60,520 nt of DNA from contig CADAEZ010000003.1 of the NCBI GenBank assembly GCA_902787145.1, positions 1 through 60,520 of the forward strand, given 5' to 3'. Below are positions 1-60,520 of the stretch, piece after piece. Position 1 is the first letter of the stretch. Each line of letters starts with the position of its first letter. A program made the translations under genes and the position numbers. The notes beneath the pieces are model-generated. The model saw only the letters and a program-made list of their open reading frames with translations, did no database searches and was not told the DNA's origin. Source of the stretch: an uncultured Ruminococcus sp. Lineage in GTDB: Bacteria; Bacillota; Clostridia; Oscillospirales; Acutalibacteraceae.

Positions 1-381
1 TCTTACTTCGGAATCTTCCTGCTTATCCCGATGTTCGCCAGACAGGCTTCGAAGTTCTGTCAGTTCCATGTAAAACAGGGCGCGATCCTGTTGGTAGCCA
101 CTATCGCGTACACAATCGTTGCTCAGATACTCCTCGCGATTATCAACGCGGTAACACCCAAGCAGATTAAGTATTTCTGGGGTATTCCGTATGAGGCTCC
201 GAGCGCTGTGTATGAGATTTTTAACGTGATCTTCAGCCTTGCCTCGATTTTCTTCATCGTAATCGCGATTATCGGTATCATTAACGCCGTTAAGGGCGAG
301 GAGAAAAAGCTTCCGGTTATCGGAGAAATCAATCTCCTCGATTCGGTGATGGACAAGATCTACGCTTCGCTTAATAAGTAA
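1..381 (+). CDS. Small integral membrane protein, DUF4870-like (5' truncated)
   Basis: The reading frame is open from the first base, so the gene starts before the window; the first visible residues are SYFGIFLLIPMFARQ. Three hydrophobic segments are visible (about residues 1-12, 30-55 and 70-95 of the fragment), with FHVKQG between the first two and a C-terminal LPVIGEINLLDSVMDK tail. The pattern 'F(H)xxQG...membrane span...NAxxGxxxxLPVIG' is what DUF4870-type small membrane proteins show. Function is unknown. The gene ends before a repeat and an intrinsic terminator at 575-601, so it closes an operon that lies upstream of the window. Family assignment is tentative; that it is a membrane protein is clear. 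Confidence 0.7.
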   Translation, partial: SYFGIFLLIPMFARQASKFCQFHVKQGAILLVATIAYTIVAQILLAIINAVTPKQIKYFWGIPYEAPSAVYEIFNVIFSLASIFFIVIAIIGIINAVKGEEKKLPVIGEINLLDSVMDKIYASLNK

Positions 382-415
382 GAAAACTAATTTATTGAAG
401 CAGTTCGGATTAGCG

Positions 416-537
416 TTGTAGGGACATTCCTCAGCCGGAGACGGCACCCTCTCTGTCGCATTCGCGACATCTCTCCCAATGGGAGAGTCTCCTCTGTGGC
501 TGTCCGCTCTGCCGGCACGGAGGCACGGCCCCTACAA
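416..537. repeat. MITE-like intergenic repeat with 8-bp terminal inverted repeats
   Basis: The element is bounded by TTGTAGGG (416-423) and its exact inverse CCCTACAA (530-537). Inside, 434-494 read on the minus strand contains the hairpin core ATGTCGCGAATGCGACAGAG flanked by GGGAGAG/CTCTCCC arms. The same core occurs at 56064-56121, so it is a dispersed family in this genome. No protein-coding signal is convincing in this stretch. It lies between a finished gene and its terminator, as MITE-like insertions often do. Confidence 0.65.
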
Positions 538-574
538 ATGTAACATAAACCAATCTGCTTCTTCGACAAACAGT

Positions 575-601
575 AAAAACGGCTCGTTTGAGCCGTTTTT
601 T
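575..601 (+). terminator. Intrinsic terminator after the DUF4870-like gene
   Basis: A perfect 10-bp stem AAAACGGCTC/GAGCCGTTTT with a GTTT loop is followed by a T run. It separates the upstream operon from the promoter of the sirtuin gene. The 293 bases between the two genes hold only the repeat, this terminator and a promoter. Confidence 0.85.
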
Positions 602-620
602 CATACATAATCCTTGCCCC

Positions 621-649
621 TTGATTCTCGACGGCTTAGGTGTTATTAT
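621..649 (+). promoter_or_regulatory. Sigma-A promoter for the sirtuin/HAD operon
   Basis: A -35 box TTGATT (621-626) and a -10 box TATTAT (644-649) are separated by exactly 17 bases. The ribosome-binding site AAAGGAG follows at about 661. Confidence 0.6.
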
Positions 650-674
650 TAATTCATAAGAAAGGAGCGATAGT

Positions 675-1400
675 ATGGATAAAATCAGTAGATTACAGGA
701 AATAATCGACAATTCGCGCAATATTGTGTTTTTCGGAGGAGCCGGGGTAAGTACCGAGAGCGGTATTCCCGATTTCCGCAGCGTCGACGGACTGTATAAC
801 CAGAAGTACGACTATCCTCCCGAACAGATTCTCAGCCATACTTTTTTTATGAGAAAATGCGAGGAGTTTTACCGGTTTTATAAGGACAAAATGCTGGAGC
901 TCGATATCGAGCCCAACGCCGCTCACAAAAAGCTCGCCGAAATGGAGCAAAAGGGCAGGCTGTCGGCTGTAGTTACCCAGAATATTGACGGACTCCACCA
1001 GAAAGCCGGCAGCAAGATTGTGTACGAGCTTCACGGCACGGTTCACAAGAATCACTGTATGTCCTGCGGCAAGTTCTATGACGCTCAATATGTCAAGAAC
1101 AGTACAGAGACAGTGCCTCTCTGCGAGTGCGGCGGAATTATCAAGCCTGATGTTGTGCTCTACGAGGAAGGCCTCGACAACGATACTGTCAGAGGCGCGG
1201 TCAACGCTATCGCGGGCGCCGACACCCTTATCATCGCCGGCACCAGCCTTACTGTCTATCCTGCCGCCGGAATGGTGCAGTATTTTTCGGGCAACAATCT
1301 GGTGCTGATCAACCGCGACCCGACATCTATGGATTCGGCGGCCAATCTTGTGATTCACGACAAGGTCGGAGTGGTGTTGTCACAGATCGAGGTGCGTTGA
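675..1400 (+). CDS. cobB: NAD-dependent protein deacylase, sirtuin (Sir2/CobB family)
   Basis: This enzyme removes acyl groups from lysines using NAD+, giving nicotinamide and O-acyl-ADP-ribose; it acts in the cytoplasm. The 241 residues carry all family signatures: GAGVSTESGIPDFRS near residue 23 (NAD binding), TQNIDGLH near 101, and catalytic His120 in ELHGTVH. A zinc ribbon follows with four cysteines (CMSC ... CEC) near residues 128-150. The full length matches bacterial sirtuins. The start is supported by AAAGGAG eleven bases upstream. Its stop codon overlaps the start of the HAD phosphatase gene, so the two are translationally coupled. Substrates cannot be told from sequence. Confidence 0.95.
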   Translation: MDKISRLQEIIDNSRNIVFFGGAGVSTESGIPDFRSVDGLYNQKYDYPPEQILSHTFFMRKCEEFYRFYKDKMLELDIEPNAAHKKLAEMEQKGRLSAVVTQNIDGLHQKAGSKIVYELHGTVHKNHCMSCGKFYDAQYVKNSTETVPLCECGGIIKPDVVLYEEGLDNDTVRGAVNAIAGADTLIIAGTSLTVYPAAGMVQYFSGNNLVLINRDPTSMDSAANLVIHDKVGVVLSQIEVR

Positions 1401-2203
1401 TGAAGTACAAGATCATAGCATTTGATATCGACGACACTCTGCTCAATACCAAAAAACAGCTTACTCCCGCTACCGAAAAGGCCTTGCTGAACGCCCAGAG
1501 TGAGGGGATAAAGCTTGTTGTGGCGTCGGGCAGACTTCCGTACGGAGTCCGACCATTTGCCGAAAGGCTGAAAGTTTTGGAAAACAACGGATATTATATG
1601 GGCTTTAACGGCGGAGCTGTGCTCAACAGCCGCGGTGAGCTTATAAGCACAACCTACCTCGACAGCAAGTATATTGAGCCAATTTATGACGTTTTGCGTC
1701 CGCTGAACATTACCACTATGGTTCACAAAGGCGATGTAATCTACAGAGACCGCAAGGTCAACGAATATACCCATATCGAGACCGAGGCTGTCGGACTGCC
1801 GCTCAATCCGGTGGACGATATCGCGCGCTTTGTCGACTGGGATATCCACAAATTCCTGCTCGCCGGTGATCCTGAACTGCTAAAGCAAACCGAAAAAGTC
1901 CTGCTCGAAAAATTCGGCGGCGAGGTCGACATCTATCTTTCGGCGCCGTGGTTCCTTGAGGTGATGCCCAAGGGTATCAACAAGGGAATCGGACTCGAAA
2001 AAATCTGTCTCGACTGCGGAGTCGCGATGGACGAGGTCATCGCCTTCGGCGACAGCTTCAACGACATTCCGATGATACAAAAAGCCGGACTGGGTGTAGC
2101 TATGGGCAACGCCGAGGAAGAGCTAAAGGCGGTTGCCGACTATGTTACCGAAAGCTGTGATAATGACGGAATCGCAGCGGCTCTCGACAGGTTCCTTGTG
2201 TAG
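1400..2203 (+). CDS. HAD-superfamily phosphatase, Cof-type (subfamily IIB)
   Basis: A cytoplasmic sugar-phosphate or nucleotide phosphatase of the Cof/YidA type. Motif I is FDIDDTLLNT near the N-terminus, with the nucleophile and acid/base Asp pair. Motif II lies near VVASGR, and motif IV is GDSFNDIPM near residue 220, followed by the typical AMGNAEEELKAVADYVT tail. The length (267 residues) fits the family, with an IIB cap in the middle. I use ATG at 1400, which overlaps the sirtuin stop as TGATG; a TTG three bases earlier is also possible. The physiological substrate is unknown. A terminator follows. Confidence 0.92.
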   Translation: MKYKIIAFDIDDTLLNTKKQLTPATEKALLNAQSEGIKLVVASGRLPYGVRPFAERLKVLENNGYYMGFNGGAVLNSRGELISTTYLDSKYIEPIYDVLRPLNITTMVHKGDVIYRDRKVNEYTHIETEAVGLPLNPVDDIARFVDWDIHKFLLAGDPELLKQTEKVLLEKFGGEVDIYLSAPWFLEVMPKGINKGIGLEKICLDCGVAMDEVIAFGDSFNDIPMIQKAGLGVAMGNAEEELKAVADYVTESCDNDGIAAALDRFLV

Positions 2204-2258
2204 TATCACAACTTAGTTATCATAATGCACAAAATTCACAGAATTAATTTTACATATA

Positions 2259-2306
2259 GGACAGTCTCTAATTTCTTTTTTGGAAAATTAGACTGCCCTT
2301 TTTTTA
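2259..2306 (+). terminator. Terminator after the HAD phosphatase gene
   Basis: The arms GGACAGTCTCTAATTT and AAAATTAGACTGCC form a long, slightly imperfect stem followed by seven or more T residues. Just after it, 2306-2319 is a perfect palindrome AGTATAATTATACT that includes a TATAAT, a possible -10 or operator for the first amylase; no good -35 pairs with it. Confidence 0.75.
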
Positions 2307-2356
2307 GTATAATTATACTGATTAGGATTGTAATTTATGGATTTAGGAGGATTGAA

Positions 2357-4558
2357 ATGAAACGCGCAAAAACGATAATTGCGGCTTTACTGGCGCTGGC
2401 GGTTATCATAAGTGCCGCCGCAGTGAGCACATCCGCGGCAGAGGTTAAGAAAACCAAGACCTCGGCTGGCAGCATCACCGTTCACTGTTACAGTGAAAAG
2501 GGCGTTCCGACTGTGTACTACTGGAACAGCCTGCCGCAGAATATGGAAACCCAGTATCCCGGCCCGGCTATGAAGGCTGAGGGAGAGAACTGGTACAAGT
2601 ACACATTCGCGAACGTGACCAAGATTAATATGCTGTTCATAACAGGCGGCGTACAGTCCGAGGAGCTTACACGCGAGACAGGCGAGTGGTGGTATAAAAA
2701 CAACCGCTGGACTGCTAAAAAACCCGGCGAGGCCGGTTCGTGGGAACGCTCGGATATGCGTGAGGACAGTATCTATTTTGTGATGACCACACGTTTCTAT
2801 GACGGTGACAAGAGCAACAACGTTCACTGCTGGGAGGACTCAAAAGCCAATAACCCCGATTCCGACCCCGCGTGGCGCGGCGACTTTAAGGGACTTATCC
2901 AGAAGCTTGACTACATCAAGGCTCTCGGCTTCTCGGCCATTTGGGTTACTCCGGTTGTAGAGAACGCCTCCGGCTACGACTACCACGGATACCACGCTTT
3001 CGACTTTACAAAGGTTGATCCGCGTTATGAGTCTAGCGGCGCGACATATCAGGATCTTATCGACGCGGCTCACGAAAAGGGTATAAAAATCATACAGGAC
3101 GTTGTATGGAACCACTCCGGCAACTTCGGTGAGCAATACCTTGAGCCGATGTTTAAGAAGGAATACAAGAAGATTTCGGATCTCGGCACAGCCGACTGTA
3201 TGAAGGTTATAAAGGGCAGCAACCTCGATAAGGGCTATCCCGGTTATGACAATCTCCAGCCGGGCGATCAGTTCCAGGCCCGACTCGATACATTAAAGGC
3301 GCACAAGGGCTCCAAGTACGGCGACTTAAAGGAACATTACCACCGCGAGACCGGTATGGGCTATGAGTCCGAAATCGAACAGACCGGTTCGATGGCCGGC
3401 GACTGCGTAGACCTGAACACCGAGAATCCCGAGGTAGCCAAGTATCTCACAACAACATATATGGACTATGTCGATATGGGTGTTGACTGCTTCCGTCTTG
3501 ATACCGAGAAGCACATCAACCGATGGACGCTTAACAGCGCTTACTTCCCGACATTCAGCAAGGTTAAGAATTTCTATATCTTCGGCGAGGTTTGCTCGCG
3601 TGTACGTGAGGTATGGAACCACAATATTCCGTCCAGCTCGCCGCCGTTCTTTACCTGGGTAGAGACCGAGTCAGCGTGGAAGGGCAACTGGTCGTGGAAC
3701 GCTTCCGACTGGAACAAAAACCTCGACAACGCTATGAAGCACTACAGAGCTCACTCAAATTCAAGCGGTCAGCCGACTTCACAAAACGCTTTCCTCAGCG
3801 GTACAAACTATCACAACCCCGACTACAGCAAGTGGAACGGCACGGGAGTTATCGACTTCTCGATGCACAGAAACTTCGGTACAGCGTCTCAGGCTTGGGG
3901 TGCCGGACTCGCCGAGGATCAGTATATGAACGACGCAACATGGAACGTAACCTATGTTGACTCCCACGACTACGGCCCCGAGGATACCGACGAAAAGCTT
4001 CGCTACAACGGCGGTACACAGGCGTGGAAGGAGAACCTCAACCTCATCTTTACATGGAGAGGAATCCCCTGTATCTACTACGGTTCCGAGGTTGAGTTTA
4101 TGAAGGGCGCGGAAATCGACGTTGGTCCAAACGCTCCTCTCGCAAAGACCGGACGCGCGTACTTCGGCGACTACCTCGAAGGCAGCGTAAGCGCTTCGGG
4201 CTTCGGAAAATACACAGCTTCGGGCAAGGTTCAGTCCACGCTTAACTACTCACTCGCCCAGCATGTAAGAAAGCTTAATATGATAAGACGAGCTGTTCCC
4301 GCTCTGCAGAAGGGTCAGTACAAGGCCTGCGGCGATATGTGCTACATCCGCCGTTATACATCGGGCGGCAAGGATTCTGTAGCCTGTGTAGCCGTTACCA
4401 ACGGAGCTACCTTCTCCGGTATTCCGAACGGTACCTACACCGACGCCGTTACAGGCGAGAAAAAGACAGTCTCCGGCGGTTCGCTTTCAGTATCAGCTCC
4501 GGGCAAGGGTAACCTCAAAGTATTTGTAAAAGACCTTTCCGGTAAAATTGGTGACTAA
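2357..4558 (+). CDS. Secreted alpha-amylase, CBM26-like module plus GH13 (first of a tandem pair)
   Basis: An extracellular endo-acting starch hydrolase. The order is: signal peptide (MKRAKTIIAALLALAVIISA, cleavage near residue 28), a starch-binding-like module at about 37-120 (YYWNSLPQN, WYKYTF, WWYKNNRW), a GH13 barrel from about 135 to 620, and a C-terminal beta domain. GH13 motifs seen are DVVWNHSGN, FRLDTEKH with nucleophile Asp382, FGEV with acid Glu411, and VDSHD with Asp538. The SHD form in the last motif is also known from Bacillus subtilis AmyE. The 733-residue start at 2357 is chosen because AGGAGG sits seven bases upstream and a good signal peptide begins there; the frame is open further upstream but that part is a terminator. 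There is no dockerin, LPXTG or S-layer domain. The tail ends in SGKIGD, shared with the next gene. Confidence 0.93.
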   Translation: MKRAKTIIAALLALAVIISAAAVSTSAAEVKKTKTSAGSITVHCYSEKGVPTVYYWNSLPQNMETQYPGPAMKAEGENWYKYTFANVTKINMLFITGGVQSEELTRETGEWWYKNNRWTAKKPGEAGSWERSDMREDSIYFVMTTRFYDGDKSNNVHCWEDSKANNPDSDPAWRGDFKGLIQKLDYIKALGFSAIWVTPVVENASGYDYHGYHAFDFTKVDPRYESSGATYQDLIDAAHEKGIKIIQDVVWNHSGNFGEQYLEPMFKKEYKKISDLGTADCMKVIKGSNLDKGYPGYDNLQPGDQFQARLDTLKAHKGSKYGDLKEHYHRETGMGYESEIEQTGSMAGDCVDLNTENPEVAKYLTTTYMDYVDMGVDCFRLDTEKHINRWTLNSAYFPTFSKVKNFYIFGEVCSRVREVWNHNIPSSSPPFFTWVETESAWKGNWSWNASDWNKNLDNAMKHYRAHSNSSGQPTSQNAFLSGTNYHNPDYSKWNGTGVIDFSMHRNFGTASQAWGAGLAEDQYMNDATWNVTYVDSHDYGPEDTDEKLRYNGGTQAWKENLNLIFTWRGIPCIYYGSEVEFMKGAEIDVGPNAPLAKTGRAYFGDYLEGSVSASGFGKYTASGKVQSTLNYSLAQHVRKLNMIRRAVPALQKGQYKACGDMCYIRRYTSGGKDSVACVAVTNGATFSGIPNGTYTDAVTGEKKTVSGGSLSVSAPGKGNLKVFVKDLSGKIGD

Positions 4559-4570
4559 AAGTTACTTATA

Positions 4571-4613
4571 AAGCCTCTATTTTCTGTTAAAGAAGATAGA
4601 GGCTGTTTTTTTG
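4571..4613 (+). terminator. Terminator between the two amylase genes
   Basis: AGCCTCTATTTTCT and AGAAGATAGAGGCT form a stem followed by a run of seven T. The paralogues are therefore probably transcribed separately, even though they are only 126 bases apart. Confidence 0.85.
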
Positions 4614-4684
4614 CTATATAATGTATAATGATTTAGAATCGCTTTAAAACAAAACAAAAGTTTTTGTGATTTAGGAGGATTGAA

Positions 4685-6829
4685 ATGAAACGTTTAAAAA
4701 TGATAATCGCGGTGGTTCTGACACTTGCGGTTATTGCAAGCGCCGTTGTGGTGAGTACTTCGGTTTCCGCGGCAGAGGTTAAGAAAACAAAGACCTCGGC
4801 AGGTGGAATTACGGTTCACTGCTACAGCGAAAGCGGCGTTCCAAACATTTATTACTGGAACAGTCTGCCGCAAAACATCGAGACCCAGTATCCCGGCCCG
4901 GCAATGTCGAGCGAGGGCAAAAACTGGTATAAGTACTCTTTTTCAAATGTAACAAAGATTAATATGCTCTTTGTCACAGGCGGAGTACAGTCCGAGGAGC
5001 TTACTCAGAACACCGGCGAGTGGTGGTATAAGGACGGAACATGGTATTCCGAGGTTCCGGGTACAGGAGTAAGCAAGCGTACCGATATGCGTGAGGACAG
5101 CATCTATTTTGTTATCACTACCCGTTTCTTTGACGGCGATAAGAGTAACAACGTACACTGTTCCGAGGATAAAAAGGCAAACAACCCCGATTCCGATCCT
5201 GCGTGGCGCGGTGACTTTAAGGGGCTTATTCAGAAACTCGATTATATTAAAGCTCTCGGATTCTCGGCAATCTGGATTACTCCGATTGTAGAAAACCGTT
5301 CGGGCTACGACTACCACGGTTATCACGGCTATGACTTCAGCAAGGTGGACAGCCGTTACGAGTCGAGCGGAGCCACATATCAGGATCTGATCAAGGCGGC
5401 GCACGCCAAGGGAATCAAGATTATCCAGGATGTTGTGTTTAACCATTCCTGTAACTGGGGCGAGAAAAACCTCCTCCAGCTAAACTCCGACAACTATCCT
5501 ACACGTAACCAGGTTGTTATGAACGGTAACGGCGATCCCGACAATATCTATCACCACACCGGATTCTGCGGCGGCGGCGACTGGGATAACTACGAGGCTC
5601 AGAGAAAAACTATTGCCGACGACTGCTTTGACTTTAACACCGAGAATCCCAAGGTGTCCGATTATCTTGTAAATTGCTATAATAAATATATCAATATGGG
5701 CGTTGACGCTTTCCGTGTAGATACGGTAAAGCACATCTCAAGGCTTACCCTCAACAAGTCGTTTATTCCTCAGTTTAAGAAAACCGGCGGCGAGAACTTT
5801 TATATGTTCGGTGAGGTTTGTACAAAGGGACACGATGTATGGTATCGTGACGCTCCGCCGATTTCGTGCGCGTTCTACACATGGGCGGACGACTCAACCT
5901 GGCTTAGCAAGTGGACAAACAACGCGCTTTCCAACGTAACTCTTACCGAGTCGCATTACAACGCTCATCTCAGCACAGGCAATCAGCCAACCAGCAACAA
6001 CCACCTGCTTAACGGAGTTCAGTATCATAAGCCGGATTATTCCAAACGCTCCGGTCTTGATGTAATCGACTTCCAGATGCACTGGGCGTTTAACAGCGCC
6101 GGACAGGCATATGCCAAGGCTCTTGACGAGGACGGCAACGACAGAGGCAAGGGATATTTTAACGACTCAACATGGAACGTAACCTATGTTGATTCTCACG
6201 ACTACGGCCCGGACGAAAGCCAGACAATGCGCTACAAGGGCGGCGAACAGGCCTGGGCGGAGAATATGGATCTTCTGTTTACATTCAGAGGCGTTCCGTG
6301 TCTGTTCTACGGCTCAGAGACTGAGTTTATGGCAGGAAAACCAATCGACGTAGGCCCCAATGCTCCGTTATCGGCTACGGGACGCGCTTACTACGGCGAT
6401 AATATCGAGGGCAGCGTTTCTGCTACCGATTTCGGTAAATACACAGCAAGCGGCACGGTGCAAAGCACGCTCAATAAACCGCTTGCCCAGCATGTAAGAA
6501 AACTCAATATGATAAGACGCGCTGTGCCCGCGCTGCAAAAGGGTCAGTATAAGACGGTCGGAGGCGGCGGAATGTCGTTTATCCGTCGTTACACTGCCAA
6601 CGGTGTGGACTCCCTCGCCTGTGTAGCCATCAGCGGCGGCGGAAACTTCTCGGGTATTCCCAACGGAACCTATATTGACGCCGTTACAGGCGACAAAAAG
6701 ACTGTTTCCGGCGGTTCGCTGTCCGTTAGCGGAATAGGCAAGGGCAATATGCGTGTATACGTATGCTGCGCTTCCGGATTTAAGGGAATCAGCGGTAAAA
6801 TCGGAGATTCGAGCACATATCTGAAATAA
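4685..6829 (+). CDS. Secreted alpha-amylase, CBM26-like module plus GH13 (second of a tandem pair)
   Basis: A paralogue of the preceding gene with the same layout: signal peptide, CBM26-like module (YYWNSLPQN, WYKYSF, WWYKDGTW), GH13 barrel and C-terminal beta domain. Catalytic residues are Asp346 (FRVDTVKH), Glu377 (FGEV) and Asp506 (VDSHD). The two proteins differ most in the stretch after DVV(W/F)NHS, the GH13 domain B region that shapes the active-site cleft. Here it is about 40 residues shorter and has FCGGGDWDNY in place of the charged lysine-rich segment of the first copy. The C-terminus extends past SGKIGD by SSTYLK. The ribosome-binding site and first codons (ATTTAGGAGGATTGAAATG) are identical in both genes, which supports tandem duplication. 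A difference in substrate length or cleavage pattern is an inference. Confidence 0.93.
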   Translation: MKRLKMIIAVVLTLAVIASAVVVSTSVSAAEVKKTKTSAGGITVHCYSESGVPNIYYWNSLPQNIETQYPGPAMSSEGKNWYKYSFSNVTKINMLFVTGGVQSEELTQNTGEWWYKDGTWYSEVPGTGVSKRTDMREDSIYFVITTRFFDGDKSNNVHCSEDKKANNPDSDPAWRGDFKGLIQKLDYIKALGFSAIWITPIVENRSGYDYHGYHGYDFSKVDSRYESSGATYQDLIKAAHAKGIKIIQDVVFNHSCNWGEKNLLQLNSDNYPTRNQVVMNGNGDPDNIYHHTGFCGGGDWDNYEAQRKTIADDCFDFNTENPKVSDYLVNCYNKYINMGVDAFRVDTVKHISRLTLNKSFIPQFKKTGGENFYMFGEVCTKGHDVWYRDAPPISCAFYTWADDSTWLSKWTNNALSNVTLTESHYNAHLSTGNQPTSNNHLLNGVQYHKPDYSKRSGLDVIDFQMHWAFNSAGQAYAKALDEDGNDRGKGYFNDSTWNVTYVDSHDYGPDESQTMRYKGGEQAWAENMDLLFTFRGVPCLFYGSETEFMAGKPIDVGPNAPLSATGRAYYGDNIEGSVSATDFGKYTASGTVQSTLNKPLAQHVRKLNMIRRAVPALQKGQYKTVGGGGMSFIRRYTANGVDSLACVAISGGGNFSGIPNGTYIDAVTGDKKTVSGGSLSVSGIGKGNMRVYVCCASGFKGISGKIGDSSTYLK

Positions 6830-6862
6830 TATGTACCGATTTAACTAAGGAAATATAAAAAT

Positions 6863-6891
6863 TTGCTTTTTCGGAGAATCTGTGTTATAAT
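6863..6891 (+). promoter_or_regulatory. Sigma-A promoter for citrate synthase
   Basis: TTGCTT (6863-6868), a 17-base spacer and a perfect TATAAT (6886-6891). The transcript would carry a leader of about 100 bases. Confidence 0.7.
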
Positions 6892-6942
6892 ATAGTTCTA
6901 AATATTTCCGAAAAGTATCCGAACTTAATAGTCAATTGATTT

Positions 6943-6969
6943 AAAGGGGTGGTGCGCAACCGCCCCTTT
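6943..6969 (+). promoter_or_regulatory. GC-rich hairpin in the citrate synthase leader
   Basis: AAAGGGGTGGT and ACCGCCCCTTT can pair around a GCGCA loop, with one G-T pair. It lies between the promoter and the ribosome-binding site. There is no T run after it, so it is not an obvious terminator; it could stabilise the message or be a protein-binding site. Confidence 0.45.
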
Positions 6970-7001
6970 CCATATAATTAACGCAAAGGAAGTGGTTTGA
7001 T

Positions 7002-8369
7002 ATGCCAAGAGATTTAGCCCGTTATGATACCAACAAAAAAATAAATAAGCTGTCAGATAAACTTCTTCGTAATTCTTCGATAGACCAGAGCCTGTACGCC
7101 AAATTTGACGTAAAGCGCGGCCTCCGAGACCTGGACGGCAAGGGCGTGCGTACGGGACTTACAAATATTTCCGAAATTGTACAGAACAAGGTTGTTGACG
7201 GCAAGACAGTTCCTGCTGACGGTAAGCTTTATTACCGAGGTTATAATATCGAGGACGTTGTCAACGGTTTTGTCGAGGACGGAAGATTCGGTTTTGAGGA
7301 GGTAGTGTACCTGCTGCTCTTCGGCGAGATGCCGAAGGAGAAGTCGCTGAAGGATTTTGAGAGTATGCTCGGTTCCTACAGGGCTCTGCCGACAAACTTT
7401 GTAAGAGATGTTATTATGAAGGCTCCGTCAGCTGATATGATGAACACTCTGGCGCGTTCGGTGCTTACTCTCTATTGCTACGATTCGAATCCGAACGACA
7501 CTTCTATCGAGAACGTTCTGCGTCAGTCGCTGCAGCTTATCTCGGTATTTCCGCTGCTCTCGGTTTACGGATATCAGGCGTATAACCATTATCTCAGAAA
7601 CCAGAGCCTCTTTATCCACGTGCCCGATCCCGGCAGGTCGACTGCCGAGGTTATCCTGGAGCTTCTTCGTCCCGACCAGCAGTACACCGAGCTGGAGGCT
7701 AAAGTGCTCGATATGTCGCTTGTACTTCATGCCGAGCACGGCGGCGGTAACAACTCTTCGTTTACGACTCACGTTGTTACGTCCTCCGGTACAGATACAT
7801 ACTCGGCAATCTCGGCGGCGCTCGGCTCGCTCAAGGGTCCCAAGCACGGCGGCGCGAATGTGCGCGTAAGCAAGATGTTTGAGGATTTGAAAATAAACGT
7901 AAAGGATTGGTCGGACGACGCTCAGATCGAAAAATACCTCACCGACCTGCTCGACAAAAATGCCTTTGACCGCAGCGGTCTTATCTACGGAATGGGACAC
8001 GCGGTATATACGATCTCCGACCCAAGAGCCCGTATCCTTAAGGAATTTACCGGACGTCTCGCCAAGGCTAAAGGTCTTATGGACGAATATGACCTCTACG
8101 AAAGGGTCGAGAGGCTCGCTCCGGAGGTTATCGGCAAGAAAAAGCACATCTACAAGGGTGTGTCCGCGAATGTCGACTTCTACAGCGGATTTATCTATAA
8201 TATGCTCAATCTTCCGACCGAGCTGTACACTCCGCTTTTCGCGGTAGCCAGAATCGCCGGATGGAGCGCTCACCGTATCGAGGAGTTGATCAACGGCAAC
8301 AAGATCATCCGTCCCGCGTATATGAGCATCTCGGAGCACAGGGATTATGTAAAGTTAAGCGACAGATAA
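7002..8369 (+). CDS. gltA: Citrate synthase
   Basis: Condenses acetyl-CoA and oxaloacetate to citrate, the entry to the oxidative branch that supplies 2-oxoglutarate and glutamate in anaerobes with a partial Krebs cycle. The 455-residue length, with an N-terminal extension of about 60 residues, is the longer form common in Clostridia. Landmarks are LYYRGYNIEDVV, catalytic His in LHAEHGGGNNSSFT, GPKHGGANVRV, and GMGHAVYTISDPRA with the second active-site His. The gene stands alone: it has its own promoter, a leader hairpin and a strong terminator, and no aconitase or isocitrate dehydrogenase is next to it. The start is supported by AAGGAAG upstream. A 2-methylcitrate synthase role cannot be excluded from sequence alone. 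Confidence 0.93.
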   Translation: MPRDLARYDTNKKINKLSDKLLRNSSIDQSLYAKFDVKRGLRDLDGKGVRTGLTNISEIVQNKVVDGKTVPADGKLYYRGYNIEDVVNGFVEDGRFGFEEVVYLLLFGEMPKEKSLKDFESMLGSYRALPTNFVRDVIMKAPSADMMNTLARSVLTLYCYDSNPNDTSIENVLRQSLQLISVFPLLSVYGYQAYNHYLRNQSLFIHVPDPGRSTAEVILELLRPDQQYTELEAKVLDMSLVLHAEHGGGNNSSFTTHVVTSSGTDTYSAISAALGSLKGPKHGGANVRVSKMFEDLKINVKDWSDDAQIEKYLTDLLDKNAFDRSGLIYGMGHAVYTISDPRARILKEFTGRLAKAKGLMDEYDLYERVERLAPEVIGKKKHIYKGVSANVDFYSGFIYNMLNLPTELYTPLFAVARIAGWSAHRIEELINGNKIIRPAYMSISEHRDYVKLSDR

Positions 8370-8394
8370 TAGTATAAAATTGAAATTTTGTGTT

Positions 8395-8448
8395 AAAAAA
8401 GGCTGTGAAGATTGAAGTTTTACACTTCATTCTTCACAGCCGCTTTTC
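8395..8448. terminator. Bidirectional terminator between gltA and metA
   Basis: An 18-bp stem with one mismatch starts GGCTGTGAAGA at 8401 and ends TCTTCACAGCC at 8441. It is preceded by six A and followed by CGCTTTT, so it can end transcription from both converging genes. Confidence 0.85.
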
Positions 8449-9381
8449 TTAGTCTTCATATATTTTTTTGAGTTCTTCAAGGTCGTACGGAGTCTGCTGA
8501 TATACATAGTAGTTCAGCCAGTTTATAAACAGCAGGTTCGCGGTACTCCTCCATACCATAGGCGGAGTTTGTGACGGGTCGTCGTCGGGGAAGTAGTTCT
8601 CCGGTATGTCAATGTCAAGTCCTTTGTTGATATCGCGGAAGTATTCGTTGGCGAGTGTGTCGGGATCATACTCGGCGTGACCGAGGACGTAGAATTCTCT
8701 GCCGTTCTTGCTGCATACTATTGACACTCCGGCCTTGTCGCCGGCGGCGAGGATCTCGAGCTTGGGATGCTTGTATATATCAGCGCTGTGAACGCCTGTG
8801 TAGCGCGAGTGAGGCAGCTTGAAAACATCGTCAAAGCCTCTTAACAGCGGATGCAGAGGATTGAGGGTCCTGTGCTCAAAAATCCCCGACAGCTTATCCC
8901 CGAACTCGAACTTTTTGATCCCGTATCTGTGATACAGCCCGGCCTGAGCTCCCCAGCATATGTGCAGGGTAGAGTAGACGTGTCTTTTCGCCCAGTCCAA
9001 AATCGTAGTAAGCTCGTCCCAGTAGTCGACATCCTCAAAATCTAGGTGTTCCACCGGAGCTCCTGTGATAATCATTCCGTCAAATTTCTGATCTTTTATC
9101 TCATCAAAGGTTTTGTAGAATGTTGTAAGATGTCGGCGTGAGGTGTTCTTGGAATCGTGGGTAGCCGTCTGTAAAAGCTCGATATCCACCTGCAAAGGGC
9201 TGTTTCCGAGCAGCCTTAGGAGCTGGGTTTCGGTTTCGATTTTGGTGGGCATAAGGTTAAGAATTATAATCTTAAGCGGTCTTATGTCCTGAGCTACGGC
9301 TCTTTCTTCGGGCATAACGAAGATATTCTCGCCTTCGAGCACCTTAATAGCGGGCAGATTGCTTTGTACTTTAATCGGCAT
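8449..9381 (-). CDS. metA: Homoserine O-acetyltransferase, MetA family
   Basis: Acylates homoserine at the first committed step of methionine synthesis. The 310-residue protein has the MetA amidotransferase-like fold signatures: [37 protein letters not shown], catalytic Cys142 in [10 protein letters not shown], and His/Glu in GHAEYD. Residue 111 is Glu (in APVEHLDF); in the MetA family, Glu at 111 is linked with acetyl-CoA use and Gly with succinyl-CoA. The likely activity is therefore acetylation, although many databases will call it a succinyltransferase. The gene is monocistronic. I see no S-adenosylmethionine riboswitch or T-box in the 129 bases upstream. GGGAGG precedes the ATG. Confidence 0.95.
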
Positions 9382-9400
9382 ATTTACACCTCCCTTTTTA

Positions 9401-9507
9401 TAATTGAGAATTGAGAATGGATAATTGAGAATGATTGACGAGAAGATAGACCGGTTTGTAAAACAGCCTCGGTCTCCCGAAGGTATTTATTATCCATTAT
9501 TCATTGT
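9401..9507. repeat. Short AATTGAGAAT direct repeats with an inverted partner
   Basis: Between metA and proS the motif AATTGAGAAT occurs in close tandem at 9402-9430. AATGGATAAT (9416-9425) is matched by its exact inverse ATTATCCATT (9489-9498). The piece resembles a small intergenic repeat rather than coding sequence. It may form a hairpin at the 3' end of the proS message. Confidence 0.4.
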
Positions 9508-9510
9508 AGA

Positions 9511-10950
9511 TTAGTACTGCTTGCCCCAGTATACCATATGTTTGGCCGGCTTGCCGCAGCATACACAGGTATCGGCGAGGTGTTCCTCCTCAAACGGAAT
9601 ACAACGGCTCTTTACGCCGCCGGTAACCTCTTTGAGCTTATCCTCGCACTCGCTGTCGCCGCACCACATAGCCTTGATAAATCCGCCCTGCTCCTTGCCG
9701 AGGGTTACGAATTCATCGTAGGAGGTGGCGACGTGGGTTTTTTCCTTCATATTTTCGAGAGCGCGGTTGTACATCGCCTCGTGGATATCATTAAGAGCCT
9801 TTTCGACCGCCTGCTCAAGCTCGTCGAGCTTTACAAAGGTCTTTTCTCTTGTGTCGCGTCTGACGACTACGCACTGGTTGTTTTCGATATCCTTGGGACC
9901 GATCTCAACACGTACCGGCACACCCTTCATCTCGTATTCCGAGAACTTCCAGCCCGGAGCGTGGTCGCTGTCGTCGAGCTTTACGCGGAACTGCTTTTCA
10001 AGACGCTCTTTGAGCTCGTTTGCCTTATCAAGAACGCCCTCCTTGTGCTGGGCTATTGGGATGAGCGCAACCTGAATCGGGCTAACCTTTGGCGGAAGAA
10101 TAAGTCCGTCGTCGTCGCCGTGAACCATAATAATCGCGCCTATCATTCGTGTGGATACTCCCCACGAGGTCTGGTGAGGATAGTGGAGCTTGTTGTCGCG
10201 TCCCTGGAATTTTATATCAAAGCTCTTTGCGAAGCCGTCGCCGAAGTAATGCGAAGTGCCGCCCTGCAACGCTACGCCGTTGTGCATCATCGGCTCGATC
10301 GTGTATGTGATCTCGGCTCCGGCAAACTTTTCCTTTTCGGTCTTTGTGCCGACTACAGCCGGGATAGCCAAAGTATCGCGGTAGAAGTCCTCGTATACCT
10401 TGAGCATACGGAGTGTTTCTTCCTTAGCTTCCTCGGCAGTCTCGTGTATTGTGTGACCCTCCTGCCAGAGGAACTCTGAGTTACGGAGAAAAGGTCTGGT
10501 TGTTTTCTCCCATCTTACAACGGAACACCACTGGTTATAAAGCTTTGGAAGGTCGCGGTAGGTCTCGACAACCTTTTTGTAATGTTCACAGAACAGTGTC
10601 TCCGATGTAGGCCTTACGCACAGACGCTCGGTGAGCTTTTCCTGTCCGCCGACCGTTACCCACGCGCATTCGGGCGCAAATCCCTCTACGTGGTCTTTTT
10701 CTCTTTGAAGCAGACTTTCGGGAATAAACATCGGCATATATACGTTCTCGACGCCTGTAGCCTTAAAGCGCTTATCCATATCCTTCTGGATATTCTCCCA
10801 GATAGCATAGCCGTACGGACGAAATACCATACAGCCCTTTACGCTGGAATAGTCGATTAATTCAGCTTTTTTTACTATGTCTGTATACCATTTAGCGAAG
10901 TCTTCGTCGCGGCTTGTGATAGCCTCGACCATCTTTTTGTTTTTAGCCAT
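9511..10950 (-). CDS. proS: Prolyl-tRNA synthetase, short archaeal/eukaryotic-type
   Basis: Charges tRNA-Pro with proline. The 479-residue length, the lack of an editing INS domain and the C-terminal zinc-like domain ([11 protein letters not shown] ... CVCCGKPA) place it in the archaeal/eukaryotic-like ProS class found in many Clostridia and Bacteroidetes. Class II motifs are visible: [16 protein letters not shown] (motif 1), [16 protein letters not shown] and [27 protein letters not shown] (motif 2), and GTSHYFG with the late [14 protein letters not shown] (motif 3). I choose ATG at 10950 because GGAGG lies six bases before it; the upstream ATG overlaps that Shine-Dalgarno. The leader is too short for a T-box. 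Confidence 0.96.
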
Positions 10951-11030
10951 AATTGCCTCCATAAAATGTCATAGGTTCATAACATTTCTATTATACATAA
11001 TTTGTGCGCAAGTTGCAATAGTTTATAAAC

Positions 11031-11060
11031 AAAAAAAGGCACGCCGAAGCGTGCCCTTTG
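11031..11060 (-). terminator. Terminator after acpP
   Basis: On the minus strand GGCACGC, a TTCG loop and GCGTGCC are followed by seven T. It separates acpP from proS. Confidence 0.85.
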
Positions 11061-11071
11061 CATTAGAATAA

Positions 11072-11299
11072 TTATGAGTTAGCCTCGATGTATGCTACGA
11101 GAGCGCTTACTGTCTTGATGTTCTCAATCTCATCATCGGGAACCTCAATCTCGAACTCGTCCTCGATAGACATAAGAAGATCTACAACGTCGAGAGAATC
11201 AGCGCCTAAATCGTCCTGAAGGTCAGTATCCTCAGTGATCTTATCTTCTTCAACATCGAACTGTTCAGCTAAGATAGCTTTTACCTTGTCTAATACCAT
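11072..11299 (-). CDS. acpP: Acyl carrier protein
   Basis: Carries growing fatty-acyl chains on a 4'-phosphopantetheine arm during fatty acid synthesis. The 75-residue, very acidic protein has the helix I pattern VKAILAEQFDVEEDKI and the attachment serine in GADSLDVVDLL. The start at 11299 (MVLDKVKAIL) is supported by AGGAGG seven bases upstream; an in-frame ATG 45 bases earlier lacks a good site and would add a basic tail foreign to the family. No fab genes adjoin it, and it is transcribed divergently from the aro operon. Confidence 0.95.
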   Translation of the reverse strand: MVLDKVKAILAEQFDVEEDKITEDTDLQDDLGADSLDVVDLLMSIEDEFEIEVPDDEIENIKTVSALVAYIEANS

Positions 11300-11481
11300 T
11301 TTGAATCCTCCTGTTAATAATTTTCTCATCCTGCCGATAGACAAAATGATAATTTTTTGTTACAATGGTTTAGGTAATGATTATACATTGTTACTAGACT
11401 ATATTATTAATTATTCTTCGGTTTGTCAATATTTATTTCAAAAATTTTACTTTTATTTTCAATATATAGAGGTGAATTCTC

Positions 11482-12324
11482 TTGAACATCAAAAAATACG
11501 CCGTTATCGGCCATCCCATCGGCCATACTATGTCGCCTTTTATACATAAAAGATTGTTCGAGCTCTCAGGGGTCGACGCCGAGTACGGGGTTATAGATAT
11601 CCCGCCCGAAAGGCTGGGTTACGAGTACGAATCTACTCTCAAAAATCTCGACGGCTACAATATAACAATTCCGCATAAGCAGGCGGTGATTCCCTTTCTC
11701 GACCGGATTGACGACAAGGCCGCTATGTACGGCAGCGTAAACACCGTCAGAAACCGCGACGGTATATCCAAGGGCTTTACGACCGACCCGGACGGATTCC
11801 TGAAGGCGCTTGAGTACGCAAAAATTCCGCTTTCGGACAGGGTGGTAATACTCGGCTGCGGCGGAGTGGCTCGTACAATGGCGTACGAAGCTCTGCTGAG
11901 AGGAGCAAGCCTCGAATTCGCCGTGAGGGAGAAGTCGGCCGACAAGGTAAAAAAACTGATAGACGAGATAAAATCCACGCTCGACAATCCGGACGTCTCT
12001 TATTGTGACATCAAAACTCTTGACGGAGATATAAAAACCCTGATAAACGCTACGCCTGTCGGGATGTCGCCGAATACTGACGCTCAGCCGGTCTCAGACA
12101 GCGTATTGAAAAAATGCGAGAATGTCTATGACGCGATTTACAATCCGCTCGATACGCTTCTCGTCAGAAAGGCTAAGGCTAACGGCTCAAACGCCGAGGG
12201 CGGAATGTCTATGCTCGTGTGGCAGGCGGTTGTAGCTCACGGCCATTGGGATGACAGTGTATATGACGTAGATGATATCGAAAAACTGTGCGCTGACGCG
12301 GCAAAGGAGCTTGAAAACAGATGA
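11482..12324 (+). CDS. aroE: Shikimate dehydrogenase
   Basis: Reduces 3-dehydroshikimate to shikimate with NADPH in the chorismate pathway. The 280-residue protein shows the substrate site IGHTMSPFIHK, the catalytic Lys in NITIPHKQAV, the Rossmann loop ILGCGGVARTMAYEAL, and NATPVGMSP. It starts at TTG (11482) with AGAGGTG seven bases upstream; no ATG or GTG gives a better N-terminus. It opens the aro operon and its stop overlaps aroK by four bases. The 180-base gap to acpP is AT-rich and must hold both divergent promoters, but I cannot fix their boxes with confidence. Confidence 0.95.
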   Translation: MNIKKYAVIGHPIGHTMSPFIHKRLFELSGVDAEYGVIDIPPERLGYEYESTLKNLDGYNITIPHKQAVIPFLDRIDDKAAMYGSVNTVRNRDGISKGFTTDPDGFLKALEYAKIPLSDRVVILGCGGVARTMAYEALLRGASLEFAVREKSADKVKKLIDEIKSTLDNPDVSYCDIKTLDGDIKTLINATPVGMSPNTDAQPVSDSVLKKCENVYDAIYNPLDTLLVRKAKANGSNAEGGMSMLVWQAVVAHGHWDDSVYDVDDIEKLCADAAKELENR

Positions 12325-12821
12325 ACAATATCATACTTTGCGGCTTTATGGGCTGCGGAAAAAGCACAATCGGCCGTATTCTGTCTAAAAGAGCCGGGCT
12401 GGAGTTTGTGGATATGGATTTGTACATCCAGGACAAGGCGGGGATGACCGTGTCGGAGATTTTTGAGAAATACGGCGAGGAGCGCTTCCGCGAAATGGAG
12501 ACCGAGGCCTGCCGCGAGCTTGCGGAAAGAGAGAATCTTGTTATTGCCGCGGGAGGCGGAACACTGGCGTTTCAGCGTAATATAGACATTCTAAAATCCT
12601 CCGGCAAAATAATTTTTATAGACGTAAGCTACGAAAACTTATGTATAAGGCTCAGGCGCGATACAAGACGACCGCTCCTGCAGGTGGAAAACCGTGACGA
12701 GCGCATAAAAGAACTGCTCGAAAAGCGACTGCCGATTTACCGCGGCGCCGCCTCGGTTATTATGAACGGTAATTTTACTTCCGGCGTCGTAGCCTCAAAT
12801 ATAATGTCAGTTATAAGATAA
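12321..12821 (+). CDS. aroK: Shikimate kinase
   Basis: Phosphorylates shikimate at the 3-OH with ATP. The 166-residue P-loop protein has GFMGCGKSTIGR (Walker A), the magnesium/shikimate site DMDLYIQ, GEERFREMETEA, AAGGGTLAFQ, and the lid RLRRDTRRPLL. The ATG overlaps the aroE stop (ATGA). It is the last gene of the first aro block; a second promoter follows in the 61-base gap before tyrA. Confidence 0.95.
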   Translation: MNNIILCGFMGCGKSTIGRILSKRAGLEFVDMDLYIQDKAGMTVSEIFEKYGEERFREMETEACRELAERENLVIAAGGGTLAFQRNIDILKSSGKIIFIDVSYENLCIRLRRDTRRPLLQVENRDERIKELLEKRLPIYRGAASVIMNGNFTSGVVASNIMSVIR

Positions 12822-12822
12822 C

Positions 12823-12851
12823 TTGACATTAACACTTTAAAGTGTTAAAAT
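12823..12851 (+). promoter_or_regulatory. Consensus promoter with a 20-bp palindromic operator in the spacer, upstream of tyrA
   Basis: A perfect -35 TTGACA (12823-12828), a 17-base spacer and TAAAAT (12846-12851) make a strong sigma-A promoter inside the aro operon. The palindrome TTAACACTTTAAAGTGTTAA (12829-12848) is exact on both arms. It fills the spacer and overlaps the -10, the geometry of a repressor site. The regulator is unknown. Confidence 0.7.
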
Positions 12852-12882
12852 CCAATTATAAATAATCGAAAGAGTGAAAAAT

Positions 12883-13710
12883 ATGAGAATTGCCGTAGTT
12901 GGTATCGGAATAATCGGAGGAAGCTTTTGTAAGGCTATAAAAAAGAATACGCCGCACTATGTTATCGGAATAAACCGCACGCGCTCTACGCTCGAAAAAG
13001 CTATTGCCGACGGCGCGATTGACGAAATCGGCGACGAAAACTCGCTCAGGGACGCAGACGTTATAATATTAGCTACCTATCCGCACGCTATGATCGAGTA
13101 TGTCGAGCGCTATGGAGAATATATGCGCGGCTCAATTGTTACCGATTCCGCCGGAATAAAGCGCGAAATCTGTCCGCGTATGGTCGAACTGTCGAATAAA
13201 TACGGATTCGATTTCGTCGGAGCCCATCCTATGGCCGGCAAGGAGACCAACGGCTATGAATCCGCCGACGCGGATTTGTTCGAGGGCGCCAGCTATATCG
13301 TAGTTCCCTGCGAGGCGAGTGACGAGGCGGTAAACACCGTATGCTCCCTTGCGCTGGAGATAGGCTTCGGCTCGGTTAAAAAGACCGATCCCGAGGAGCA
13401 CGACAGGATGATTGCCTTTACATCACAAATTCCGCACGTGCTCGCCTGCGCCTATGTGCTCAGCCCATGCTGTCCCAACCACAAGGGCTTCTCCGCGGGT
13501 TCCTACAAGGACGTGTCGCGCGTAGCCAATATAAACGCCAAGCTGTGGAGCGAGCTGTTTTTGGAGAACAGAGATCCTCTGATAGGCGAGCTGGTAATTC
13601 TCAGGGACAATATCATCGCTATCACCGACGCGATTCAGGCTAACGACCGCGAAAGAATCGAGGAATTGCTGGAAAAAGCGCATAAAACAAAGGAGAGACT
13701 GGGAGAATGA
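12883..13710 (+). CDS. tyrA: Prephenate dehydrogenase (tyrosine branch)
   Basis: Oxidatively decarboxylates prephenate to 4-hydroxyphenylpyruvate, the tyrosine precursor. The 275-residue protein begins with the NAD-binding RIAVVGIGIIGGSFCKAI. It has DSAGIKREIC, the catalytic His in GAHPMAGKETNGY, and ASQIPHV-like FTSQIPHVLACA. There is no fused chorismate mutase; a separate one is encoded five genes downstream. There is no obvious C-terminal ACT domain, so feedback control by tyrosine may be absent or act elsewhere. ATG at 12883 is preferred over GTG at 12874, since GAAAGAG lies eight bases before the ATG. The gene sits between aroK and aroB, with a private promoter. Confidence 0.92.
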   Translation: MRIAVVGIGIIGGSFCKAIKKNTPHYVIGINRTRSTLEKAIADGAIDEIGDENSLRDADVIILATYPHAMIEYVERYGEYMRGSIVTDSAGIKREICPRMVELSNKYGFDFVGAHPMAGKETNGYESADADLFEGASYIVVPCEASDEAVNTVCSLALEIGFGSVKKTDPEEHDRMIAFTSQIPHVLACAYVLSPCCPNHKGFSAGSYKDVSRVANINAKLWSELFLENRDPLIGELVILRDNIIAITDAIQANDRERIEELLEKAHKTKERLGE

Positions 13711-14756
13711 GAGTAGTCAAGGTCAACACCGGCACACCCTATGATATACTTATAGAACGCGGACTCACGGACAACGCGGGTTCGCTGGTTAAGAGCGTGA
13801 CAAACGCCGAAAAAGTCACTGTTATAACCGATTCCAACGTGGAGAAGCTCTACGCCAAGCGTGTTGTTTCCTCACTAGAGAGCGAGGGCTTCGACACCTC
13901 GCTTTTCGTTTTTGAAGCAGGCGAGAAGCAGAAAAATCTTGCTACAATTGCTTCGATGTACAACCATATGGCGGATTTTCGTATGTCCAGAAAGGATATC
14001 GTAGTCGCTCTCGGCGGCGGAGTTGTCGGCGATATGGCCGGATTTGCCGCGGCTACATATATGAGGGGAATTGACTTTGTCCAGATCCCGACTTCGCTTT
14101 TGGCACAGGTGGATTCCTCTGTCGGAGGAAAGACGGGCGTCGACATTCCTCAGGGCAAGAATCTCGTCGGAGCTTTCCACCAGCCCAGGCTCGTCATTAT
14201 CGACCCCGACACACTGAAATCCCTGCCTCAGTATTACATAAACGACGGTATGGCAGAGGTGATAAAGTACGGCTGCATCAAGGATATCGGTCTGTTTGTG
14301 ACGCTTGAGACAGAAAACGCCCTTGATATTATTGAGGATATTATCGAAACCTGCGTCAGCATCAAGCGCGACGTGGTTAATCGTGACGAAAAGGAAAAGG
14401 GCGAGCGAATGCTTCTCAACTTCGGCCACACGCTTGGCCATTCGCTGGAGAAGATATATAATTTTGAGGGATTATCCCACGGCCAGGCGGTTGCGATTGG
14501 AATGGTTATGATAACCGCGGCGAGCGAAAAAGCCGGTATAACCGAAAAAGGATGCGTCGGCAGAATCGAGGCTTTGTGTAAAAAATACGGACTGCCTGTT
14601 TCCGATACCGCGGATATCGCCGAGATAGCCGCCGAATGCGCGAGCGACAAGAAGTCGTCCGCCGGAAGCGTAAGCTTCGTCTTGCTTAAAAAAATCGGAG
14701 AAAGCTTTACCCGCAAAACTCCGCTCAACGATATTTTGGAATTTATAAGCCTATGA
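13707..14756 (+). CDS. aroB: 3-dehydroquinate synthase
   Basis: Cyclises DAHP to 3-dehydroquinate using NAD+ and a divalent metal. The 349-residue protein shows VVALGGGVVGDMAGFAAATYMRG, the QIPTSLLAQVDSSVGGKTGVD signature, GMAEVIKYGCI, and the metal-binding His residues in NFGHTLGHSLEK and SHGQAVAIGM. The ATG overlaps the tyrA stop by four bases, and its own stop overlaps aroA by four bases, so translation is coupled. Confidence 0.96.
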   Translation: MRVVKVNTGTPYDILIERGLTDNAGSLVKSVTNAEKVTVITDSNVEKLYAKRVVSSLESEGFDTSLFVFEAGEKQKNLATIASMYNHMADFRMSRKDIVVALGGGVVGDMAGFAAATYMRGIDFVQIPTSLLAQVDSSVGGKTGVDIPQGKNLVGAFHQPRLVIIDPDTLKSLPQYYINDGMAEVIKYGCIKDIGLFVTLETENALDIIEDIIETCVSIKRDVVNRDEKEKGERMLLNFGHTLGHSLEKIYNFEGLSHGQAVAIGMVMITAASEKAGITEKGCVGRIEALCKKYGLPVSDTADIAEIAAECASDKKSSAGSVSFVLLKKIGESFTRKTPLNDILEFISL

Positions 14757-16006
14757 ATATAACAGTATTACCATCACAGCTAAAGGGCAGGGTAGAGGCT
14801 CCGCCGTCTAAAAGCGACGTTCACCGCGCGATAATATGCGCGGCACTGTCAAAAGGCATAAGCACTATATCTCCCGTAGCCCTTTCGAATGATATTAAGG
14901 CGACAATAGCCTGCGCCGAGGCTCTCGGAGCCGAAACAAGTTTGAATAATAACGTCCTGACGATTGACGGCTCAGGTGTTTTCAGTAATAAAAAAGCCTC
15001 TCTCGACTGTTTTGAGAGCGGAAGTACGCTGAGATTCTTTGTGCCTATAGCCGCCGCCGGAGGAGTAGAGGCGGACTTTACGGGTCACGGCAGCCTTGTT
15101 ACAAGGCCGATAGGCTTGTTCTCGCAGCTTTTGCCTGATGCGGGAGTAAGATGCGTCACCGACGGCACCCTGCCGCTTTCTGTCAGCGGAAGGCTTGCGC
15201 CGGGCGACTTCAGGATTCCCGGCAACATCAGCTCGCAATTTGTCACAGGACTGCTTTTTGCCCTGCCTATGCTCGAAAACGACAGCAGGATTATTCTCAC
15301 CTCACCCTTGCAGAGTGAGGCATATGTGGATATGACAATCAACACGATGTCAAAATTCGGCGTAAAAGTTCAAAAGGCCGATTACGGATATTTTATAGAG
15401 GGTAATCAGTCCTATCGCCCTGTTAACTATACAACCGACGGCGACTGGTCACAAGCGGCGTTCTTCCTTGCGGCCGGAGCTGTATCCGGTGATGTTGAGG
15501 TCTGCGGCGTAAGCCTCAGCTCAACCCAGGGCGATAAGGAGATTGTAAGTCTGCTGAAAAAATTCGGAGCAGATGTACAAATAGGAGAAAGCTCGGTAAG
15601 AGTAAGAAAATCCGCCCTAAAGGCTGTAGAAATCGACGCGCGCCAGATTCCTGATATTGTTCCGATACTATCGGTGATTGCTTCGTTCGCCGATGGAACT
15701 ACGAGAATCTACGGAGCCGAGCGGTTGAGAATCAAGGAAAGCGACAGATTAAAGACCACAGCCTCAATGCTCAACTCGATGGGCGGCAGCGCGGAAGAAA
15801 CTCCCGACGGACTTATTATTAAAGGGAAAGCCCTCGGCGGCGGTCAGGTGAACGGCTCGAACGACCACAGAATTGTGATGTCGGCGGCAGTCGCGGCGCT
15901 GGGATGCGCTGATAAAGTTGAGATAACGGATAAGGAGAGCATAAACAAGAGCTATCCGAACTTTTTTGAGGAATATGAAAGACTGGGAGGTAAGATTTAT
16001 GTCTGA
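14753..16006 (+). CDS. aroA: 5-enolpyruvylshikimate-3-phosphate synthase
   Basis: Transfers enolpyruvyl from PEP to shikimate 3-phosphate; this is the glyphosate target. The 417-residue protein has the N-terminal PPSKSDVHRAI (KSDxHR, compared with the usual KSxxxR), SGSTLRFFVP, QFVTGLLFALP, DGDWSQAAFFLAAGA, and the C-terminal RLRIKESDRL and NGSNDHRIVMSAAVAA. It overlaps aroB and aroC on either side. In the first PEP-loop positions the usual LGNAG-type motif is replaced by ESGSTLRF, as in the class II enzymes of many Gram-positives. Glyphosate tolerance is an inference only. Confidence 0.95.
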   Translation: MNITVLPSQLKGRVEAPPSKSDVHRAIICAALSKGISTISPVALSNDIKATIACAEALGAETSLNNNVLTIDGSGVFSNKKASLDCFESGSTLRFFVPIAAAGGVEADFTGHGSLVTRPIGLFSQLLPDAGVRCVTDGTLPLSVSGRLAPGDFRIPGNISSQFVTGLLFALPMLENDSRIILTSPLQSEAYVDMTINTMSKFGVKVQKADYGYFIEGNQSYRPVNYTTDGDWSQAAFFLAAGAVSGDVEVCGVSLSSTQGDKEIVSLLKKFGADVQIGESSVRVRKSALKAVEIDARQIPDIVPILSVIASFADGTTRIYGAERLRIKESDRLKTTASMLNSMGGSAEETPDGLIIKGKALGGGQVNGSNDHRIVMSAAVAALGCADKVEITDKESINKSYPNFFEEYERLGGKIYV

Positions 16007-17075
16007 GTTTGGCAGTAATATAAAGATTTCGGTTTTCGGCGAGAGCCACGGAGAAGGAATCGGCGCGGTTATAGACGGAATTCCTGCCGGGTTCAGGCTT
16101 GATACGGACAAAATCCTCGCCCAGATGGCGCGCAGAGCTCCGGGCAGGGACAAAACCGCTACCCCCAGGGTCGAGAAGGACTTTCCCCGGATATTGTCCG
16201 GTGTGCTCAACGGTGTAACAACCGGAGCGCCGCTTGCGTGCCTTATCGAGAACACTAATACCAAGAGCGGCGACTACAAAAACCTGCTCGAAATTCCGCG
16301 TCCCGGTCACAGCGATTATACGGCATATGTAAAGTACAACGGCTGCAACGACATCCGCGGCGGAGGCCATTTCAGCGCCAGGCTTACGGCTCCGATTGTT
16401 TTTGCGGGAGCTGTAATCAGGCAGATTCTGGAGTCAAAAGGCATTAAGATCGCCGCTCATATCGCCTCAATCGGCAATGTGTCCGACGAAAGGTTCAATC
16501 CTGTTGAGATTGGCGAAGAACTGACGGACAGGCTTAACACAGAGAGCTTTGCCCTGATTGACAAATCGAAAGAGAGCGCAATGCGCGACGAGGTCGCCCG
16601 GGCTCAAAAGGACGGCGACAGCGTCGGCGGAGTTGTAGAATGCGCGGTTGTCGGAATGCCCGTCGGAGTAGGAGGTCCGCTGTTCGACGGAATCGAGGGT
16701 CAGATTGCAAAGGCCGTATTCGCGATTCCCGCGGTAAAGGGCGTGGAGTTCGGCGTCGGATTTGAGTGCGCAAAGCTCAGAGGAAGCGAAAACAACGACC
16801 CATATATTATAAAAGACGGCGGTGTCGCTACAAAAACAAACAACTCCGGCGGAATCCTCGGCGGAATATCGAGCGGAATGCCGATAATCTTTCGCGCGGC
16901 GTTCAAGCCCACTCCGTCAATCGCCAAGGAGCAGGACAGCGTAAACCTCGGCGCTATGGAGAACACAAAGCTTTCGGTCAGAGGCAGACACGATCCCTGC
17001 ATCGTGCCGAGAGCCGTAAGCGTAACAGAGGCAATGGCGGCGATTGCCGTATATGATATGTTAGGTGAAAAATGA
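15999..17075 (+). CDS. aroC: Chorismate synthase
   Basis: Removes phosphate from EPSP to make chorismate, using reduced flavin. The 358-residue protein carries the family signatures GESHGEGIGAVIDGIPAG near the start, GRPGHSDYT-like PRPGHSDYTAYVKYNG, DIRGGGHFSARLTAP, DSVGGVVECAVVGMPVGVG, and the C-terminal RGRHDPCIVPRAV. The start at 15999 is supported by GGGAGG ten bases upstream; it overlaps the aroA stop by eight bases. Its stop overlaps the chorismate mutase gene. It completes the chorismate steps; 3-dehydroquinate dehydratase and DAHP synthase are not in this cluster. Confidence 0.96.
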   Translation: MSEFGSNIKISVFGESHGEGIGAVIDGIPAGFRLDTDKILAQMARRAPGRDKTATPRVEKDFPRILSGVLNGVTTGAPLACLIENTNTKSGDYKNLLEIPRPGHSDYTAYVKYNGCNDIRGGGHFSARLTAPIVFAGAVIRQILESKGIKIAAHIASIGNVSDERFNPVEIGEELTDRLNTESFALIDKSKESAMRDEVARAQKDGDSVGGVVECAVVGMPVGVGGPLFDGIEGQIAKAVFAIPAVKGVEFGVGFECAKLRGSENNDPYIIKDGGVATKTNNSGGILGGISSGMPIIFRAAFKPTPSIAKEQDSVNLGAMENTKLSVRGRHDPCIVPRAVSVTEAMAAIAVYDMLGEK

Positions 17076-17338
17076 GAAATTTAGCGGAGATCAGAGAAGA
17101 TATAAATTCAATAGACGAAGAGCTTGTAGAGCTTTTCAGGCGGCGTATGGATTGCTCAAGGGATATCGCCGCGTACAAAAAAACAAATAATATTCCTATA
17201 CTAAACTCCGCCAGGGAGGACGAAATACTCGACAAGGTCTCTGCTATGGGCGAGCCCTACGGCGAGTATACGAGGAGTCTGTACGTCAAGATAATGGAAC
17301 TCTCACGAGAACTGCAAAGCAAAATGATTGAGGAATAA
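17072..17338 (+). CDS. Chorismate mutase, AroQ class, stand-alone
   Basis: Converts chorismate to prephenate, the substrate of the TyrA encoded upstream. The 88-residue, all-helical protein shows the AroQ pattern: LAEIREDINSIDEELVELFRRRM with the first active-site Arg, then DIAAYKKTNN with the Lys, and NSAREDEILDKV. It is not fused to prephenate dehydratase or DAHP synthase. The ATG overlaps the aroC stop by four bases. The GH31 gene begins two bases after its stop. Confidence 0.92.
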   Translation: MRNLAEIREDINSIDEELVELFRRRMDCSRDIAAYKKTNNIPILNSAREDEILDKVSAMGEPYGEYTRSLYVKIMELSRELQSKMIEE

Positions 17339-17340
17339 TT

Positions 17341-19239
17341 ATGATTACAAAATACAGATTGGGAACGCCGATTAATACCGAAGCCGTTGTCGGGGAGCTT
17401 ACCCCTCAACCTTTGGATACTTTTCCTCTAAAGCTTGATATCGGCGGGAAAACAGTTATCGAATTTGAACTGCAAGAATCCGACGCGGTCTACGGACTCG
17501 GTGAAGCGTCGCGCGGAATCAACAAGCGCGGCTGGATTTACGAGAGCTGGTGCTCGGACGAGACAAATCATACCGAGGATAAAAAATCACTCTACGGCGC
17601 CCACAATTTCATAGTGATCGGCGGACGGGAAAAGTTCGGATTCTTCGTCGACTTCCCCGGTAAAATCGAGTGGGACATAGGCTACACCCTCAGCGGTAAA
17701 GTTAAGATTACCGCCGAAGGAGCCGATCTGGATTTGTATTACATAAACGGTGAGTCAGAGCGCGATATAGTTAAGCAATTCAGAAAGCTGATCGGGAAGA
17801 GCTATATTCCGCCTTTCTGGGCGTTCGGATATCAGCAGAGCTGTTGGGGCTATGCGAAGCAGGAGGATTTCTTTGCCGTTCGCGACAATTATCGAAAAAA
17901 CAATCTCCCACTGGACTGTATCTATATGGACATAGACTATATGGACAGCTTCAAGGATTTTACGGTCAACAAAAAGCTTTTCCCTGATTTCAGAGCCTTT
18001 GTTGATGAAATGAAAGCCCACAACATCCGCCTTATCCCGATTATCGACGCCGGTGTCAAGAACCAAAAGGGTTATCCGGTATATGACGAAGGCCACGAAA
18101 AAGGCTATTTCTGCATCGATAAAGACGGCGGGGAATTCGAGTGCGGCGTTTGGCCGGGGATAGTGGGACTGCCCGACTTCCTGAATAAGGACGTTCGGGA
18201 ATGGTTTGGAAGTCAGTATAAAACTCTGACCGATATGGGTATTGACGGATTTTGGAACGATATGAACGAGCCCGCGCTGTTCTACTCAAAAACCGGCCTT
18301 GAAAAAGCTAACAAAAAGCTGGACGAAATCCGCTCAAAAGAAATCGACATCTGGGCGTTTTTCAGGATGAAGGATACCGTTCTGGGCGTTCAGAACAGTA
18401 TGGACGATTACTCTGCCTTTTACCATAATATAGACGGCAGAAAGGTCTGCCACAAGGATGTGCACAATATCTACGGAGCTTTTATGACTAAGGCTGCATC
18501 CGACTTTTTCGAGAAAGAGTTCGGAAAGGAGCAGAAGCTTATCTTTTCGCGCGCGTCGTATATCGGCGCTCACAGGGGCAGCGGAATCTGGTTCGGCGAT
18601 AACTTCTCGTGGTGGTCGCATATTCTGTTGAACCTCAAGATGCTGCCGTCGGTAAATATGTGCGGATTCCTGTACTGCGGAGCCGACCTCGGCGGATTCA
18701 ACAGTAATTGTACCGAGGACTTGCTGCTCAGGTGGCTGGCGCTCGGAGTATTCACTCCGCTTATGCGTAATCACCGGGCGCTCGGCACCCGTGCCCAGGA
18801 GGCATATCAGTTTGAGCATATCGATTGGTTCAGCGACGTGCTGGCCGTCAGATACAGGCTTATTCCGTATCTTTACGACACGTTCAGGCGTTGCTCGGAG
18901 GAGTACGAAATGATGTTTCGTCCCTTGGCCTTCGACTATCCCGGTGATGATATGGCGCGCGAGGTCGAAGACCAGCTGATGCTCGGCGAGGAGTGTATGA
19001 TAGCTCCTGTGTATGAACAAAACAAAAACAGAAGATATGTTTACCTGCCTGAGGATATGACGCTCGTAAAGCTCAGCGGTGAAAACACAGAGAAAGAATT
19101 CCTCAAAAAAGGACTTCATTATGTTGATGTCAAGCTCAACGAGGTGGCGCTTTTTATAAAGAAGGGAAAGCAAATACCGCTTGCGCCTCCGGCGCTCAGC
19201 ACCGCCGAGCTAAAAAAAGATGAACTGACTTATATATAA
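17341..19239 (+). CDS. Glycoside hydrolase family 31, intracellular alpha-glucosidase
   Basis: Releases glucose from the non-reducing end of maltodextrins or related alpha-glucosides. The 632-residue protein has no signal peptide, so it should work on imported sugars. Landmarks are VYGLGEASRGINKRG in the N-terminal beta domain, the barrel start PPFWAFGYQQSCWGY, nucleophile Asp307 in FWNDMNEP, acid/base Asp420 in WFGDNFSWW, and YCGADLGGF. The C-terminal beta region ends near KKGKQIPLAPP. The start lies two bases after the chorismate mutase stop, with GAGG inside the end of that gene. It is thus the last cistron of the aro operon, an odd pairing; see findings. Exact linkage preference (1,4 or 1,6) is not decidable here. 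Confidence 0.92.
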   Translation: MITKYRLGTPINTEAVVGELTPQPLDTFPLKLDIGGKTVIEFELQESDAVYGLGEASRGINKRGWIYESWCSDETNHTEDKKSLYGAHNFIVIGGREKFGFFVDFPGKIEWDIGYTLSGKVKITAEGADLDLYYINGESERDIVKQFRKLIGKSYIPPFWAFGYQQSCWGYAKQEDFFAVRDNYRKNNLPLDCIYMDIDYMDSFKDFTVNKKLFPDFRAFVDEMKAHNIRLIPIIDAGVKNQKGYPVYDEGHEKGYFCIDKDGGEFECGVWPGIVGLPDFLNKDVREWFGSQYKTLTDMGIDGFWNDMNEPALFYSKTGLEKANKKLDEIRSKEIDIWAFFRMKDTVLGVQNSMDDYSAFYHNIDGRKVCHKDVHNIYGAFMTKAASDFFEKEFGKEQKLIFSRASYIGAHRGSGIWFGDNFSWWSHILLNLKMLPSVNMCGFLYCGADLGGFNSNCTEDLLLRWLALGVFTPLMRNHRALGTRAQEAYQFEHIDWFSDVLAVRYRLIPYLYDTFRRCSEEYEMMFRPLAFDYPGDDMAREVEDQLMLGEECMIAPVYEQNKNRRYVYLPEDMTLVKLSGENTEKEFLKKGLHYVDVKLNEVALFIKKGKQIPLAPPALSTAELKKDELTYI

Positions 19240-19298
19240 AAACATCAGTGTTTATGCGGGTTGCAACCGTTGGTTGCGCGGGCGTAAGCTGAAATGTA

Positions 19299-19328
19299 TA
19301 GACTTTTTCCTCGGTTGCGTAGTATAAT
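19299..19328 (+). promoter_or_regulatory. Probable promoter for the XRE regulator gene
   Basis: TAGACT (19299-19304), an 18-base spacer and TATAAT (19323-19328). Between the GH31 stop and this promoter is GGTTGCAACC (19259-19268), a 10-bp palindrome with a second GGTTGC nearby; it has no T run, so it is not a clear terminator. Confidence 0.5.
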
Positions 19329-19369
19329 TATGTCACAAAAAGATACAGGCGACAACAGGAGGTAGAATT

Positions 19370-20179
19370 ATGAATATCGAAATTGCTAACAGATTATTAC
19401 AGTACAGAAAAGCAAGCGGCCTCTCCCAGGAGGAGCTTGCCGAAAAAATCGGAGTAAGCCGTCAGGCGGTTTCGAAATGGGAGCGTTCCGAGGCTTCGCC
19501 CGATACCGACAATCTTATTCTTCTTGCCGAGGTCTACGGCGTAACCCTCGACGAATTATTAAGAGGAAAAAGCGAGGATTCCAAAGCTAAGGAGGATACA
19601 GCGGACGACTTTACTCCCGACGAGAATACAACATATTCCGAGAAAAAACACGTTTCGTTCAAAAACGGTATTCACGTGCGCAACGAAAAGGATACCGTAG
19701 ACATCAGCTTTAAAGAGGGAATAAACGTAAAATCCGACGACGGTACGCGAGTGCATGTCGGCACTGACGGAATCCACGTCCACGACGGCGAAAAGGTCAG
19801 AGCCTATACCAACGAGAACGGCCATATTATGGTCGACGACAGCATCGAGCATAACGAGAATTCCAAAGAAAAAGCGCTTAAAAGGTTCCCTGCATGGGCG
19901 GTTTCGCTGGGTATATTCTTTGCGTGGGGGTTTTCGGGTGTATTCTTCGGCTGGACTTTGGCGTGGATAAGCTTTCTTTTGATTCCGCTTTACTATTCGT
20001 TGGTCGACGCGGTTTTCAAGCGCAATCCCTCGCACTTTGCCTATCCGGTGCTGTGCGTGATATTCCAGATGATTACGGGCTTCGTGTTCGGCGGATGGCA
20101 CTGGGGCTGGATAGCGTATCTTACTATTCCGATCTACTACGGAATAACCGCCGTATTTAAAAAACCAAAGAATAAATAA
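19370..20179 (+). CDS. XRE-family helix-turn-helix regulator with a membrane-anchored C-terminus
   Basis: The N-terminal 60 residues are a standard HTH_3 DNA-binding domain (LLQYRKASGLSQEELAEKIGVSRQAVSKWERSEASP). About 70-150 holds three imperfect beta-like repeats: VSFKNGIHVRNEKD, ISFKEGINVKSDD and VHVGTDGIHVHDGEK. After an acidic linker the C-terminal 100 residues contain three or four aromatic, glycine-rich membrane spans (WAVSLGIFFAWGFSGVFFGW, WISFLLIPLYYSL, FGGWHWGWIAYLTIPIYYG). It thus looks like a one-component regulator that can bind DNA from the membrane. The C-terminal half resembles the 2TM-type domains found behind HTH_3 in many Clostridia. Ligand and targets are unknown. GGAGG precedes the ATG. 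A terminator follows at once. Confidence 0.85.
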   Translation: MNIEIANRLLQYRKASGLSQEELAEKIGVSRQAVSKWERSEASPDTDNLILLAEVYGVTLDELLRGKSEDSKAKEDTADDFTPDENTTYSEKKHVSFKNGIHVRNEKDTVDISFKEGINVKSDDGTRVHVGTDGIHVHDGEKVRAYTNENGHIMVDDSIEHNENSKEKALKRFPAWAVSLGIFFAWGFSGVFFGWTLAWISFLLIPLYYSLVDAVFKRNPSHFAYPVLCVIFQMITGFVFGGWHWGWIAYLTIPIYYGITAVFKKPKNK

Positions 20180-20185
20180 TAGTTA

Positions 20186-20208
20186 AAGCGTGCCGCCGGC
20201 ACGCTTTT
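20186..20208 (+). terminator. Terminator after the XRE regulator gene
   Basis: AAAGCGTGCC pairs with GGCACGCTTT around a central CGCC, followed by TTTT. The same stem sequence occurs again at 20361-20382 facing the opposite gene. Confidence 0.8.
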
Positions 20209-20218
20209 CGCTTCTCAT

Positions 20219-20362
20219 CGCACGTTTCTGCGAAGCAGAAAACTGTGCGGAGAATACAAATCTTTTTTGCTCTATAGGCGAAAGTAAATATGAACGACAG
20301 ATTTAGGAATCATTCTTTGGATTTTATTTAAGTTTTGAGTGATTACCTATAGAGCCAAAAAA
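20219..20362. repeat. Nested inverted-repeat region between converging genes
   Basis: The 200 bases between the converging genes have no coding signal but much symmetry. A hairpin sits at 20219-20248 (TTTCTGC/GCAGAAA around GAA, inside GCAC/GTGC). TTTTTTGCTCTATAGG (20263-20278) is the inverse, with one base missing, of CCTATAGAGCCAAAAAA (20346-20362). The outer ends are the two copies of the GCGTGCC/GGCACGC terminator stem. A MITE-like insertion or a structured transcript are both possible. Confidence 0.5.
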
Positions 20363-20383
20363 GCGTGCCGCCGGCACGCTTTA
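20357..20383 (-). terminator. Terminator after the 193-residue membrane protein gene
   Basis: On the minus strand the stem AAAGCGTGCC/GGCACGCTTT is followed by a T run (plus-strand A run at 20357-20362). The stem is identical in sequence to the terminator of the facing gene. Confidence 0.75.
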
Positions 20384-20962
20384 CTTATTTGTATGGGTTC
20401 TAATGTAATTTAGCACGAAATCAAAATCCTCTTTTGAGGCGTATACCTGGTTTTTGTTAAACGGCGAGTTTACTTTTATAATATTCCTTCGAGGATAAGC
20501 CTTTACGCTTTTCACCTTGCTGAAATCGGAGTACATCTCTGTCCGTGTCGAGTTTATCCCGATTCCCGCGAATCCCGGCTTACCGGACGCGGCTCCGGCT
20601 ATAGCCGTTACAGCTCCGAGTTTACGGGCCTTTTTTGCCTGGGCAGGCGCCTGACTGTGCAAGACGCCCTTGTCGTCCATTGTAAAGTCGACTATGTATT
20701 TTCCGCCCATTATCGCGGCGTATACAAGGTAGCCGAGTATGGTGATTCCGGTTATCACGGCGAAGATTATAAGGAATATCCTGCCATTTTGTAATAAGCT
20801 TTCCGTGCCGTTCTCCCTGAGGTCTATAACGGTGACAAACAGGAATATTACCGCAAAGCTGCAGATAAGTATCTTCCACACAAGCAGAAATATTGTCGGG
20901 TTCTTAAACAGGCTCATCTCGTACCGCCAGGTGTATTGGCCTTTTTTGTTTTGATTAATCAT
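20381..20962 (-). CDS. Conserved-looking membrane protein of unknown function
   Basis: The 193 residues contain two clear membrane spans near the N-terminus (FLLVWKILICSFAVIFLFV at about 25-43 and IFLIIFAVITGITILGYLVY at about 63-82). A soluble C-terminal domain follows (VDFTMDDKGVLHSQ ... EMYSDFSKVKSVKAYPRRNIIKVNS ... DFDFVLNYIRTH). That last stretch has the alternating pattern of a PH-like or bPH_2-type small beta domain, as in other bacterial 'two spans plus beta domain' proteins; this is an inference. The gene is monocistronic, with AAAGGAATG before the start. I do not recognise a specific function. Confidence 0.75.
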   Translation of the reverse strand: MINQNKKGQYTWRYEMSLFKNPTIFLLVWKILICSFAVIFLFVTVIDLRENGTESLLQNGRIFLIIFAVITGITILGYLVYAAIMGGKYIVDFTMDDKGVLHSQAPAQAKKARKLGAVTAIAGAASGKPGFAGIGINSTRTEMYSDFSKVKSVKAYPRRNIIKVNSPFNKNQVYASKEDFDFVLNYIRTHTNK

Positions 20963-21072
20963 TCTGTCATTCCTTTTGATATTATATCTTGATTATAACA
21001 CAGCAGCTGCGCGATTCATATTGTTATTTGTGATAAAATAACACGGCGTGTATTGTGTACTTTGACTAAGTG

Positions 21073-21101
21073 AAAAAAACAGGACGGCGTTTGCCGTCCT
21101 G
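21073..21101 (-). terminator. Terminator after the phosphohexomutase gene
   Basis: On the minus strand CAGGACGGC, an AAAC loop and GCCGTCCTG are followed by seven T. Confidence 0.85.
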
Positions 21102-21105
21102 AAAG

Positions 21106-22602
21106 TTATAGCTGTAATCCCTTTGTGGTTTTTAAGAACTCGAAGAGCTTGTTCCTGATTATTTCGACTCCGCCGACGGAGTCGCTCTCGATATTAAGCG
21201 GCATAATCGGGTCGTGAACCGACAGCCTTAGCAGGAACCAGCCGTTGCCGTCGTTTTCGCCGAAGGATACGCGTACACCTTCGCGGTTATCATCGGCCAA
21301 AATCCAGCCCTCGGCCTTTTCGGCATAGGAAGTAAGCTCGGCTATTATCCTCTCGCCGCAGGCTCTAAAGTCGTCCTCTGTAATCGCGAATCGGATTTCG
21401 GTTTCTTCTACAGGCTCCTTCAAGCTCGCTGTGATAGATTCGATATCCCTGCCGTCCTTCTTAAGCTGTGCCATTTTTATGATAATCTTGGTGCAGAGAT
21501 AAGCTCCGTCATCCAGGAAGTAGTTCTCCCTCATAGCGGCGTGGCCTGAGGTCTCGATAGCCAAGGGGCAGTTGATGCCTTTTGCGTTGAGTTCGAGCCC
21601 CTTGTCGATAACGTTTTTATATCCTCTGCGGTAGCGGTAGTGCTTTCCGCCGAGGTCGTTTTCTATAAATTCCTTCAATCCGCTTGAGGTGATAGAGTCG
21701 GTGACGATTGTGCCGCCGTCGTTGCCCTCCAGCGCGATTGCCGCCGCCAACGCCACAAGGCGGTTGCGGTTGATTTCGTTTCCGCTTTTGTCCACAGCGC
21801 CGCCGCGGTCGACGTCGGTGTCAAAGATTACTCCCATATCGGCTCCGCTCTCGATAACTGCCTCGCGGATTGACGCCATAGCCTCTTTGTTTTCGGGATT
21901 CGGAACGTGATTGGGGAACATTCCGTCAGGGTCAAGATAACGGCTGCCCGTTGTATCGGCGCCTAAATCCGTTAGAACATCAGCGTAAAAGCCTCCTACG
22001 CCGTTACCTGCGTCAACCGCGATTTTGAATCCGTCGAGGGGTTTGTCGTAGTTTTCGGCGTTGACTCCCTTTTTGATGATATCCTTGAGGTGTTCTTTGT
22101 ACTGCGACATATAGTCCACTTCGGTGATGACACCTTCGTGTCTGTCGGGAGTATCTCCGTTTTGCGCGTGGGTGAGTATATCCTCTATGTCACAACCCTC
22201 AAGTCCGCCCCCGCGTGTAAAGAACTTCAGTCCGTTACGGTTAAATGGGTGGTGACTCGCCGTAATCTGCACAGCGCCGTCACAGCCGAGGTCTACCGTT
22301 GTCATAAACATTGACGGCGTAGACGCCAGCGAGCAGTTTAGAACCCTGACCCCCGCGGACTTCATAGTATCGCATACCACAGACGCGATTCTCGGTCCGC
22401 TGACGCGGCTGTCACGGCCTACGGATACGGTTAGCTCGTTTGCCGGCTTTCCAACCTTGTCGCTTAGCCATAGCACAAAGCCGTTCGCCATAGATGCTAC
22501 GACCTCGTTCGTCAGGTTAACGCTCTGACCCTCGACGCCCTCAAGCGCCACACCGCGGATATCGGTACCGCTTTTAAAGTTTTTGTAGAATGAATTCAGC
22601 AT
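21106..22602 (-). CDS. Alpha-D-phosphohexomutase (phosphoglucomutase/phosphomannomutase)
   Basis: Interconverts hexose 1- and 6-phosphates through a phosphoserine, linking starch-derived glucose 1-phosphate to glycolysis or sugar nucleotide synthesis. The 498-residue protein shows the four domains: VSVGRDSRVSG near residue 60, the active-site serine in TASHHPFNRNGLKFF, the metal loop FDTDVDRGG, the sugar-binding loop AIETSGHAAM, and a C-terminal phosphate-binding DNREGVRVSF. The serine loop reads TASHHP, not the common TASHNP. The start has GGAGG nine bases upstream. The gene is monocistronic. Whether glucose or mannose phosphate is preferred is not decidable. Confidence 0.9.
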   Translation of the reverse strand: MLNSFYKNFKSGTDIRGVALEGVEGQSVNLTNEVVASMANGFVLWLSDKVGKPANELTVSVGRDSRVSGPRIASVVCDTMKSAGVRVLNCSLASTPSMFMTTVDLGCDGAVQITASHHPFNRNGLKFFTRGGGLEGCDIEDILTHAQNGDTPDRHEGVITEVDYMSQYKEHLKDIIKKGVNAENYDKPLDGFKIAVDAGNGVGGFYADVLTDLGADTTGSRYLDPDGMFPNHVPNPENKEAMASIREAVIESGADMGVIFDTDVDRGGAVDKSGNEINRNRLVALAAAIALEGNDGGTIVTDSITSSGLKEFIENDLGGKHYRYRRGYKNVIDKGLELNAKGINCPLAIETSGHAAMRENYFLDDGAYLCTKIIIKMAQLKKDGRDIESITASLKEPVEETEIRFAITEDDFRACGERIIAELTSYAEKAEGWILADDNREGVRVSFGENDGNGWFLLRLSVHDPIMPLNIESDSVGGVEIIRNKLFEFLKTTKGLQL

Positions 22603-22868
22603 AGTATTTCCTCCGAAAACATAGATATATACTGATTATACACCATTTTTCCGAATATCTCAATATATTAACTTTGTGAAAAATGTAAAAAGCTTGCTGA
22701 CAATGATTTGTTTTAGAGTATAAGTTGACGAACTTTAATGAACTAAATTGTCGAACTGTGTATATCACATTTATAGGTTTTGTGCAAATAGCACCAAAAC
22801 ACACGTCTTGTGTTGGTGAATTCTGCTATTCTTTCGTTGTTGTGCACAAAAGAAGAGCAAAATTATTG

Positions 22869-22896
22869 TTGACTTTCACGATAAACCGAGTATAAT
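22869..22896 (+). promoter_or_regulatory. Promoter for the 83-residue protein gene
   Basis: TTGACT (22869-22874), a 16-base spacer and a perfect TATAAT (22891-22896). The rest of the 413-base gap between the phosphohexomutase start and this gene is AT-rich. I see no further gene in it, only a weak AACACA/TGTGTT inverted repeat near 22797-22816. The transcript leader would be about 115 bases. Confidence 0.7.
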
Positions 22897-23015
22897 AAAT
22901 ATTGTCAGGTAAAGACAAGACCTGATACGGCACATATGGTTCACACAACATTAGCCGTAAAAAGTTTTGCCAAATGGTAAACGGCAACAGAAAATTGAAA
23001 AGGAGGGAACGTGTT

Positions 23016-23267
23016 ATGACTCCTATTCTCAACATGCATGACATCAATGTTTCTGAATTCCTGGCTGTGCTTGATACCTGCGAAGGCAACGTATATCTCG
23101 TTACCAGAGACGGAGACAGGCTCAATCTCCGCAGCAAGCTTTCTCAGCTTGTAGGACTCACACAGCTTATTGAGGGCGGCAAAATCGCCGAGGCCTCGAT
23201 TGTATGCGAGAACAGAAACGACGAGAGTAAGCTGTTCAGACTAAACCTGTTCGACGAGGTTTGCTGA
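23016..23267 (+). CDS. Small conserved-type protein of unknown function
   Basis: An 83-residue protein starting MTPILNMHDINVSEFL, with LDTCEGNVYLVTRDGDRLN, LRSKLSQLVGLTQLIEGGK and SKLFRLNLFDEV. The layout (beta strands, a helix, then strands) and even composition suggest a folded cytoplasmic domain. I recall similar short proteins in many Clostridia without a proven role. ATG at 23016 has AAAGGAGGG eleven bases upstream; an earlier in-frame GTG/ATG would add a basic tail and lacks such a site. It has its own promoter and terminator and thus is a single-gene unit. Confidence 0.75.
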   Translation: MTPILNMHDINVSEFLAVLDTCEGNVYLVTRDGDRLNLRSKLSQLVGLTQLIEGGKIAEASIVCENRNDESKLFRLNLFDEVC

Positions 23268-23327
23268 CGGCAAATTAATTCGACATCCACGTTTTCACGT
23301 TAATTTCAAAACTTCTAAATCCGGGAG

Positions 23328-23350
23328 GGGCTGCCTAGTAAGGCAGCCCT
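23328..23350 (+). terminator. Probable terminator after the 83-residue protein gene
   Basis: GGGCTGCCT and AGGCAGCCC form a 9-bp stem with loop AGTA, followed by only TT and then CTC. The T run is poor, so it may be leaky toward queT. Confidence 0.6.
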
Positions 23351-23382
23351 TCTCGGCGTTCAAAATAGTTTTAATAAATATG

Positions 23383-23411
23383 TTGAAATAATTGAAATAA
23401 TGTGTTATAAT
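23383..23411 (+). promoter_or_regulatory. Sigma-A promoter for queT
   Basis: TTGAAA (23383-23388), a 17-base spacer and TATAAT (23406-23411). Transcription should start near 23418, giving a leader of about 70 bases. Confidence 0.7.
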
Positions 23412-23420
23412 CACACTCAG

Positions 23421-23481
23421 CGTGTATAACTATACACGAAGTCCGTCGCAATATCCGGACTATAAATAAATACTACGGAGG
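23421..23481 (+). promoter_or_regulatory. Structured queT leader, candidate riboswitch
   Basis: Hairpin 1 is CGTGTATA/TATACACG (23421-23438). Hairpin 2 is AGTCCG (23440-23445) with CGGACT (23456-23461). The Shine-Dalgarno segment ACGGAGG (23475-23481) contains ACGGA, the exact inverse of TCCGT at 23442-23446 in the 5' arm of hairpin 2. Two mutually exclusive folds can thus hide or expose the ribosome-binding site. QueT genes are often under preQ1 riboswitches, but I cannot match the known class consensus by eye. Confidence 0.45.
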
Positions 23482-23489
23482 AACTTAAT

Positions 23490-24026
23490 ATGCAAAAAAG
23501 ATCGACTATGTACATTGTACAGGGAGCGGCGATTGCCGCCTTGTACGCGGTGTTGACCGTGGGACAGAACCTGCTCATCCCCGGCTCGGCGTCTATGGCG
23601 GTTCAGTTCAGGATCGCGGAGGTAATGACTATCCTCGCGTTCTACACTCCCGCCGCTATTCCGGGACTCACAATCGGCTGTGTTATCGCAAATATCAGCT
23701 CGGTTACCGCGGGGCTCGGATTTTATGATATGATTTTCGGCTCAATCGCTACGCTGCTCGCGGCGGTTACGATGAGGGCGCTCAGGGACGTAAGGCTTTT
23801 CAACATCCCGTTTATTGCTTTGCTGATGCCTGCCGTTTTTAACGGAATCATAATCGGATTTGAGATTGACTTCTTCTTTATCGGAAGTATGCGCTTTAAC
23901 TTTTACGACTTCCTGTTTCAGGGCGGATGCGTAGCTCTCGGAGAACTCGTTGTACTGTTTGTACTGGGTATACCGGCTACAATCCTGATGGAAAAACGAG
24001 GATTTAAAAAACAATTGGATATCTGA
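23490..24026 (+). CDS. queT: QueT-family ECF transporter substrate-binding subunit (queuosine precursor)
   Basis: The S-component of an energy-coupling factor transporter, predicted to bring in a queuosine precursor such as preQ1 for tRNA modification. The 178-residue protein has about five or six membrane spans and the QueT-type start (GAAIAALYAVLTVGQNLLIPGSASMAVQFR), with VQFRIAEVMTILAFYTPAAIPGLTIGCVIAN. The shared energising module (EcfA1, EcfA2, EcfT) is not encoded here, as is usual for group II ECF systems. GGAGGAACTTAATATG gives a good start. The structured leader fits metabolite control. Confidence 0.85.
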   Translation: MQKRSTMYIVQGAAIAALYAVLTVGQNLLIPGSASMAVQFRIAEVMTILAFYTPAAIPGLTIGCVIANISSVTAGLGFYDMIFGSIATLLAAVTMRALRDVRLFNIPFIALLMPAVFNGIIIGFEIDFFFIGSMRFNFYDFLFQGGCVALGELVVLFVLGIPATILMEKRGFKKQLDI

Positions 24027-24033
24027 TATTGCG

Positions 24034-24064
24034 AAAGAGGCTGTCGTGCGACAGCCTCTTGTTC
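24034..24064. terminator. Bidirectional terminator between queT and the deacetylase gene
   Basis: A perfect 12-bp stem AAGAGGCTGTCG/CGACAGCCTCTT with loop TG lies between the converging stops and is followed by TTGTTCTTT. Confidence 0.85.
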
Positions 24065-24068
24065 TTTA

Positions 24069-24851
24069 TCAATTCTGTTCTGCTTGAGTTTTCAGCTGCA
24101 TTTTTCCCTGCACGTCCGTAGTGTAGTCGCCTTTCGGTATCAGCTCTGAAATCGGTACTATCGAGTATCCCTTTTGCTTTATTGCGTCGATAAGCTTGGG
24201 GAGAGCCTCGGGAGTGTTTTTAGCTCCGTTGTGCAGCAGGATTATCGAGCCCGGCGAGAGCTTTTTAACACAGTTTTCTATGATTTGGTCACAGCTGGGG
24301 TCTTTCCAGTCCAGAGAGTCAATGTTCCACTGAACGCAGTACATATCCATTGCCTTCGTTGTATTTACAACCTCGTTGTTATAATCGCCGTAGGGCGGTC
24401 GGAACATAGTTGGCGTTTTGCCGGTGAGCTTCTTGATTTCGTTGTTGCAATCCTGAAGCTCGGATTGTATCTGCTGTGGCGACAGCTCGGTCATATGCGG
24501 ATGTGTTGAGCTGTGATTGCCTACGTCGTGCCCTTTTTTATCTATCTTTTTTACTGATTTCGGATATTTTTTCACCCAGTCGCCGACCAGGAAGAATGTA
24601 GTCTTTACATTTTTATCGTCAAGGATGTTTAGCAAGGTATCGGTCTGCTCGTTTCCCCATGCCGCGTCGAAAGAGATTGAGCAGACTTTTTTGTCTGCCG
24701 CGACAGAGTAAATCGGAATGACCCTTTCGAGTGACGCGGTCGCTACCGCAGTCGAAACAGTGGAAATGCCGATGAATAAAGCGGAAATACCCAGCAGTCC
24801 GCACATTGTTAACATCAGTATGCTGCGCTTTGTAAGAACTAAAAATCGCAT
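24069..24851 (-). CDS. Polysaccharide deacetylase, PdaB-type sporulation protein
   Basis: A membrane-anchored NodB-fold carbohydrate esterase 4 protein that would remove acetyl groups from peptidoglycan sugars, as PdaB does during spore cortex formation. Of its 260 residues, the first 35 hold an N-terminal anchor (ILMLTMCGLLGISALFIGIS). The NodB domain follows: ISFDAAWGNEQT (first catalytic Asp; motif 1), NHSSTHPHM (metal His pair; motif 2), RPPYGDYNN (motif 3), DSLDWKDP (motif 4) and ILLHNG (motif 5). It ends the recA-cysS series, 40 bases after cysS. A GGGGGT precedes the ATG. If it is the true PdaB orthologue, the host can sporulate or descends from spore formers. Confidence 0.85.
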   Translation of the reverse strand: MRFLVLTKRSILMLTMCGLLGISALFIGISTVSTAVATASLERVIPIYSVAADKKVCSISFDAAWGNEQTDTLLNILDDKNVKTTFFLVGDWVKKYPKSVKKIDKKGHDVGNHSSTHPHMTELSPQQIQSELQDCNNEIKKLTGKTPTMFRPPYGDYNNEVVNTTKAMDMYCVQWNIDSLDWKDPSCDQIIENCVKKLSPGSIILLHNGAKNTPEALPKLIDAIKQKGYSIVPISELIPKGDYTTDVQGKMQLKTQAEQN

Positions 24852-24857
24852 AATAAT

Positions 24858-24881
24858 ACCCCCATACTAATGTATGAGGGT
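24858..24881 (-). terminator. Weak hairpin between cysS and the deacetylase gene
   Basis: ACCCCCATAC and GTATGAGGGT pair with one mismatch around a TAAT loop. On the minus strand it is followed by ATTATTATG, not a real T run, and it overlaps the ribosome-binding region of the deacetylase gene. It may act as a partial terminator or control translation. Confidence 0.35.
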
Positions 24882-24891
24882 AATTTCTGTT

Positions 24892-26286
24892 TTATTCTGT
24901 TTTTTCCCACTTGATACCGTCGGGAGTGTCTATGAGCTTGATGTTTCTGGCGGCGAGCTCGTCGCGGATCAGGTCGGCGGTAGCCCAGTCCTTGTTGGCG
25001 CGCGCCTCCTGACGTTTCGCGATAAGCGCTTCGATTTCCGCGTCAAGAGAGTCTTCGTCGTCCGATTTCTCGCTTACAAGGTCAAGTCCGAGCACCTTGT
25101 CGAATTCAGCGATAACAAATTTCTTTGTCGCGTCGTTTGTATCGGCTTTAAGAACGTCATAAACAGCGGTGAGTCCGAGTGAAGTGTTCAGGTCGTTGTC
25201 GAGAGCTTCACGGAATTTTGCGTCGAGAGCCTCGGCAGCCGCTTCGTCAACTTCGCCGTCATCCTTAAGAGAGGCTATGCGCTTAATAAGCTTGTCATAT
25301 GCCTTGGCGGTGTTGTCGAGGCTGTCATAGGAGAAGGTGAGAGGCTTTCTGTAGTGGCTTTGCAGACAGAACATCCTGTATACAAGCGGATTGTAGCCCT
25401 TTTCCTCAAGCAGAGAAACTGTCAGGAATTCTCCCTTGGACTTGCTCATCTTGCCTCTGGCGTCGTTGAGGTGGAGCACGTGGAACCAGTAGTTGCACCA
25501 CTTATGACCGAGATACGCCTCGCTCTGGGCGATTTCGTTGGTGTGATGGGGGAAGGCGTTGTCAACTCCGCCGCAGTGGATATCAAGGTGTTCGCCCAGA
25601 TGCTTTATGCTGATCGAGGAACATTCGATATGCCATCCGGGATATCCTACGCCCCACGGGCTGTCCCATTTAAGCGCCTGATCCTCAAATTTGGATTTTG
25701 TAAACCACAGTACAAAGTCAGTCTTGTTGCGTTTGTTTTCGTCGCTGTCGACGTCATCGCGCACTCCGACTTCGAGGTCGTCGGCGTTCATATTGCCGAA
25801 AACATAGTAGTTGTCAAGCTTTGAAGTATCAAAATACACGTTGCCGCCGGCGAAATACGCATAGCCGTCGTCCATAAGCTTAGACACCATTTTGATAAAG
25901 TCGTCGATACAGTTTGTGGCGGGCTCGACAACGTCGGGAGTTTTTATGTTGAGCTTTTTGCAATCCTCAAAAAACGCGTCGGTATAGTACTTCGCGATTT
26001 CCATAACGGTTTTGTGCTCGCGCTTAGCTCCCTCGACCATCTTGTCGTCGCCTGTATCGGCGTCCGAGGTCAGGTGTCCTACATCGGTGATGTTCATCAC
26101 TCTGGTAACGTCATATCCGGCGTAGCGAAGGTATTTTTCGAGCACATCCTCCATAATATAGGTGCGCAGATTGCCTATGTGGGCAAAGTGGTAGACGGTC
26201 GGGCCGCAGGTGTACATATTTACCTTTTTGCCGCTGTGGGGGACAAAGTCCATTTTTTTCTGTCCAAGTGTGTTGTATAAAATCAT
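24892..26286 (-). CDS. cysS: Cysteinyl-tRNA synthetase
   Basis: Charges tRNA-Cys. The 464-residue class I enzyme has the HIGH-type motif HIGNLRTYIMEDVL, zinc ligands at CGPTVY, in the WHIECSS region and in the HCGG/HHTNEIAQSE region, and KMSKSKG. The C-terminal helical and anticodon-binding region follows (RDELAARNIKLIDTPDGIKWE). The ATG lies five bases after the pgsA stop, so the two are co-transcribed; there is no room for a T-box in front of it. Confidence 0.96.
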   Translation of the reverse strand: MILYNTLGQKKMDFVPHSGKKVNMYTCGPTVYHFAHIGNLRTYIMEDVLEKYLRYAGYDVTRVMNITDVGHLTSDADTGDDKMVEGAKREHKTVMEIAKYYTDAFFEDCKKLNIKTPDVVEPATNCIDDFIKMVSKLMDDGYAYFAGGNVYFDTSKLDNYYVFGNMNADDLEVGVRDDVDSDENKRNKTDFVLWFTKSKFEDQALKWDSPWGVGYPGWHIECSSISIKHLGEHLDIHCGGVDNAFPHHTNEIAQSEAYLGHKWCNYWFHVLHLNDARGKMSKSKGEFLTVSLLEEKGYNPLVYRMFCLQSHYRKPLTFSYDSLDNTAKAYDKLIKRIASLKDDGEVDEAAAEALDAKFREALDNDLNTSLGLTAVYDVLKADTNDATKKFVIAEFDKVLGLDLVSEKSDDEDSLDAEIEALIAKRQEARANKDWATADLIRDELAARNIKLIDTPDGIKWEKTE

Positions 26287-26291
26287 TCAAA

Positions 26292-26879
26292 TCACTCCAT
26301 ACTGATGAATTGTTTATTGTCAATCATATATATTATGCCGGATATTATGCAGAACAGTGTTGACACCCAGAGGGCGGATTCCCCGACCCAGAAAAATACC
26401 GTGCCAATAAGATTTATGGTTGCCGAATCGAGCGAAACTAAGCTCATTAGCTCGATGGTGAATTGCAGCACAAAAATCAGTATTATCGCGATAATCTGGG
26501 TTACTGTTTTTACCTTGCCCCAGATGTTCGCCGCGACGACCTTGCCCTCGGTAGCGGCCAAAAGCCTTACCGATGATACGGCAAATTCCCGGAAAAGCAC
26601 TACGATAATCAGAACGCAGTCGCACAGTCCGCATTGCAAAAAACACAGCAGAACGGAAATCACCAGGATTTTGTCCGCCAAAGGGTCACAGAACTTGCCG
26701 AAGTTCGTGACCAGATTGCGGCTGCGGGCTATTTTTCCGTCAAACATATCCGTCAGGCTCGCCGCGCCGAAAAATGCCAGCGCTACAAGGTAATGACAGG
26801 GAAATTCAATTAGTATTGCCGCTATTGTAAACGGCACGAGAATAATTCTCATCAATGTCAGTTTGTTGGGTAAATTCAT
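26292..26879 (-). CDS. pgsA: CDP-diacylglycerol-glycerol-3-phosphate 3-phosphatidyltransferase
   Basis: Makes phosphatidylglycerophosphate, the first step to phosphatidylglycerol and cardiolipin, in the inner membrane. The 195-residue protein begins NLPNKLTLMRIILVPFTI. It contains the CDP-alcohol phosphotransferase signature (D-G-x2-A-R-x8-G-x3-D-x3-D) in DGKIARSRNLVTNFGKF followed by CDPLAD. Four or more membrane spans are visible. It lies 15 bases after rimO and 5 before cysS. The rimO-pgsA pair next to recA is typical of Firmicutes. Confidence 0.95.
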   Translation of the reverse strand: MNLPNKLTLMRIILVPFTIAAILIEFPCHYLVALAFFGAASLTDMFDGKIARSRNLVTNFGKFCDPLADKILVISVLLCFLQCGLCDCVLIIVVLFREFAVSSVRLLAATEGKVVAANIWGKVKTVTQIIAIILIFVLQFTIELMSLVSLDSATINLIGTVFFWVGESALWVSTLFCIISGIIYMIDNKQFISME

Positions 26880-26894
26880 TAAGTCACCAAAAAT

Positions 26895-28223
26895 CTATAT
26901 CATTTCTCCCACAGGGTCGATGCCTATGTAGTCGATAATTCTTACTTTTACAAAGCTGCCGGTCTGCGGTTTTATCGCCGCCGGCGTAAAGAATATGTTG
27001 CCGTCAACCTCCGGACAGTCGCCGGCGGTTCTGCCATAGAAGCACCCGGCGATTTTGTCGAAGCCTTCGCATACAACCTCGACCTCTTTGCCGATCATAT
27101 CTTCGGCGTATTCTTCCATTATCAGCTGTTGCTGTTCCATTATTATCTCGGCGCGTTTCAGCTTTGTATCCTCGTCGATCTGGTCGGGAAGCCTGGCCGC
27201 CGGAGTGTCTTCCTCCTGAGAATAAGGGAAGCATCCGAGACGCTGAAATTTTATCTCCTTCGCGAATTCGGCGAGTTGTTCGAACTGCTCTTCGGTCTCG
27301 CCGGGGAATCCGGCAATGAAGGTTGAGCGCAGGGTAAGGCCGGGGATTCTGTCTCTCAGCTTTGCGATAAGCTTAGTCAGGTACTCGCGGTCTCCCTTGC
27401 GGTTCATACGCTTCAGCACGTCCTTGTCGCAGTGCTGTAGGGGCAAGTCGAGATATTTTACAATTTTGTCCTCATTGGCGATTGTGTCGATAAGTTCGTC
27501 TGTGATTCTCTCCGGATAGCAGTACAGAACTCTTATCCACTTTAGCTTTTCTATTTTGCACAGCTCCCGCAAAAGTTTGGGAAGCTCGGCTTTTCCGTAT
27601 ATATCGGTGCCGTAGTATGATGTGTCCTGGGCGATTACGATGAGCTCCTTAACGCCGCCCTCAGCGAGCCAGCTGGCTTCTTTTATGAGGTTTTCGATTG
27701 TGCGGCTGCGGTATTTGCCTCTGATCATCGGAATAGCGCAGTAGGTGCAATGATTGTCGCACCCTTCGGCTATCTTTAGATAGGCATAGTGACGCGGCGT
27801 GCTTTGGATTCGCTTGCCCTCAAGCGCGAGCTCATCCTTAGGCGGAAAAACCTCCTGCTTTGTCCCGTTGAGGGTTTTGGTGATGATTTCGGCGATTTTG
27901 TCGTTGGCTCCGATTCCGACGCAGGCGTCAACTTCGGGCAGCTGGCGCATAACTTCTTCCTTATATCTTTCCGCAAGACAGCCGGTTACGATAAGGCATT
28001 TGATCTTGCCTTCGTCCTTTAGCTTGGCGAGTTCAAGGATTTCCTCGATACTTTCTTTTTTTGCGGGTTCGATAAACGCGCAGGTGTTGATTATCGCGGC
28101 GTCGCTGAACGCTACGTCCTCAACGATCTCGAAATGTTCTTCGTTCAATCTGGCGAGCAGCATCTCGGCGTCGACCTGGTTTTTTGCGCAGCCGAGAGAG
28201 ACTATTCCTACCTTATACTTCAT
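26895..28223 (-). CDS. rimO: Ribosomal protein S12 methylthiotransferase
   Basis: A radical-SAM enzyme that methylthiolates an aspartate of ribosomal protein S12. The 442 residues show the N-terminal UPF0004 domain (VGIVSLGCAKNQVDAE, with further Cys in NTCAF and GCLAERY), the radical-SAM motif CDNHCTYCAIP, and a C-terminal TRAM domain (IGKEVEVVCEGFD ... VKVRIIDY). Lack of an MiaB-type tail and the SLGCAKNxVD start fit RimO better than MiaB. ATG at 28223 is chosen for GAGG nine bases upstream; two earlier in-frame ATGs exist at 28232 and 28238. The start overlaps the recX stop. Confidence 0.93.
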   Translation of the reverse strand: MKYKVGIVSLGCAKNQVDAEMLLARLNEEHFEIVEDVAFSDAAIINTCAFIEPAKKESIEEILELAKLKDEGKIKCLIVTGCLAERYKEEVMRQLPEVDACVGIGANDKIAEIITKTLNGTKQEVFPPKDELALEGKRIQSTPRHYAYLKIAEGCDNHCTYCAIPMIRGKYRSRTIENLIKEASWLAEGGVKELIVIAQDTSYYGTDIYGKAELPKLLRELCKIEKLKWIRVLYCYPERITDELIDTIANEDKIVKYLDLPLQHCDKDVLKRMNRKGDREYLTKLIAKLRDRIPGLTLRSTFIAGFPGETEEQFEQLAEFAKEIKFQRLGCFPYSQEEDTPAARLPDQIDEDTKLKRAEIIMEQQQLIMEEYAEDMIGKEVEVVCEGFDKIAGCFYGRTAGDCPEVDGNIFFTPAAIKPQTGSFVKVRIIDYIGIDPVGEMI

Positions 28224-28830
28224 ATGCTTCATCCTCATACTCGCCCAAAACGGCGTTTATATCGCTCCATTGGTAACCTTTTCTTTGGAGCGCGGAAACA
28301 CAGCGCCGTCTAGTCTTTTCGTCAGACAGCGCTCCGCTGTATTTCTTTTCTATTATAATCCTGATATGTTCCCTCGGGTCGTCGTCGAATTCGTCGAGTA
28401 TAGTCTCGGCCAACTCCCTGTCTATTCCTTTTTCGCACAGCTTGTATTTAGCTCCCCGTTTGGATAGGTGCTTTACGTTTAAAAGCTCGGACGCGTATCG
28501 GCGAGCGTATTTTTCGTCGTCAACAAGTCCCAGCTCCTCCATTCGTTCAACCGCCTTGCGGGCGGATTCGGGGTCGGCGGACTTTTTGACTTTTTCTTCA
28601 AGCTCTTTACGGCTGTGATCTCTGTACGAAATCAGCCACAGCGCCCGTTCCTTGGCGCGCTTTTCGTTGGAGCTGTCAATTAGCTCCTTTAGCTCCTCGT
28701 CCGTAATCTCGCTGCCGGCTGAGAAGCGGCTGGCGAGTACAGTTTCGGTGTCGAGCTTTAGCGCGAACTCTCCGTCAATGTAGATCGCGGATAGTTTTTT
28801 GCGCTTGGGAACAATGTCGGTTATAGTCAT
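28213..28830 (-). CDS. recX: RecX-family recombination regulator
   Basis: Binds RecA filaments and modulates strand exchange. The 205-residue, charged, helical protein has the RecX repeats: ALWLISYRDHSRKELEEKV near residue 63, ELGLVDDEKYARRYASELL near 95, and GIDRELAETILDEF near 130. It follows recA with a TGATG overlap, and its stop is inside the rimO start region. RecX next to RecA is the classic arrangement. Confidence 0.92.
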   Translation of the reverse strand: MTITDIVPKRKKLSAIYIDGEFALKLDTETVLASRFSAGSEITDEELKELIDSSNEKRAKERALWLISYRDHSRKELEEKVKKSADPESARKAVERMEELGLVDDEKYARRYASELLNVKHLSKRGAKYKLCEKGIDRELAETILDEFDDDPREHIRIIIEKKYSGALSDEKTRRRCVSALQRKGYQWSDINAVLGEYEDEAYEV

Positions 28831-29927
28831 CAGTCAACTATCACGTCGATTGACGCGGATTTTGACTTTGATTCGGTTTTTTCTTCTTTATTATCTATTG
28901 GTTTGACTGTTTTCTTGGCGGCAGTTTTCTTTTTGGGAGCGAGCTTGTCGATGTTCTCCCACAGCTTCTGCTCGATCTCGTTGGCGAGCTCGGTGTCGTT
29001 CGTGAGGAGTTCTTTAACGTTCTCACGTCCCTGACCCAGCCTCTTGCCGTCGTAGCTGAACCACGCGCCGGCCTTCTGGATTACGTCAGCTTTTACGGAT
29101 AGGTCTACGAGCTCACCGATGCGGCTGATGCCCTGACCGTACATAATATCGAACTCTGCCTCTTTAAACGGCGGAGCAATCTTGTTCTTTACAACCTTTG
29201 CTCTGGTGCGGTTGCCTATCATCTCGCCGCCCTGCTTAAGGGTTTCCACACGTCTTACGTCAATGCGGACAGAGGAGTAGAACTTGAGCGCGCGGCCTCC
29301 GGTTGTAACCTCAGGATTACCGTATACAACTCCGACCTTCTCGCGAAGCTGGTTGATGAAGATAGCTACGCAGTTGCTCTTGTTGATTGCTCCGGCAAGC
29401 TTTCTGAGCGCCTGAGACATCAGTCTGGCGTGGAGTCCAACGTGGCTGTCGCCCATCTCGCCCTCAATCTCTGCCTTTGGCACAAGAGCGGCTACCGAGT
29501 CGATTACGATTACGTCGATCGCTCCGCTTCGGATAAGCGCTTCGGCAATTTCGAGCGCGTCCTCGCCTGTATCCGGCTGAGATACCAGCAGAGAGTCTAC
29601 GTCAACCCCCAGGGCTGAGGCGTATACGGGGTCGAGCGCGTGCTCAACGTCGATAAACGCTACGTTGCCGCCGTTTTTCTGTCCCTCGGCAATGCAGTGG
29701 AGTGAGAGTGTGGTCTTACCCGAAGATTCGGGTCCGTAAATCTCTACGATTCTTCCTCTCGGAAGTCCTCCGATTCCGAGCGCTATGTCAAGCGAGAGCG
29801 AGCCTGTCGAGATATGCTCGACGTTCATATGCTGATTTTGACCCAGACGCATTACAGCGCCCTTGCCAAATTGTTTTTCGATTTGTCCCAATGCTGTTTC
29901 CAGCGCTTTTGTCTTATCTACTGCCAT
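28830..29927 (-). CDS. recA: Recombinase A
   Basis: The central homologous recombination ATPase and co-protease of the SOS response. The 365-residue protein has [10 protein letters not shown] (Walker A), [22 protein letters not shown] (Walker B and loop 1), [22 protein letters not shown] (loop 2) and [19 protein letters not shown]. The acidic/lysine-rich C-terminal tail ([20 protein letters not shown]) is family-typical. GGAGG precedes the ATG. The promoter is described separately. Confidence 0.98.
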
Positions 29928-29969
29928 TTGTATACCTCCCGAGTTTTCGGCTGTTTATTTATCTACTAC

Positions 29970-29998
29970 ATTGTAATATATATGAGCCGAAAAATCAA
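29970..29998 (-). promoter_or_regulatory. recA promoter
   Basis: On the minus strand TTGATT (29998-29993), a 17-base spacer and TACAAT (29975-29970). The arms TTTTCGGCT (29944-29952) and AGCCGAAAA (29985-29993) are an exact 9-bp inverted repeat around the -10. A possible LexA half-site CGAAC with a degraded partner lies at 30019-30032, upstream of the -35. Confidence 0.65.
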
Positions 29999-30030
29999 TA
30001 TTAACAGCCTAAAAAATTCGAACAAATTTT

Positions 30031-30879
30031 CTAATTTCGGGTCAGAGTACCATAAACCGCCCTGTGGATTCCGCCTAAGTCATCATCATAGCCGATTTCG
30101 GTAAAGCCTTCGGCCTCCATAAGGGTTTTTACGGTGTCGAGTTGACCCTCGCCGAGTTCGAACGCCATTCTGCCGCCGGGCTTTAGCTTGGTTTTCCATT
30201 CTTTTATGATATAGCGGTAGAACTTATATCCGTCCTCGCCGCCGTCGAGAGCCATTTTCGGCTCAAAGCCTACTTCTTTTTGCAGGGTGTCGATTTCGTC
30301 CGAGATTATATATGGCGGATTGGATAGTATGAGGTCAAAATATTGGTCGGGGAATTCCGACGCGCATTCGAAGATATCGTCGGCTACCACCGAGACGTTC
30401 GCTTTGTTCAGGCTTATGTTCTCCATAAGATAGGGCAGGGCATCGGCGGATTTTTCGACAGCGATAACGTCGGAGTCGGTTTCTTTGGCAATTGCTATGG
30501 CGAGCGCTCCGCTTCCGGAACAGAGGTCGAGCACCTTCCGGTTGTTTTTGCCTTTGAGATAGCTGAGGCAATATCGAAGCAGAACCTCGGTGTCGTCTCT
30601 GGGAATAAGCACGCCCCTGCCGACCTTAAGCTTATATCCGTAAAATTCCCATTCGCCCAGTATATACTGCAACGGCTCGCCCGTGAGTCTCCTGCCGACC
30701 AAGGTGATGAACTGCGCGCCTTTACTGTCATCGGCGGTTGGGTTTTCGGTGAGGAGCTGAGCGCGGTTTACGCCGAAAACCTTCTCGACAAGGCATAAAG
30801 AATTAAAGGCAGGAGCGTCAATTCCTGCCTTGGTAAATTCCTCTTTAGCCTGATTGTATAAATATTTAACAGCAACCAT
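30031..30879 (-). CDS. prmC: Peptide chain release factor N5-glutamine methyltransferase
   Basis: Methylates the glutamine of the GGQ loop in release factors RF1 and RF2. The 282-residue protein has an N-terminal helical domain, the SAM-binding VLDLCSGSGALAIAIAKE, and the catalytic NPPYI in LILSNPPYIISDE, followed by ALDGGEDGYKFYRYI. It overlaps the DUF1385 gene by 14 bases. In Clostridia prmC usually sits next to prfA, but prfA is absent here and recA follows. Confidence 0.94.
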   Translation of the reverse strand: MVAVKYLYNQAKEEFTKAGIDAPAFNSLCLVEKVFGVNRAQLLTENPTADDSKGAQFITLVGRRLTGEPLQYILGEWEFYGYKLKVGRGVLIPRDDTEVLLRYCLSYLKGKNNRKVLDLCSGSGALAIAIAKETDSDVIAVEKSADALPYLMENISLNKANVSVVADDIFECASEFPDQYFDLILSNPPYIISDEIDTLQKEVGFEPKMALDGGEDGYKFYRYIIKEWKTKLKPGGRMAFELGEGQLDTVKTLMEAEGFTEIGYDDDLGGIHRAVYGTLTRN

Positions 30880-31861
30880 TTTTTACGATATCCGAGCCGT
30901 CGTCGGGGATTACGGCCTCAATTGCCTTAATGGCAACCTCGCACATACTCTCATCCGGCTCCCTTGTTGTGATTCTCTGAGCCCACAGTCCGGGCGCTGC
31001 GATAATTCTTGTGAGCTTGTTGTCGTGTTTTCCGCAGAATTTTATAAGTTCGTAGCCGATTCCGGTTGTAAGCGGCAGAAGCGCGAGCTTGATTACGGGT
31101 CTGAGCCACGTTATGCCGAACGGAGCGTGCGGAATAAACAATCCGATTATGATACCAACCAAAAGCATCAGCAGGATGAAGCTGGTTCCGCATCTGGGGT
31201 GGAATCGCCTCTGCGCCTTGACGTTTTCGACTGTCAGTTCCAGCTCGTTTTCGTAGCAAAAAATCGCCTTGTGCTCCGCGCCGTGATACATAAACACGCG
31301 CTTCATATCGCTCATCTGCGATACGATAAGAATATACGCGATAAAAATAACAATCTTCAGCAGTCCCTCTACAACCGATTGCCAGAACGTAACCTCGGCG
31401 CCGCCCTTGGCGATAGCCGGAAATACGAATCCCGCGAGGTTGAACAGCCACGTCGGCAGGAAGAAGAACAGCAGTATAGCTACCGCAACTCCGAAAATAG
31501 AGGAGATAACCATAAGGATCTTCATAAACTTGTCTCCGAGCTTTTCGTCGATCCATTTTTCAAATTTTGACGGTTCTTCCTCGATTTCACCGGCTTCAAG
31601 CGCCTTGTTGGCCGCGAGCATCAGGCATTTATAGCTTAGCCTCATCGAATCTATCATACCGGCGATTCCGCGGAAAAACGGAACCTTCCATATCTTCGAG
31701 GAGCTTGCCAGGAACTTCATACTCACGTCTTCGGTGTAGATGCTGTCCTCGCCGGTCCTTACGGCGACTGTGGTCTTTTTGGGACCTCTCATCATTATAC
31801 CTTCAATCAGCGCGCTGCCGCCGATTGAGGTAATTTTCTTTGTTTCAGTTTTTTTACTCAT
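30866..31861 (-). CDS. DUF1385 membrane protein (YqhQ-like)
   Basis: Function unknown; the family is widespread in Firmicutes and often neighbours rpmE and prmC. The 331 residues start with the family hallmark SIGGSALIEGIMMRGPKKTTVAVR. Two or three membrane spans follow (VISSIFGVAVAILLFFFLPTW, VEGLLKIVIFIAYILIVSQM), then the conserved MYHGAEHKAIFCYENELELTVENVK, RFHPRCGTSFILLMLLVGII and GIGYELIKFCGKHDN. The His/Glu/Cys-rich HGAEHK and HPRCGTSF motifs suggest metal binding. It starts 12 bases after the histidine kinase gene, with GAAGG before the ATG. Confidence 0.9.
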   Translation of the reverse strand: MSKKTETKKITSIGGSALIEGIMMRGPKKTTVAVRTGEDSIYTEDVSMKFLASSSKIWKVPFFRGIAGMIDSMRLSYKCLMLAANKALEAGEIEEEPSKFEKWIDEKLGDKFMKILMVISSIFGVAVAILLFFFLPTWLFNLAGFVFPAIAKGGAEVTFWQSVVEGLLKIVIFIAYILIVSQMSDMKRVFMYHGAEHKAIFCYENELELTVENVKAQRRFHPRCGTSFILLMLLVGIIIGLFIPHAPFGITWLRPVIKLALLPLTTGIGYELIKFCGKHDNKLTRIIAAPGLWAQRITTREPDESMCEVAIKAIEAVIPDDGSDIVKNGCC

Positions 31862-31873
31862 AAAATACCTTCT

Positions 31874-33361
31874 TTATTTCCCCGGCTGCTCATATAGTCC
31901 GGGCTGGGACAATCCCGGCTGGGCTATCTTTTGGGATTCCCTGAGAATCGGAATGGTGAGGGTGACGGTTGTGCCTACGCCCACGCCCGACTCGATGTCC
32001 AGCCTGCCCTTGTGCAGGTTCATAATCTCGTCGGCAACGGCGAGTCCGATTCCGGAGCCGTTGACCTTTTGATTAGCCTTGTAGAATTTCTCTTTAACCT
32101 TGGGCAGATCCTCAGCGGAGATTCCGCAGCCTGTGTCTGTTATAGTGATAATAATATTATCGGGGTCTTCTTCTTTTTTATATTTAACCTCAATAGCGAC
32201 TACTCCGCCTTCGGGAGTATACTTGAGGGCGTTGTCTATAATGTTGATGAATACCTGCTTGAGTCGGTTTCTGTCGCCGTATACGGCAGGGAAAACCTCG
32301 ACCGGTTCGTCGTATAGAAGGTGTTTGCCTTCGCTTACGGCACGGTCGCGCAGCATATATACAACCTCGTCGAGTTCGGCGAGAATGTCGAGCTTTTCGT
32401 TGAGCAGAACCATTCGTCCCGTCTGTATACGCGAGAAGTCCAGAAGCTCCTCAACAATGCCTGTCAGCCTTGCGCTCTCCTTTATGATAACGTCCATACC
32501 TTTGTCGAAGGTGCGCCTGTCCAGCTTGCGTCTGCCTGAGAGTTGCATAGTCTCGGCCCAGCCCTTTATGGCGGTCAGCGGAGTTCTCAGCTCGTGAGAT
32601 ACACGGGAGATAAAGTCGTTCTTCATCTGGTCGGTGTTCTCCAGGTCTTTTGCCATATCGTTTATGGCGTCGCTGAGGTCGCCGATTTCGTCGTTATAAT
32701 GCCTCTCCAACTTGGTCGAAAAGTCTCCGCGCGCGATTTTCCTCGCGGTTTCGGACAATTCTCTTACCGGCGCTACAATCGAGCGGATAAAGTACGAGCC
32801 CGGCATAATAATCAGGAAGAGTATCAGCAGGCTGCTCACAACTATAATGGCTGAGATGATAATGATCCTGCGGTTTACCTCGTCGACGGATACAAGATAC
32901 CGTATGCCTCCGATTACGGAGCCGTTGTTGTTGGTAATAATCCGCGTGAGGCTCATCACGTTTTCGCCGGAGCCGATCCTGCCTTTCCAGAACGCGTAGC
33001 CCTCCTCGGAGGACTTGGCTATTTCAAAGTCGGTAAGGTTTTCGTTTTCGTCATATGAGAACCCGGTCGAGGTAAGGAGGATCCTTCCGGCAGAGTTTAT
33101 CGCCATAACCTCCATCTTTTGTTTGTACTGGAAGTTTTCTATGTATTGGCGCGCGCCCGAGGTAAAGGTTGTGGAATTATCCGCCTTGTAGTTCTCAAAA
33201 ACCGAGTTGAGCTCCGAAGATACCGCGCTCAGATCACGCTCTACCTCGTTGTTAAAAAGATAGACCGTGGCGTAGATCAGACCTGTCGCTATGAATATCA
33301 CAATCAGGACGGTGACGAGCATAGTGCTCAGTATCCATCGTTTTGTAATTCCTTTGAACAA
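31874..33361 (-). CDS. Sensor histidine kinase (HAMP-HisKA-HATPase)
   Basis: The membrane sensor partner of the response regulator just upstream. In its 495 residues an N-terminal span (ILSTMLVTVLIVIFIATGLIY) is followed by an extracellular sensor domain of about 130 residues and a second span (IIIISAIIVVSSLLILFLII). Then come a HAMP linker, HisKA with phospho-acceptor His256 in SHELRTPLTAIKGW, and HATPase_c with the N box INIIDNALKYTPEGG, G1 DTGCGIS and G2 GSGIGLAVADEI. The C-terminus carries a short repeat (AQPGLSQPGLYEQPG). The start is TTG at 33361 with AAAGGTAG before it. The signal is unknown. An upstream-encoded lipoprotein may contribute to sensing. Confidence 0.93.
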   Translation of the reverse strand: MFKGITKRWILSTMLVTVLIVIFIATGLIYATVYLFNNEVERDLSAVSSELNSVFENYKADNSTTFTSGARQYIENFQYKQKMEVMAINSAGRILLTSTGFSYDENENLTDFEIAKSSEEGYAFWKGRIGSGENVMSLTRIITNNNGSVIGGIRYLVSVDEVNRRIIIISAIIVVSSLLILFLIIMPGSYFIRSIVAPVRELSETARKIARGDFSTKLERHYNDEIGDLSDAINDMAKDLENTDQMKNDFISRVSHELRTPLTAIKGWAETMQLSGRRKLDRRTFDKGMDVIIKESARLTGIVEELLDFSRIQTGRMVLLNEKLDILAELDEVVYMLRDRAVSEGKHLLYDEPVEVFPAVYGDRNRLKQVFINIIDNALKYTPEGGVVAIEVKYKKEEDPDNIIITITDTGCGISAEDLPKVKEKFYKANQKVNGSGIGLAVADEIMNLHKGRLDIESGVGVGTTVTLTIPILRESQKIAQPGLSQPGLYEQPGK

Positions 33362-33379
33362 ATTAAACTACCTTTCGAA

Positions 33380-34087
33380 TCAGCCGTTGGTGTCCCACTT
33401 GTATCCGAGACCCCATACGGTGACGATGTATTTCGGGTTCGAGGGTTCGTCCTCAACCTTCATTCTGAGACGGCGGATGTTAACGTCTACGATTTTCTCC
33501 TCGCCGACATAAGCGTCGCCCCAAACGTGGCTGAGAATGTCGGTTCTGTCGAGAGTTTCGCCGGGATTGGAGAAAAAGTATTCCATAATCTGGAACTCTA
33601 CCTGTGTAAGCTCGATTACCTCGCCGTTTTTAAGCAGGGCGCGGTTTCTGAGGTTGAGGGTAAAGTCGCCGGAATGCAGCTCTTCCTTGAAGTTATTCTC
33701 GGCGTTGGCCTGAGCGAGAGAAACTCGTCTGTGCAGTGAGTCTACCCTTGCGAGCAGCTCAGACGGAGAGAACGGCTTTGTAACATAGTCGTCGGCTCCG
33801 AGCATAAGGCCGGTTACCTTGTCCATTTCCTGGGTTTTGGCGGAAAGCATAATGATACCGAGTCCGCCGTTTTTGTTTCTAAGCTCCTTGCAAACCTGAA
33901 AACCGTCGATACCCGGCAGCATTACGTCAAGAATAGCGACGTCGAAGTCGCCTCCGTTTTCTTCGTAACGCTTGAGGGCGGCTTCGCCGCTGTCAGCCTC
34001 GACAACGTCATATCCCGCGCGCTGCAGGTTTATTACGACGAAATCTCGGATAGCGGATTCATCTTCGCAAACAAGAACTTTTTTCAT
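33380..34087 (-). CDS. OmpR/PhoB-family response regulator
   Basis: A transcription factor of 235 residues: receiver domain at 1-120 with acidic pair CEDESA, phospho-acceptor Asp54 in AILDVMLPG, Thr/Ser and Lys105 in YVTKPFSPSELLARV, and a winged-helix effector domain at 135-232 (EVIELTQVEFQIMEYF ... RTDILSHVWGDAY ... DVNIRRLRMKVEDEP). It is followed 18 bases later by its kinase gene. The pair resembles the PhoP/WalR group, but no WalH/I/J genes adjoin it. GGAGG precedes the ATG. Confidence 0.95.
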   Translation of the reverse strand: MKKVLVCEDESAIRDFVVINLQRAGYDVVEADSGEAALKRYEENGGDFDVAILDVMLPGIDGFQVCKELRNKNGGLGIIMLSAKTQEMDKVTGLMLGADDYVTKPFSPSELLARVDSLHRRVSLAQANAENNFKEELHSGDFTLNLRNRALLKNGEVIELTQVEFQIMEYFFSNPGETLDRTDILSHVWGDAYVGEEKIVDVNIRRLRMKVEDEPSNPKYIVTVWGLGYKWDTNG

Positions 34088-34122
34088 AATGAATACCTCC
34101 GTTAATTAACTTCTTGTATCTT

Positions 34123-35439
34123 TTAAGCGCCTGTTTCAATCAGCGCGAAATTCTCCTTGACCGTCTGATCGTTTACGGCAATCGGAGAGTTTGGTTCAAT
34201 TTTATATGTATAGCTGTACTGGTTGTAGCTTTCGATTGTAGAGTAATCCTGCGAGCTGTTGGCTCCGACGTTGAACACCTTGAGGGTGAGTATAAGTCCG
34301 CCGAGCTGCGTGCCGTTCAGGGCGTATATCTTCATAGTGCGGTTGTCGCCCGAAAGGGTAGCGGCTATATTGCCCGAAAAATTCTTCGGAATAGTAAAGT
34401 TGTATCCGAACTCAAAGTTCGTCAGACACCTTATATCGTCGGCGAGCTTGGCCGTGAGCGGATTCAGGCTGCCCCAGCTTATGATAGGAGCTATGGCCTC
34501 CTCGGTGCTGTCATACTTTACAACAGGTTCACCGATTACGGGAATCTCGATAAATCCGTCGTCGTCAACATCGTCACAGCGGATGTTATAGGTTCGTGTA
34601 GTAGGGTTAGGAGCGGGATTCTTTGGGCTGTAAGGGAAGTTGATTAGCTTTTTCTTCTCAGGCAAATAGTAGATTACCTGGGTGTTGTAAGCGGATTCAA
34701 CAAGTCCGTCAATCGCTACTCCGGTTGTTTTGCCGCCGATAAGTCCGGAGCTTACGTGCTCAAACTTGGTGACGGTATTGTCCATATAACATTTCGAGAG
34801 AGTGTAGAGACGGTTTTTGTCATAGTCGGTTAGTATGGCGAGCGCCTCGGAATCGTTGGAGCCCAGCGTAAACGACAAAAGCTCGCTTGCTCCGTCCTCG
34901 TCGTAGTCGCCCGTGGTAAAGGCGTTGTAGTTTAGCTTAAAGTTTACCTTCTGGCTCTTGTGGTCCGATGGGGAGTAGTCGAAGATGTTGAGCTCGTTTA
35001 TCGAGTTGTTAAAGGTGACAAAGCCCGTGAAAATCTCGGATACTCCGTCGTAATCATAATCAGCGAACTGCACGCAGTCTATGTCAAGATAATCTGTCTC
35101 AAAATCAAGGGACAGCTTCCACTTTTTGCCTTCGTTATACATAACGAGCATATGGGTTTTGGCATTGTCGCCGCCGGTGCGGTAGAAGGCGATGGCCTCG
35201 TCGTTTTTATCGCCGTTAAGGTCCTCGGTGATAATCGCGGAGCGATAGGCGCCGGTCTTGGGATATTTCAGCAGGTAGTTGCCCTTGGCGGTTTGTTCGA
35301 TCAGTTTTTGTATCTCAGCTTCTCTGCCTGTGGTTTTGGGAGGATGGAGAAGCTCGTTGTCGTTATAGCTCAGCGAGCATCCGCCGAGAACTGAGCCTGC
35401 GGCTACAACGGCGGCAAGCAGCAGCGGTTTTAGTTTCAT
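34123..35439 (-). CDS. Lipoprotein with FG-GAP/VCBS-like calcium-loop repeats
   Basis: An exported lipoprotein of 438 residues: signal sequence and lipobox VLGGC at the N-terminus. At least four repeats of the form D-x-(N/D)-x-D-x-x-(D)-E-(A/I/L) follow: EDLNGDKNDEAIAFY, ADYDYDGVSEIFTGF, GDYDEDGASELLSFT and DDVDDDGFIEIPVIG. These are FG-GAP/VCBS-like blades expected to form a beta-propeller that binds calcium. The C-terminal part (KLADDIRCLTNFEFGYNFTIPKNFSG) is of unknown fold. It lies 35 bases upstream of the response regulator gene in the same direction, so a role in sensing for the two-component system is plausible but unproven. AGAGG precedes the ATG. Confidence 0.8.
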   Translation of the reverse strand: MKLKPLLLAAVVAAGSVLGGCSLSYNDNELLHPPKTTGREAEIQKLIEQTAKGNYLLKYPKTGAYRSAIITEDLNGDKNDEAIAFYRTGGDNAKTHMLVMYNEGKKWKLSLDFETDYLDIDCVQFADYDYDGVSEIFTGFVTFNNSINELNIFDYSPSDHKSQKVNFKLNYNAFTTGDYDEDGASELLSFTLGSNDSEALAILTDYDKNRLYTLSKCYMDNTVTKFEHVSSGLIGGKTTGVAIDGLVESAYNTQVIYYLPEKKKLINFPYSPKNPAPNPTTRTYNIRCDDVDDDGFIEIPVIGEPVVKYDSTEEAIAPIISWGSLNPLTAKLADDIRCLTNFEFGYNFTIPKNFSGNIAATLSGDNRTMKIYALNGTQLGGLILTLKVFNVGANSSQDYSTIESYNQYSYTYKIEPNSPIAVNDQTVKENFALIETGA

Positions 35440-35456
35440 TTATATAACCTCTAATA

Positions 35457-36113
35457 TCAGAGTTTTTGAGCTACGCAGTATTTAATCTTTATTCCCTCGT
35501 CGGAGAACATCTTCTCGTGTTCGGTCATCGGAGTTGTGTCGGGGTCAATATCGCTGTTGTGCAAATCGTAGCTTATTTTTGTAATCCTGAAGTTTTCGCT
35601 CTCGAAATATTCCAGACTCTCCGCGAAAAGCTCGTCGTCGTCGGTCTTAAAGTGGATTTCGAGCCCGTCTTTGAGTATTTGTCTGTAGAGCTTTAGCTTT
35701 CTCGGATGAGTGAGCCTGCGTTTTTTGTGCTTTTCACGGGGCCAGGGATTACAGAAGTTGATGTAGATCCTTTGGATTTCGTCGTCCGGGCCGATGATTT
35801 CGTCGATTTGTTCGACGTTGTATCTCGTGAGAGCGATGTTCCCCACTTTTCTGTCGCCGAAAAGACTGACGATATTGCGTCTGCCTACTCCGAGCATATC
35901 GAGTTTGATATCTACGGCTATGAAGTTTATATCCGGGTTGAGCAGCGCCATCTGCGCCGCGAAGGAGCATTTTCCGCATCCGACCTCAAGCATAACCGGA
36001 TTGCCGTTGGCGAAAAATTCCTTCCATCTGTTTTTGTAGTCCTTTGGCTCAGCCACATAAAAAGGACATTTCGACAGCTCAGGCTCCGCCCATTTTTTCT
36101 TTCTGATTCTCAT
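35457..36113 (-). CDS. trmB: tRNA (guanine-N7)-methyltransferase
   Basis: Methylates G46 in the tRNA variable loop using SAM. The 218-residue protein shows the SAM loop LEVGCGKCSFAAQMA, IAVDIKLDMLGVGRRN, and the catalytic/tRNA-binding INFCNPWPREKHKKRRL with HPRKLKLYRQIL, then FKTDDDELFAESL. It is first in a minus-strand unit; the lipoprotein gene starts 17 bases after it. Confidence 0.94.
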   Translation of the reverse strand: MRIRKKKWAEPELSKCPFYVAEPKDYKNRWKEFFANGNPVMLEVGCGKCSFAAQMALLNPDINFIAVDIKLDMLGVGRRNIVSLFGDRKVGNIALTRYNVEQIDEIIGPDDEIQRIYINFCNPWPREKHKKRRLTHPRKLKLYRQILKDGLEIHFKTDDDELFAESLEYFESENFRITKISYDLHNSDIDPDTTPMTEHEKMFSDEGIKIKYCVAQKL

Positions 36114-36154
36114 AAAATTACCTGCGTATACCTATACATACATATTCATCAAAC

Positions 36155-36183
36155 ATTATAACAAATAATAATCAAGATTGCAA
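36155..36183 (-). promoter_or_regulatory. trmB operon promoter
   Basis: On the minus strand TTGCAA (36183-36178), a 17-base spacer and TATAAT (36160-36155). Confidence 0.65.
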
Positions 36184-36269
36184 TTATTATTTTACATTTT
36201 GTTTTATTTTATCTTTATTTGATAAAAATGCTGTAATATATTCTGTAAAAGAATTATATTCGCGTTTAG

Positions 36270-36299
36270 TAAAATAGCTGCCGCGTTTGCGGCAGCTAT
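36270..36299 (-). terminator. Terminator after the nif3-like gene
   Basis: ATAGCTGCCGC, a short loop and GCGGCAGCTAT form an 11-bp stem; on the minus strand it is followed by TTTTA. It ends the long phoH-to-nif3 region. Confidence 0.75.
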
Positions 36300-36300
36300 G

Positions 36301-37056
36301 TCAGCAGTATTCTATTCCGTCGGTGCAGGTTTGGCTTGGGATAAAGTCGGTTTCGGGGAATTCTTTTTGCAGTTTTGCGCAGAGCTGCGCTATTACCGGG
36401 TTTTCTGTCGAAAAATGTCCCGCGTCGATTACGGCAATGCCGAGCCTGTTGGCGTCGAGGATTTCGTGGTGTTTGATTTCGCCGGTCAGCAGCACGTCGG
36501 CTCCTACATCCTTGGCAAGTCCTGCATAGTCGCCGCCGCTTCCGGAGCAGATGGCGACGGATTTTACTTTTTTGTCGGGCATAGTATACCTTACTCCCTT
36601 ACATCCGAGAGCTGTTTTGACGCGGTAGGCGAAATCTCTGTTTGTGATCTCGTCGTCGAGTTCGCCGGTGTAGAGGCATTCGCCCTCGACAAAGGCGGTG
36701 TTATTCCTTACTCCGACGATGTCGGCAAGTACAGTATTTACGCCGAAAATCGGGCTCAGGTCGAGGTTGGTGTGCATACACAGCGCCGCGATATTGTTGC
36801 TTATAAGCTTGTAGACTATATCGTTTTTGTCAACAGCCTTAAGCGGAGAAAAAATTATCGGATGGTGGCTTATTATAAGCTCGCAGTTGTTCTCCGCCGC
36901 CTCGGCGACAACGCTGTCGGTTATGTCAAGCGCGCAGAGAACGCGTGTTACCTCGGTGTTCTCGTTGCCTACCAGGAGTCCGATATTGTCAAAATCCATA
37001 GCTGTCTCTATAGGCGCGAAGCTGTCTATGTAGTCTGTAATGTTTTTTATTTTCAT
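36301..37056 (-). CDS. Nif3-like dinuclear metal-centre protein
   Basis: A widely conserved protein (NIF3/YbgI/YqfO family) that forms toroidal hexamers with a two-metal site; its reaction is not settled, with GTP cyclohydrolase I type 2 as an old annotation. The 251 residues start with the family pattern ITDYIDSFAPIETAMDFDNIGLLVG. They contain LIISHHPIIFSPLKAV (metal His pair), NNIAALCMHTNLD and, near the C-terminus, GDYAGLAKDVGADVLLTGEIKHHEIL and VIDAGHFSTENPV. The start overlaps the trmK stop by four bases. The trmK-nif3 pair is conserved across Firmicutes. Confidence 0.93.
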   Translation of the reverse strand: MKIKNITDYIDSFAPIETAMDFDNIGLLVGNENTEVTRVLCALDITDSVVAEAAENNCELIISHHPIIFSPLKAVDKNDIVYKLISNNIAALCMHTNLDLSPIFGVNTVLADIVGVRNNTAFVEGECLYTGELDDEITNRDFAYRVKTALGCKGVRYTMPDKKVKSVAICSGSGGDYAGLAKDVGADVLLTGEIKHHEILDANRLGIAVIDAGHFSTENPVIAQLCAKLQKEFPETDFIPSQTCTDGIEYC

Positions 37057-37703
37057 TTCAGTTTTTCCTTTAGTTCTTTGATAAGAGGCAGGAGAGAAGA
37101 ATCTCCTTTGCTTTTGTTTTCAAGGTTTTTAATATGGTTTTGTACGAACTTTTTGCAGGTTTCGTCGGATAAATCGAGTTTGCCGAGGTAGAAAAAGCTC
37201 TTGTCTTTTTTTCGTACGTCACCTGTGTATTTCACCTTTAGAATTGTGTAGTATTTTGAGCCTGTCCCGGCGCATACCTGGGTAATTATGTCGAAGCCGT
37301 TGTCGCACAGGTATTTTATAAGCACCTCGGATTTGGTCATCGGCTGGAGTATAAGCGTCAGGTTTTTGGCGAGTTTACTACCGCCGATTATTTCGCGGAT
37401 GATCTCGCCGCCCATTCCGGCGATTACGGCGGTGTCGATGTTGTCGGATCGGGATAATGTTTCGAGCCCCGGTCCGAGGCGGAATTCAATGTTTTCAGTC
37501 TGATACTTTTCAGCGGTCAAGCGTCCGCTGTCCAGGGGCTTTTGGTTAATGTCCGAGGCTACGGCATAGGATATGCGGTTGTTTTTCAGCAGCCATACCG
37601 GCAGATACGCGTGGTCGGTGCCAACGTCAACAAGCCTCGCGCCGTAGGGCACAAGGCTTGCGCAGGTTTTCAGTCTGTTGTCGAGACTAAACAATCTTTC
37701 CAT
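37053..37703 (-). CDS. trmK: tRNA (adenine(22)-N1)-methyltransferase
   Basis: Methylates N1 of A22 in certain tRNAs, as B. subtilis TrmK (YqfN). The 216-residue protein has the SAM motif LVDVGTDHAYLPVWLL, then VASDINQKPLDSGR, the catalytic-region VIAGMGGEIIREIIG, and LILQPMTKSEVLIKYL. The C-terminal coiled helix is rich in Lys. The ATG overlaps the DUF1858 stop (TAATG) and its own stop overlaps nif3. Confidence 0.93.
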   Translation of the reverse strand: MERLFSLDNRLKTCASLVPYGARLVDVGTDHAYLPVWLLKNNRISYAVASDINQKPLDSGRLTAEKYQTENIEFRLGPGLETLSRSDNIDTAVIAGMGGEIIREIIGGSKLAKNLTLILQPMTKSEVLIKYLCDNGFDIITQVCAGTGSKYYTILKVKYTGDVRKKDKSFFYLGKLDLSDETCKKFVQNHIKNLENKSKGDSSLLPLIKELKEKLK

Positions 37704-37900
37704 TACTGAGCGATTACGCTGTTGATTTTGGCGATAAGCTCGTCGGCGTCAACGCCGTGAACCATACACGCGTCGGCAACGCTCTCTCCGCGTGACGCGG
37801 GGCATCCGAGACAGTGCATACCGATAGAGAAGAAAAGTTCGGCAGTCTGAGGATAAGCGTCGAGTACGTCTCCGATGATTGAATCTTTGGTAACAGTCAT
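37703..37900 (-). CDS. DUF1858 protein with a CxxC motif
   Basis: A 65-residue protein of the 'hybrid-cluster-associated disulfide' type. It begins VTKDSIIGDVLDAYPQTAELFFSIGM and holds CLGC near residue 31, then ACMVHGVDADELIAKIN. The two cysteines suggest a redox or iron-sulfur role; the family is common in anaerobes. It opens a three-gene unit with trmK and nif3. GGAGG stands before the ATG. Confidence 0.88.
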   Translation of the reverse strand: MTVTKDSIIGDVLDAYPQTAELFFSIGMHCLGCPASRGESVADACMVHGVDADELIAKINSVIAQ

Positions 37901-37976
37901 TTTTTATTCCTCCGTTTCATTTTCTACATTCTAGCATATATTTTTTGGTTTAGCAATATACAAAATCGGGATATTG

Positions 37977-40337
37977 TTATTTCAGTGTGACAATTGTGAC
38001 TCCGCTTTCTCCCTCTCCGAATGTGCCGAGCCGGAAGCTTTTCACGTATTTTGAGGTTCGAAGGTGCTGTTGAATCTCCTTGCGAAGCACTCCGGTACCT
38101 TTGCCGTGGATTATCGTAATTGTCTCAACGTTCGAGAGAATAGCGTTGTCGATCGCGCCGTCAACCGCCATAATCGCCTCTATCGCAGTATGGCCGCGCA
38201 CGTCAATTTCTGTCTGGGGACGAATGTTGACGTTGGACGGCATATTTCTGCGGCGGCTCGCGTAGCCGGTCTGAGTTTTCTTTTGTTCGGATTTTTTGAG
38301 GCGCAGGTTGTCAAGGGCTACCCTTGTCTTGATGATACCGGCCTGTACCAGAACCATATTGTCTTTGTCGGGAAGCTCGAGCACAACGGCATCCTTGTCA
38401 ATATCGTAAATCAGCACATTGTCGCCGACCTTAAGAGGTCTGGGCAGCTTATAGTCTGAGGCTTCCTTGCTTTGTACGGGGTTGGAGCTGTCCTCGATTT
38501 CGTTTATGGAACGGCGCAGCTTTGCCCTTGTCTCTGCTGTATCCTTTTTGGCCTTCTTGGCCTTGTCCATCTCGTCCATAAGGGCGTATGCCTGCGCTTT
38601 TGTGCGGGATACAATGCGTTCGGCTTCCTCGCGGGCGCGGTCGATTTCGTCTTGCGCCTGACGTTTGGCTTTTTCAAGCTCATTTTCAGCCTTTTGTTTT
38701 TCAGTGTTGGCTTTCTGGGTCAGGCGACGCGCGTTTTCGAGCTGCTTTTCGAGGCTTTGACGGCGGCTTTCGAGATTTTGTACAACGTCCTCAAACTGTC
38801 TGCTGTCGGAGCTTACCAGCTCCTTGGCGCGGTTAACGACGTTGATATCCATACCGAGCCTCTGACTGATCGCAAAGGCGTTACTTTTGCCGGGAACGCC
38901 GATTAACAGCCTGTAGGTCGGACGCAGGGTTTTTATATCAAACTCACAGCTTCCGTTTTCGATTCCGGCCGTCCTCAGGGCGAATTCCTTCAACTCCGCG
39001 TAGTGGGTTGTGCTGGCGATTTTGGCGCCTTTTTCTCTCAGCTTTTCGAGAATCGCAATCGCCAGAGCCGCGCCCTCAACCGGATCGGTGCCGGCTCCGA
39101 GCTCGTCTATGAGTGCGAGAGAGGCGGAGTTTGCCTTTTTCAGTATTCCTATTATATTTGTCATATGAGCTGAAAAGGTCGAGAGGCTCTGTTCTATGCT
39201 CTGTTCGTCGCCGATATCGACCAGTACCCGTCTGAATACGCTCAGCTCGCTGTTATCGGCGGCGGGAATCATCATTCCGCACATCGCCATAAGCGTCAGC
39301 AGTCCAATCGTTTTCAGCGTAACGGTTTTACCGCCTGTATTCGGGCCTGTAATAACGAGGGTGTCAAATTCCTTGCCGAGGCTTACGTCGACAGGCACAA
39401 CCTTGTCCCGGTTGATCAGTGGATGACGAGCCTGCCTGAGGTCAATCTCGCCCTTGTCGTTGAGCAGCGGAACAGTCGCCTTCATATCGTAGGCAACATC
39501 CGCCTTGGCAAAGATCAGGTCGAGCTCGGCGAGATTTTGGTAGCTGCCGATAATCTGATCGGCATATGAGCCTGCCAGAGCCGATAACTCAAAAAGAATC
39601 CGCTCGATTTCGGCGTCCTCCTTGGATATAAGAACGCGAATGTCGTTGTTTGCCTGCACAACGCCCATCGGCTCGATAAACAGCGTCTGGCCGCTTGCGC
39701 TTGTATCGTGTACAAGACCGGGAATATTGCCCCTGCATTCCGCTTTAACGGGTACGACGTAACGTCCGTCACGCTGGGTAACTATGGTGTCCTGCAGGTA
39801 CTTCTGGTATGTACTGCTGTGGATTATTTTGTCCAGCACCTCGCGCGCTTTTGAGGTAGCGGTGCGGATTTTTCGTCTGATATCTGCGAGCGCGGTCGAG
39901 GCCGAGTCGGCGATTTCCTCGTCGCTTATGATCGCGTTTTTGATTTTATCCTCAAGGAACTTGTTCGCGACAAGCCCCTGAAAGAGTATATCGAGCGAGG
40001 TTTTCTGACCCTCACAGTTTGAGTGCCATTGCTTTACGCCTCTGATTATCCTGAGTGTTTCCGAGATTCTCAGCAGCTCGCGGGGTGTAAGCAGTCCGCC
40101 GGCGTCTCCGCGTCTGAGTTCATTTGCCACGTTGCGCAGATGTCCGAACGAAGGCGCGCCGAATTTACCTGTGAGCACATAGGCGTCGTCCGTCATTTGC
40201 AGATTCTTTTTCGCTCTTTCGAGGTTGAACTCCGGCGTTGTATTAAGGGCGAGCTCGCGGCTTTCCTCGCAGGAGGTTTTATCTGCTATTTTGTTGAGTA
40301 TTTTATCAAGCTCCAAAGCTTTGTAATGTCTGTCCAT
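37977..40337 (-). CDS. mutS2: MutS2 ATPase/endonuclease with Smr domain
   Basis: A MutS homologue that lacks the mismatch-recognition domain and acts against recombination, and in Bacillus on collided ribosomes. The 786 residues show the core and clamp helices, Walker A VITGPNTGGKTVTLKTIGLL near residue 333, ALIDELGAGTDPVEGAALA (Walker B), STTHYAELK, and a long coiled coil at about 515-625 (charged Lys/Glu/Arg repeats). The C-terminal Smr nuclease domain has EIDVRGHTAIEAIM and IIHGKGTGVLRKEIQQHL. It follows recO by 11 bases. Confidence 0.96.
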   Translation of the reverse strand: MDRHYKALELDKILNKIADKTSCEESRELALNTTPEFNLERAKKNLQMTDDAYVLTGKFGAPSFGHLRNVANELRRGDAGGLLTPRELLRISETLRIIRGVKQWHSNCEGQKTSLDILFQGLVANKFLEDKIKNAIISDEEIADSASTALADIRRKIRTATSKAREVLDKIIHSSTYQKYLQDTIVTQRDGRYVVPVKAECRGNIPGLVHDTSASGQTLFIEPMGVVQANNDIRVLISKEDAEIERILFELSALAGSYADQIIGSYQNLAELDLIFAKADVAYDMKATVPLLNDKGEIDLRQARHPLINRDKVVPVDVSLGKEFDTLVITGPNTGGKTVTLKTIGLLTLMAMCGMMIPAADNSELSVFRRVLVDIGDEQSIEQSLSTFSAHMTNIIGILKKANSASLALIDELGAGTDPVEGAALAIAILEKLREKGAKIASTTHYAELKEFALRTAGIENGSCEFDIKTLRPTYRLLIGVPGKSNAFAISQRLGMDINVVNRAKELVSSDSRQFEDVVQNLESRRQSLEKQLENARRLTQKANTEKQKAENELEKAKRQAQDEIDRAREEAERIVSRTKAQAYALMDEMDKAKKAKKDTAETRAKLRRSINEIEDSSNPVQSKEASDYKLPRPLKVGDNVLIYDIDKDAVVLELPDKDNMVLVQAGIIKTRVALDNLRLKKSEQKKTQTGYASRRRNMPSNVNIRPQTEIDVRGHTAIEAIMAVDGAIDNAILSNVETITIIHGKGTGVLRKEIQQHLRTSKYVKSFRLGTFGEGESGVTIVTLK

Positions 40338-40348
40338 ATTGTCCTCGG

Positions 40349-41098
40349 TTATTCAAGTGTTTTTAAAAAATCAAGCGTCTTAAAGTTTCTCTCCAGGATG
40401 AATTTGATGTACTCCTCGGAGCAGAAGTTGAGCGTCCTGAGGTCGTTTTCGGGTATTGTAAAGGAAAAAAGTCTCTCCGGCTCAACATAGCAGCAGTGGC
40501 GAAGCGCCGTAAGCGTACTTTTGTTCAGTGTTATCCGATGTTCGCCGGCTTCAAGCTTTTCGTAACATTCGCGGCATATAAGTTGACCGCTTTTCGGCAG
40601 AAAGAACATCGCGTCGTCCTCGTACTTTCCGCATTCTTTGCACATCATAATGTCGGGCATATACCCTGCGAGGCACATCAGCCTAAGTTCGACACAGGGC
40701 TTTATCAGCATCGGCGGACGTTTGTTTTCGGATAAAAGATACAGTCCGTTTAATATGAGCTTCAGCTGGTCTGAGGCGTCCTGTTCTTTGGGACAAATTG
40801 CCTGCGCGAGTTCGCAGAAATACTGGGCAAGGTACATTTTCTCGATGCTTTCCCTAAGTCCGGAGAAAATCCTCAGCGACTTCGCGTCGCCTATTATGTA
40901 GCTGTCCCTGCTTTTGTGCAGAGTCAGCCTGGAGTAGGAGAGTAGGGTGGTTGAGGCTCGCTTCGGACTTTTTATATCCTTCGCGCCGTGGGCAAAGCCT
41001 TTTACAACTCCGCGGCTTTCCGTAAGCGCGGTCACGAGCTTGTCCTTCTCACCGATATTCTGTTCTCGTATTATCAGTCCGTTGGTTATATATTTCAT
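40349..41098 (-). CDS. recO: DNA repair protein RecO
   Basis: Loads RecA on SSB-coated DNA in the RecFOR pathway. The 249 residues have the N-terminal OB fold (TNGLIIREQNIGEKDKLVTALTESRGVVKGFAHGAK), a helical domain and a zinc finger CKECGKYEDDAMFFLPKSG with CREC. It starts inside the 3' end of the yqzL-like gene, with a 50-base overlap in another frame. Confidence 0.93.
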   Translation of the reverse strand: MKYITNGLIIREQNIGEKDKLVTALTESRGVVKGFAHGAKDIKSPKRASTTLLSYSRLTLHKSRDSYIIGDAKSLRIFSGLRESIEKMYLAQYFCELAQAICPKEQDASDQLKLILNGLYLLSENKRPPMLIKPCVELRLMCLAGYMPDIMMCKECGKYEDDAMFFLPKSGQLICRECYEKLEAGEHRITLNKSTLTALRHCCYVEPERLFSFTIPENDLRTLNFCSEEYIKFILERNFKTLDFLKTLE

Positions 41099-41219
41099 CA
41101 GTTTTCTTCTTTTCGGGAACAGGGTTGTCTGTTAAGTCGTTGTGGATGGATTTGTACATCAGGTAGTCGTAGATTCTTCCGCTGTACCAAAACGCGTTCC
41201 ACGCGTCAATTTCGTTCAT
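41049..41219 (-). CDS. yqzL: YqzL-like small protein between era and recO
   Basis: A 56-residue frame from ATG at 41219 to TGA at 41049: MNEIDAWNAFWYSGRIYDYL, then MYKSIHNDLTDNPVPEKKKT and a basic tail. The position between era and recO, the size, and the pattern W..F...G.I..YL.YK match YqzL of B. subtilis. Its last 50 bases overlap the start of recO in a different frame, so recO translation may be coupled to it. GTGATATT lies before the ATG. Function is unknown. Confidence 0.75.
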   Translation of the reverse strand: MNEIDAWNAFWYSGRIYDYLMYKSIHNDLTDNPVPEKKKTDEIYNQRTDNTRTEYR

Positions 41220-41272
41220 AATATCACCAAAGCTAGTGTTTGATGATATCGGCTTAAAAATTTATGGAAAAA

Positions 41273-42181
41273 TCAAGAAAAATCCTTTTCGTCATAGCCA
41301 AAGTTGCGCATCTGGTGTATGCTGTTGCGCCAGTCCTCCCTAACCTTTATCCAGGTTTGCAGAAAAACCTTGCAGTCAAAGAATTTCTCCATATCCTGGC
41401 GTGAATAGGTCGAGATTTTCTTTAGCATACTTCCGTTTTTGCCGATGAGGATTCGCTTGTGGGTTTCTCTTTCGCAGTATATCGTCGCGTCGATGTCGAG
41501 TATGTCCCTGCCCTCGCGCATACGCATTTTTTCTATTACAACCGCGATTCCGTGGGGGATTTCCTTGTCGCAAAGCCGCAGGATTTTTTCTCTTATCATC
41601 TCGGCGGCGAGGACTCTTTCGGGCTGGTCGGTCAGGGTATCGTCCTCAAAGAAGTGACCTCCCTCCACAGCCTGATTCATAAGCTCATCTTTCAGCTCCG
41701 CGAGCCCCGATCCGTCCTGTGCCGATACGGGCACAACGGCTGTGAAGTCGCACAGCTTGCTGTAGGACAAAATCTGCTTCATCAAATCGGTTTTTTCTTT
41801 GACCGTGTCTATCTTGTTAATGGCCAGAATCACCGGCATATCCGATGACTTGAACTTTTCTATCAGGCTGAGTTCGGTATCTCCGGGCTCACGTCCGGCC
41901 TCGACAACCAGCATACAGCAGTCAACTCCGTTGACGCTTTCGCTTACTGAGCGAACCATATACTTTCCAAGTGAGTTTTTGGGCTTGTGCATACCGGGAG
42001 TGTCGACAAATACAAGCTGTGTTTCGCCCTCGGTGAGTACGCCTGTGATACGGGTTCTGGTAGTTTGCGGTTTGCTTGATACAATCGCTACCTTTGTGCC
42101 GAGCAGTCGGTTAAGAAGTGAGCTTTTGCCGACGTTCGGCCTGCCTACTATCGCTATAAAAGCTGATTTTTTGTTGTCCAT
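41273..42181 (-). CDS. era: GTPase Era
   Basis: A ribosome-assembly GTPase that binds the 3' end of 16S rRNA. The 302 residues have G1 GRPNVGKSSLLNRLLG, switch region TTRTRITGV, G3 DTPGMHKPKNSLG, G4 NKIDTV, and the C-terminal KH domain (AEMIREKILRLCDKEIPHGIAV ... RILIGKNGSMLKKISTYSR). GAAAGGG precedes the ATG. Gene order with yqzL and recO is classic. Confidence 0.97.
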   Translation of the reverse strand: MDNKKSAFIAIVGRPNVGKSSLLNRLLGTKVAIVSSKPQTTRTRITGVLTEGETQLVFVDTPGMHKPKNSLGKYMVRSVSESVNGVDCCMLVVEAGREPGDTELSLIEKFKSSDMPVILAINKIDTVKEKTDLMKQILSYSKLCDFTAVVPVSAQDGSGLAELKDELMNQAVEGGHFFEDDTLTDQPERVLAAEMIREKILRLCDKEIPHGIAVVIEKMRMREGRDILDIDATIYCERETHKRILIGKNGSMLKKISTYSRQDMEKFFDCKVFLQTWIKVREDWRNSIHQMRNFGYDEKDFS

Positions 42182-42193
42182 AAAATCCCTTTC

Positions 42194-43240
42194 TCAGTTC
42201 TGTCTGAATATGTTTATCCCCGCGCTTCTTATTACCTTTCCGAAGGTGTTAAGAATTACGCTTCGTTTTCTTTTGTTTTGCCTGAAAAACGACTGTACAA
42301 TAACAGCGGGGTTTTTCAACACTTCGTCAAAATCCGCTTTCTCGGTGTCGCTAAACACCTTAAACAGCGCGTTTATAAAGTCTTTTCGCTGCTTTTGATT
42401 TAGGCTGTCTACAAAATCGTTTAACGCCCGCTCGATGTAGCGGCTTGTTCCCGAACGCCTCGCAGCGTAGACGAAATCGTCGTTTTTAATTTCCCAGTTT
42501 GTTATGTCGTGCTGTATAAAACTCGCGCCTCTGGATTTAACTATCGAGTAGTTTTCTCCCTGGTTCAGCATAATTCCGAAAACAGATGACTGCGGAACAA
42601 AAACCTTGACTTTTTCCGAAACAATCTCCTTGTTCAGCGACGGTCCGTCAAAATTGTAAACCGACTTTATCCTGCTTTTAAACTGCCTATGGATGTGCTC
42701 ATATACATATAGCGCGAGGTTTCCTCCCTTGGAGTGGCCTCCGATTATAAAATCGCCGTTAAGCAGTCCCGCGGCTTTTTCAAAATAACTCAGCGCTTGC
42801 TTTTGGGACGGCAGCACAGATCGGCTGTATAGGGTGAAATCCTCCTCCCATCCCGCGAAGGAGTGGTCTGTGCCCCGAAACGCGATGAACCGCAGATTCT
42901 TTCTAATTTCAAATACAACCGCCGAGAACTGCTTTGCGTTATCCTTGTCTATCTCGTTTATATAGCCTGAGATTCTTATATCCTTAAACCTTCTGCTTTT
43001 GGCTAAGGCAACCAGCAGCTTGGGGTCGTTTTTCCATATAACCGAGGAAAAATCGGCGTTTTTAAAGAATATCGAGGAGGCTATGTCTGTTGTCACCGCG
43101 CTTCTCAGCGACGGCTTCACTATTCCGTCAAAGGGAATATACGACAATTGGGCAAGAATCAGCGCGTCGATGCTGTTGAATTCTTTTTCGTAGAATCGGC
43201 TGCCTCCGTAGTTTTCAATATAATTAAAGATATTATCCAT
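42194..43240 (-). CDS. DUF2974/Mbeg1-like serine hydrolase
   Basis: An alpha/beta-hydrolase-like protein of 348 residues (from ATG at 43240). It begins MDNIFNYIENYG and ALILAQLSYIPFDG, has the oxyanion-type strand LRFIAFRGTDHSFAGWEEDF, and the nucleophile elbow IIGGHSKGGNLALYVYEHI with Ser in GHSKGG. Then come YNFDGPSL and a C-terminal helix-rich tail. The pattern fits DUF2974 (Mbeg1-like) lipase-like proteins. No signal peptide is seen. It lies between dgkA and era, where cdd sits in Bacillus. No good ribosome-binding site precedes the ATG, which comes just 12 bases after the dgkA terminator stem, so the start is uncertain. Confidence 0.8.
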   Translation of the reverse strand: MDNIFNYIENYGGSRFYEKEFNSIDALILAQLSYIPFDGIVKPSLRSAVTTDIASSIFFKNADFSSVIWKNDPKLLVALAKSRRFKDIRISGYINEIDKDNAKQFSAVVFEIRKNLRFIAFRGTDHSFAGWEEDFTLYSRSVLPSQKQALSYFEKAAGLLNGDFIIGGHSKGGNLALYVYEHIHRQFKSRIKSVYNFDGPSLNKEIVSEKVKVFVPQSSVFGIMLNQGENYSIVKSRGASFIQHDITNWEIKNDDFVYAARRSGTSRYIERALNDFVDSLNQKQRKDFINALFKVFSDTEKADFDEVLKNPAVIVQSFFRQNKRKRSVILNTFGKVIRSAGINIFRQN

Positions 43241-43245
43241 TATAT

Positions 43246-43275
43246 ATAAAAGGGCTGTCGCATTAAGCGACAGCC
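43246..43275 (-). terminator. Terminator after dgkA
   Basis: On the minus strand GGCTGTCGC, loop TTAAT and GCGACAGCC are followed by CTTTTATATA. It is only about 12 bases upstream of the next start codon. Confidence 0.75.
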
Positions 43276-43325
43276 ATAGTTGCAAGTTTCGGGTGATAAG
43301 CGGTAAAAATATTAACGCTTATCAC

Positions 43326-43808
43326 TTAGTTTCTTTTCCTTTTAAAAAGCTGTGCTATCACTAACGGTCCCGGTACTATAAATAATACTGATATTATAAG
43401 CGATAACAAAAATAAAATCAATAGCGGAGCCCTGCCTGTTATATAATTGAAGATGTACACTATCCTGTCAATGTCAAAATAGAACAGAAAGGCTACGCAT
43501 ACCGCGCCCGCGGCTAAAACCAGAACCGCGGCGGCGGAGATGTCCTTTACTCTTTTTATAATCGGGTCGTAGTCTTTCGTGATTCTGTCGCACAGTGATT
43601 CCGCGGCCGAGTTTACCAGCTCGGCGCTTATAACAAGGGCGATAGTCATAATGACTACAGCCCATTTTTCCGCGCTCAGCTCATAGAAAAAACTAAACGC
43701 GATTACATATACCGCCGCGACGGTATGAAATCTCAGGTGACCCTCGGTGAGTATCGCCTGTCCGATTCCGGAGAACGCGGCAAAAAAGCTTTTCAGCTGT
43801 TTTTTCAT
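43326..43808 (-). CDS. dgkA: Diacylglycerol/undecaprenol kinase, DgkA type
   Basis: An integral membrane lipid kinase; the Firmicutes version phosphorylates undecaprenol. The 160 residues begin KSFFAAFSGIGQAILTEGHLRFHTVAAVYVIAF. The active-site helix SAELVNSAAESLCDRIT replaces the usual E(L/M)xNTAIExVVD; Glu, Asn and Asp positions are kept. After the normal three spans there are about 45 extra hydrophobic residues (LLILFLLSLIISVLFIVPGPLVI), so the protein has one or two more spans than B. subtilis DgkA. It overlaps ybeY by four bases. Confidence 0.92.
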   Translation of the reverse strand: MKKQLKSFFAAFSGIGQAILTEGHLRFHTVAAVYVIAFSFFYELSAEKWAVVIMTIALVISAELVNSAAESLCDRITKDYDPIIKRVKDISAAAVLVLAAGAVCVAFLFYFDIDRIVYIFNYITGRAPLLILFLLSLIISVLFIVPGPLVIAQLFKRKRN

Positions 43809-44308
43809 TCTGTTAAAATATAGCTTGACGAAGCGGGCAGACCCAGCGCGTCCATAACCTGTTCTTCTTTTTCTCTCATTCTGACCTTTTCCAGGGGCTC
43901 GATGTGGTCGTAGCCGAGAAGGTGAAGCACGCTGTGGGCTGTAAGGTAGCCGACCTCTCTCTGCAGCGAATGGCCAAATGCGTCGGCCTGCTCATAGGCT
44001 TTTTCCATTGATATAACAACATCGCCGAGAATCTTGGCGCCTGTTTCCATATTAGTGTCATATTCGCCGTTTTCGCCCATAGGGAAGGAGAGCACGTCTG
44101 TCTCCGCGTCGATACCCCTGTACTGAGCGTTCAGCTTTTTTATTTCGGCGTTGGTTGTAAATGTTACGCTGATTTCCGCCGGCTCTCTGAAATTTTCCAT
44201 TTCAAGTACAGCGTGACAGCAGCGCCTGATCAGCATTCTAAGTCCTGTAGGGATTTTAACCGCTTTCTGGTTGTTGTTGATTATTACTCTGAGCTTATTT
44301 TCGTTCAT
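43805..44308 (-). CDS. ybeY: Endoribonuclease YbeY
   Basis: A zinc metalloprotein used in 16S rRNA 3' maturation and ribosome quality control. The 167-residue protein ends its core with the H-x3-H-x5-H zinc motif HSVLHLLGYDH, preceded by LNAQYRGIDAETDVLSFPM. It overlaps phoH by 14 bases upstream and dgkA by 4 bases downstream. Confidence 0.95.
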   Translation of the reverse strand: MNENKLRVIINNNQKAVKIPTGLRMLIRRCCHAVLEMENFREPAEISVTFTTNAEIKKLNAQYRGIDAETDVLSFPMGENGEYDTNMETGAKILGDVVISMEKAYEQADAFGHSLQREVGYLTAHSVLHLLGYDHIEPLEKVRMREKEEQVMDALGLPASSSYILTE

Positions 44309-45299
44309 TTCTTACCACCTCATTTTTTTCGTATGCTTTGATAATATCCTGAACCAGTCTGTGCCTTACAACGTCCTTTTCGTTAAACCGGCACTGAGCT
44401 ATATCATCGATATTCCTAAGTATTCTGAGACAATCTTTAAGTCCGCTTTTCTGGCCGTTCGGCAGGTCAATCTGGGTGATATCGCCTGTGACCACCATCT
44501 TGCTGTTAAAGCCGAGTCGCGTGAGGAACATCTTCATCTGTTCCTTTGTAGTGTTCTGCGCTTCGTCGAGAATTATAAAGCTGTCGTCAAGGGTGCGGCC
44601 TCTCATATACGCGAGCGGAGCGATTTCGATATTGCCTTTTTCGACGTATTTATGATATGTTTCGACTCCCAGCATATCGAACAGAGCGTCGTACAAAGGC
44701 CTCAGGTATGGGTCTACCTTGCTTTGCAGGTCGCCGGGCAGAAAACCGAGCTTTTCGCCTGCTTCCACTGCGGGTCTCGTCAGAATAATGCGGTTGATCT
44801 GTTTGCTTCTGAATGCCGTGACCGCCATCGCGACAGCCAGGTAGGTCTTGCCCGTTCCGGCGGGACCCACGCCGAATGTAATGGTGTTGTCGGCAATCGC
44901 TTTGCAGTATTTTTTCTGTCCGAGAGTTTTGGGCTTGATGGGCTTGCCCTTAGCGGTGATACAGATACAGTCGTCGGCAAGCTGGCTTATGTTTTCCGAG
45001 CTGCCTTCCTTGACCATAGCGATGCAGTACCTTACGTTCTGCTCGCTGAGGGTTTCGCCGCGGTTGATAAAGCGCATCAGATTTTCCAGTACCTTATGCG
45101 TTTTAAAAACATTTTCGTCATCGCCGCTTATCTTGAGCTCGTCGTCTCTGACGGTTATCCTGACATTAAATTCCCGTTCGATAAGCTTGATGTTTTCGTC
45201 GAAGCTTCCGAACAGAGCTACCGCGTGTTCGGTTCTGCCGATGCTGAAAGAATTGTCCGTAGTGATACTCCTTCTTTGAGGATATTTTCCCCAAATCAT
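44295..45299 (-). CDS. phoH: PhoH-family ATPase
   Basis: A cytoplasmic NTPase related to superfamily I helicases, proposed to act in RNA metabolism with YbeY. In its 334 residues an N-terminal KH-like region (NVRITVRDDELKISGDDENVF) is followed by VGPAGTGKTYLAVAMAVTAF (Walker A), RPAVEAGEKLGFLPGDLQSKVDPYLRP, FIILDEAQNTTKEQMKMFLTR (Walker B) and VTGDITQIDLP. The gene opens the phoH-ybeY-dgkA unit. Confidence 0.95.
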   Translation of the reverse strand: MIWGKYPQRRSITTDNSFSIGRTEHAVALFGSFDENIKLIEREFNVRITVRDDELKISGDDENVFKTHKVLENLMRFINRGETLSEQNVRYCIAMVKEGSSENISQLADDCICITAKGKPIKPKTLGQKKYCKAIADNTITFGVGPAGTGKTYLAVAMAVTAFRSKQINRIILTRPAVEAGEKLGFLPGDLQSKVDPYLRPLYDALFDMLGVETYHKYVEKGNIEIAPLAYMRGRTLDDSFIILDEAQNTTKEQMKMFLTRLGFNSKMVVTGDITQIDLPNGQKSGLKDCLRILRNIDDIAQCRFNEKDVVRHRLVQDIIKAYEKNEVVRNERK

Positions 45300-45313
45300 T
45301 TAATTCAACGATT

Positions 45314-45342
45314 ATTATAACATAATCACAAAAAAAAGTCAC
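45314..45342 (-). promoter_or_regulatory. phoH operon promoter
   Basis: On the minus strand GTGACT (45342-45337), a 17-base spacer with eight T, and TATAAT (45319-45314). The 284-base gap to ylxM is otherwise AT-rich and holds the two divergent promoters. Confidence 0.6.
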
Positions 45343-45501
45343 GATTTTTAGAGAAGTTTCCTTATTGAAAATTTAATTTTGTTAAATCTGTTGAATTCAG
45401 TTAAGGAAAATTATTGATATTGTACATTCTTCGGTTTGTTTTTGTGCTATTTATTGTTTTAACAGAATTATTTTATCTTTGTAAATAGTATTATCAGGGT
45501 A

Positions 45502-45530
45502 TTGACAAAAAAACTTCTGTATATTATAAT
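45502..45530 (+). promoter_or_regulatory. Perfect-consensus promoter for the ylxM-ffh operon
   Basis: TTGACA (45502-45507), a 17-base spacer and TATAAT (45525-45530), both perfect. Right after it, TGTAAAG (45536-45542) and CTTTACA (45550-45556) are exact inverses with a 7-base gap, covering the likely transcription start; they could be an operator or a 5' stabilising hairpin. Confidence 0.8.
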
Positions 45531-45583
45531 GTGTCTGTAAAGTAAATCTCTTTACACATATAACGGCAAAGGCGGAGTATATT

Positions 45584-45922
45584 TTGGCGAAGAATATGGA
45601 AATCTCCCTGCTGTACGATTTTTACGGTCAGCTACTTACTGAGCAGCAGGCGCAGGCGGTTTCTCTTTATTATAACGACGATTTATCTTTGGCGGAGATT
45701 GCCGACGAGATGGGTATTACCCGTCAGGGCGTCCGCGACTCGATCAAGCGTGCCGAAAAGAGCCTCCTGATGTACGAGGAAAAGCTCGGACTCTTTAAGC
45801 GTTTCAGGCGCACCGAACAGAGTCTGCGCAGGATTGAGCTTTTGGCGGAGCATCTTAAGGATAATTATGATATTAAAATCGCGGACGAAATCATTATGAC
45901 CGCGAAATCTTTACACGAATAG
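45584..45922 (+). CDS. ylxM: YlxM, putative SRP regulator
   Basis: A UPF0122 protein with a helix-turn-helix, encoded next to ffh in most Firmicutes; in streptococci it modulates the signal recognition particle. The 112 residues show LLYDFYGQLLTEQQAQAVSLYYNDDLSLAEIADEMGITRQGVRDSIKRAEK, which is like sigma region 4. The TTG at 45584 is the likely start because GGAG lies six bases before it; the ATG at 45596 is too far away. Confidence 0.92.
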   Translation: MAKNMEISLLYDFYGQLLTEQQAQAVSLYYNDDLSLAEIADEMGITRQGVRDSIKRAEKSLLMYEEKLGLFKRFRRTEQSLRRIELLAEHLKDNYDIKIADEIIMTAKSLHE

Positions 45923-45932
45923 AGGTGGCGTT

Positions 45933-47288
45933 ATGGCATTCGAGGGTCTTTCCGAAAAACTCTCCGGCGCCTTTAAGCGCCTAAAAAACAAAGGCAAGCT
46001 TACCGAGAGCGACGTCAAGGAGGCTATGCGTGAGGTAAGGCTCGCGCTGCTTGAGGCGGACGTTAACTATAAGGTTGCCAAGGAATTTACAAATAAAGTT
46101 ACCGAGCGCGCTATCGGCTCCGACGTTATGGAGAGCCTTACTCCCGCGCAGATGGTTGTCAAAATAGTAAACGAGGAGCTTACCGCTCTTATGGGCAGCG
46201 AAACAGCCCGTATCGAGTTCGCGTCAAAGCCCCCGACGGTTATTATGATGTGCGGACTCCAGGGTTCCGGTAAGACAACCCACAGCGCTAAGCTCGCCAA
46301 AATGCTTAAGAAGCAGAACCACCGTCCGCTTCTCGTTGCCTGCGACGTATATCGTCCCGCGGCTATCGAGCAGCTAAAGGTTGTCGGCGAGAAAGCCGGA
46401 GCTCCTGTTTTCGAAATGGGACAGGGCAACCCGGTCAAAATTGCCCGAGAAGCTATCAGGCACGCCAAGGACTACGGCAACGACGTAGTAATCCTTGATA
46501 CAGCCGGACGACTTCATATAGACCAGGAGCTTATGGATGAGCTCAAAAACCTCAAGGCCGAGGTTAACCCGGACGAAATCCTGCTCGTTATCGACTCGAT
46601 GACAGGTCAGGACGCCGTAAATGTCGCGAAAAGCTTTAACGAGCTTCTCGAAATCTCCGGTGTTATCATCACCAAGCTCGACGGTGATACACGAGGCGGC
46701 GCGGCGCTGTCGGTCAAGTCAGTTACAGGCTGTCCGATAAAATTCGCCGGTACGGGCGAAAAGCTTGAGGATATCGAGCAGTTCCACCCCGACCGTATGG
46801 CGAGCCGTATTCTCGGAATGGGCGACGTCCTCACCCTGATTGAACAGGCGGAAGAAAAGCTCGACGAGGAAAAGGCCGAGCAGGTCGCCAAAAAGATGAT
46901 GCAGAACAAGATGGACTTTAACGATCTTCTTGACCAGTTCAGACAGATTAAGAAGATGGGTCCGCTGAAGGGTATTCTTTCCAAAATCCCCGGAGTCGGC
47001 AGCAAGCTTGACGACGTCGATATCAACGAGAGAGCGCTCGACTGGACAGAGGCTATCATCCTCTCTATGACTCCTGCCGAACGCGAAAAGCCCGACCTCA
47101 TAAATCCGAGCCGCAAGCGCAGGATCGCCGCAGGCTCCGGTAGAAGCGTCGAGGAGGTAAACCGTCTTTTAAAGCAGCTCAAGGATATGCAGAAGATGAT
47201 GCGCCAGCTCGGCGGAAAAGGCAAGAAAAAACGCGCTATGCGTATGCCGGGAATGCCCGGTATGCCGCCCGGCGGAATGCCGTTCTAA
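45933..47288 (+). CDS. ffh: Signal recognition particle GTPase Ffh
   Basis: Targets ribosomes with nascent membrane proteins to the membrane with 4.5S RNA and FtsY. The 451 residues have the N domain, MMCGLQGSGKTTHSAKLAKML (G1), DVYRPAAIEQL, LDTAGRLHID (G3), TKLDGDTRGGAALS (G4), and a methionine-rich M domain. That domain carries the RNA-binding motif (MTPAEREKPDLINPSRKRRIAAGSGRSVEEVNRLLKQ) and a GMPGMPPGGMPF tail. It follows ylxM by 10 bases. The 4.5S RNA gene is not in the window. Confidence 0.97.
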   Translation: MAFEGLSEKLSGAFKRLKNKGKLTESDVKEAMREVRLALLEADVNYKVAKEFTNKVTERAIGSDVMESLTPAQMVVKIVNEELTALMGSETARIEFASKPPTVIMMCGLQGSGKTTHSAKLAKMLKKQNHRPLLVACDVYRPAAIEQLKVVGEKAGAPVFEMGQGNPVKIAREAIRHAKDYGNDVVILDTAGRLHIDQELMDELKNLKAEVNPDEILLVIDSMTGQDAVNVAKSFNELLEISGVIITKLDGDTRGGAALSVKSVTGCPIKFAGTGEKLEDIEQFHPDRMASRILGMGDVLTLIEQAEEKLDEEKAEQVAKKMMQNKMDFNDLLDQFRQIKKMGPLKGILSKIPGVGSKLDDVDINERALDWTEAIILSMTPAEREKPDLINPSRKRRIAAGSGRSVEEVNRLLKQLKDMQKMMRQLGGKGKKKRAMRMPGMPGMPPGGMPF

Positions 47289-47367
47289 TTTGCTTGTAAC
47301 CATAGGTTATTAATCCAATAACTCATTGGTTAATATATAATTTATTAACTTTGCGGAGGTGATACCA

Positions 47368-47613
47368 ATGGCAGTAAAAATCAGACTCAGAAGAATGGGC
47401 GCCAAGAAGGCTCCTTTCTACCGCGTAGTGGTAGCTGATTCAAGATACCCGCGCGACGGCCGTTTCATTGAGGAAATCGGTACTTACGATATCCTTAAGA
47501 AGCCATCGGAGTTTAAGGTTGACGGCGAAGCCGTTAAGAAGTGGATTGCTAACGGCGCTCAGCCAACTGACACCGTTAAGGCTCTTCTCAAAAAGAATGG
47601 TTATATTGACTAA
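47368..47613 (+). CDS. rpsP: 30S ribosomal protein S16
   Basis: A small-subunit protein of 81 residues that starts [24 protein letters not shown] and continues with [14 protein letters not shown] at 47368 has GGAGGTGA six bases upstream. The 79-base gap after ffh is AT-rich without a clear terminator, so read-through from ffh is likely. Confidence 0.98.
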
Positions 47614-47667
47614 ACTGGCTGAGTTTTCAGGTAATTGCTTAGTCTAATTAATGAAAGGAATTTAATT

Positions 47668-47901
47668 ATGGAGAAATTATTAACAACAATCGCTCAAGGT
47701 CTTGTAGAGAACCCGGACGCTGTAAATGTTACAGCCGACGCTCCTGACGAGGAGGGTACAATCGTATACCACATCCACGTTGCGGAGAACGATATGGGTC
47801 GTATCATCGGTAAGCAGGGCAGAATCGCCAAGGCTATCCGTACAATCGCGCGTTCCGCTGCTGTAAGAACAGAGCAGAAGGTTATGGTTGAAATCGACTG
47901 A
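47668..47901 (+). CDS. khpA: KH-domain RNA-binding protein KhpA
   Basis: A 77-residue KH protein that forms an RNA-binding pair with KhpB/Jag in Gram-positives. The fold core is VAENDMGRIIGKQGRIAKAIRTIARSAA with the GxxG loop (GKQG). ATG at 47668 has AAAGGAA upstream; the earlier in-frame start would add an unlikely tail. It is fourth in the ylxM-ffh-rpsP-khpA operon; rimM, trmD and rplS, which usually follow, are absent. Confidence 0.95.
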   Translation: MEKLLTTIAQGLVENPDAVNVTADAPDEEGTIVYHIHVAENDMGRIIGKQGRIAKAIRTIARSAAVRTEQKVMVEID

Positions 47902-47912
47902 TAATCAAAACT

Positions 47913-47947
47913 AACGGGGTGTCGTTTTTGCGACACCCCGTTTTTTT
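47913..47947 (+). terminator. Terminator after khpA
   Basis: ACGGGGTGTCG, loop TTTTTG and CGACACCCCGT make an 11-bp stem followed by seven T. It ends the SRP/ribosome operon and faces murE. Confidence 0.9.
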
Positions 47948-47960
47948 GCCTCTTAAATTG

Positions 47961-49424
47961 TTATTTTGCAAGTTCATCCAGTATTTCGGCGATGAGCTCT
48001 CTTTCGTCCATATGGTATTTCTTGCCGCGTATTTCCTGATAATCCTCGTGACCCTTGCCGGCCAGCACGATTATATCTCCGTCCTGCGCGTTCTCTATAC
48101 AATATTTTATAGCGTCCCTGCGGTTGGGAACTACAACGTATTTTCCGTCGGTCTTGTTGATTCCTACCTTGATGTCCTCTATGATGTCCATAACATCCTC
48201 GAATCGGCTGTTGTCCTCGGTTATAACGCTGAGGTCGGATAACCTTCCGCTGGTTTCTCCCATTTCATAACGTCGAACCTTGGGCCGGTTGCCGCCCGCT
48301 CCGAACAGGGTGATAAGTCGGTTCGGTTTATATTGGCGAAGTGTTGTAAGCACATTTTCCATAGAAAGAGCGTTGTGGGCGTAGTCGATAAGCAAGGTGT
48401 AGTTGCCGGGTACCGGAACAATTTCGACCCTGCCCTTAACGGCTACGGTCTTTAGGCCTTCCTTAATATATTCGGTTTTAATTCCCATATCGGCGCATAC
48501 TCCGATTGCCGCCAGCGCGTTGTATACGCTGAAATGTCCGGGAATAGCTACGTCGATGTCCGCCTCGACTTTGCCCTCTGAGCGGAAGGAAACACCGAGA
48601 AATCCCGGCTTGGACAGCAGCCTGTCGTCTGTCGCGACAAGGTCGGCGTTTTTGTCAAATCCAAAGGTTTCTGTTTTGCAGGAGGCGTCTTTGATAATTT
48701 CCGTCCATTTTTCATCGTCGCGGTTTACTATGCCGACCCTGCATTTCCTAAAGAGCATCGCCTTGCACTGCAAATATTCTTCCATATCCTTGTGCTCGGC
48801 TCCGCCGATGTGGTCGTGCGAGAAGTTGGTGAAAATTCCGTAATCAAACTCAATCGCGTCAACCCTGTGCCATTTTAGCCCGATCGAGGAAGCCTCGATA
48901 ATCATAGCTTTGCATCCGAAGTCGGCCATTTCTCTCATAGCCTTGTGAACCTCGTAGCTCTCCGGGGTTGTATTATTAGTTTTTATATGTCTGTCGCCGA
49001 TAATAATTCCTAGGGTACCGATTGTGCCGCTCTTTATACCGGCGCATTCGAGTATGCGCTTAATCATCGCGACTGTCGTAGTCTTGCCCTTTGTGCCGGT
49101 GATCGCTATTGTTGTGAGCTCCTTTGCGGGATTACCGAAAAACTCGGCGCTCATATAGGCGAGAGCCTCTCTGGTGTCCTTGACCTTGACAATTGTAACG
49201 TTGCCGTCCACGTCGACGTCATCGCTTACAATCAGCGCCGCCGCTCCTTTGTCGACAGCGTCGCGCGCGTAGGAGTGACCGTCGGAGTTATATCCCTTAA
49301 GGCACACAAAAGCCGCGCCGCTTTCGACTTTGCGCGAATCATAGATGATATCCGAAATCTCGACCTCGTCATTTCCTCTTACCAAAGAATACTCCGTGGT
49401 CTTAAGAATTGCTTTAAGTTTCAT
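47961..49424 (-). CDS. murE: UDP-N-acetylmuramoyl-tripeptide synthetase, MurE
   Basis: Adds the third amino acid to UDP-MurNAc-L-Ala-D-Glu in peptidoglycan synthesis. The 487 residues have the ATP loop TGTKGKTTTVAMIKR, NNTTPESYE, the carbamylated Lys region near FRKCRVGIVNRDD, and GAGGNRPKVRR. The third-residue selectivity motif reads EDNSRFED, where diaminopimelate-adding enzymes usually have DNPR. The Arg is kept, so meso-diaminopimelate is the likely substrate, though Pro to Ser is unusual. It is monocistronic; no mraY, murF or mur cluster adjoins it. GGGAGG precedes the ATG. Confidence 0.95.
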   Translation of the reverse strand: MKLKAILKTTEYSLVRGNDEVEISDIIYDSRKVESGAAFVCLKGYNSDGHSYARDAVDKGAAALIVSDDVDVDGNVTIVKVKDTREALAYMSAEFFGNPAKELTTIAITGTKGKTTTVAMIKRILECAGIKSGTIGTLGIIIGDRHIKTNNTTPESYEVHKAMREMADFGCKAMIIEASSIGLKWHRVDAIEFDYGIFTNFSHDHIGGAEHKDMEEYLQCKAMLFRKCRVGIVNRDDEKWTEIIKDASCKTETFGFDKNADLVATDDRLLSKPGFLGVSFRSEGKVEADIDVAIPGHFSVYNALAAIGVCADMGIKTEYIKEGLKTVAVKGRVEIVPVPGNYTLLIDYAHNALSMENVLTTLRQYKPNRLITLFGAGGNRPKVRRYEMGETSGRLSDLSVITEDNSRFEDVMDIIEDIKVGINKTDGKYVVVPNRRDAIKYCIENAQDGDIIVLAGKGHEDYQEIRGKKYHMDERELIAEILDELAK

Positions 49425-49459
49425 TACGAAGAACCTCCCTCTCAGGTTATTATGCTATA

Positions 49460-49488
49460 ATTATACCAATATAATATTAAAAAAACAA
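49460..49488 (-). promoter_or_regulatory. murE promoter
   Basis: On the minus strand TTGTTT (49488-49483), a 17-base spacer and TATAAT (49465-49460). Confidence 0.65.
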
Positions 49489-49566
49489 CCGGAAAAACTC
49501 AAAAAATGCCCGAAAACCCAGTGTTTAAGAGCAAAAATCGGGCATAAATAATTATATATTGCAAAT

Positions 49567-49766
49567 TGCACAAAAAAATCAAAAAAATAACCGATAACTG
49601 CCGAAAAAGTGATTTTCAAATTTCCGCTTTTGTTGGAAAAGTCTATAAATTCAAAAACGTAATAGTAAAATTGCACAAATCCTAACAGTGCATATTAAAC
49701 ATAAATTAACAGCGTGATTTGTGCAAATACACAAAAATCAAAAAAACCTTTGTTGAAATGCACAAA
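49567..49766 (+). promoter_or_regulatory. Cluster of TGCACAAA boxes upstream of malE
   Basis: The 8-base box TGCACAAA occurs at 49567-49574, 49672-49679 and 49759-49766, and its inverse TTTGTGCA at 49718-49725. Spacings are about 105, 46 and 41 bases. The 516-base gap between murE and malE is otherwise very AT-rich and holds no gene. The cluster could be operators for a sugar regulator, or chance in AT-rich DNA. Confidence 0.4.
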
Positions 49767-49811
49767 AATATAGTGCTGTTTTGATGTTTTAGACAAAAAG
49801 TACAAAGGGAG

Positions 49812-49848
49812 TTGTATTTTTGTGCCAAATTGTGTTATTATTTATATA
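49812..49848 (+). promoter_or_regulatory. Probable malE promoter
   Basis: Two overlapping readings fit: TTGTAT (49812-49817) with TTATTA (49835-49840), or TTGTGC (49820-49825) with TATATA (49843-49848), both with 17-base spacers. Neither is perfect, which would suit an activated or repressed sugar promoter. Confidence 0.45.
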
Positions 49849-49940
49849 GTGGCAGAACAGCGTAGTCCCCAATTATACGCTGTTTCACTTGGCGCTTGTT
49901 AAAAGTGCTAAATATCATTTTTATGAAAGAGGGAATTCAA

Positions 49941-51296
49941 ATGAAAAAGATTGTTGCAATTGTTTTAGCGGCAATGATGCTTGTGGCTGCCTTCGCTAGT
50001 TGTGGCGGCTCGGGCGACAGTGGTTCAAAAGCAGCTCAGGGTGGCGACAGCAACTCTACTGTATCCACAGACACATCCAAGACAGGTTTTGATAACGTTG
50101 TTGCGGATTCTGACTTCGGCGACGAGAAGGCCGCCAAGTTAAAAGTTTGGGGTCCTGATAACTACACTAAGCTTCTCAAGAAGCAGTGTGAGGACTTCAA
50201 AAAGAAGTATCCTGATCGCGTAAGCAAGATTGACGTAGTAGTTCAGACTGAGGCTGAGGCCGGCACACAGATGCTCTCCGACGCTGAGGCAGGCGCTGAC
50301 GTATTCGGTTTTGCTAATGACCAGCTCAATAACCTCGTTAACGCGGGTGTTATCGCGCAGATCGCTCCTAAGTATGCCGCCGACGTAAAGGCTACATTCC
50401 TTAGCAATGCTGTAGACGCATGCACAATGCAGAACCCAAAGACAAAGAAGGACACACTCTATGCTATTCCTGAGACAGGAAACGGCTACTTCCTCGTTTA
50501 TGATAAGTCTGTAGTATCCGATAAGGACGCTGCTACTTTTGAGGGAATTCTCGCGGCTTGTAAGAAGGCCGGCAAGCAGTTCATCATGGACGCAGGTAAC
50601 GGTTACTATTCATGTATGTTCCTGTTCACAGGCGGACTCAGACTCGAAGGCTTAGAGGAAGACCAGGTAACACAGAAGTTCAACAAGTACGACAAGAAAG
50701 CAGTCGTTGCTTCGATGAAGGCTTTCTCAACACTTATGCACAAGTACACAGGCACTTTCAAGAGCTTAGCAGTTGCTAACATTCCATCCGGCTTCACATC
50801 AACAAGCTCCAGAAAGTCAACCTGCGGCGCAGGCATCGATGGTAACTGGGATACAGCCAGCATCAAGCAGGCTCTCGGCAAGAACTTCGGCGCTGCCAAG
50901 CTTCCTACAATCAACATCGGCGGCAAGGATCAGCAGATCTACTCGATGTATGGTTATAAGTCACTCGCTGTTAACGGCGCTTCCAAGTTCCCACGTACAG
51001 CTCAGGTTCTCGCTTACTACCTCGCTTCCGAGAAGTGCCAGAACGAGAGATGCACAGAGTTAGGCTGGAGCCCGACACTTGAGGCTTCTATCAACACAGA
51101 CGCTGTTAAGAACGACGTTGCTATCTCAGCTCTTCTTGAGCAGAGTAAGTATTCTGTAGCTCAGGTTAACATTGGTAAGATTTGGGATCCGTTCGGCAAC
51201 CTTGGTAACAAGCTTTGCGCTGACAACACAAATCCTGAGACTTACAACTTCACCGAGCTCCTCGACAAGACAATCGAGAACGTTCTCGACCAGTAA
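49941..51296 (+). CDS. malE: Maltodextrin-type ABC transporter substrate-binding lipoprotein
   Basis: Binds malto-oligosaccharides outside the membrane and delivers them to MalF/MalG. The 451 residues start with a lipoprotein signal (MKKIVAIVLAAMMLVAAFAS, then the lipobox Cys) and a Gly/Ser/Asp-rich linker. Then comes a family 1 solute-binding fold: LKVWGPDNYTKLLKKQCEDF, DVFGFANDQLNNLVNAGVI, TLYAIPETGNGYFLVYDKSV, and the late SKFPRTAQVLAYYLASEKCQ. ATG at 49941 has AGAGGG seven bases upstream. Ligand is inferred from the neighbouring malF, malG and amylase genes. The protein is highly Lys/Asp-rich, as abundant binding proteins are. Confidence 0.9.
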   Translation: MKKIVAIVLAAMMLVAAFASCGGSGDSGSKAAQGGDSNSTVSTDTSKTGFDNVVADSDFGDEKAAKLKVWGPDNYTKLLKKQCEDFKKKYPDRVSKIDVVVQTEAEAGTQMLSDAEAGADVFGFANDQLNNLVNAGVIAQIAPKYAADVKATFLSNAVDACTMQNPKTKKDTLYAIPETGNGYFLVYDKSVVSDKDAATFEGILAACKKAGKQFIMDAGNGYYSCMFLFTGGLRLEGLEEDQVTQKFNKYDKKAVVASMKAFSTLMHKYTGTFKSLAVANIPSGFTSTSSRKSTCGAGIDGNWDTASIKQALGKNFGAAKLPTINIGGKDQQIYSMYGYKSLAVNGASKFPRTAQVLAYYLASEKCQNERCTELGWSPTLEASINTDAVKNDVAISALLEQSKYSVAQVNIGKIWDPFGNLGNKLCADNTNPETYNFTELLDKTIENVLDQ

Positions 51297-51317
51297 TCTC
51301 AACTATTTTAAAACTTA

Positions 51318-51344
51318 AGGGTAGCCCCATACCGGGGCTGCCCT
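51318..51344 (+). promoter_or_regulatory. Hairpin between malE and malF
   Basis: AGGGTAGCCCC (51318-51328) and GGGGCTGCCCT (51334-51344) form an 11-bp stem with one G-T pair. No T run follows. Such stems after malE commonly stabilise the binding-protein message or cause partial termination, so that MalE exceeds MalF/G. The rest of the 198-base gap holds only the malF ribosome-binding site. Confidence 0.6.
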
Positions 51345-51494
51345 GCACCGCACAAATGTGTATTTACGTTATCGTGTAGTTTTGAAACTTATTTAATGGT
51401 TTAAATAATGATTTTGGAACTTAGGGGAACAGGATAACGCAAAATTATTATTTAAGCTTTATTAAAATTTTAAAAGAAAAGGGAGAGTGATTTG

Positions 51495-52997
51495 ATGAGA
51501 TATATTGATTATATGCAGCTAAATCCTTTCCAGCGGTTCGGTTATAACTTTGCCAACTTCTTCAAGAAACTACCCTCTAACCTTGCCCGCTTCTTTATTA
51601 TGGTGGGCAAAGCAATCGTGGGATTCTTTGTTTCGATAGGCAAGGGATTCGCTAACTACGGAAAAAGATTTGTTAAGGGCGACATTTTTGTAAAGCTGTC
51701 CTATCTCATCTTCGGCGTCTCCAATATGGTGAGAGGCCAAATTATCAAGGGACTCTTGTTCCTTATCGGTGAAGCTGCCTATATCTGCTTCATGCTATTC
51801 TTCGGCTGGACATATATCTCCAAGTTCAGTACCCTCGGTACTGTCGAGACATATGAGGAGCTATCCGCCGATGGATTCAACTATGTCCCGATTTACGGTG
51901 ACAACTCAATGCTCATCCTTCTTTACAGCGTTCTCGTAATTGTAATTTCAATTATCTTCTTCGCTGTATACATAGCTCAGACAAAGAGCGCCTACAAGGT
52001 GTATGAGCAGAAAAAGAACGGCGAGCATGTCCTGACATTCAGGGAAGAGATCGCGACCTTCTTCGACGAGAAGTTCCACGTAACTCTTATGACAATTCCC
52101 TGTCTGTTAATCGGTTGTTTTACAATCCTGCCGCTGATATTTATGATTCTTATCGCGTTTACCAACTATGATAACGCGCATCAGCCGCCTGCCAACCTGT
52201 TCCATTGGGTTGGACTATCGAACTTCGGCGAGCTCGTAAATATCACAAAGGGCGCAAGAAAAGCAACTACATTTATAAACCTTGCTGAATGGACTGTAAT
52301 CTGGGCGATTTTCGCTACATTCTCCAACTACATCCTCGGTATGATTGTTGCTCTTATGATCAACAAAAAGGGCATCAAGCTCAAGGCTCTGTGGAGAACT
52401 CTCTTCGTAGTAGTAATCGCTGTACCTCAGTTCGTATCTCTCCTCCTTATGAGCCAGATGCTCCAGGAGAACGGCGCTATCAACCAGCTCCTCAGCGTAA
52501 TCACCGGCCACAATGTCGGCTACAAATTCCTTGATTCGTGGCTGTCGGCCAGAATCACGGTAATTATCGTCAATATCTGGATTGGTATTCCTTACACAAT
52601 CCTTATCACCTCGGGTATTCTTATGAATATTCCGGCGGATCTCTACGAGTCTGCTACTATCGACGGCGCGGGTCCGGTTAAGAGCTTTATGAAGATTACA
52701 CTTCCGTATATGATCTTCGTAACCACACCGTACCTCATCACAAGCTTCATCGGTAACATCAATAACTTCAACGTTATCTACCTGCTTACCAACGGCGGTC
52801 CCACCACGGAGGACTACTACAACGCGGGTCACACCGATATCCTTGTAACCTGGCTGTTCAAGCTGACTATGGGTGAGTCCCACGACTACAACCTTGCCGC
52901 CGCGATAGGTATTCTTGTATTTATTGTTTGCGCGACTCTGTCACTCATCACATTCAACCTGACTAAGTCGGCAAAAGACGAGGAGGCGTTCTCATGA
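51495..52997 (+). CDS. malF: Maltodextrin ABC transporter permease MalF
   Basis: Membrane permease of the sugar uptake system. The 500 residues are longer than average: about 150 N-terminal residues hold amphipathic repeats (FFKKLPSNLARFF, VGKAIVGFFVSIGKGF) and spans before the core. The conserved permease core carries the EAA loop (ESATIDGAGPVKSFMKITLP) that contacts the ATPase, and FNVIYLLTNGGPT. Homologues in MalF use the same loop. Start ATG 51495 has GGGAGAG upstream. The stop overlaps malG by four bases. No ATPase is encoded in the cassette; a shared MsmX/MalK-type ATPase is expected elsewhere. Confidence 0.93.
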   Translation: MRYIDYMQLNPFQRFGYNFANFFKKLPSNLARFFIMVGKAIVGFFVSIGKGFANYGKRFVKGDIFVKLSYLIFGVSNMVRGQIIKGLLFLIGEAAYICFMLFFGWTYISKFSTLGTVETYEELSADGFNYVPIYGDNSMLILLYSVLVIVISIIFFAVYIAQTKSAYKVYEQKKNGEHVLTFREEIATFFDEKFHVTLMTIPCLLIGCFTILPLIFMILIAFTNYDNAHQPPANLFHWVGLSNFGELVNITKGARKATTFINLAEWTVIWAIFATFSNYILGMIVALMINKKGIKLKALWRTLFVVVIAVPQFVSLLLMSQMLQENGAINQLLSVITGHNVGYKFLDSWLSARITVIIVNIWIGIPYTILITSGILMNIPADLYESATIDGAGPVKSFMKITLPYMIFVTTPYLITSFIGNINNFNVIYLLTNGGPTTEDYYNAGHTDILVTWLFKLTMGESHDYNLAAAIGILVFIVCATLSLITFNLTKSAKDEEAFS

Positions 52998-53884
52998 TAA
53001 AAAGTTATAAATTAAGACGCGGTCTCGCCAATACATTTATCTACATTCTGCTTGCGGTTCTCGGTATTATCTGGGTAGCTCCACTCGCTTACCTTGTAAT
53101 CCAGTCGTTCAGTGCCGATCCCGGTGCTGTTCCGCAGACTCTTCTTCCCGAAACCTACGGTTTCGACAACTATGTAAAACTTTTAACAGAGACAGAAAGC
53201 CTTAACTTCCCAAGATGGTATCTGAACACATTTGTTATCGCTTGCTTCAGCTGTGTAATTTCTACAATCAGCGTGCTTATGGTATCATACGCGTTCTCAC
53301 GTCTTAGATTTAAGAGCCGTAAAAAGTTCATCAACATCGGTATGATCCTCGGTATGTTCCCCGGATTTATGACAATGATCGCTATTTACTATCTCTTAAA
53401 GGCTATGCAGATTCTTGATCTCAAGAGCATCTTTGGTATTCCGACATTCGACGGACCTATCCTTGCTCTCATCATCTGCTACAGCTCGGGCGCAGGTCTC
53501 GGTTTCCAGATTTCCAAGGGCTTCTTCGATACAATTCCAAGAGCTCTTGACGAGGCGGCTACTATCGACGGAGCCACCCGTAACCAGATTTTCTGGAAGA
53601 TCATTCTTCCGATGTCAAAGCCAATCGTAGTTTATACTGTACTTACCGCCTTTATCGGACCTTGGACAGACTTCATCCTTGCGAAGATTATCGCCGGTGA
53701 TAAGGTTGACAACTACACGGTTGCCATCGGCCTGCAAAAGATGCTTGACAACGACCATCTTAACAAATGGTTCAAGCGCTTCCTATCCGGCTCGGTACTC
53801 GTTGCGGTTCCGGTTACAATCCTGTTCCTCAAGATGCAGAGTTACTACGTTGAAGGCGTTACCGCCGGCGGCGTAAAGGGTTAA
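52994..53884 (+). CDS. malG: Maltodextrin ABC transporter permease MalG
   Basis: The partner permease of MalF, with six membrane spans in 296 residues. It has the start LANTFIYILLAVLGIIWVAPLAYLVIQSF, the EAA loop DEAATIDGATRNQIFWKIILP, and the C-terminal SGSVLVAVPVTILFLKMQSYYVEGVTAGGVKG. That tail (ends VKG) is highly typical of MalG/GanQ. The start overlaps malF (ATGA). A hairpin follows at 53897. Confidence 0.95.
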   Translation: MIKSYKLRRGLANTFIYILLAVLGIIWVAPLAYLVIQSFSADPGAVPQTLLPETYGFDNYVKLLTETESLNFPRWYLNTFVIACFSCVISTISVLMVSYAFSRLRFKSRKKFINIGMILGMFPGFMTMIAIYYLLKAMQILDLKSIFGIPTFDGPILALIICYSSGAGLGFQISKGFFDTIPRALDEAATIDGATRNQIFWKIILPMSKPIVVYTVLTAFIGPWTDFILAKIIAGDKVDNYTVAIGLQKMLDNDHLNKWFKRFLSGSVLVAVPVTILFLKMQSYYVEGVTAGGVKG

Positions 53885-53896
53885 TTTTACATTTTC

Positions 53897-53921
53897 AAAG
53901 GGCGGCTTTATGTCGCCCTTT
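53897..53921 (+). terminator. Hairpin after malG
   Basis: AAAGGGCG and CGCCCTTT pair around a 9-base loop. It is followed by AATTC, not a T run, so it may end only part of the transcripts and let the amylase gene share the mal operon. Confidence 0.55.
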
Positions 53922-53945
53922 AATTCTATCCGACAGGTGATATAT

Positions 53946-55556
53946 ATGAAAAAAACACTATCGTTCCTACTCGCGGCCGCGATAATAATATCCTTATTCG
54001 CCTCCTGCGCCGGCGGATACAAAGACCCTACCGCGGATATCAAGGCGCGGCAGTCCGGTGACAAATACCGCAACTACTACGAGATTTTCGTAGGAGCCTT
54101 CGAGGACAGCGACAACAACTCCATAGGCGACATCCCCGGTATAATCTCTCGCCTCGACTATCTCAACGACGGAGACCCCAACACCGGCTCCGACCTCGGC
54201 GTCGACGGGATCTGGCTCACTCCGATAATGCCGTCGCCGTCCTATCACAAATATGACGTAGAAGATTACTTCGGCATAGATCCCGCCTTCGGCACAATCG
54301 AGGACTTCGACAAGCTCGTCGCCGAATGTCACAAGCGCGGAATCAAGCTGATTATAGATATGGTACTCAACCACTCCTCATACACCCATCCGCTCTTCGA
54401 GAGCGCCTGCGATTCTATTATAAACAAGGGAAAGCTCAACGCCGACGCCAAGTATTTCGAGATAAAAAAATACCCCGATAATCCCGGTGACGCTTATACC
54501 GAAATCGCCGACGGCTACTACTACGAGTCCAATTTCTCCGAGCATATGCCGGAGTGGAACCTCTCCGAGCAGTGTACGCGCGATTATTTTAAAAAGATAG
54601 CCGAATTCTGGCTCAAAAAGCACGATGTTGACGGCTTCCGTCTTGACGCCACAAAATACTACGCCAATGACCATACCGACGCCGTGGAATTCCTTAAATG
54701 GTACTACAGCGCCGCCAAGTCGATCAAGCCCGACGTATATATGGTCGGCGAAAACTGGACAGGCAACTCCGAAATCCAGGAAATGTACAAGACCGGTACC
54801 GACAGCTTTTTCGCGTTCGGATTCGCCGGTTCAACAGGCGGATTTGTCAATGCCGTCCGCAATCAGAACCAGCAGGGACTCATCAGCTCGGTCAAGCGCT
54901 TTGAGGAAAAAACCAAAAAGAATAACAAAGACGCGATAAACTGCTACTTCCTCTCGAACCACGACCAGGTGCGCAGCGCTAACTATAACAAAACCGCGGG
55001 TCTCAGCGGTACCAAAATGGCAGCCGCGCTCTATATGCTGATGCCCGGCAACTCCTACATCTATTACGGCGAGGAAATCGGAATGACCCAGCAGGCGACC
55101 GCCCTGGGTGACGAACCCAAGCGCGCGCCAATGGTATGGGACAGCAAAAACCTCCCCAATATCTCGGTCAACGGCAAGCAGGGCTCCGACGATACCCAGA
55201 TCCCCTACGGCGGAGTAAAACAGCAGCTCAAAAACGAGAATTCACTTCTAAATTTCTACAAAAGAATTATAAAGATAAAGAACCAGAATCCGGCGATATC
55301 CCGCGGAACAATAACCGAGGAGCTAAAGCTTGACGAACCGGGCGTATGCGGCTACATCGTGGAGTACAAGGGCAACAAACTCACAATAATCCACAACCTC
55401 GACAAGTCCGAAACCCAAACCGTCACAGGCGATTTCCCCTCAACGCTGAGAGCCGACCTGGTAGCTTCCAATAATAAAAACAAAAACGACCACCCAACCC
55501 TGTCAAAAGACACCCTGTCCCTTCCGCCGCAGTCGACGGTCGTATTGGGTGAGTGA
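53946..55556 (+). CDS. Lipoprotein GH13 alpha-amylase/maltodextrinase
   Basis: A membrane-tethered starch-fragment hydrolase beside its transporter. The 536 residues have a lipobox (SLFASC) after the signal sequence, then a GH13 barrel. Its first signature is RNYYEIFVGAFEDSDNNSIG. Catalytic motifs are DMVLNHSS, VDGFRLDATKY with nucleophile Asp234, GENW with Glu269, and SNHDQ with Asp340. There is no CBM. The C-terminal beta domain ends near SLPPQSTVVLGE. ATG 53946 has AGGTGA before it. Compared with the two tandem amylases it has the common NHD form and no starch-binding module. It is likely to work on oligosaccharides bound for MalE. Confidence 0.9.
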   Translation: MKKTLSFLLAAAIIISLFASCAGGYKDPTADIKARQSGDKYRNYYEIFVGAFEDSDNNSIGDIPGIISRLDYLNDGDPNTGSDLGVDGIWLTPIMPSPSYHKYDVEDYFGIDPAFGTIEDFDKLVAECHKRGIKLIIDMVLNHSSYTHPLFESACDSIINKGKLNADAKYFEIKKYPDNPGDAYTEIADGYYYESNFSEHMPEWNLSEQCTRDYFKKIAEFWLKKHDVDGFRLDATKYYANDHTDAVEFLKWYYSAAKSIKPDVYMVGENWTGNSEIQEMYKTGTDSFFAFGFAGSTGGFVNAVRNQNQQGLISSVKRFEEKTKKNNKDAINCYFLSNHDQVRSANYNKTAGLSGTKMAAALYMLMPGNSYIYYGEEIGMTQQATALGDEPKRAPMVWDSKNLPNISVNGKQGSDDTQIPYGGVKQQLKNENSLLNFYKRIIKIKNQNPAISRGTITEELKLDEPGVCGYIVEYKGNKLTIIHNLDKSETQTVTGDFPSTLRADLVASNNKNKNDHPTLSKDTLSLPPQSTVVLGE

Positions 55557-55558
55557 GT

Positions 55559-55924
55559 ATGTCGTACAACCGAGAATTAATATACAGGGCAAAAGAACTA
55601 AGAAAGAATATGACAAAAGAAGAACGTCACCTATGGTTTGATTTCTTAAAACAATGTCCTGTTAAGTTTACGGCTCAAAAAGTAATAGATGAATATATCG
55701 TGGATTTCTACTCAGCGGATTTAGGCTTGGTGATAGAGCTCGACGGCGATCACCATAAAAGAGACGTACAAACCGAATCCGCTGATAAGCTAAGGGATAA
55801 GAGACTGAATGAGCTAGGGTATAAAGTGCTTCGCTTTAGCAATTACGAAATACACCAAAACTTTAGAGGCGTATGCGACACGATAACGGAAGAAATCTTT
55901 AGTACCCCTTTGTCAAGGGGTTAA
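55559..55924 (+). CDS. DUF559 endonuclease-like protein ending in a repeat
   Basis: A 121-residue protein of the DUF559/Vsr-like PD-(D/E)XK nuclease fold. It has RAKELRKNMTKEERHLWFDFLKQ, KFTAQKVIDEYIVDFYSADLGLVIELDGDHHK with the catalytic Asp/Glu/Asp, and DKRLNELGYKVLRFSNYEI. The last residues (STPLSRG) are encoded by the start of a GTACCCCTTTG repeat copy, so the repeat supplied the natural stop. It is next to the amylase stop (GTG at 55553 overlaps it; ATG at 55559 is preferred). DUF559 genes often sit inside such repeat clusters. Substrate is unknown. Confidence 0.82.
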   Translation: MSYNRELIYRAKELRKNMTKEERHLWFDFLKQCPVKFTAQKVIDEYIVDFYSADLGLVIELDGDHHKRDVQTESADKLRDKRLNELGYKVLRFSNYEIHQNFRGVCDTITEEIFSTPLSRG

Positions 55925-56303
55925 CATAGCGAGGTTTGATAACGCTGCAAACAAGTACCCCTTTGTTAAGGGGTCAAAATCGTTAGCCCAAAGGGCTCGA
56001 TTTTGGGGGATGACGCTTCCAACAGAGCGAGGCTTAATAGAGAACAAGTACCCCTTTGTCAAGGGAGACTCCTCCGCTGGAGGAGATGTCGCGAATGCGA
56101 CAGAGGTGGTTCCGTCTCCCGCTAGGGAAGGAAATTGTTACACGCTTGCGTGTCAATTTCCGGAGATGAGGTTTCCTATAGAGCGGGTTTTCCGTAGCAG
56201 CCTTGCTCTATTCGACCGCTACGCTGTTTTATCCCCCGAAATCAACGCTGCGCGTTGGTGCCGCAAGCGGCACCAAAATTTCGACCCCTTGACAAAGGGG
56301 TAC
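55902..56303. repeat. About 400-bp element with GTACCCCTTTGTCAAGGGG repeats and terminal inversion
   Basis: Three direct copies of GTACCCCTTTG(T)(C/T)AAGGG stand at 55902, 55955 and 56048, and one inverted copy at 56283-56303. Inside: the dispersed core ATGTCGCGAATGCGACAGAG (56064-56121, shared with 434-494), a hairpin GAAATTG...CAATTTC around ACACGC/GCGTGT (56131-56160), and GGTGCCGC/GCGGCACC (56257-56274). The inverted copy and copy 2 continue into matching sequence ending at TTTTGGGGGAT/ATCCCCCGAAA, so the ends form long imperfect inverted repeats. No gene is supported here. Confidence 0.65.
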
Positions 56304-56400
56304 TAAATCGTTAAACATTTATCAACGTGACAAATATTACAACTTGCCTAAATTTTTTAAAAATTCGCTAAAATTTGTGCATTTTGTATAGTCAAAACAC

Positions 56401-56430
56401 TTGAAAAATGTCCTACAAATATGTTAGAAT
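56401..56430 (+). promoter_or_regulatory. Promoter for the 1242-residue surface protein
   Basis: TTGAAA (56401-56406), an 18-base spacer and TAGAAT (56425-56430). The leader of about 255 bases to the start holds no gene that I can support. It contains a small hairpin GCGGA/TCCGC near 56451-56466 and tandem AATTCCGAATT units at 56557-56587. The leader is long for a plain gene and could be regulated. Confidence 0.5.
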
Positions 56431-56556
56431 AAATCATAATGTTATAGTCGGCGGAAAAATGTCCGCTGATTGCATTAAGATTGCACAGTATTTGTGTAAA
56501 TCGATCCAAGCTCCGCTACGTTGTCGGGCTATCCGGCAGCAGCATACATTATATAA

Positions 56557-56587
56557 TTCCGAATTTCGAATTCCGAATTCCGAATTG
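56557..56587. repeat. Tandem AATTCCGAATT repeats
   Basis: Three near-identical ATTCCGAATT units follow each other and are themselves nearly palindromic. They lie in the leader of the large secreted protein gene. Confidence 0.5.
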
Positions 56588-56691
56588 CTGAAGGTGTGGG
56601 GTCAGATGTTGTCAGTAAAAGAGCTCGGATTTTTATGAATCACTTTTTTAAAAAGGGAAAAAATTAATATTTAGAAAGGATGATTTATCCC

Positions 56692-59600
56692 ATGCAAATG
56701 ACTAAAAAAGTATTATCAGTAGTTCTTGCTGTAATGATGGTTGTTTCCATGATGTCTGTAATGGCAGTTACTGCTAACGCGGCTCCTGCGGATTTCTCAT
56801 CAGATACAAAGACTGTATTCGTTACAGATTCACAGAACTGGGATTCTGACGGTGCTCTGCAGGCTTATTACTGGAAAGTTAAAACCACAGGCTATGACGA
56901 ACACTGGAACGCTATTACTGAGACAGTAGCTGGCGATTGGGTTTCTATGACCTATCTGTATGACAATTCTCAGGGTCAGTCCGTATACGGCGTTGTTCTT
57001 CCTGATGACGCTAACTGGGTACTGTTCAACCGTGACAACACAAGACAGACAACTGACACAACGAACGTTTATGATGGTTCTTGGTGGTATATCGACGGCA
57101 ACAAGGCTTGTCAGCCTTGCTCTGGTAGCGCTTTTGATACTTGCGAGCAGACTGATTCGCTCAGCGATGATTTTGTTACCAACACAGGCGCGGACAGATA
57201 TTACGTTTTAGACGGTCGTTATTATTTTGTCGGCACTAACGGAAATATCTCTCAGTATAATAATACAGCCGAGCTTATGGTTGCTGAGGTAAACGGAAAT
57301 CAGTACTCAAATGTTAACGACGCTGTAAAGGCGGCAGGTGCTAACGGTACAGTTACGCTGATCAATGATATTAATAGCAATGTATTCATTGGTGAAGATG
57401 ATTATTCAGTAACTCTCGACCTCAACGGTCACACAATTACAAATACATCCGGCTCAGGTATTACACTTGGTTCGGCTTATCCCGGCGGCAACACCTTTAC
57501 TATTAAGGATACTTCCGCAGGACAGACCGGTGCTGTTACAATCAACAAGAAGTATGCCGGCGACGGATGCGTTTCCGATTCTTCGGGTTGGAATGTTGTA
57601 ATCGAAGGCGGTACATACACAAGTGACGCCAACGCTCTCTATATTTCTTCCGACCAGGGCTGGGAGATCAAGGGCGGTACATTCAACGGTGATGTTAAGG
57701 TTGTTTCCGCGCTTGACGTTACAGGCGGCGCAATCAACGGCGACATCAACGCTACAGGTCCTTCATGGAAAGTAGATCCTGCCGAAGTAACAATCTCCGG
57801 CGGTACTGTAGACGGTGACCTCAATTCCACAAACGGTTCGACATTCGAGGTATCCGGCGGTACATTCACAAGTGATGTAAGTGCTTACACAACAAGTTCA
57901 ACATATCAAAACGCTAACGGCGAAGTAGTAGCTAAGGCTGCTAACACAATCTATGATGACGGCGACTTTGCGACAGCTGCTGCAGAGGGCGGCGACTGGT
58001 ACATCGTAGCTGACGTTAACGGCGACGGCGTTACAGTAACAAGCAATCTTAAGATTTGGAACACTGATAAGGATCACACTATCGCAGGTGACATCACAGT
58101 TGCTAACGGCAAAAGCATTGCTAAGGGTGGCAAAAAGAAGGTTACCTTCACAGGTACAACTACTCTTAACGGCGGTAGCGTAAGCGACGCTAACTTCACA
58201 GAGATTATCGTTGCTAACGATCCTTATGTTCACGGCCAGATCAACAACGTTCCTTCCGGCGCTGTTATCAAGAACGGCGACGGCGATCGTATCGTATATG
58301 ACGCTATCTCTCTCGCGTATGCGGCAAAGAACGGCAGCGAAGTATATCTCGTTGACGATATCAGCGATATGTATATGACAATGAACGTTAACAGCGGAAA
58401 CTTCGTTCTCCACGGTGACGGTCATACAGTAAACTTTACATTTAAGGGCGACTATGCTTCGGCAATCGGTAAAAACGCAAGCATCGCTATCGACGATCTT
58501 ACAGTAACCGTAGCAAGCGGCAAAGCGCTCAAGTCCTTTATCAAGGCTAACGCAGCTGATGATAACACCGGCACAGTTACAATCAACGATGTAAGCGCAA
58601 CCGGATTCAGCACAGATGACGTATACACAGGCGGCGGTACTTGGACTTTCACAGACGCTACTGTAACAAGCGCAACTCAGCCTGAATGTCCTGAAGATTG
58701 GAAAGCTGTAGACAACAATGACGGCACTTGGTCGATCGTAGCTAAGGTTTACGTTGCTCAGGTTGGCGATAATAAGTACGAGACATTCGCCGAGGCTGTT
58801 GAGGCTGCTAACGGCTCTCTCATTAAAATCATTGCAAAGGATGCTACTCCTTACGTTATGAGCGTTGGACAGACAATCGTAACCGATAACTACACAAAGA
58901 TTACAATTGTTGCTCCCGAAGGCGCTTACGCAATCCACAGAGCTTATGATTCTACTGCAAAGACTTATACATTTACAGTTGTAGACGCTGTTGCAAGCTT
59001 TAGCGACGGAACTACAACAAAGTATTATGATACTCTGAATGCTGCTATAAGCGCAGTTCCGAATGCAACAAGCACAAACACAGCTACTTACACAGTTAAC
59101 CTTCTCAAAGACAGCACTGAGCTTGCTATCAATGTAGGTACCGCTTCAGCGAAAAAGAACGTAGTAATCGATCTCGGCGACAACACTCTTACATTAAACA
59201 GAAATTACAGCGCTCTCTTCATCGTAAGAAACGGTTCTAATGCAGTTGTTCAGAACGGTAAAGTTGTATTTGATACTGCATATGAAAACGCAAGCGGATT
59301 CTATATGTACGACAACGCCACCAGGCTTACTCTTGCTGATGACCTCGAAGTTGAGGCAACAGATGATACTGCCGGTGTATATGTAAAGAACGGTACATTC
59401 ACAAGCGCTGCTGATATCACATCCGAAGACAGCTTTGCTATCTCAACCAACGGCAGCGAAACCAAAAACGCTACAATCAACGTAACCGGCGGTGAGCTGA
59501 CATCTACCAACAGCGTAGCTGTATATCTCCCCGGCGACGCAACAACAACACTTACCGATGCTACTGTAACCGGCGCAACAGCTGTTTATGCAAAGAGCGG

Positions 59601-60420
59601 CGATCTTACAATCAACGGCGGTACATACACAGCTAACGGTAACGCGGCTGATTATACATACAACGGCAACGGCTGTAATCCTACAGGCGACGCTATCGTA
59701 GTTGACAGCTGCGGATATCCCGGCGGCGCTCCTGCTGTATCAATCACCGGCAACCCGAGTATTGACAGCGCAAACGGCGTACAGATCGGCGACTATACCT
59801 ACGGCGAGAATACAGATGCCGAGGTTACAGCTCATGACAACAGCATGTCACTTCCTGAGGGACTCAAGTGGGTAGAGACTGATACACAGGGCGTTTACAC
59901 AGTAGCTCCTATGGATCTCCAGGATCTCGCAGATGAGGGATTTGATGTACCGAAGACAGCAGGTCTCGGATTTGTTGACTCAACAACACTCTCAGGCATC
60001 AACGTTCCCGCCAAGGCTTCTATTCTCGGTGTACAGCTCAGACAGGCTCCCGAAAACGGTGAGTATGATGAAGGTAACGGCACCAACGCTCTCCGCTTCA
60101 TCACAGCTGTTGACAAGGAGTTCTTACAGAATCAGGATATCACAGACTACGGCTACCTCATCACAATCGGTAGCACAACCAGGTTCCAGACATGTAAGAA
60201 TACTACTAACAACACACTGACAAGCGGCGCTGACGATGACCTCGAGTACTTCACAGCTGCTATCTACAACATTCCCGACGGCAACACAACTAACATCAAG
60301 GTTCAGTTCGTATTCAAGACTGCAGGCAACGACCAGGCTGCTTTCGCAACCTACAAGAATGCCGGCCAGTATGAGCTCAACACAAACTACAAAGATGTTT
60401 ACGATCATTTTAATTCATAA
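56692..60420 (+). CDS. Large secreted surface protein with a starch-binding-like N-terminus and beta-helix repeats
   Basis: A 1242-residue exported protein. The signal peptide (KKVLSVVLAVMMVVSMMSVM, cut near ANA/AP) is followed by a module with the aromatic pattern of CBM26-like starch-binding domains: FVTDSQNWDSDGALQAYYW, SMTYLYDNSQGQSVY, WVLFNRDN and WWYIDG. Next comes a long region rich in Gly, Thr, Asn and Asp with recurrent GGTY/GGTF/GG(A/E) turns (EGGTYTSD, KGGTFNGD, TGGAINGD, SGGTVDGD, SGGTFTSD, NGGTYTAN, TGGELTST). These suggest a right-handed beta-helix or adhesin-like stack. About 180 C-terminal residues form a separate module (ALRFITAVDKEFLQN ... DYGYLITIG ... VQFVFKTAG). No LPXTG, SLH or dockerin is seen. 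ATG 56692 has AGAAAGGA about 10 bases upstream. Confidence 0.75.
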   Translation: MQMTKKVLSVVLAVMMVVSMMSVMAVTANAAPADFSSDTKTVFVTDSQNWDSDGALQAYYWKVKTTGYDEHWNAITETVAGDWVSMTYLYDNSQGQSVYGVVLPDDANWVLFNRDNTRQTTDTTNVYDGSWWYIDGNKACQPCSGSAFDTCEQTDSLSDDFVTNTGADRYYVLDGRYYFVGTNGNISQYNNTAELMVAEVNGNQYSNVNDAVKAAGANGTVTLINDINSNVFIGEDDYSVTLDLNGHTITNTSGSGITLGSAYPGGNTFTIKDTSAGQTGAVTINKKYAGDGCVSDSSGWNVVIEGGTYTSDANALYISSDQGWEIKGGTFNGDVKVVSALDVTGGAINGDINATGPSWKVDPAEVTISGGTVDGDLNSTNGSTFEVSGGTFTSDVSAYTTSSTYQNANGEVVAKAANTIYDDGDFATAAAEGGDWYIVADVNGDGVTVTSNLKIWNTDKDHTIAGDITVANGKSIAKGGKKKVTFTGTTTLNGGSVSDANFTEIIVANDPYVHGQINNVPSGAVIKNGDGDRIVYDAISLAYAAKNGSEVYLVDDISDMYMTMNVNSGNFVLHGDGHTVNFTFKGDYASAIGKNASIAIDDLTVTVASGKALKSFIKANAADDNTGTVTINDVSATGFSTDDVYTGGGTWTFTDATVTSATQPECPEDWKAVDNNDGTWSIVAKVYVAQVGDNKYETFAEAVEAANGSLIKIIAKDATPYVMSVGQTIVTDNYTKITIVAPEGAYAIHRAYDSTAKTYTFTVVDAVASFSDGTTTKYYDTLNAAISAVPNATSTNTATYTVNLLKDSTELAINVGTASAKKNVVIDLGDNTLTLNRNYSALFIVRNGSNAVVQNGKVVFDTAYENASGFYMYDNATRLTLADDLEVEATDDTAGVYVKNGTFTSAADITSEDSFAISTNGSETKNATINVTGGELTSTNSVAVYLPGDATTTLTDATVTGATAVYAKSGDLTINGGTYTANGNAADYTYNGNGCNPTGDAIVVDSCGYPGGAPAVSITGNPSIDSANGVQIGDYTYGENTDAEVTAHDNSMSLPEGLKWVETDTQGVYTVAPMDLQDLADEGFDVPKTAGLGFVDSTTLSGINVPAKASILGVQLRQAPENGEYDEGNGTNALRFITAVDKEFLQNQDITDYGYLITIGSTTRFQTCKNTTNNTLTSGADDDLEYFTAAIYNIPDGNTTNIKVQFVFKTAGNDQAAFATYKNAGQYELNTNYKDVYDHFNS

Positions 60421-60435
60421 GGGAGGAGATAAGTT

Positions 60436-60520
60436 ATGAAATTTGAATATAAGTCTCCTGCAATTACAGTAGAGGAACTGACAAAGACAGACGTACTCTG
60501 TGAGTCCGGCGCTCTGCCGC
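60436..60520 (+). CDS. Start of a small protein (truncated by the window end)
   Basis: ATG at 60436 with GGGAGGAG before it opens a frame that reads MKFEYKSPAITVEELTKTDV then LCESGALP and runs off the end. The pattern M-K-x-x-Y-x-x-P-x-(I/M)-x-V-x-x-(L/F)-x-x-x-D-V-(I/L)-x-x-S-G is one I associate with short unknown proteins of gut Firmicutes. It starts 15 bases after the large surface protein, so they probably share a transcript. Function cannot be judged from 28 residues. Confidence 0.6.
   Translation, partial: MKFEYKSPAITVEELTKTDVLCESGALP

Follow-up and report, generated by a model that had tools for sequence, protein, structure and literature searches.

A divergent CBM26-like exported protein of Ruminococcus is followed by a putative LPP-like RiPP precursor gene of a dispersed family

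Linear polyphosphorylated peptides (LPPs) were first described in 2026, in a report that gives their biological role as unknown (PMC13381572). Judged from that report, the LPP machinery (LppA/B/S/K/N/D; PMC13381572) resembles the one found here in its discrete RRE, its SipW-type peptidase with S-H-D, its NTP_transf_5 and its MsbA-like exporter, and a weakly matching kinase found here is a candidate counterpart of its HprK-like kinase. Lasso precursors and discrete B1 RREs (TbiB1, TfuB1, PbaB1) are also comparable, through a [YW]xxPx[LVIAFY] leader motif and RRE homology; unlike in lasso systems, the inspected cluster ORFs, read by eye, showed neither a lasso cyclase nor a B2 peptidase. Here we describe many large exported proteins of gut and rumen Ruminococcus that are encoded right before a tiny gene resembling a modified-peptide precursor, which suggests that peptide modification and cell-surface building are connected in a way not described so far. 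The titles and abstract openings searched in the literature gave no account of such precursors behind exported proteins.

The locus lies at the end of the window, the whole 60,520-nt stretch of DNA that was analysed (Table 1). The signal peptide, the repeats and the tight spacing listed in the initial annotation were confirmed in the large ORF and in a small ORF that starts 15 nt past its stop codon and is preceded by GGGAGG. An alternative start of the large ORF at 56680 would give 1246 aa. Pfam gave no match at E<=1 over the entire 1242-aa protein and recognised no catalytic domain in it, and NCBIfam returned a weak signal-peptide model match only. Likely orthologues are found at the loci L174 (~1203 aa) and L178 (~842 aa). 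The gene had also been credited with its own promoter and a leader of about 255 bases. We found a promoter-like site and a presumed leader of similar length, but the site is weak evidence, since such sites were not more numerous than in shuffled sequence (9 against 7.6 +/- 2.6). Short matches to the AATTCCGAATT repeat of the leader also occur on contigs C71, C26, C49 and C41. A riboswitch in the leader was considered and dropped, as Rfam gave no family at threshold in region 55540-60520.

Table 1. Features of the locus in window coordinates
Feature	Positions	Strand	Basis
Promoter-like site TTGAAA-18-TAGAAT	56401..56430	+	10/12 consensus matches
Presumed untranslated leader, ~260 nt, with short dispersed AATTCCGAATT repeat	56431..56691	+	Sequence inspection
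Large exported protein ORF, 1242 aa	56692..60420	+	TAA stop, typical signal peptide
Signal peptide, residues ~1-31	56692..56784	+	Translation inspected
Divergent CBM26-like module, residues ~42-134	56815..57093	+	hhalign against 8 CBM26 modules: probability 98.8 over 77 columns
Beta-helix-like repetitive region with GGTF/GGTY turns, limits approximate	57280..59860	+	Translation inspected by eye; without Pfam match
C-terminal module (CTD) common to many exported proteins; here ALRFIT..DYGY	59965..60417	+	Alignments A2 and A5
Putative LPP-like RiPP precursor gene, 5' part, leader YKSPAI..DVLCES	60436..60520	+	Peptide family profile, pairing, relatives

Because the window ends with the contig, the small ORF comprises 28 codons only and its core is missing; complete relatives are found on contig C4 of the source genome (G000:C4, L018, 45 aa) and at L174 (52 aa). 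The family has 20 matches in the source genome, with a conserved front, YxxPxI...DVLxxS, a variable end and no visible signal peptide. A known identity was dropped, as neither Pfam nor NCBIfam held a model for the 8 members scanned and the family profile found no match in the PDB. Comparisons between relatives gave pS/pN values of 0.46/0.06, 0.31/0.05 and 0.08/0.05, and those of the window copy gave 0.57/0.16 with L174 and 0.36/0.18 with L178. Between the window and C4 copies there are 0 synonymous and 2 nonsynonymous differences, too few to be informative for selection, and the L109/L110 pair is identical in DNA. Conservation, purifying selection and pairing rule out a chance orphan ORF. A RiPP-like precursor tied to clusters of an RRE, a SipW-like peptidase and an HprK-like kinase accounts for the small gene better than a structural subunit does.

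The proposal that the large and small genes form a conserved pair was borne out well beyond this contig. The CTD protein ends 13-18 nt upstream of the peptide in 21 of 23 named loci, the other two being cut by contig ends; these loci were found with one peptide subfamily alone, and several of them share MAGs. Across 59 genomes, the source and its relatives, 37 of 78 peptide matches lie at most 200 nt behind a CTD match, with 0.05 expected. Both profiles were built from the source genome, which holds 7 of these 37 pairs; outside it, 30 of 68 peptide matches directly follow a CTD match. Signal-peptide-like starts were seen in 39/42 complete ORFs upstream of peptides versus 15/48 window ORFs. The genes and their pairing are direct observations. 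The pairing is not universal: 41 of 78 CTD matches have no peptide match within 200 nt, and the sequence downstream of 40 of these (G051:C20 was left out) held a divergent peptide in only 7. Peptides also occur behind unrelated genes, for example at G000:C52, G008:C3, G033:C34, G015:C15, G033:C5 and G015:C43. CTD and peptide co-diverge strongly overall (r 0.42, 0/5000), but the correlation is weak when divergent pairs are taken alone (r 0.13, 118/2000), and therefore does not establish a pair-specific contact; pair-specific co-evolution beyond shared descent gave a weak signal only. The CTD itself appears to be an undescribed exported module. A known identity for it was abandoned, since Pfam gave scattered weak matches only for 21 members (best E 0.004), and a comparison with the PDB gave no convincing relative (best E 0.016).

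The peptides are linked to a putative maturation machinery as well. A broad peptide profile with at least 150 matches was compared with 85 discrete RREs, RRE matches inside frames of ~460 aa or longer being excluded on purpose. Within 3 kb, 19 peptide-RRE pairs were found in related genomes where 0.24 were expected, and the peptide is upstream and co-oriented in all of them. Adding the discrete RRE of G035:C55 left both numbers unchanged, and removing the five training peptides next to an RRE left 14 pairs against 0.23 expected. A profile built without the RRE loci gave 4 pairs, 3 of them weak matches, with 0.45 expected in any orientation. This profile test superseded a regular-expression search near RREs, which had found 3 matches among 20 short RRE loci and 5 among 17 long ones; as controls, 54 kb of other loci and the window gave none, and 247 kb of reversed sequence gave 2. 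Among 23 genomes of other families, peptides were found in 7/9 with a discrete RRE and in 0/14 without one.

These clusters and their co-orientation are observed directly. At G015:C42 (L222), an exported CTD protein, a strong family peptide, a lipoprotein, a dockerin-like protein, an HprK-like kinase, an RRE and a peptidase are encoded in one direction; at G015:C60 (L225), the order is giant protein, peptide, LRR-dockerin protein, RRE, peptidase, exporter and NTP transferase, the last matching NTP_transf_5 (PF14907) at 1e-39. In the source genome the machinery is split between contigs C30 and C55, and the window precursor is on neither. Both contigs encode a discrete RRE of the PqqD/B1 type (PF05402, 3e-17 on C30 and 4e-15 on C55), and the RRE profile matches the lasso RRE TbiB1 (1.2e-9) and LppB 9x8z (3.3e-5). 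The C30 peptidase resembles an archaeal-type signal peptidase (TIGR02228, 7e-10) and the SipW model (3e-5), both below curated cut-offs; the C55 peptidase matches TIGR02228 at 0.015 only, also below cut-off. Inspection by eye found S..H..D in 10/10 peptidases. The kinases carry the Walker A motif GTGK[ST]TH in 4/5 cases and match the HprK-type models (ScmC/HprK_rel) weakly, at E 0.03-0.09; that of C55 has no Pfam match at E<=0.1. Neither kinase nor peptidase found anything convincing in the PDB. The C30 exporter matches ABC_membrane at 5e-33; it also matches MsbA_rel at 2e-73, which does not reach the curated cut-off of that model. Among the source-genome machinery loci inspected, we noticed no NTP transferase.

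Based on these results, we consider it reasonably probable that the small gene encodes an LPP-like RiPP precursor that is matured by machinery encoded elsewhere and that is made, and most likely acts outside the cell, with the co-encoded CTD protein. The window would hold one unit of a dispersed family, in which a Sec-exported multi-domain protein, here combining the CBM26-like module, beta-helix-like repeats and the shared CTD, is followed by a short precursor peptide. How the leader is bound, how the peptide is phosphorylated, cleaved and exported, and how it acts with its partner we infer as follows. The peptide front (YxxPxI, then D-V-L-x-x-S) would be the RRE-binding leader, and a discrete RRE from elsewhere in the genome would present the peptide to the HprK-like kinase, whose target is probably the Ser three positions past DVL, as well as to the SipW-like peptidase, which may cut near DVL. 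The MsbA-like exporter would then release a modified core of 20-35 aa, which most likely acts extracellularly with the co-encoded CTD protein, for example in anchoring or assembly. With up to ~20 precursors per genome, most behind exported, partly starch-related proteins, this arrangement may offer a first testable LPP role, a candidate being that they help to build or anchor the cell surface in Ruminococcus from gut and rumen.

An alternative that we regard as somewhat unlikely is that the LPP-like precursor yields a stand-alone product, such as a signal or an antimicrobial, and that its position reflects shared expression or the spread of a CTD-plus-peptide cassette instead of joint function. 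The 3' cassettes of C3 and C4 are indeed nearly identical (88% and 93% identity) behind different upstream parts, orphan peptides exist away from exported proteins, and the LPP roles are, in the available text, stated to be unknown (PMC13381572). However, an exported protein precedes most peptides with a determinable neighbour (21/21 named loci; 15/16 places inspected in the source genome), and some exported proteins have core-like sequences as their own C-terminal tails; a free signal would need neither such tails nor such placement. Among these tailed proteins, lipoproteins end in DNVEIDFxDL, operon proteins in DGWxxxIYQP and CTD proteins in GENxxxFKDVW, and the core sequence poses a cis/trans puzzle. 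Tentatively, the modified core could be a detachable C-terminal tail, present in cis on some exported proteins and supplied to others in trans as a RiPP that is matured in the cytoplasm, exported separately and docked on or joined to the CTD. If true, this would represent a peptide-modification route to cell-surface assembly.

It is unlikely that the peptide stays unmodified and serves the exported protein as a translation-coupled cytoplasmic pilot or chaperone, its carrier being the PqqD-like protein. The gap of 13-18 nt, the lack of a visible signal peptide and the name "peptide chaperones" given to PqqD-like proteins would suit such a role, but the conserved part of the peptide is an RRE-type leader motif plus Ser while its C-terminal half varies, the clusters contain genes for peptidases, kinases, NTP transferases and exporters, and several giant CTD proteins are not followed by a peptide.

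The N-terminal module of the large protein had been proposed to resemble CBM26 starch-binding modules, and profile-profile comparison supports this relationship (Table 1). The comparison set was picked from matches of the same module, and all 8 of its members belong to PF16738; 4 of 12 extracted modules, being repeats or near copies, were left out of the alignment. The resulting profile matches the structures of Amy16, Amy10, Amy4, Amy13K and Sas6. The module shares with CBM26 (PF16738; R. bromii Amy10, Amy16, Sas6) 77 columns, the aromatic layout and the W and QT positions, but it lacks the WPG motif, has extra residues ahead of the W and is not seen by Pfam, falling short of the PF16738 cut-off with no Pfam match at E<=1. 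Starch binding is plausible for this protein alone, not for the paired system. The broader proposal, in which a non-catalytic protein for starch adhesion or scaffolding works with a small structural partner and is tied to the mal locus, is very improbable despite the CBM26-like module and the sugar ABC-transporter-like genes and exported amylase-like gene seen by eye just upstream, since the pairing tracks the CTD and not this module, and peptide-bearing paralogues on other contigs have different N-terminal parts.

To conclude, the closest likeness of the family is to the LPP precursors as far as the available part of their description extends (PMC13381572): a YxxPx[VI] leader, an acidic residue at Y+14, a Ser just past the leader and highly variable C-termini. 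Relative to the LPP consensus YxxPxVLxHQxIxFETxxS given there, the peptides described here keep Y, P, a hydrophobic residue at +5, an acidic one at +14 and Ser at +19, whereas L6, H8, Q9, I11, F13 and T15 (Y0 numbering) are not kept, and the Y-to-S spacing is 19 here versus 18 in LPP. The hosts are Ruminococcus MAGs and their relatives, compared with a complete-genome mapping on Bacilli in that source. Unlike the LPP genes as presented there, the core genes and precursor do not form one cluster in the source genome, and the kinase and the exporter/NTP transferase lie in separate clusters. Also unlike the LPP systems of that account, some exported proteins carry core-like tails, and many precursors are encoded per genome, away from the machinery and mostly behind exported proteins.

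The final gene pair of the window, contig C3 of a 2.01 Mb genome in 102 contigs, consists of a large exported protein and a small gene for a precursor-like peptide. The initial annotation had described, in the large protein, a module laid out like CBM26-type starch-binding domains. The relationship itself holds, since the N-terminal module aligned with eight CBM26 modules at a profile–profile probability of 98.8 over 77 columns, but the module is divergent, as Pfam gave zero matches to the whole protein at E≤1. A sequence search found the module in 25 of 59 genomes (the source genome and its relatives), with 75% identity in one likely orthologue (G007) and weak matches in the remaining genomes. 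Twelve modules were taken from these weak matches and eight of them aligned, all eight belonging to PF16738. Because this comparison set was picked among matches to the window module itself, and Pfam is blind to that module, we call residues about 42–134, which are CBM26-related, a divergent CBM26-like module and a candidate starch binder. The middle of the protein consists of GGTF-type repeats, as read by eye from the translation, and its final 150 residues form a module (CTD) common to many other exported proteins. Among twenty-one aligned CTD members, Pfam matches were weak and scattered (best E 0.004, any one family in at most three members), and no PDB chain matched the CTD convincingly (best E 0.016). 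Ahead of the leader that precedes the large gene lie several near-identical palindromic TACCCCTTTGTCAAGGGG stretches, REP-like intergenic repeats, bordered on the opposite side by a short ORF that we take to be DUF559-like. The leader carries a AATTCCGAATT-type repeat, to which four other contigs of the genome have short matches.

Features of the window and of related loci (G000, source genome; other G numbers, relatives; C, contig; L, individual locus)
Location	Coordinates	Feature
Window	55905-56310	Palindromic TACCCCTTTGTCAAGGGG stretches
Window	56545-56590	AATTCCGAATT-type repeat in leader
Window	56692-60420	Large exported protein, 1242 aa
Window	starts 15 nt past large gene	Small ORF, 28 codons before contig end
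L288 (G000:C1)	2686-5710	Exported alpha-amylase-like protein with terminal CTD
L284 (G000:C2:66956 and 67090)	6457-6591 and next small ORF	Tandem precursor peptides
L290 (G000:C76)		Tandem precursor peptides
L220; L222	5846-7113; 9183-9731 and 8726-9157	Ser-rich lipoprotein and second exported protein in RRE operons
G015:C42		One direction: exported CTD protein, peptide, lipoprotein, dockerin-like protein, kinase, RRE, SipW-like peptidase
G015:C60		Giant protein, peptide, LRR-dockerin protein, RRE, peptidase, ABC exporter, NTP transferase
G014:C121; G025:C53		CTD giant, lipoprotein, dockerin-like protein, peptide, RRE, peptidase
G000:C30		RRE-peptidase-exporter
G000:C55		Lipoprotein-dockerin-kinase-RRE-peptidase

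Contig C4 of the source genome carries a second copy: its protein is 88% identical to the window protein over the last 177 residues but differs from it farther upstream, and the small gene behind it is 93% identical to the window copy (28 comparable residues), which indicates that the CTD and the small gene behave as a single 3′ cassette. The window core lies beyond the contig end, and the C4 copy (core GVQPPQTPVHDNNNFDFGSFT) was used as its stand-in. The pairing of the large and small genes, noted in the initial annotation, proved to be conserved: in 21 of 23 loci on relatives' named contigs, a CTD protein, verified by profile for the distinct loci, ends 13–18 nt upstream, and the remaining two are cut by a contig end. 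These loci were retrieved by one peptide subfamily alone, and several come from the same MAGs. The named contigs belong to MAGs of uncultured Ruminococcus, Clostridiales, Clostridia or bacterium, from goat rumen or cattle abomasum where a site is given (one isolate name is red-deer). Across the 59 genomes, 78 peptide and 78 CTD matches form 37 pairs within 200 nt versus 0.05 expected (expected counts here and below presuppose random placement); both profiles were built from the source genome, which supplies 7 of the 37 pairs, and outside it 30 of 68 peptide matches are so paired.

The counts speak against a universal rule. No peptide match lies within 200 nt of 41 CTD matches in these genomes; 40 of them were read downstream, revealing a divergent peptide in 7 and none behind giants ending like ..GGCLCSFNQV... 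From the peptide side, 112 distinct peptides were collected, at least one entry being false and at least one incomplete. An upstream ORF of at least 80 aa lies within 110 nt of 92 of them; 53 of these ORFs match the CTD at E<0.01, and the complete ones look exported in 39 of 42 cases versus 15 of 48 window ORFs under the identical rule. Within the source genome, 16 of 17 peptide places were inspected (C21 being the remaining one), and 15 sit behind a long ORF, exported or N-terminally cut, one of them across a gap of 79 nt from a lipoprotein-like neighbour; the exception, on C52, has no such ORF ahead. At L288, an alpha-amylase-like protein, recognised by eye, directly precedes a precursor peptide, so the pairing may also extend to enzymes. 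Some peptides are orphans: L103, L104, L105, L111, L099 and L108 have no exported protein directly ahead, and several orphans, alike across genomes, end ENAYxDIxxFI...WF. CTD and peptide distances correlate (r 0.42, 0 of 5000 permutations, 51 pairs), but only slightly in divergent pairs (r 0.13, 118 of 2000 permutations), which argues that the CTD protein and the peptide travel together rather than proving contact.

Eight peptides of the source genome have K2, Y5, P8, L15, D19, V20, L21 and S24 in common and diverge thereafter; in a wider profile (A8), residues Y5, D19 and S24 are invariant and P8 nearly so. Profile A8 gave 20 matches in the source genome at E≤0.001, counted as 17 places, and at E≤0.01 it matched peptides in 39 of the 59 genomes, many of which are incomplete. 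Of 245 genomes drawn from the order, 52 have a match, and so do 37 of 127 genera (source genome included in all these counts).

The front of the peptide resembles the motif [YW]xxPx[LVIAFY], which discrete RREs read (PMC13381572). PqqD/RRE matches occur in 47 of the 59 genomes. Among at least 150 peptide matches listed against 85 discrete RREs, at least 19 pairs in 15 genomes lie within 3 kb (0.24 expected), and in each of them the peptide is co-oriented with the RRE and upstream of it. With five RRE-adjacent training peptides removed, at least 14 pairs were listed, 14 of 14 upstream on the same strand (0.23 expected). A profile from source-genome peptides alone gave four RRE pairs, in each of which the peptide precedes a co-oriented RRE; three of the four rest on weak matches (E 0.001–0.003). 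Among 23 genomes of other families, nine have a discrete RRE, and the peptide was found in seven of these versus none of the 14 that lack one (Fisher 1.5e-4). The RRE profile matches the structures of TbiB1, TfuB1, LppB (9x8z) and PbaB1.

Clusters similar to G015:C60 occur on G033:C1 and G007:C210, the latter ending inside its last gene; no adjoining peptide was recognised at the C30 and C55 clusters of the source genome. Domain tests on chosen cluster members matched PqqD, Dockerin_1, LRR_5, NTP_transf_5 and ABC. Chosen peptidases match the archaeal-type/SipW signal peptidase, with Ser, His and Asp visible by eye in 10 of 10, and the kinase gave weak HprK/ScmC matches, Walker A being present in four of five cluster kinases.

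In some of the RRE operons, the C-terminal ten residues or so of the lipoprotein or second exported protein match the cores of dispersed peptides. We ranked 761 protein tails against 106 peptide cores; the DNA that supplied the tails is not a random sample, so that the result is a ranking rather than a genome-wide test. The top nine tails belong either to lipoproteins, with the ending DNVEIDFxDL, or to second exported proteins, with DGWxxxIYQP or a similar ending; RRE operons supply eight of these tails and G004:C67 the other. Rank 10 is the CTD-protein tail GENSTMFKDVW. The second exported protein of C55 is a dockerin protein by Pfam, and those elsewhere differ. Further tails of these kinds rank far lower (36, 39, 50, 51, 122, 161, 291 and 361), so the core likeness is limited to some members. 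The order of the two core types in the tandem peptides on G000:C2 matches that of the two tails encoded in the C55 operon. CTD proteins without a small gene (L135, L138, L141 and L133) have tails like GENSTMFKDVW that resemble cores like VENYTLLKEVWDTLT, and possibly carry the core in cis. These similarities suggest that the core can either form part of an exported protein, in cis, or come from a separate peptide, in trans.

The genomes contain a two-gene unit that is conserved, peptides of one family placed upstream of RRE clusters, and the enzyme genes. In the mechanism that we propose, the leader would be bound by the RRE, and the peptide would be phosphorylated near DVLxxS, cleaved and exported, probably to act outside the cell together with its partner protein.

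The linear polyphosphorylated peptides (LPP) are defined by an RRE, a SipW-like peptidase, an HprK-like kinase, an NTP transferase and an MsbA-like exporter; their precursors have a conserved front and a variable end, and are cut between FET and AQS, with Ser+3 polyphosphorylated (Popov et al. 2026, PMC13381572). A cut after DVL in the present family would likewise put a Ser at +3. Unlike these LPPs, however, the present peptides do not keep L6, H8, Q9, I11, F13 and T15, their Y-to-S spacing is one residue longer, the machinery genes are divided between two clusters, and the precursors are dispersed, mostly behind exported proteins. Given these differences, rather than count it as a proven LPP member, we regard the family, as judged from this comparison, as LPP-like.
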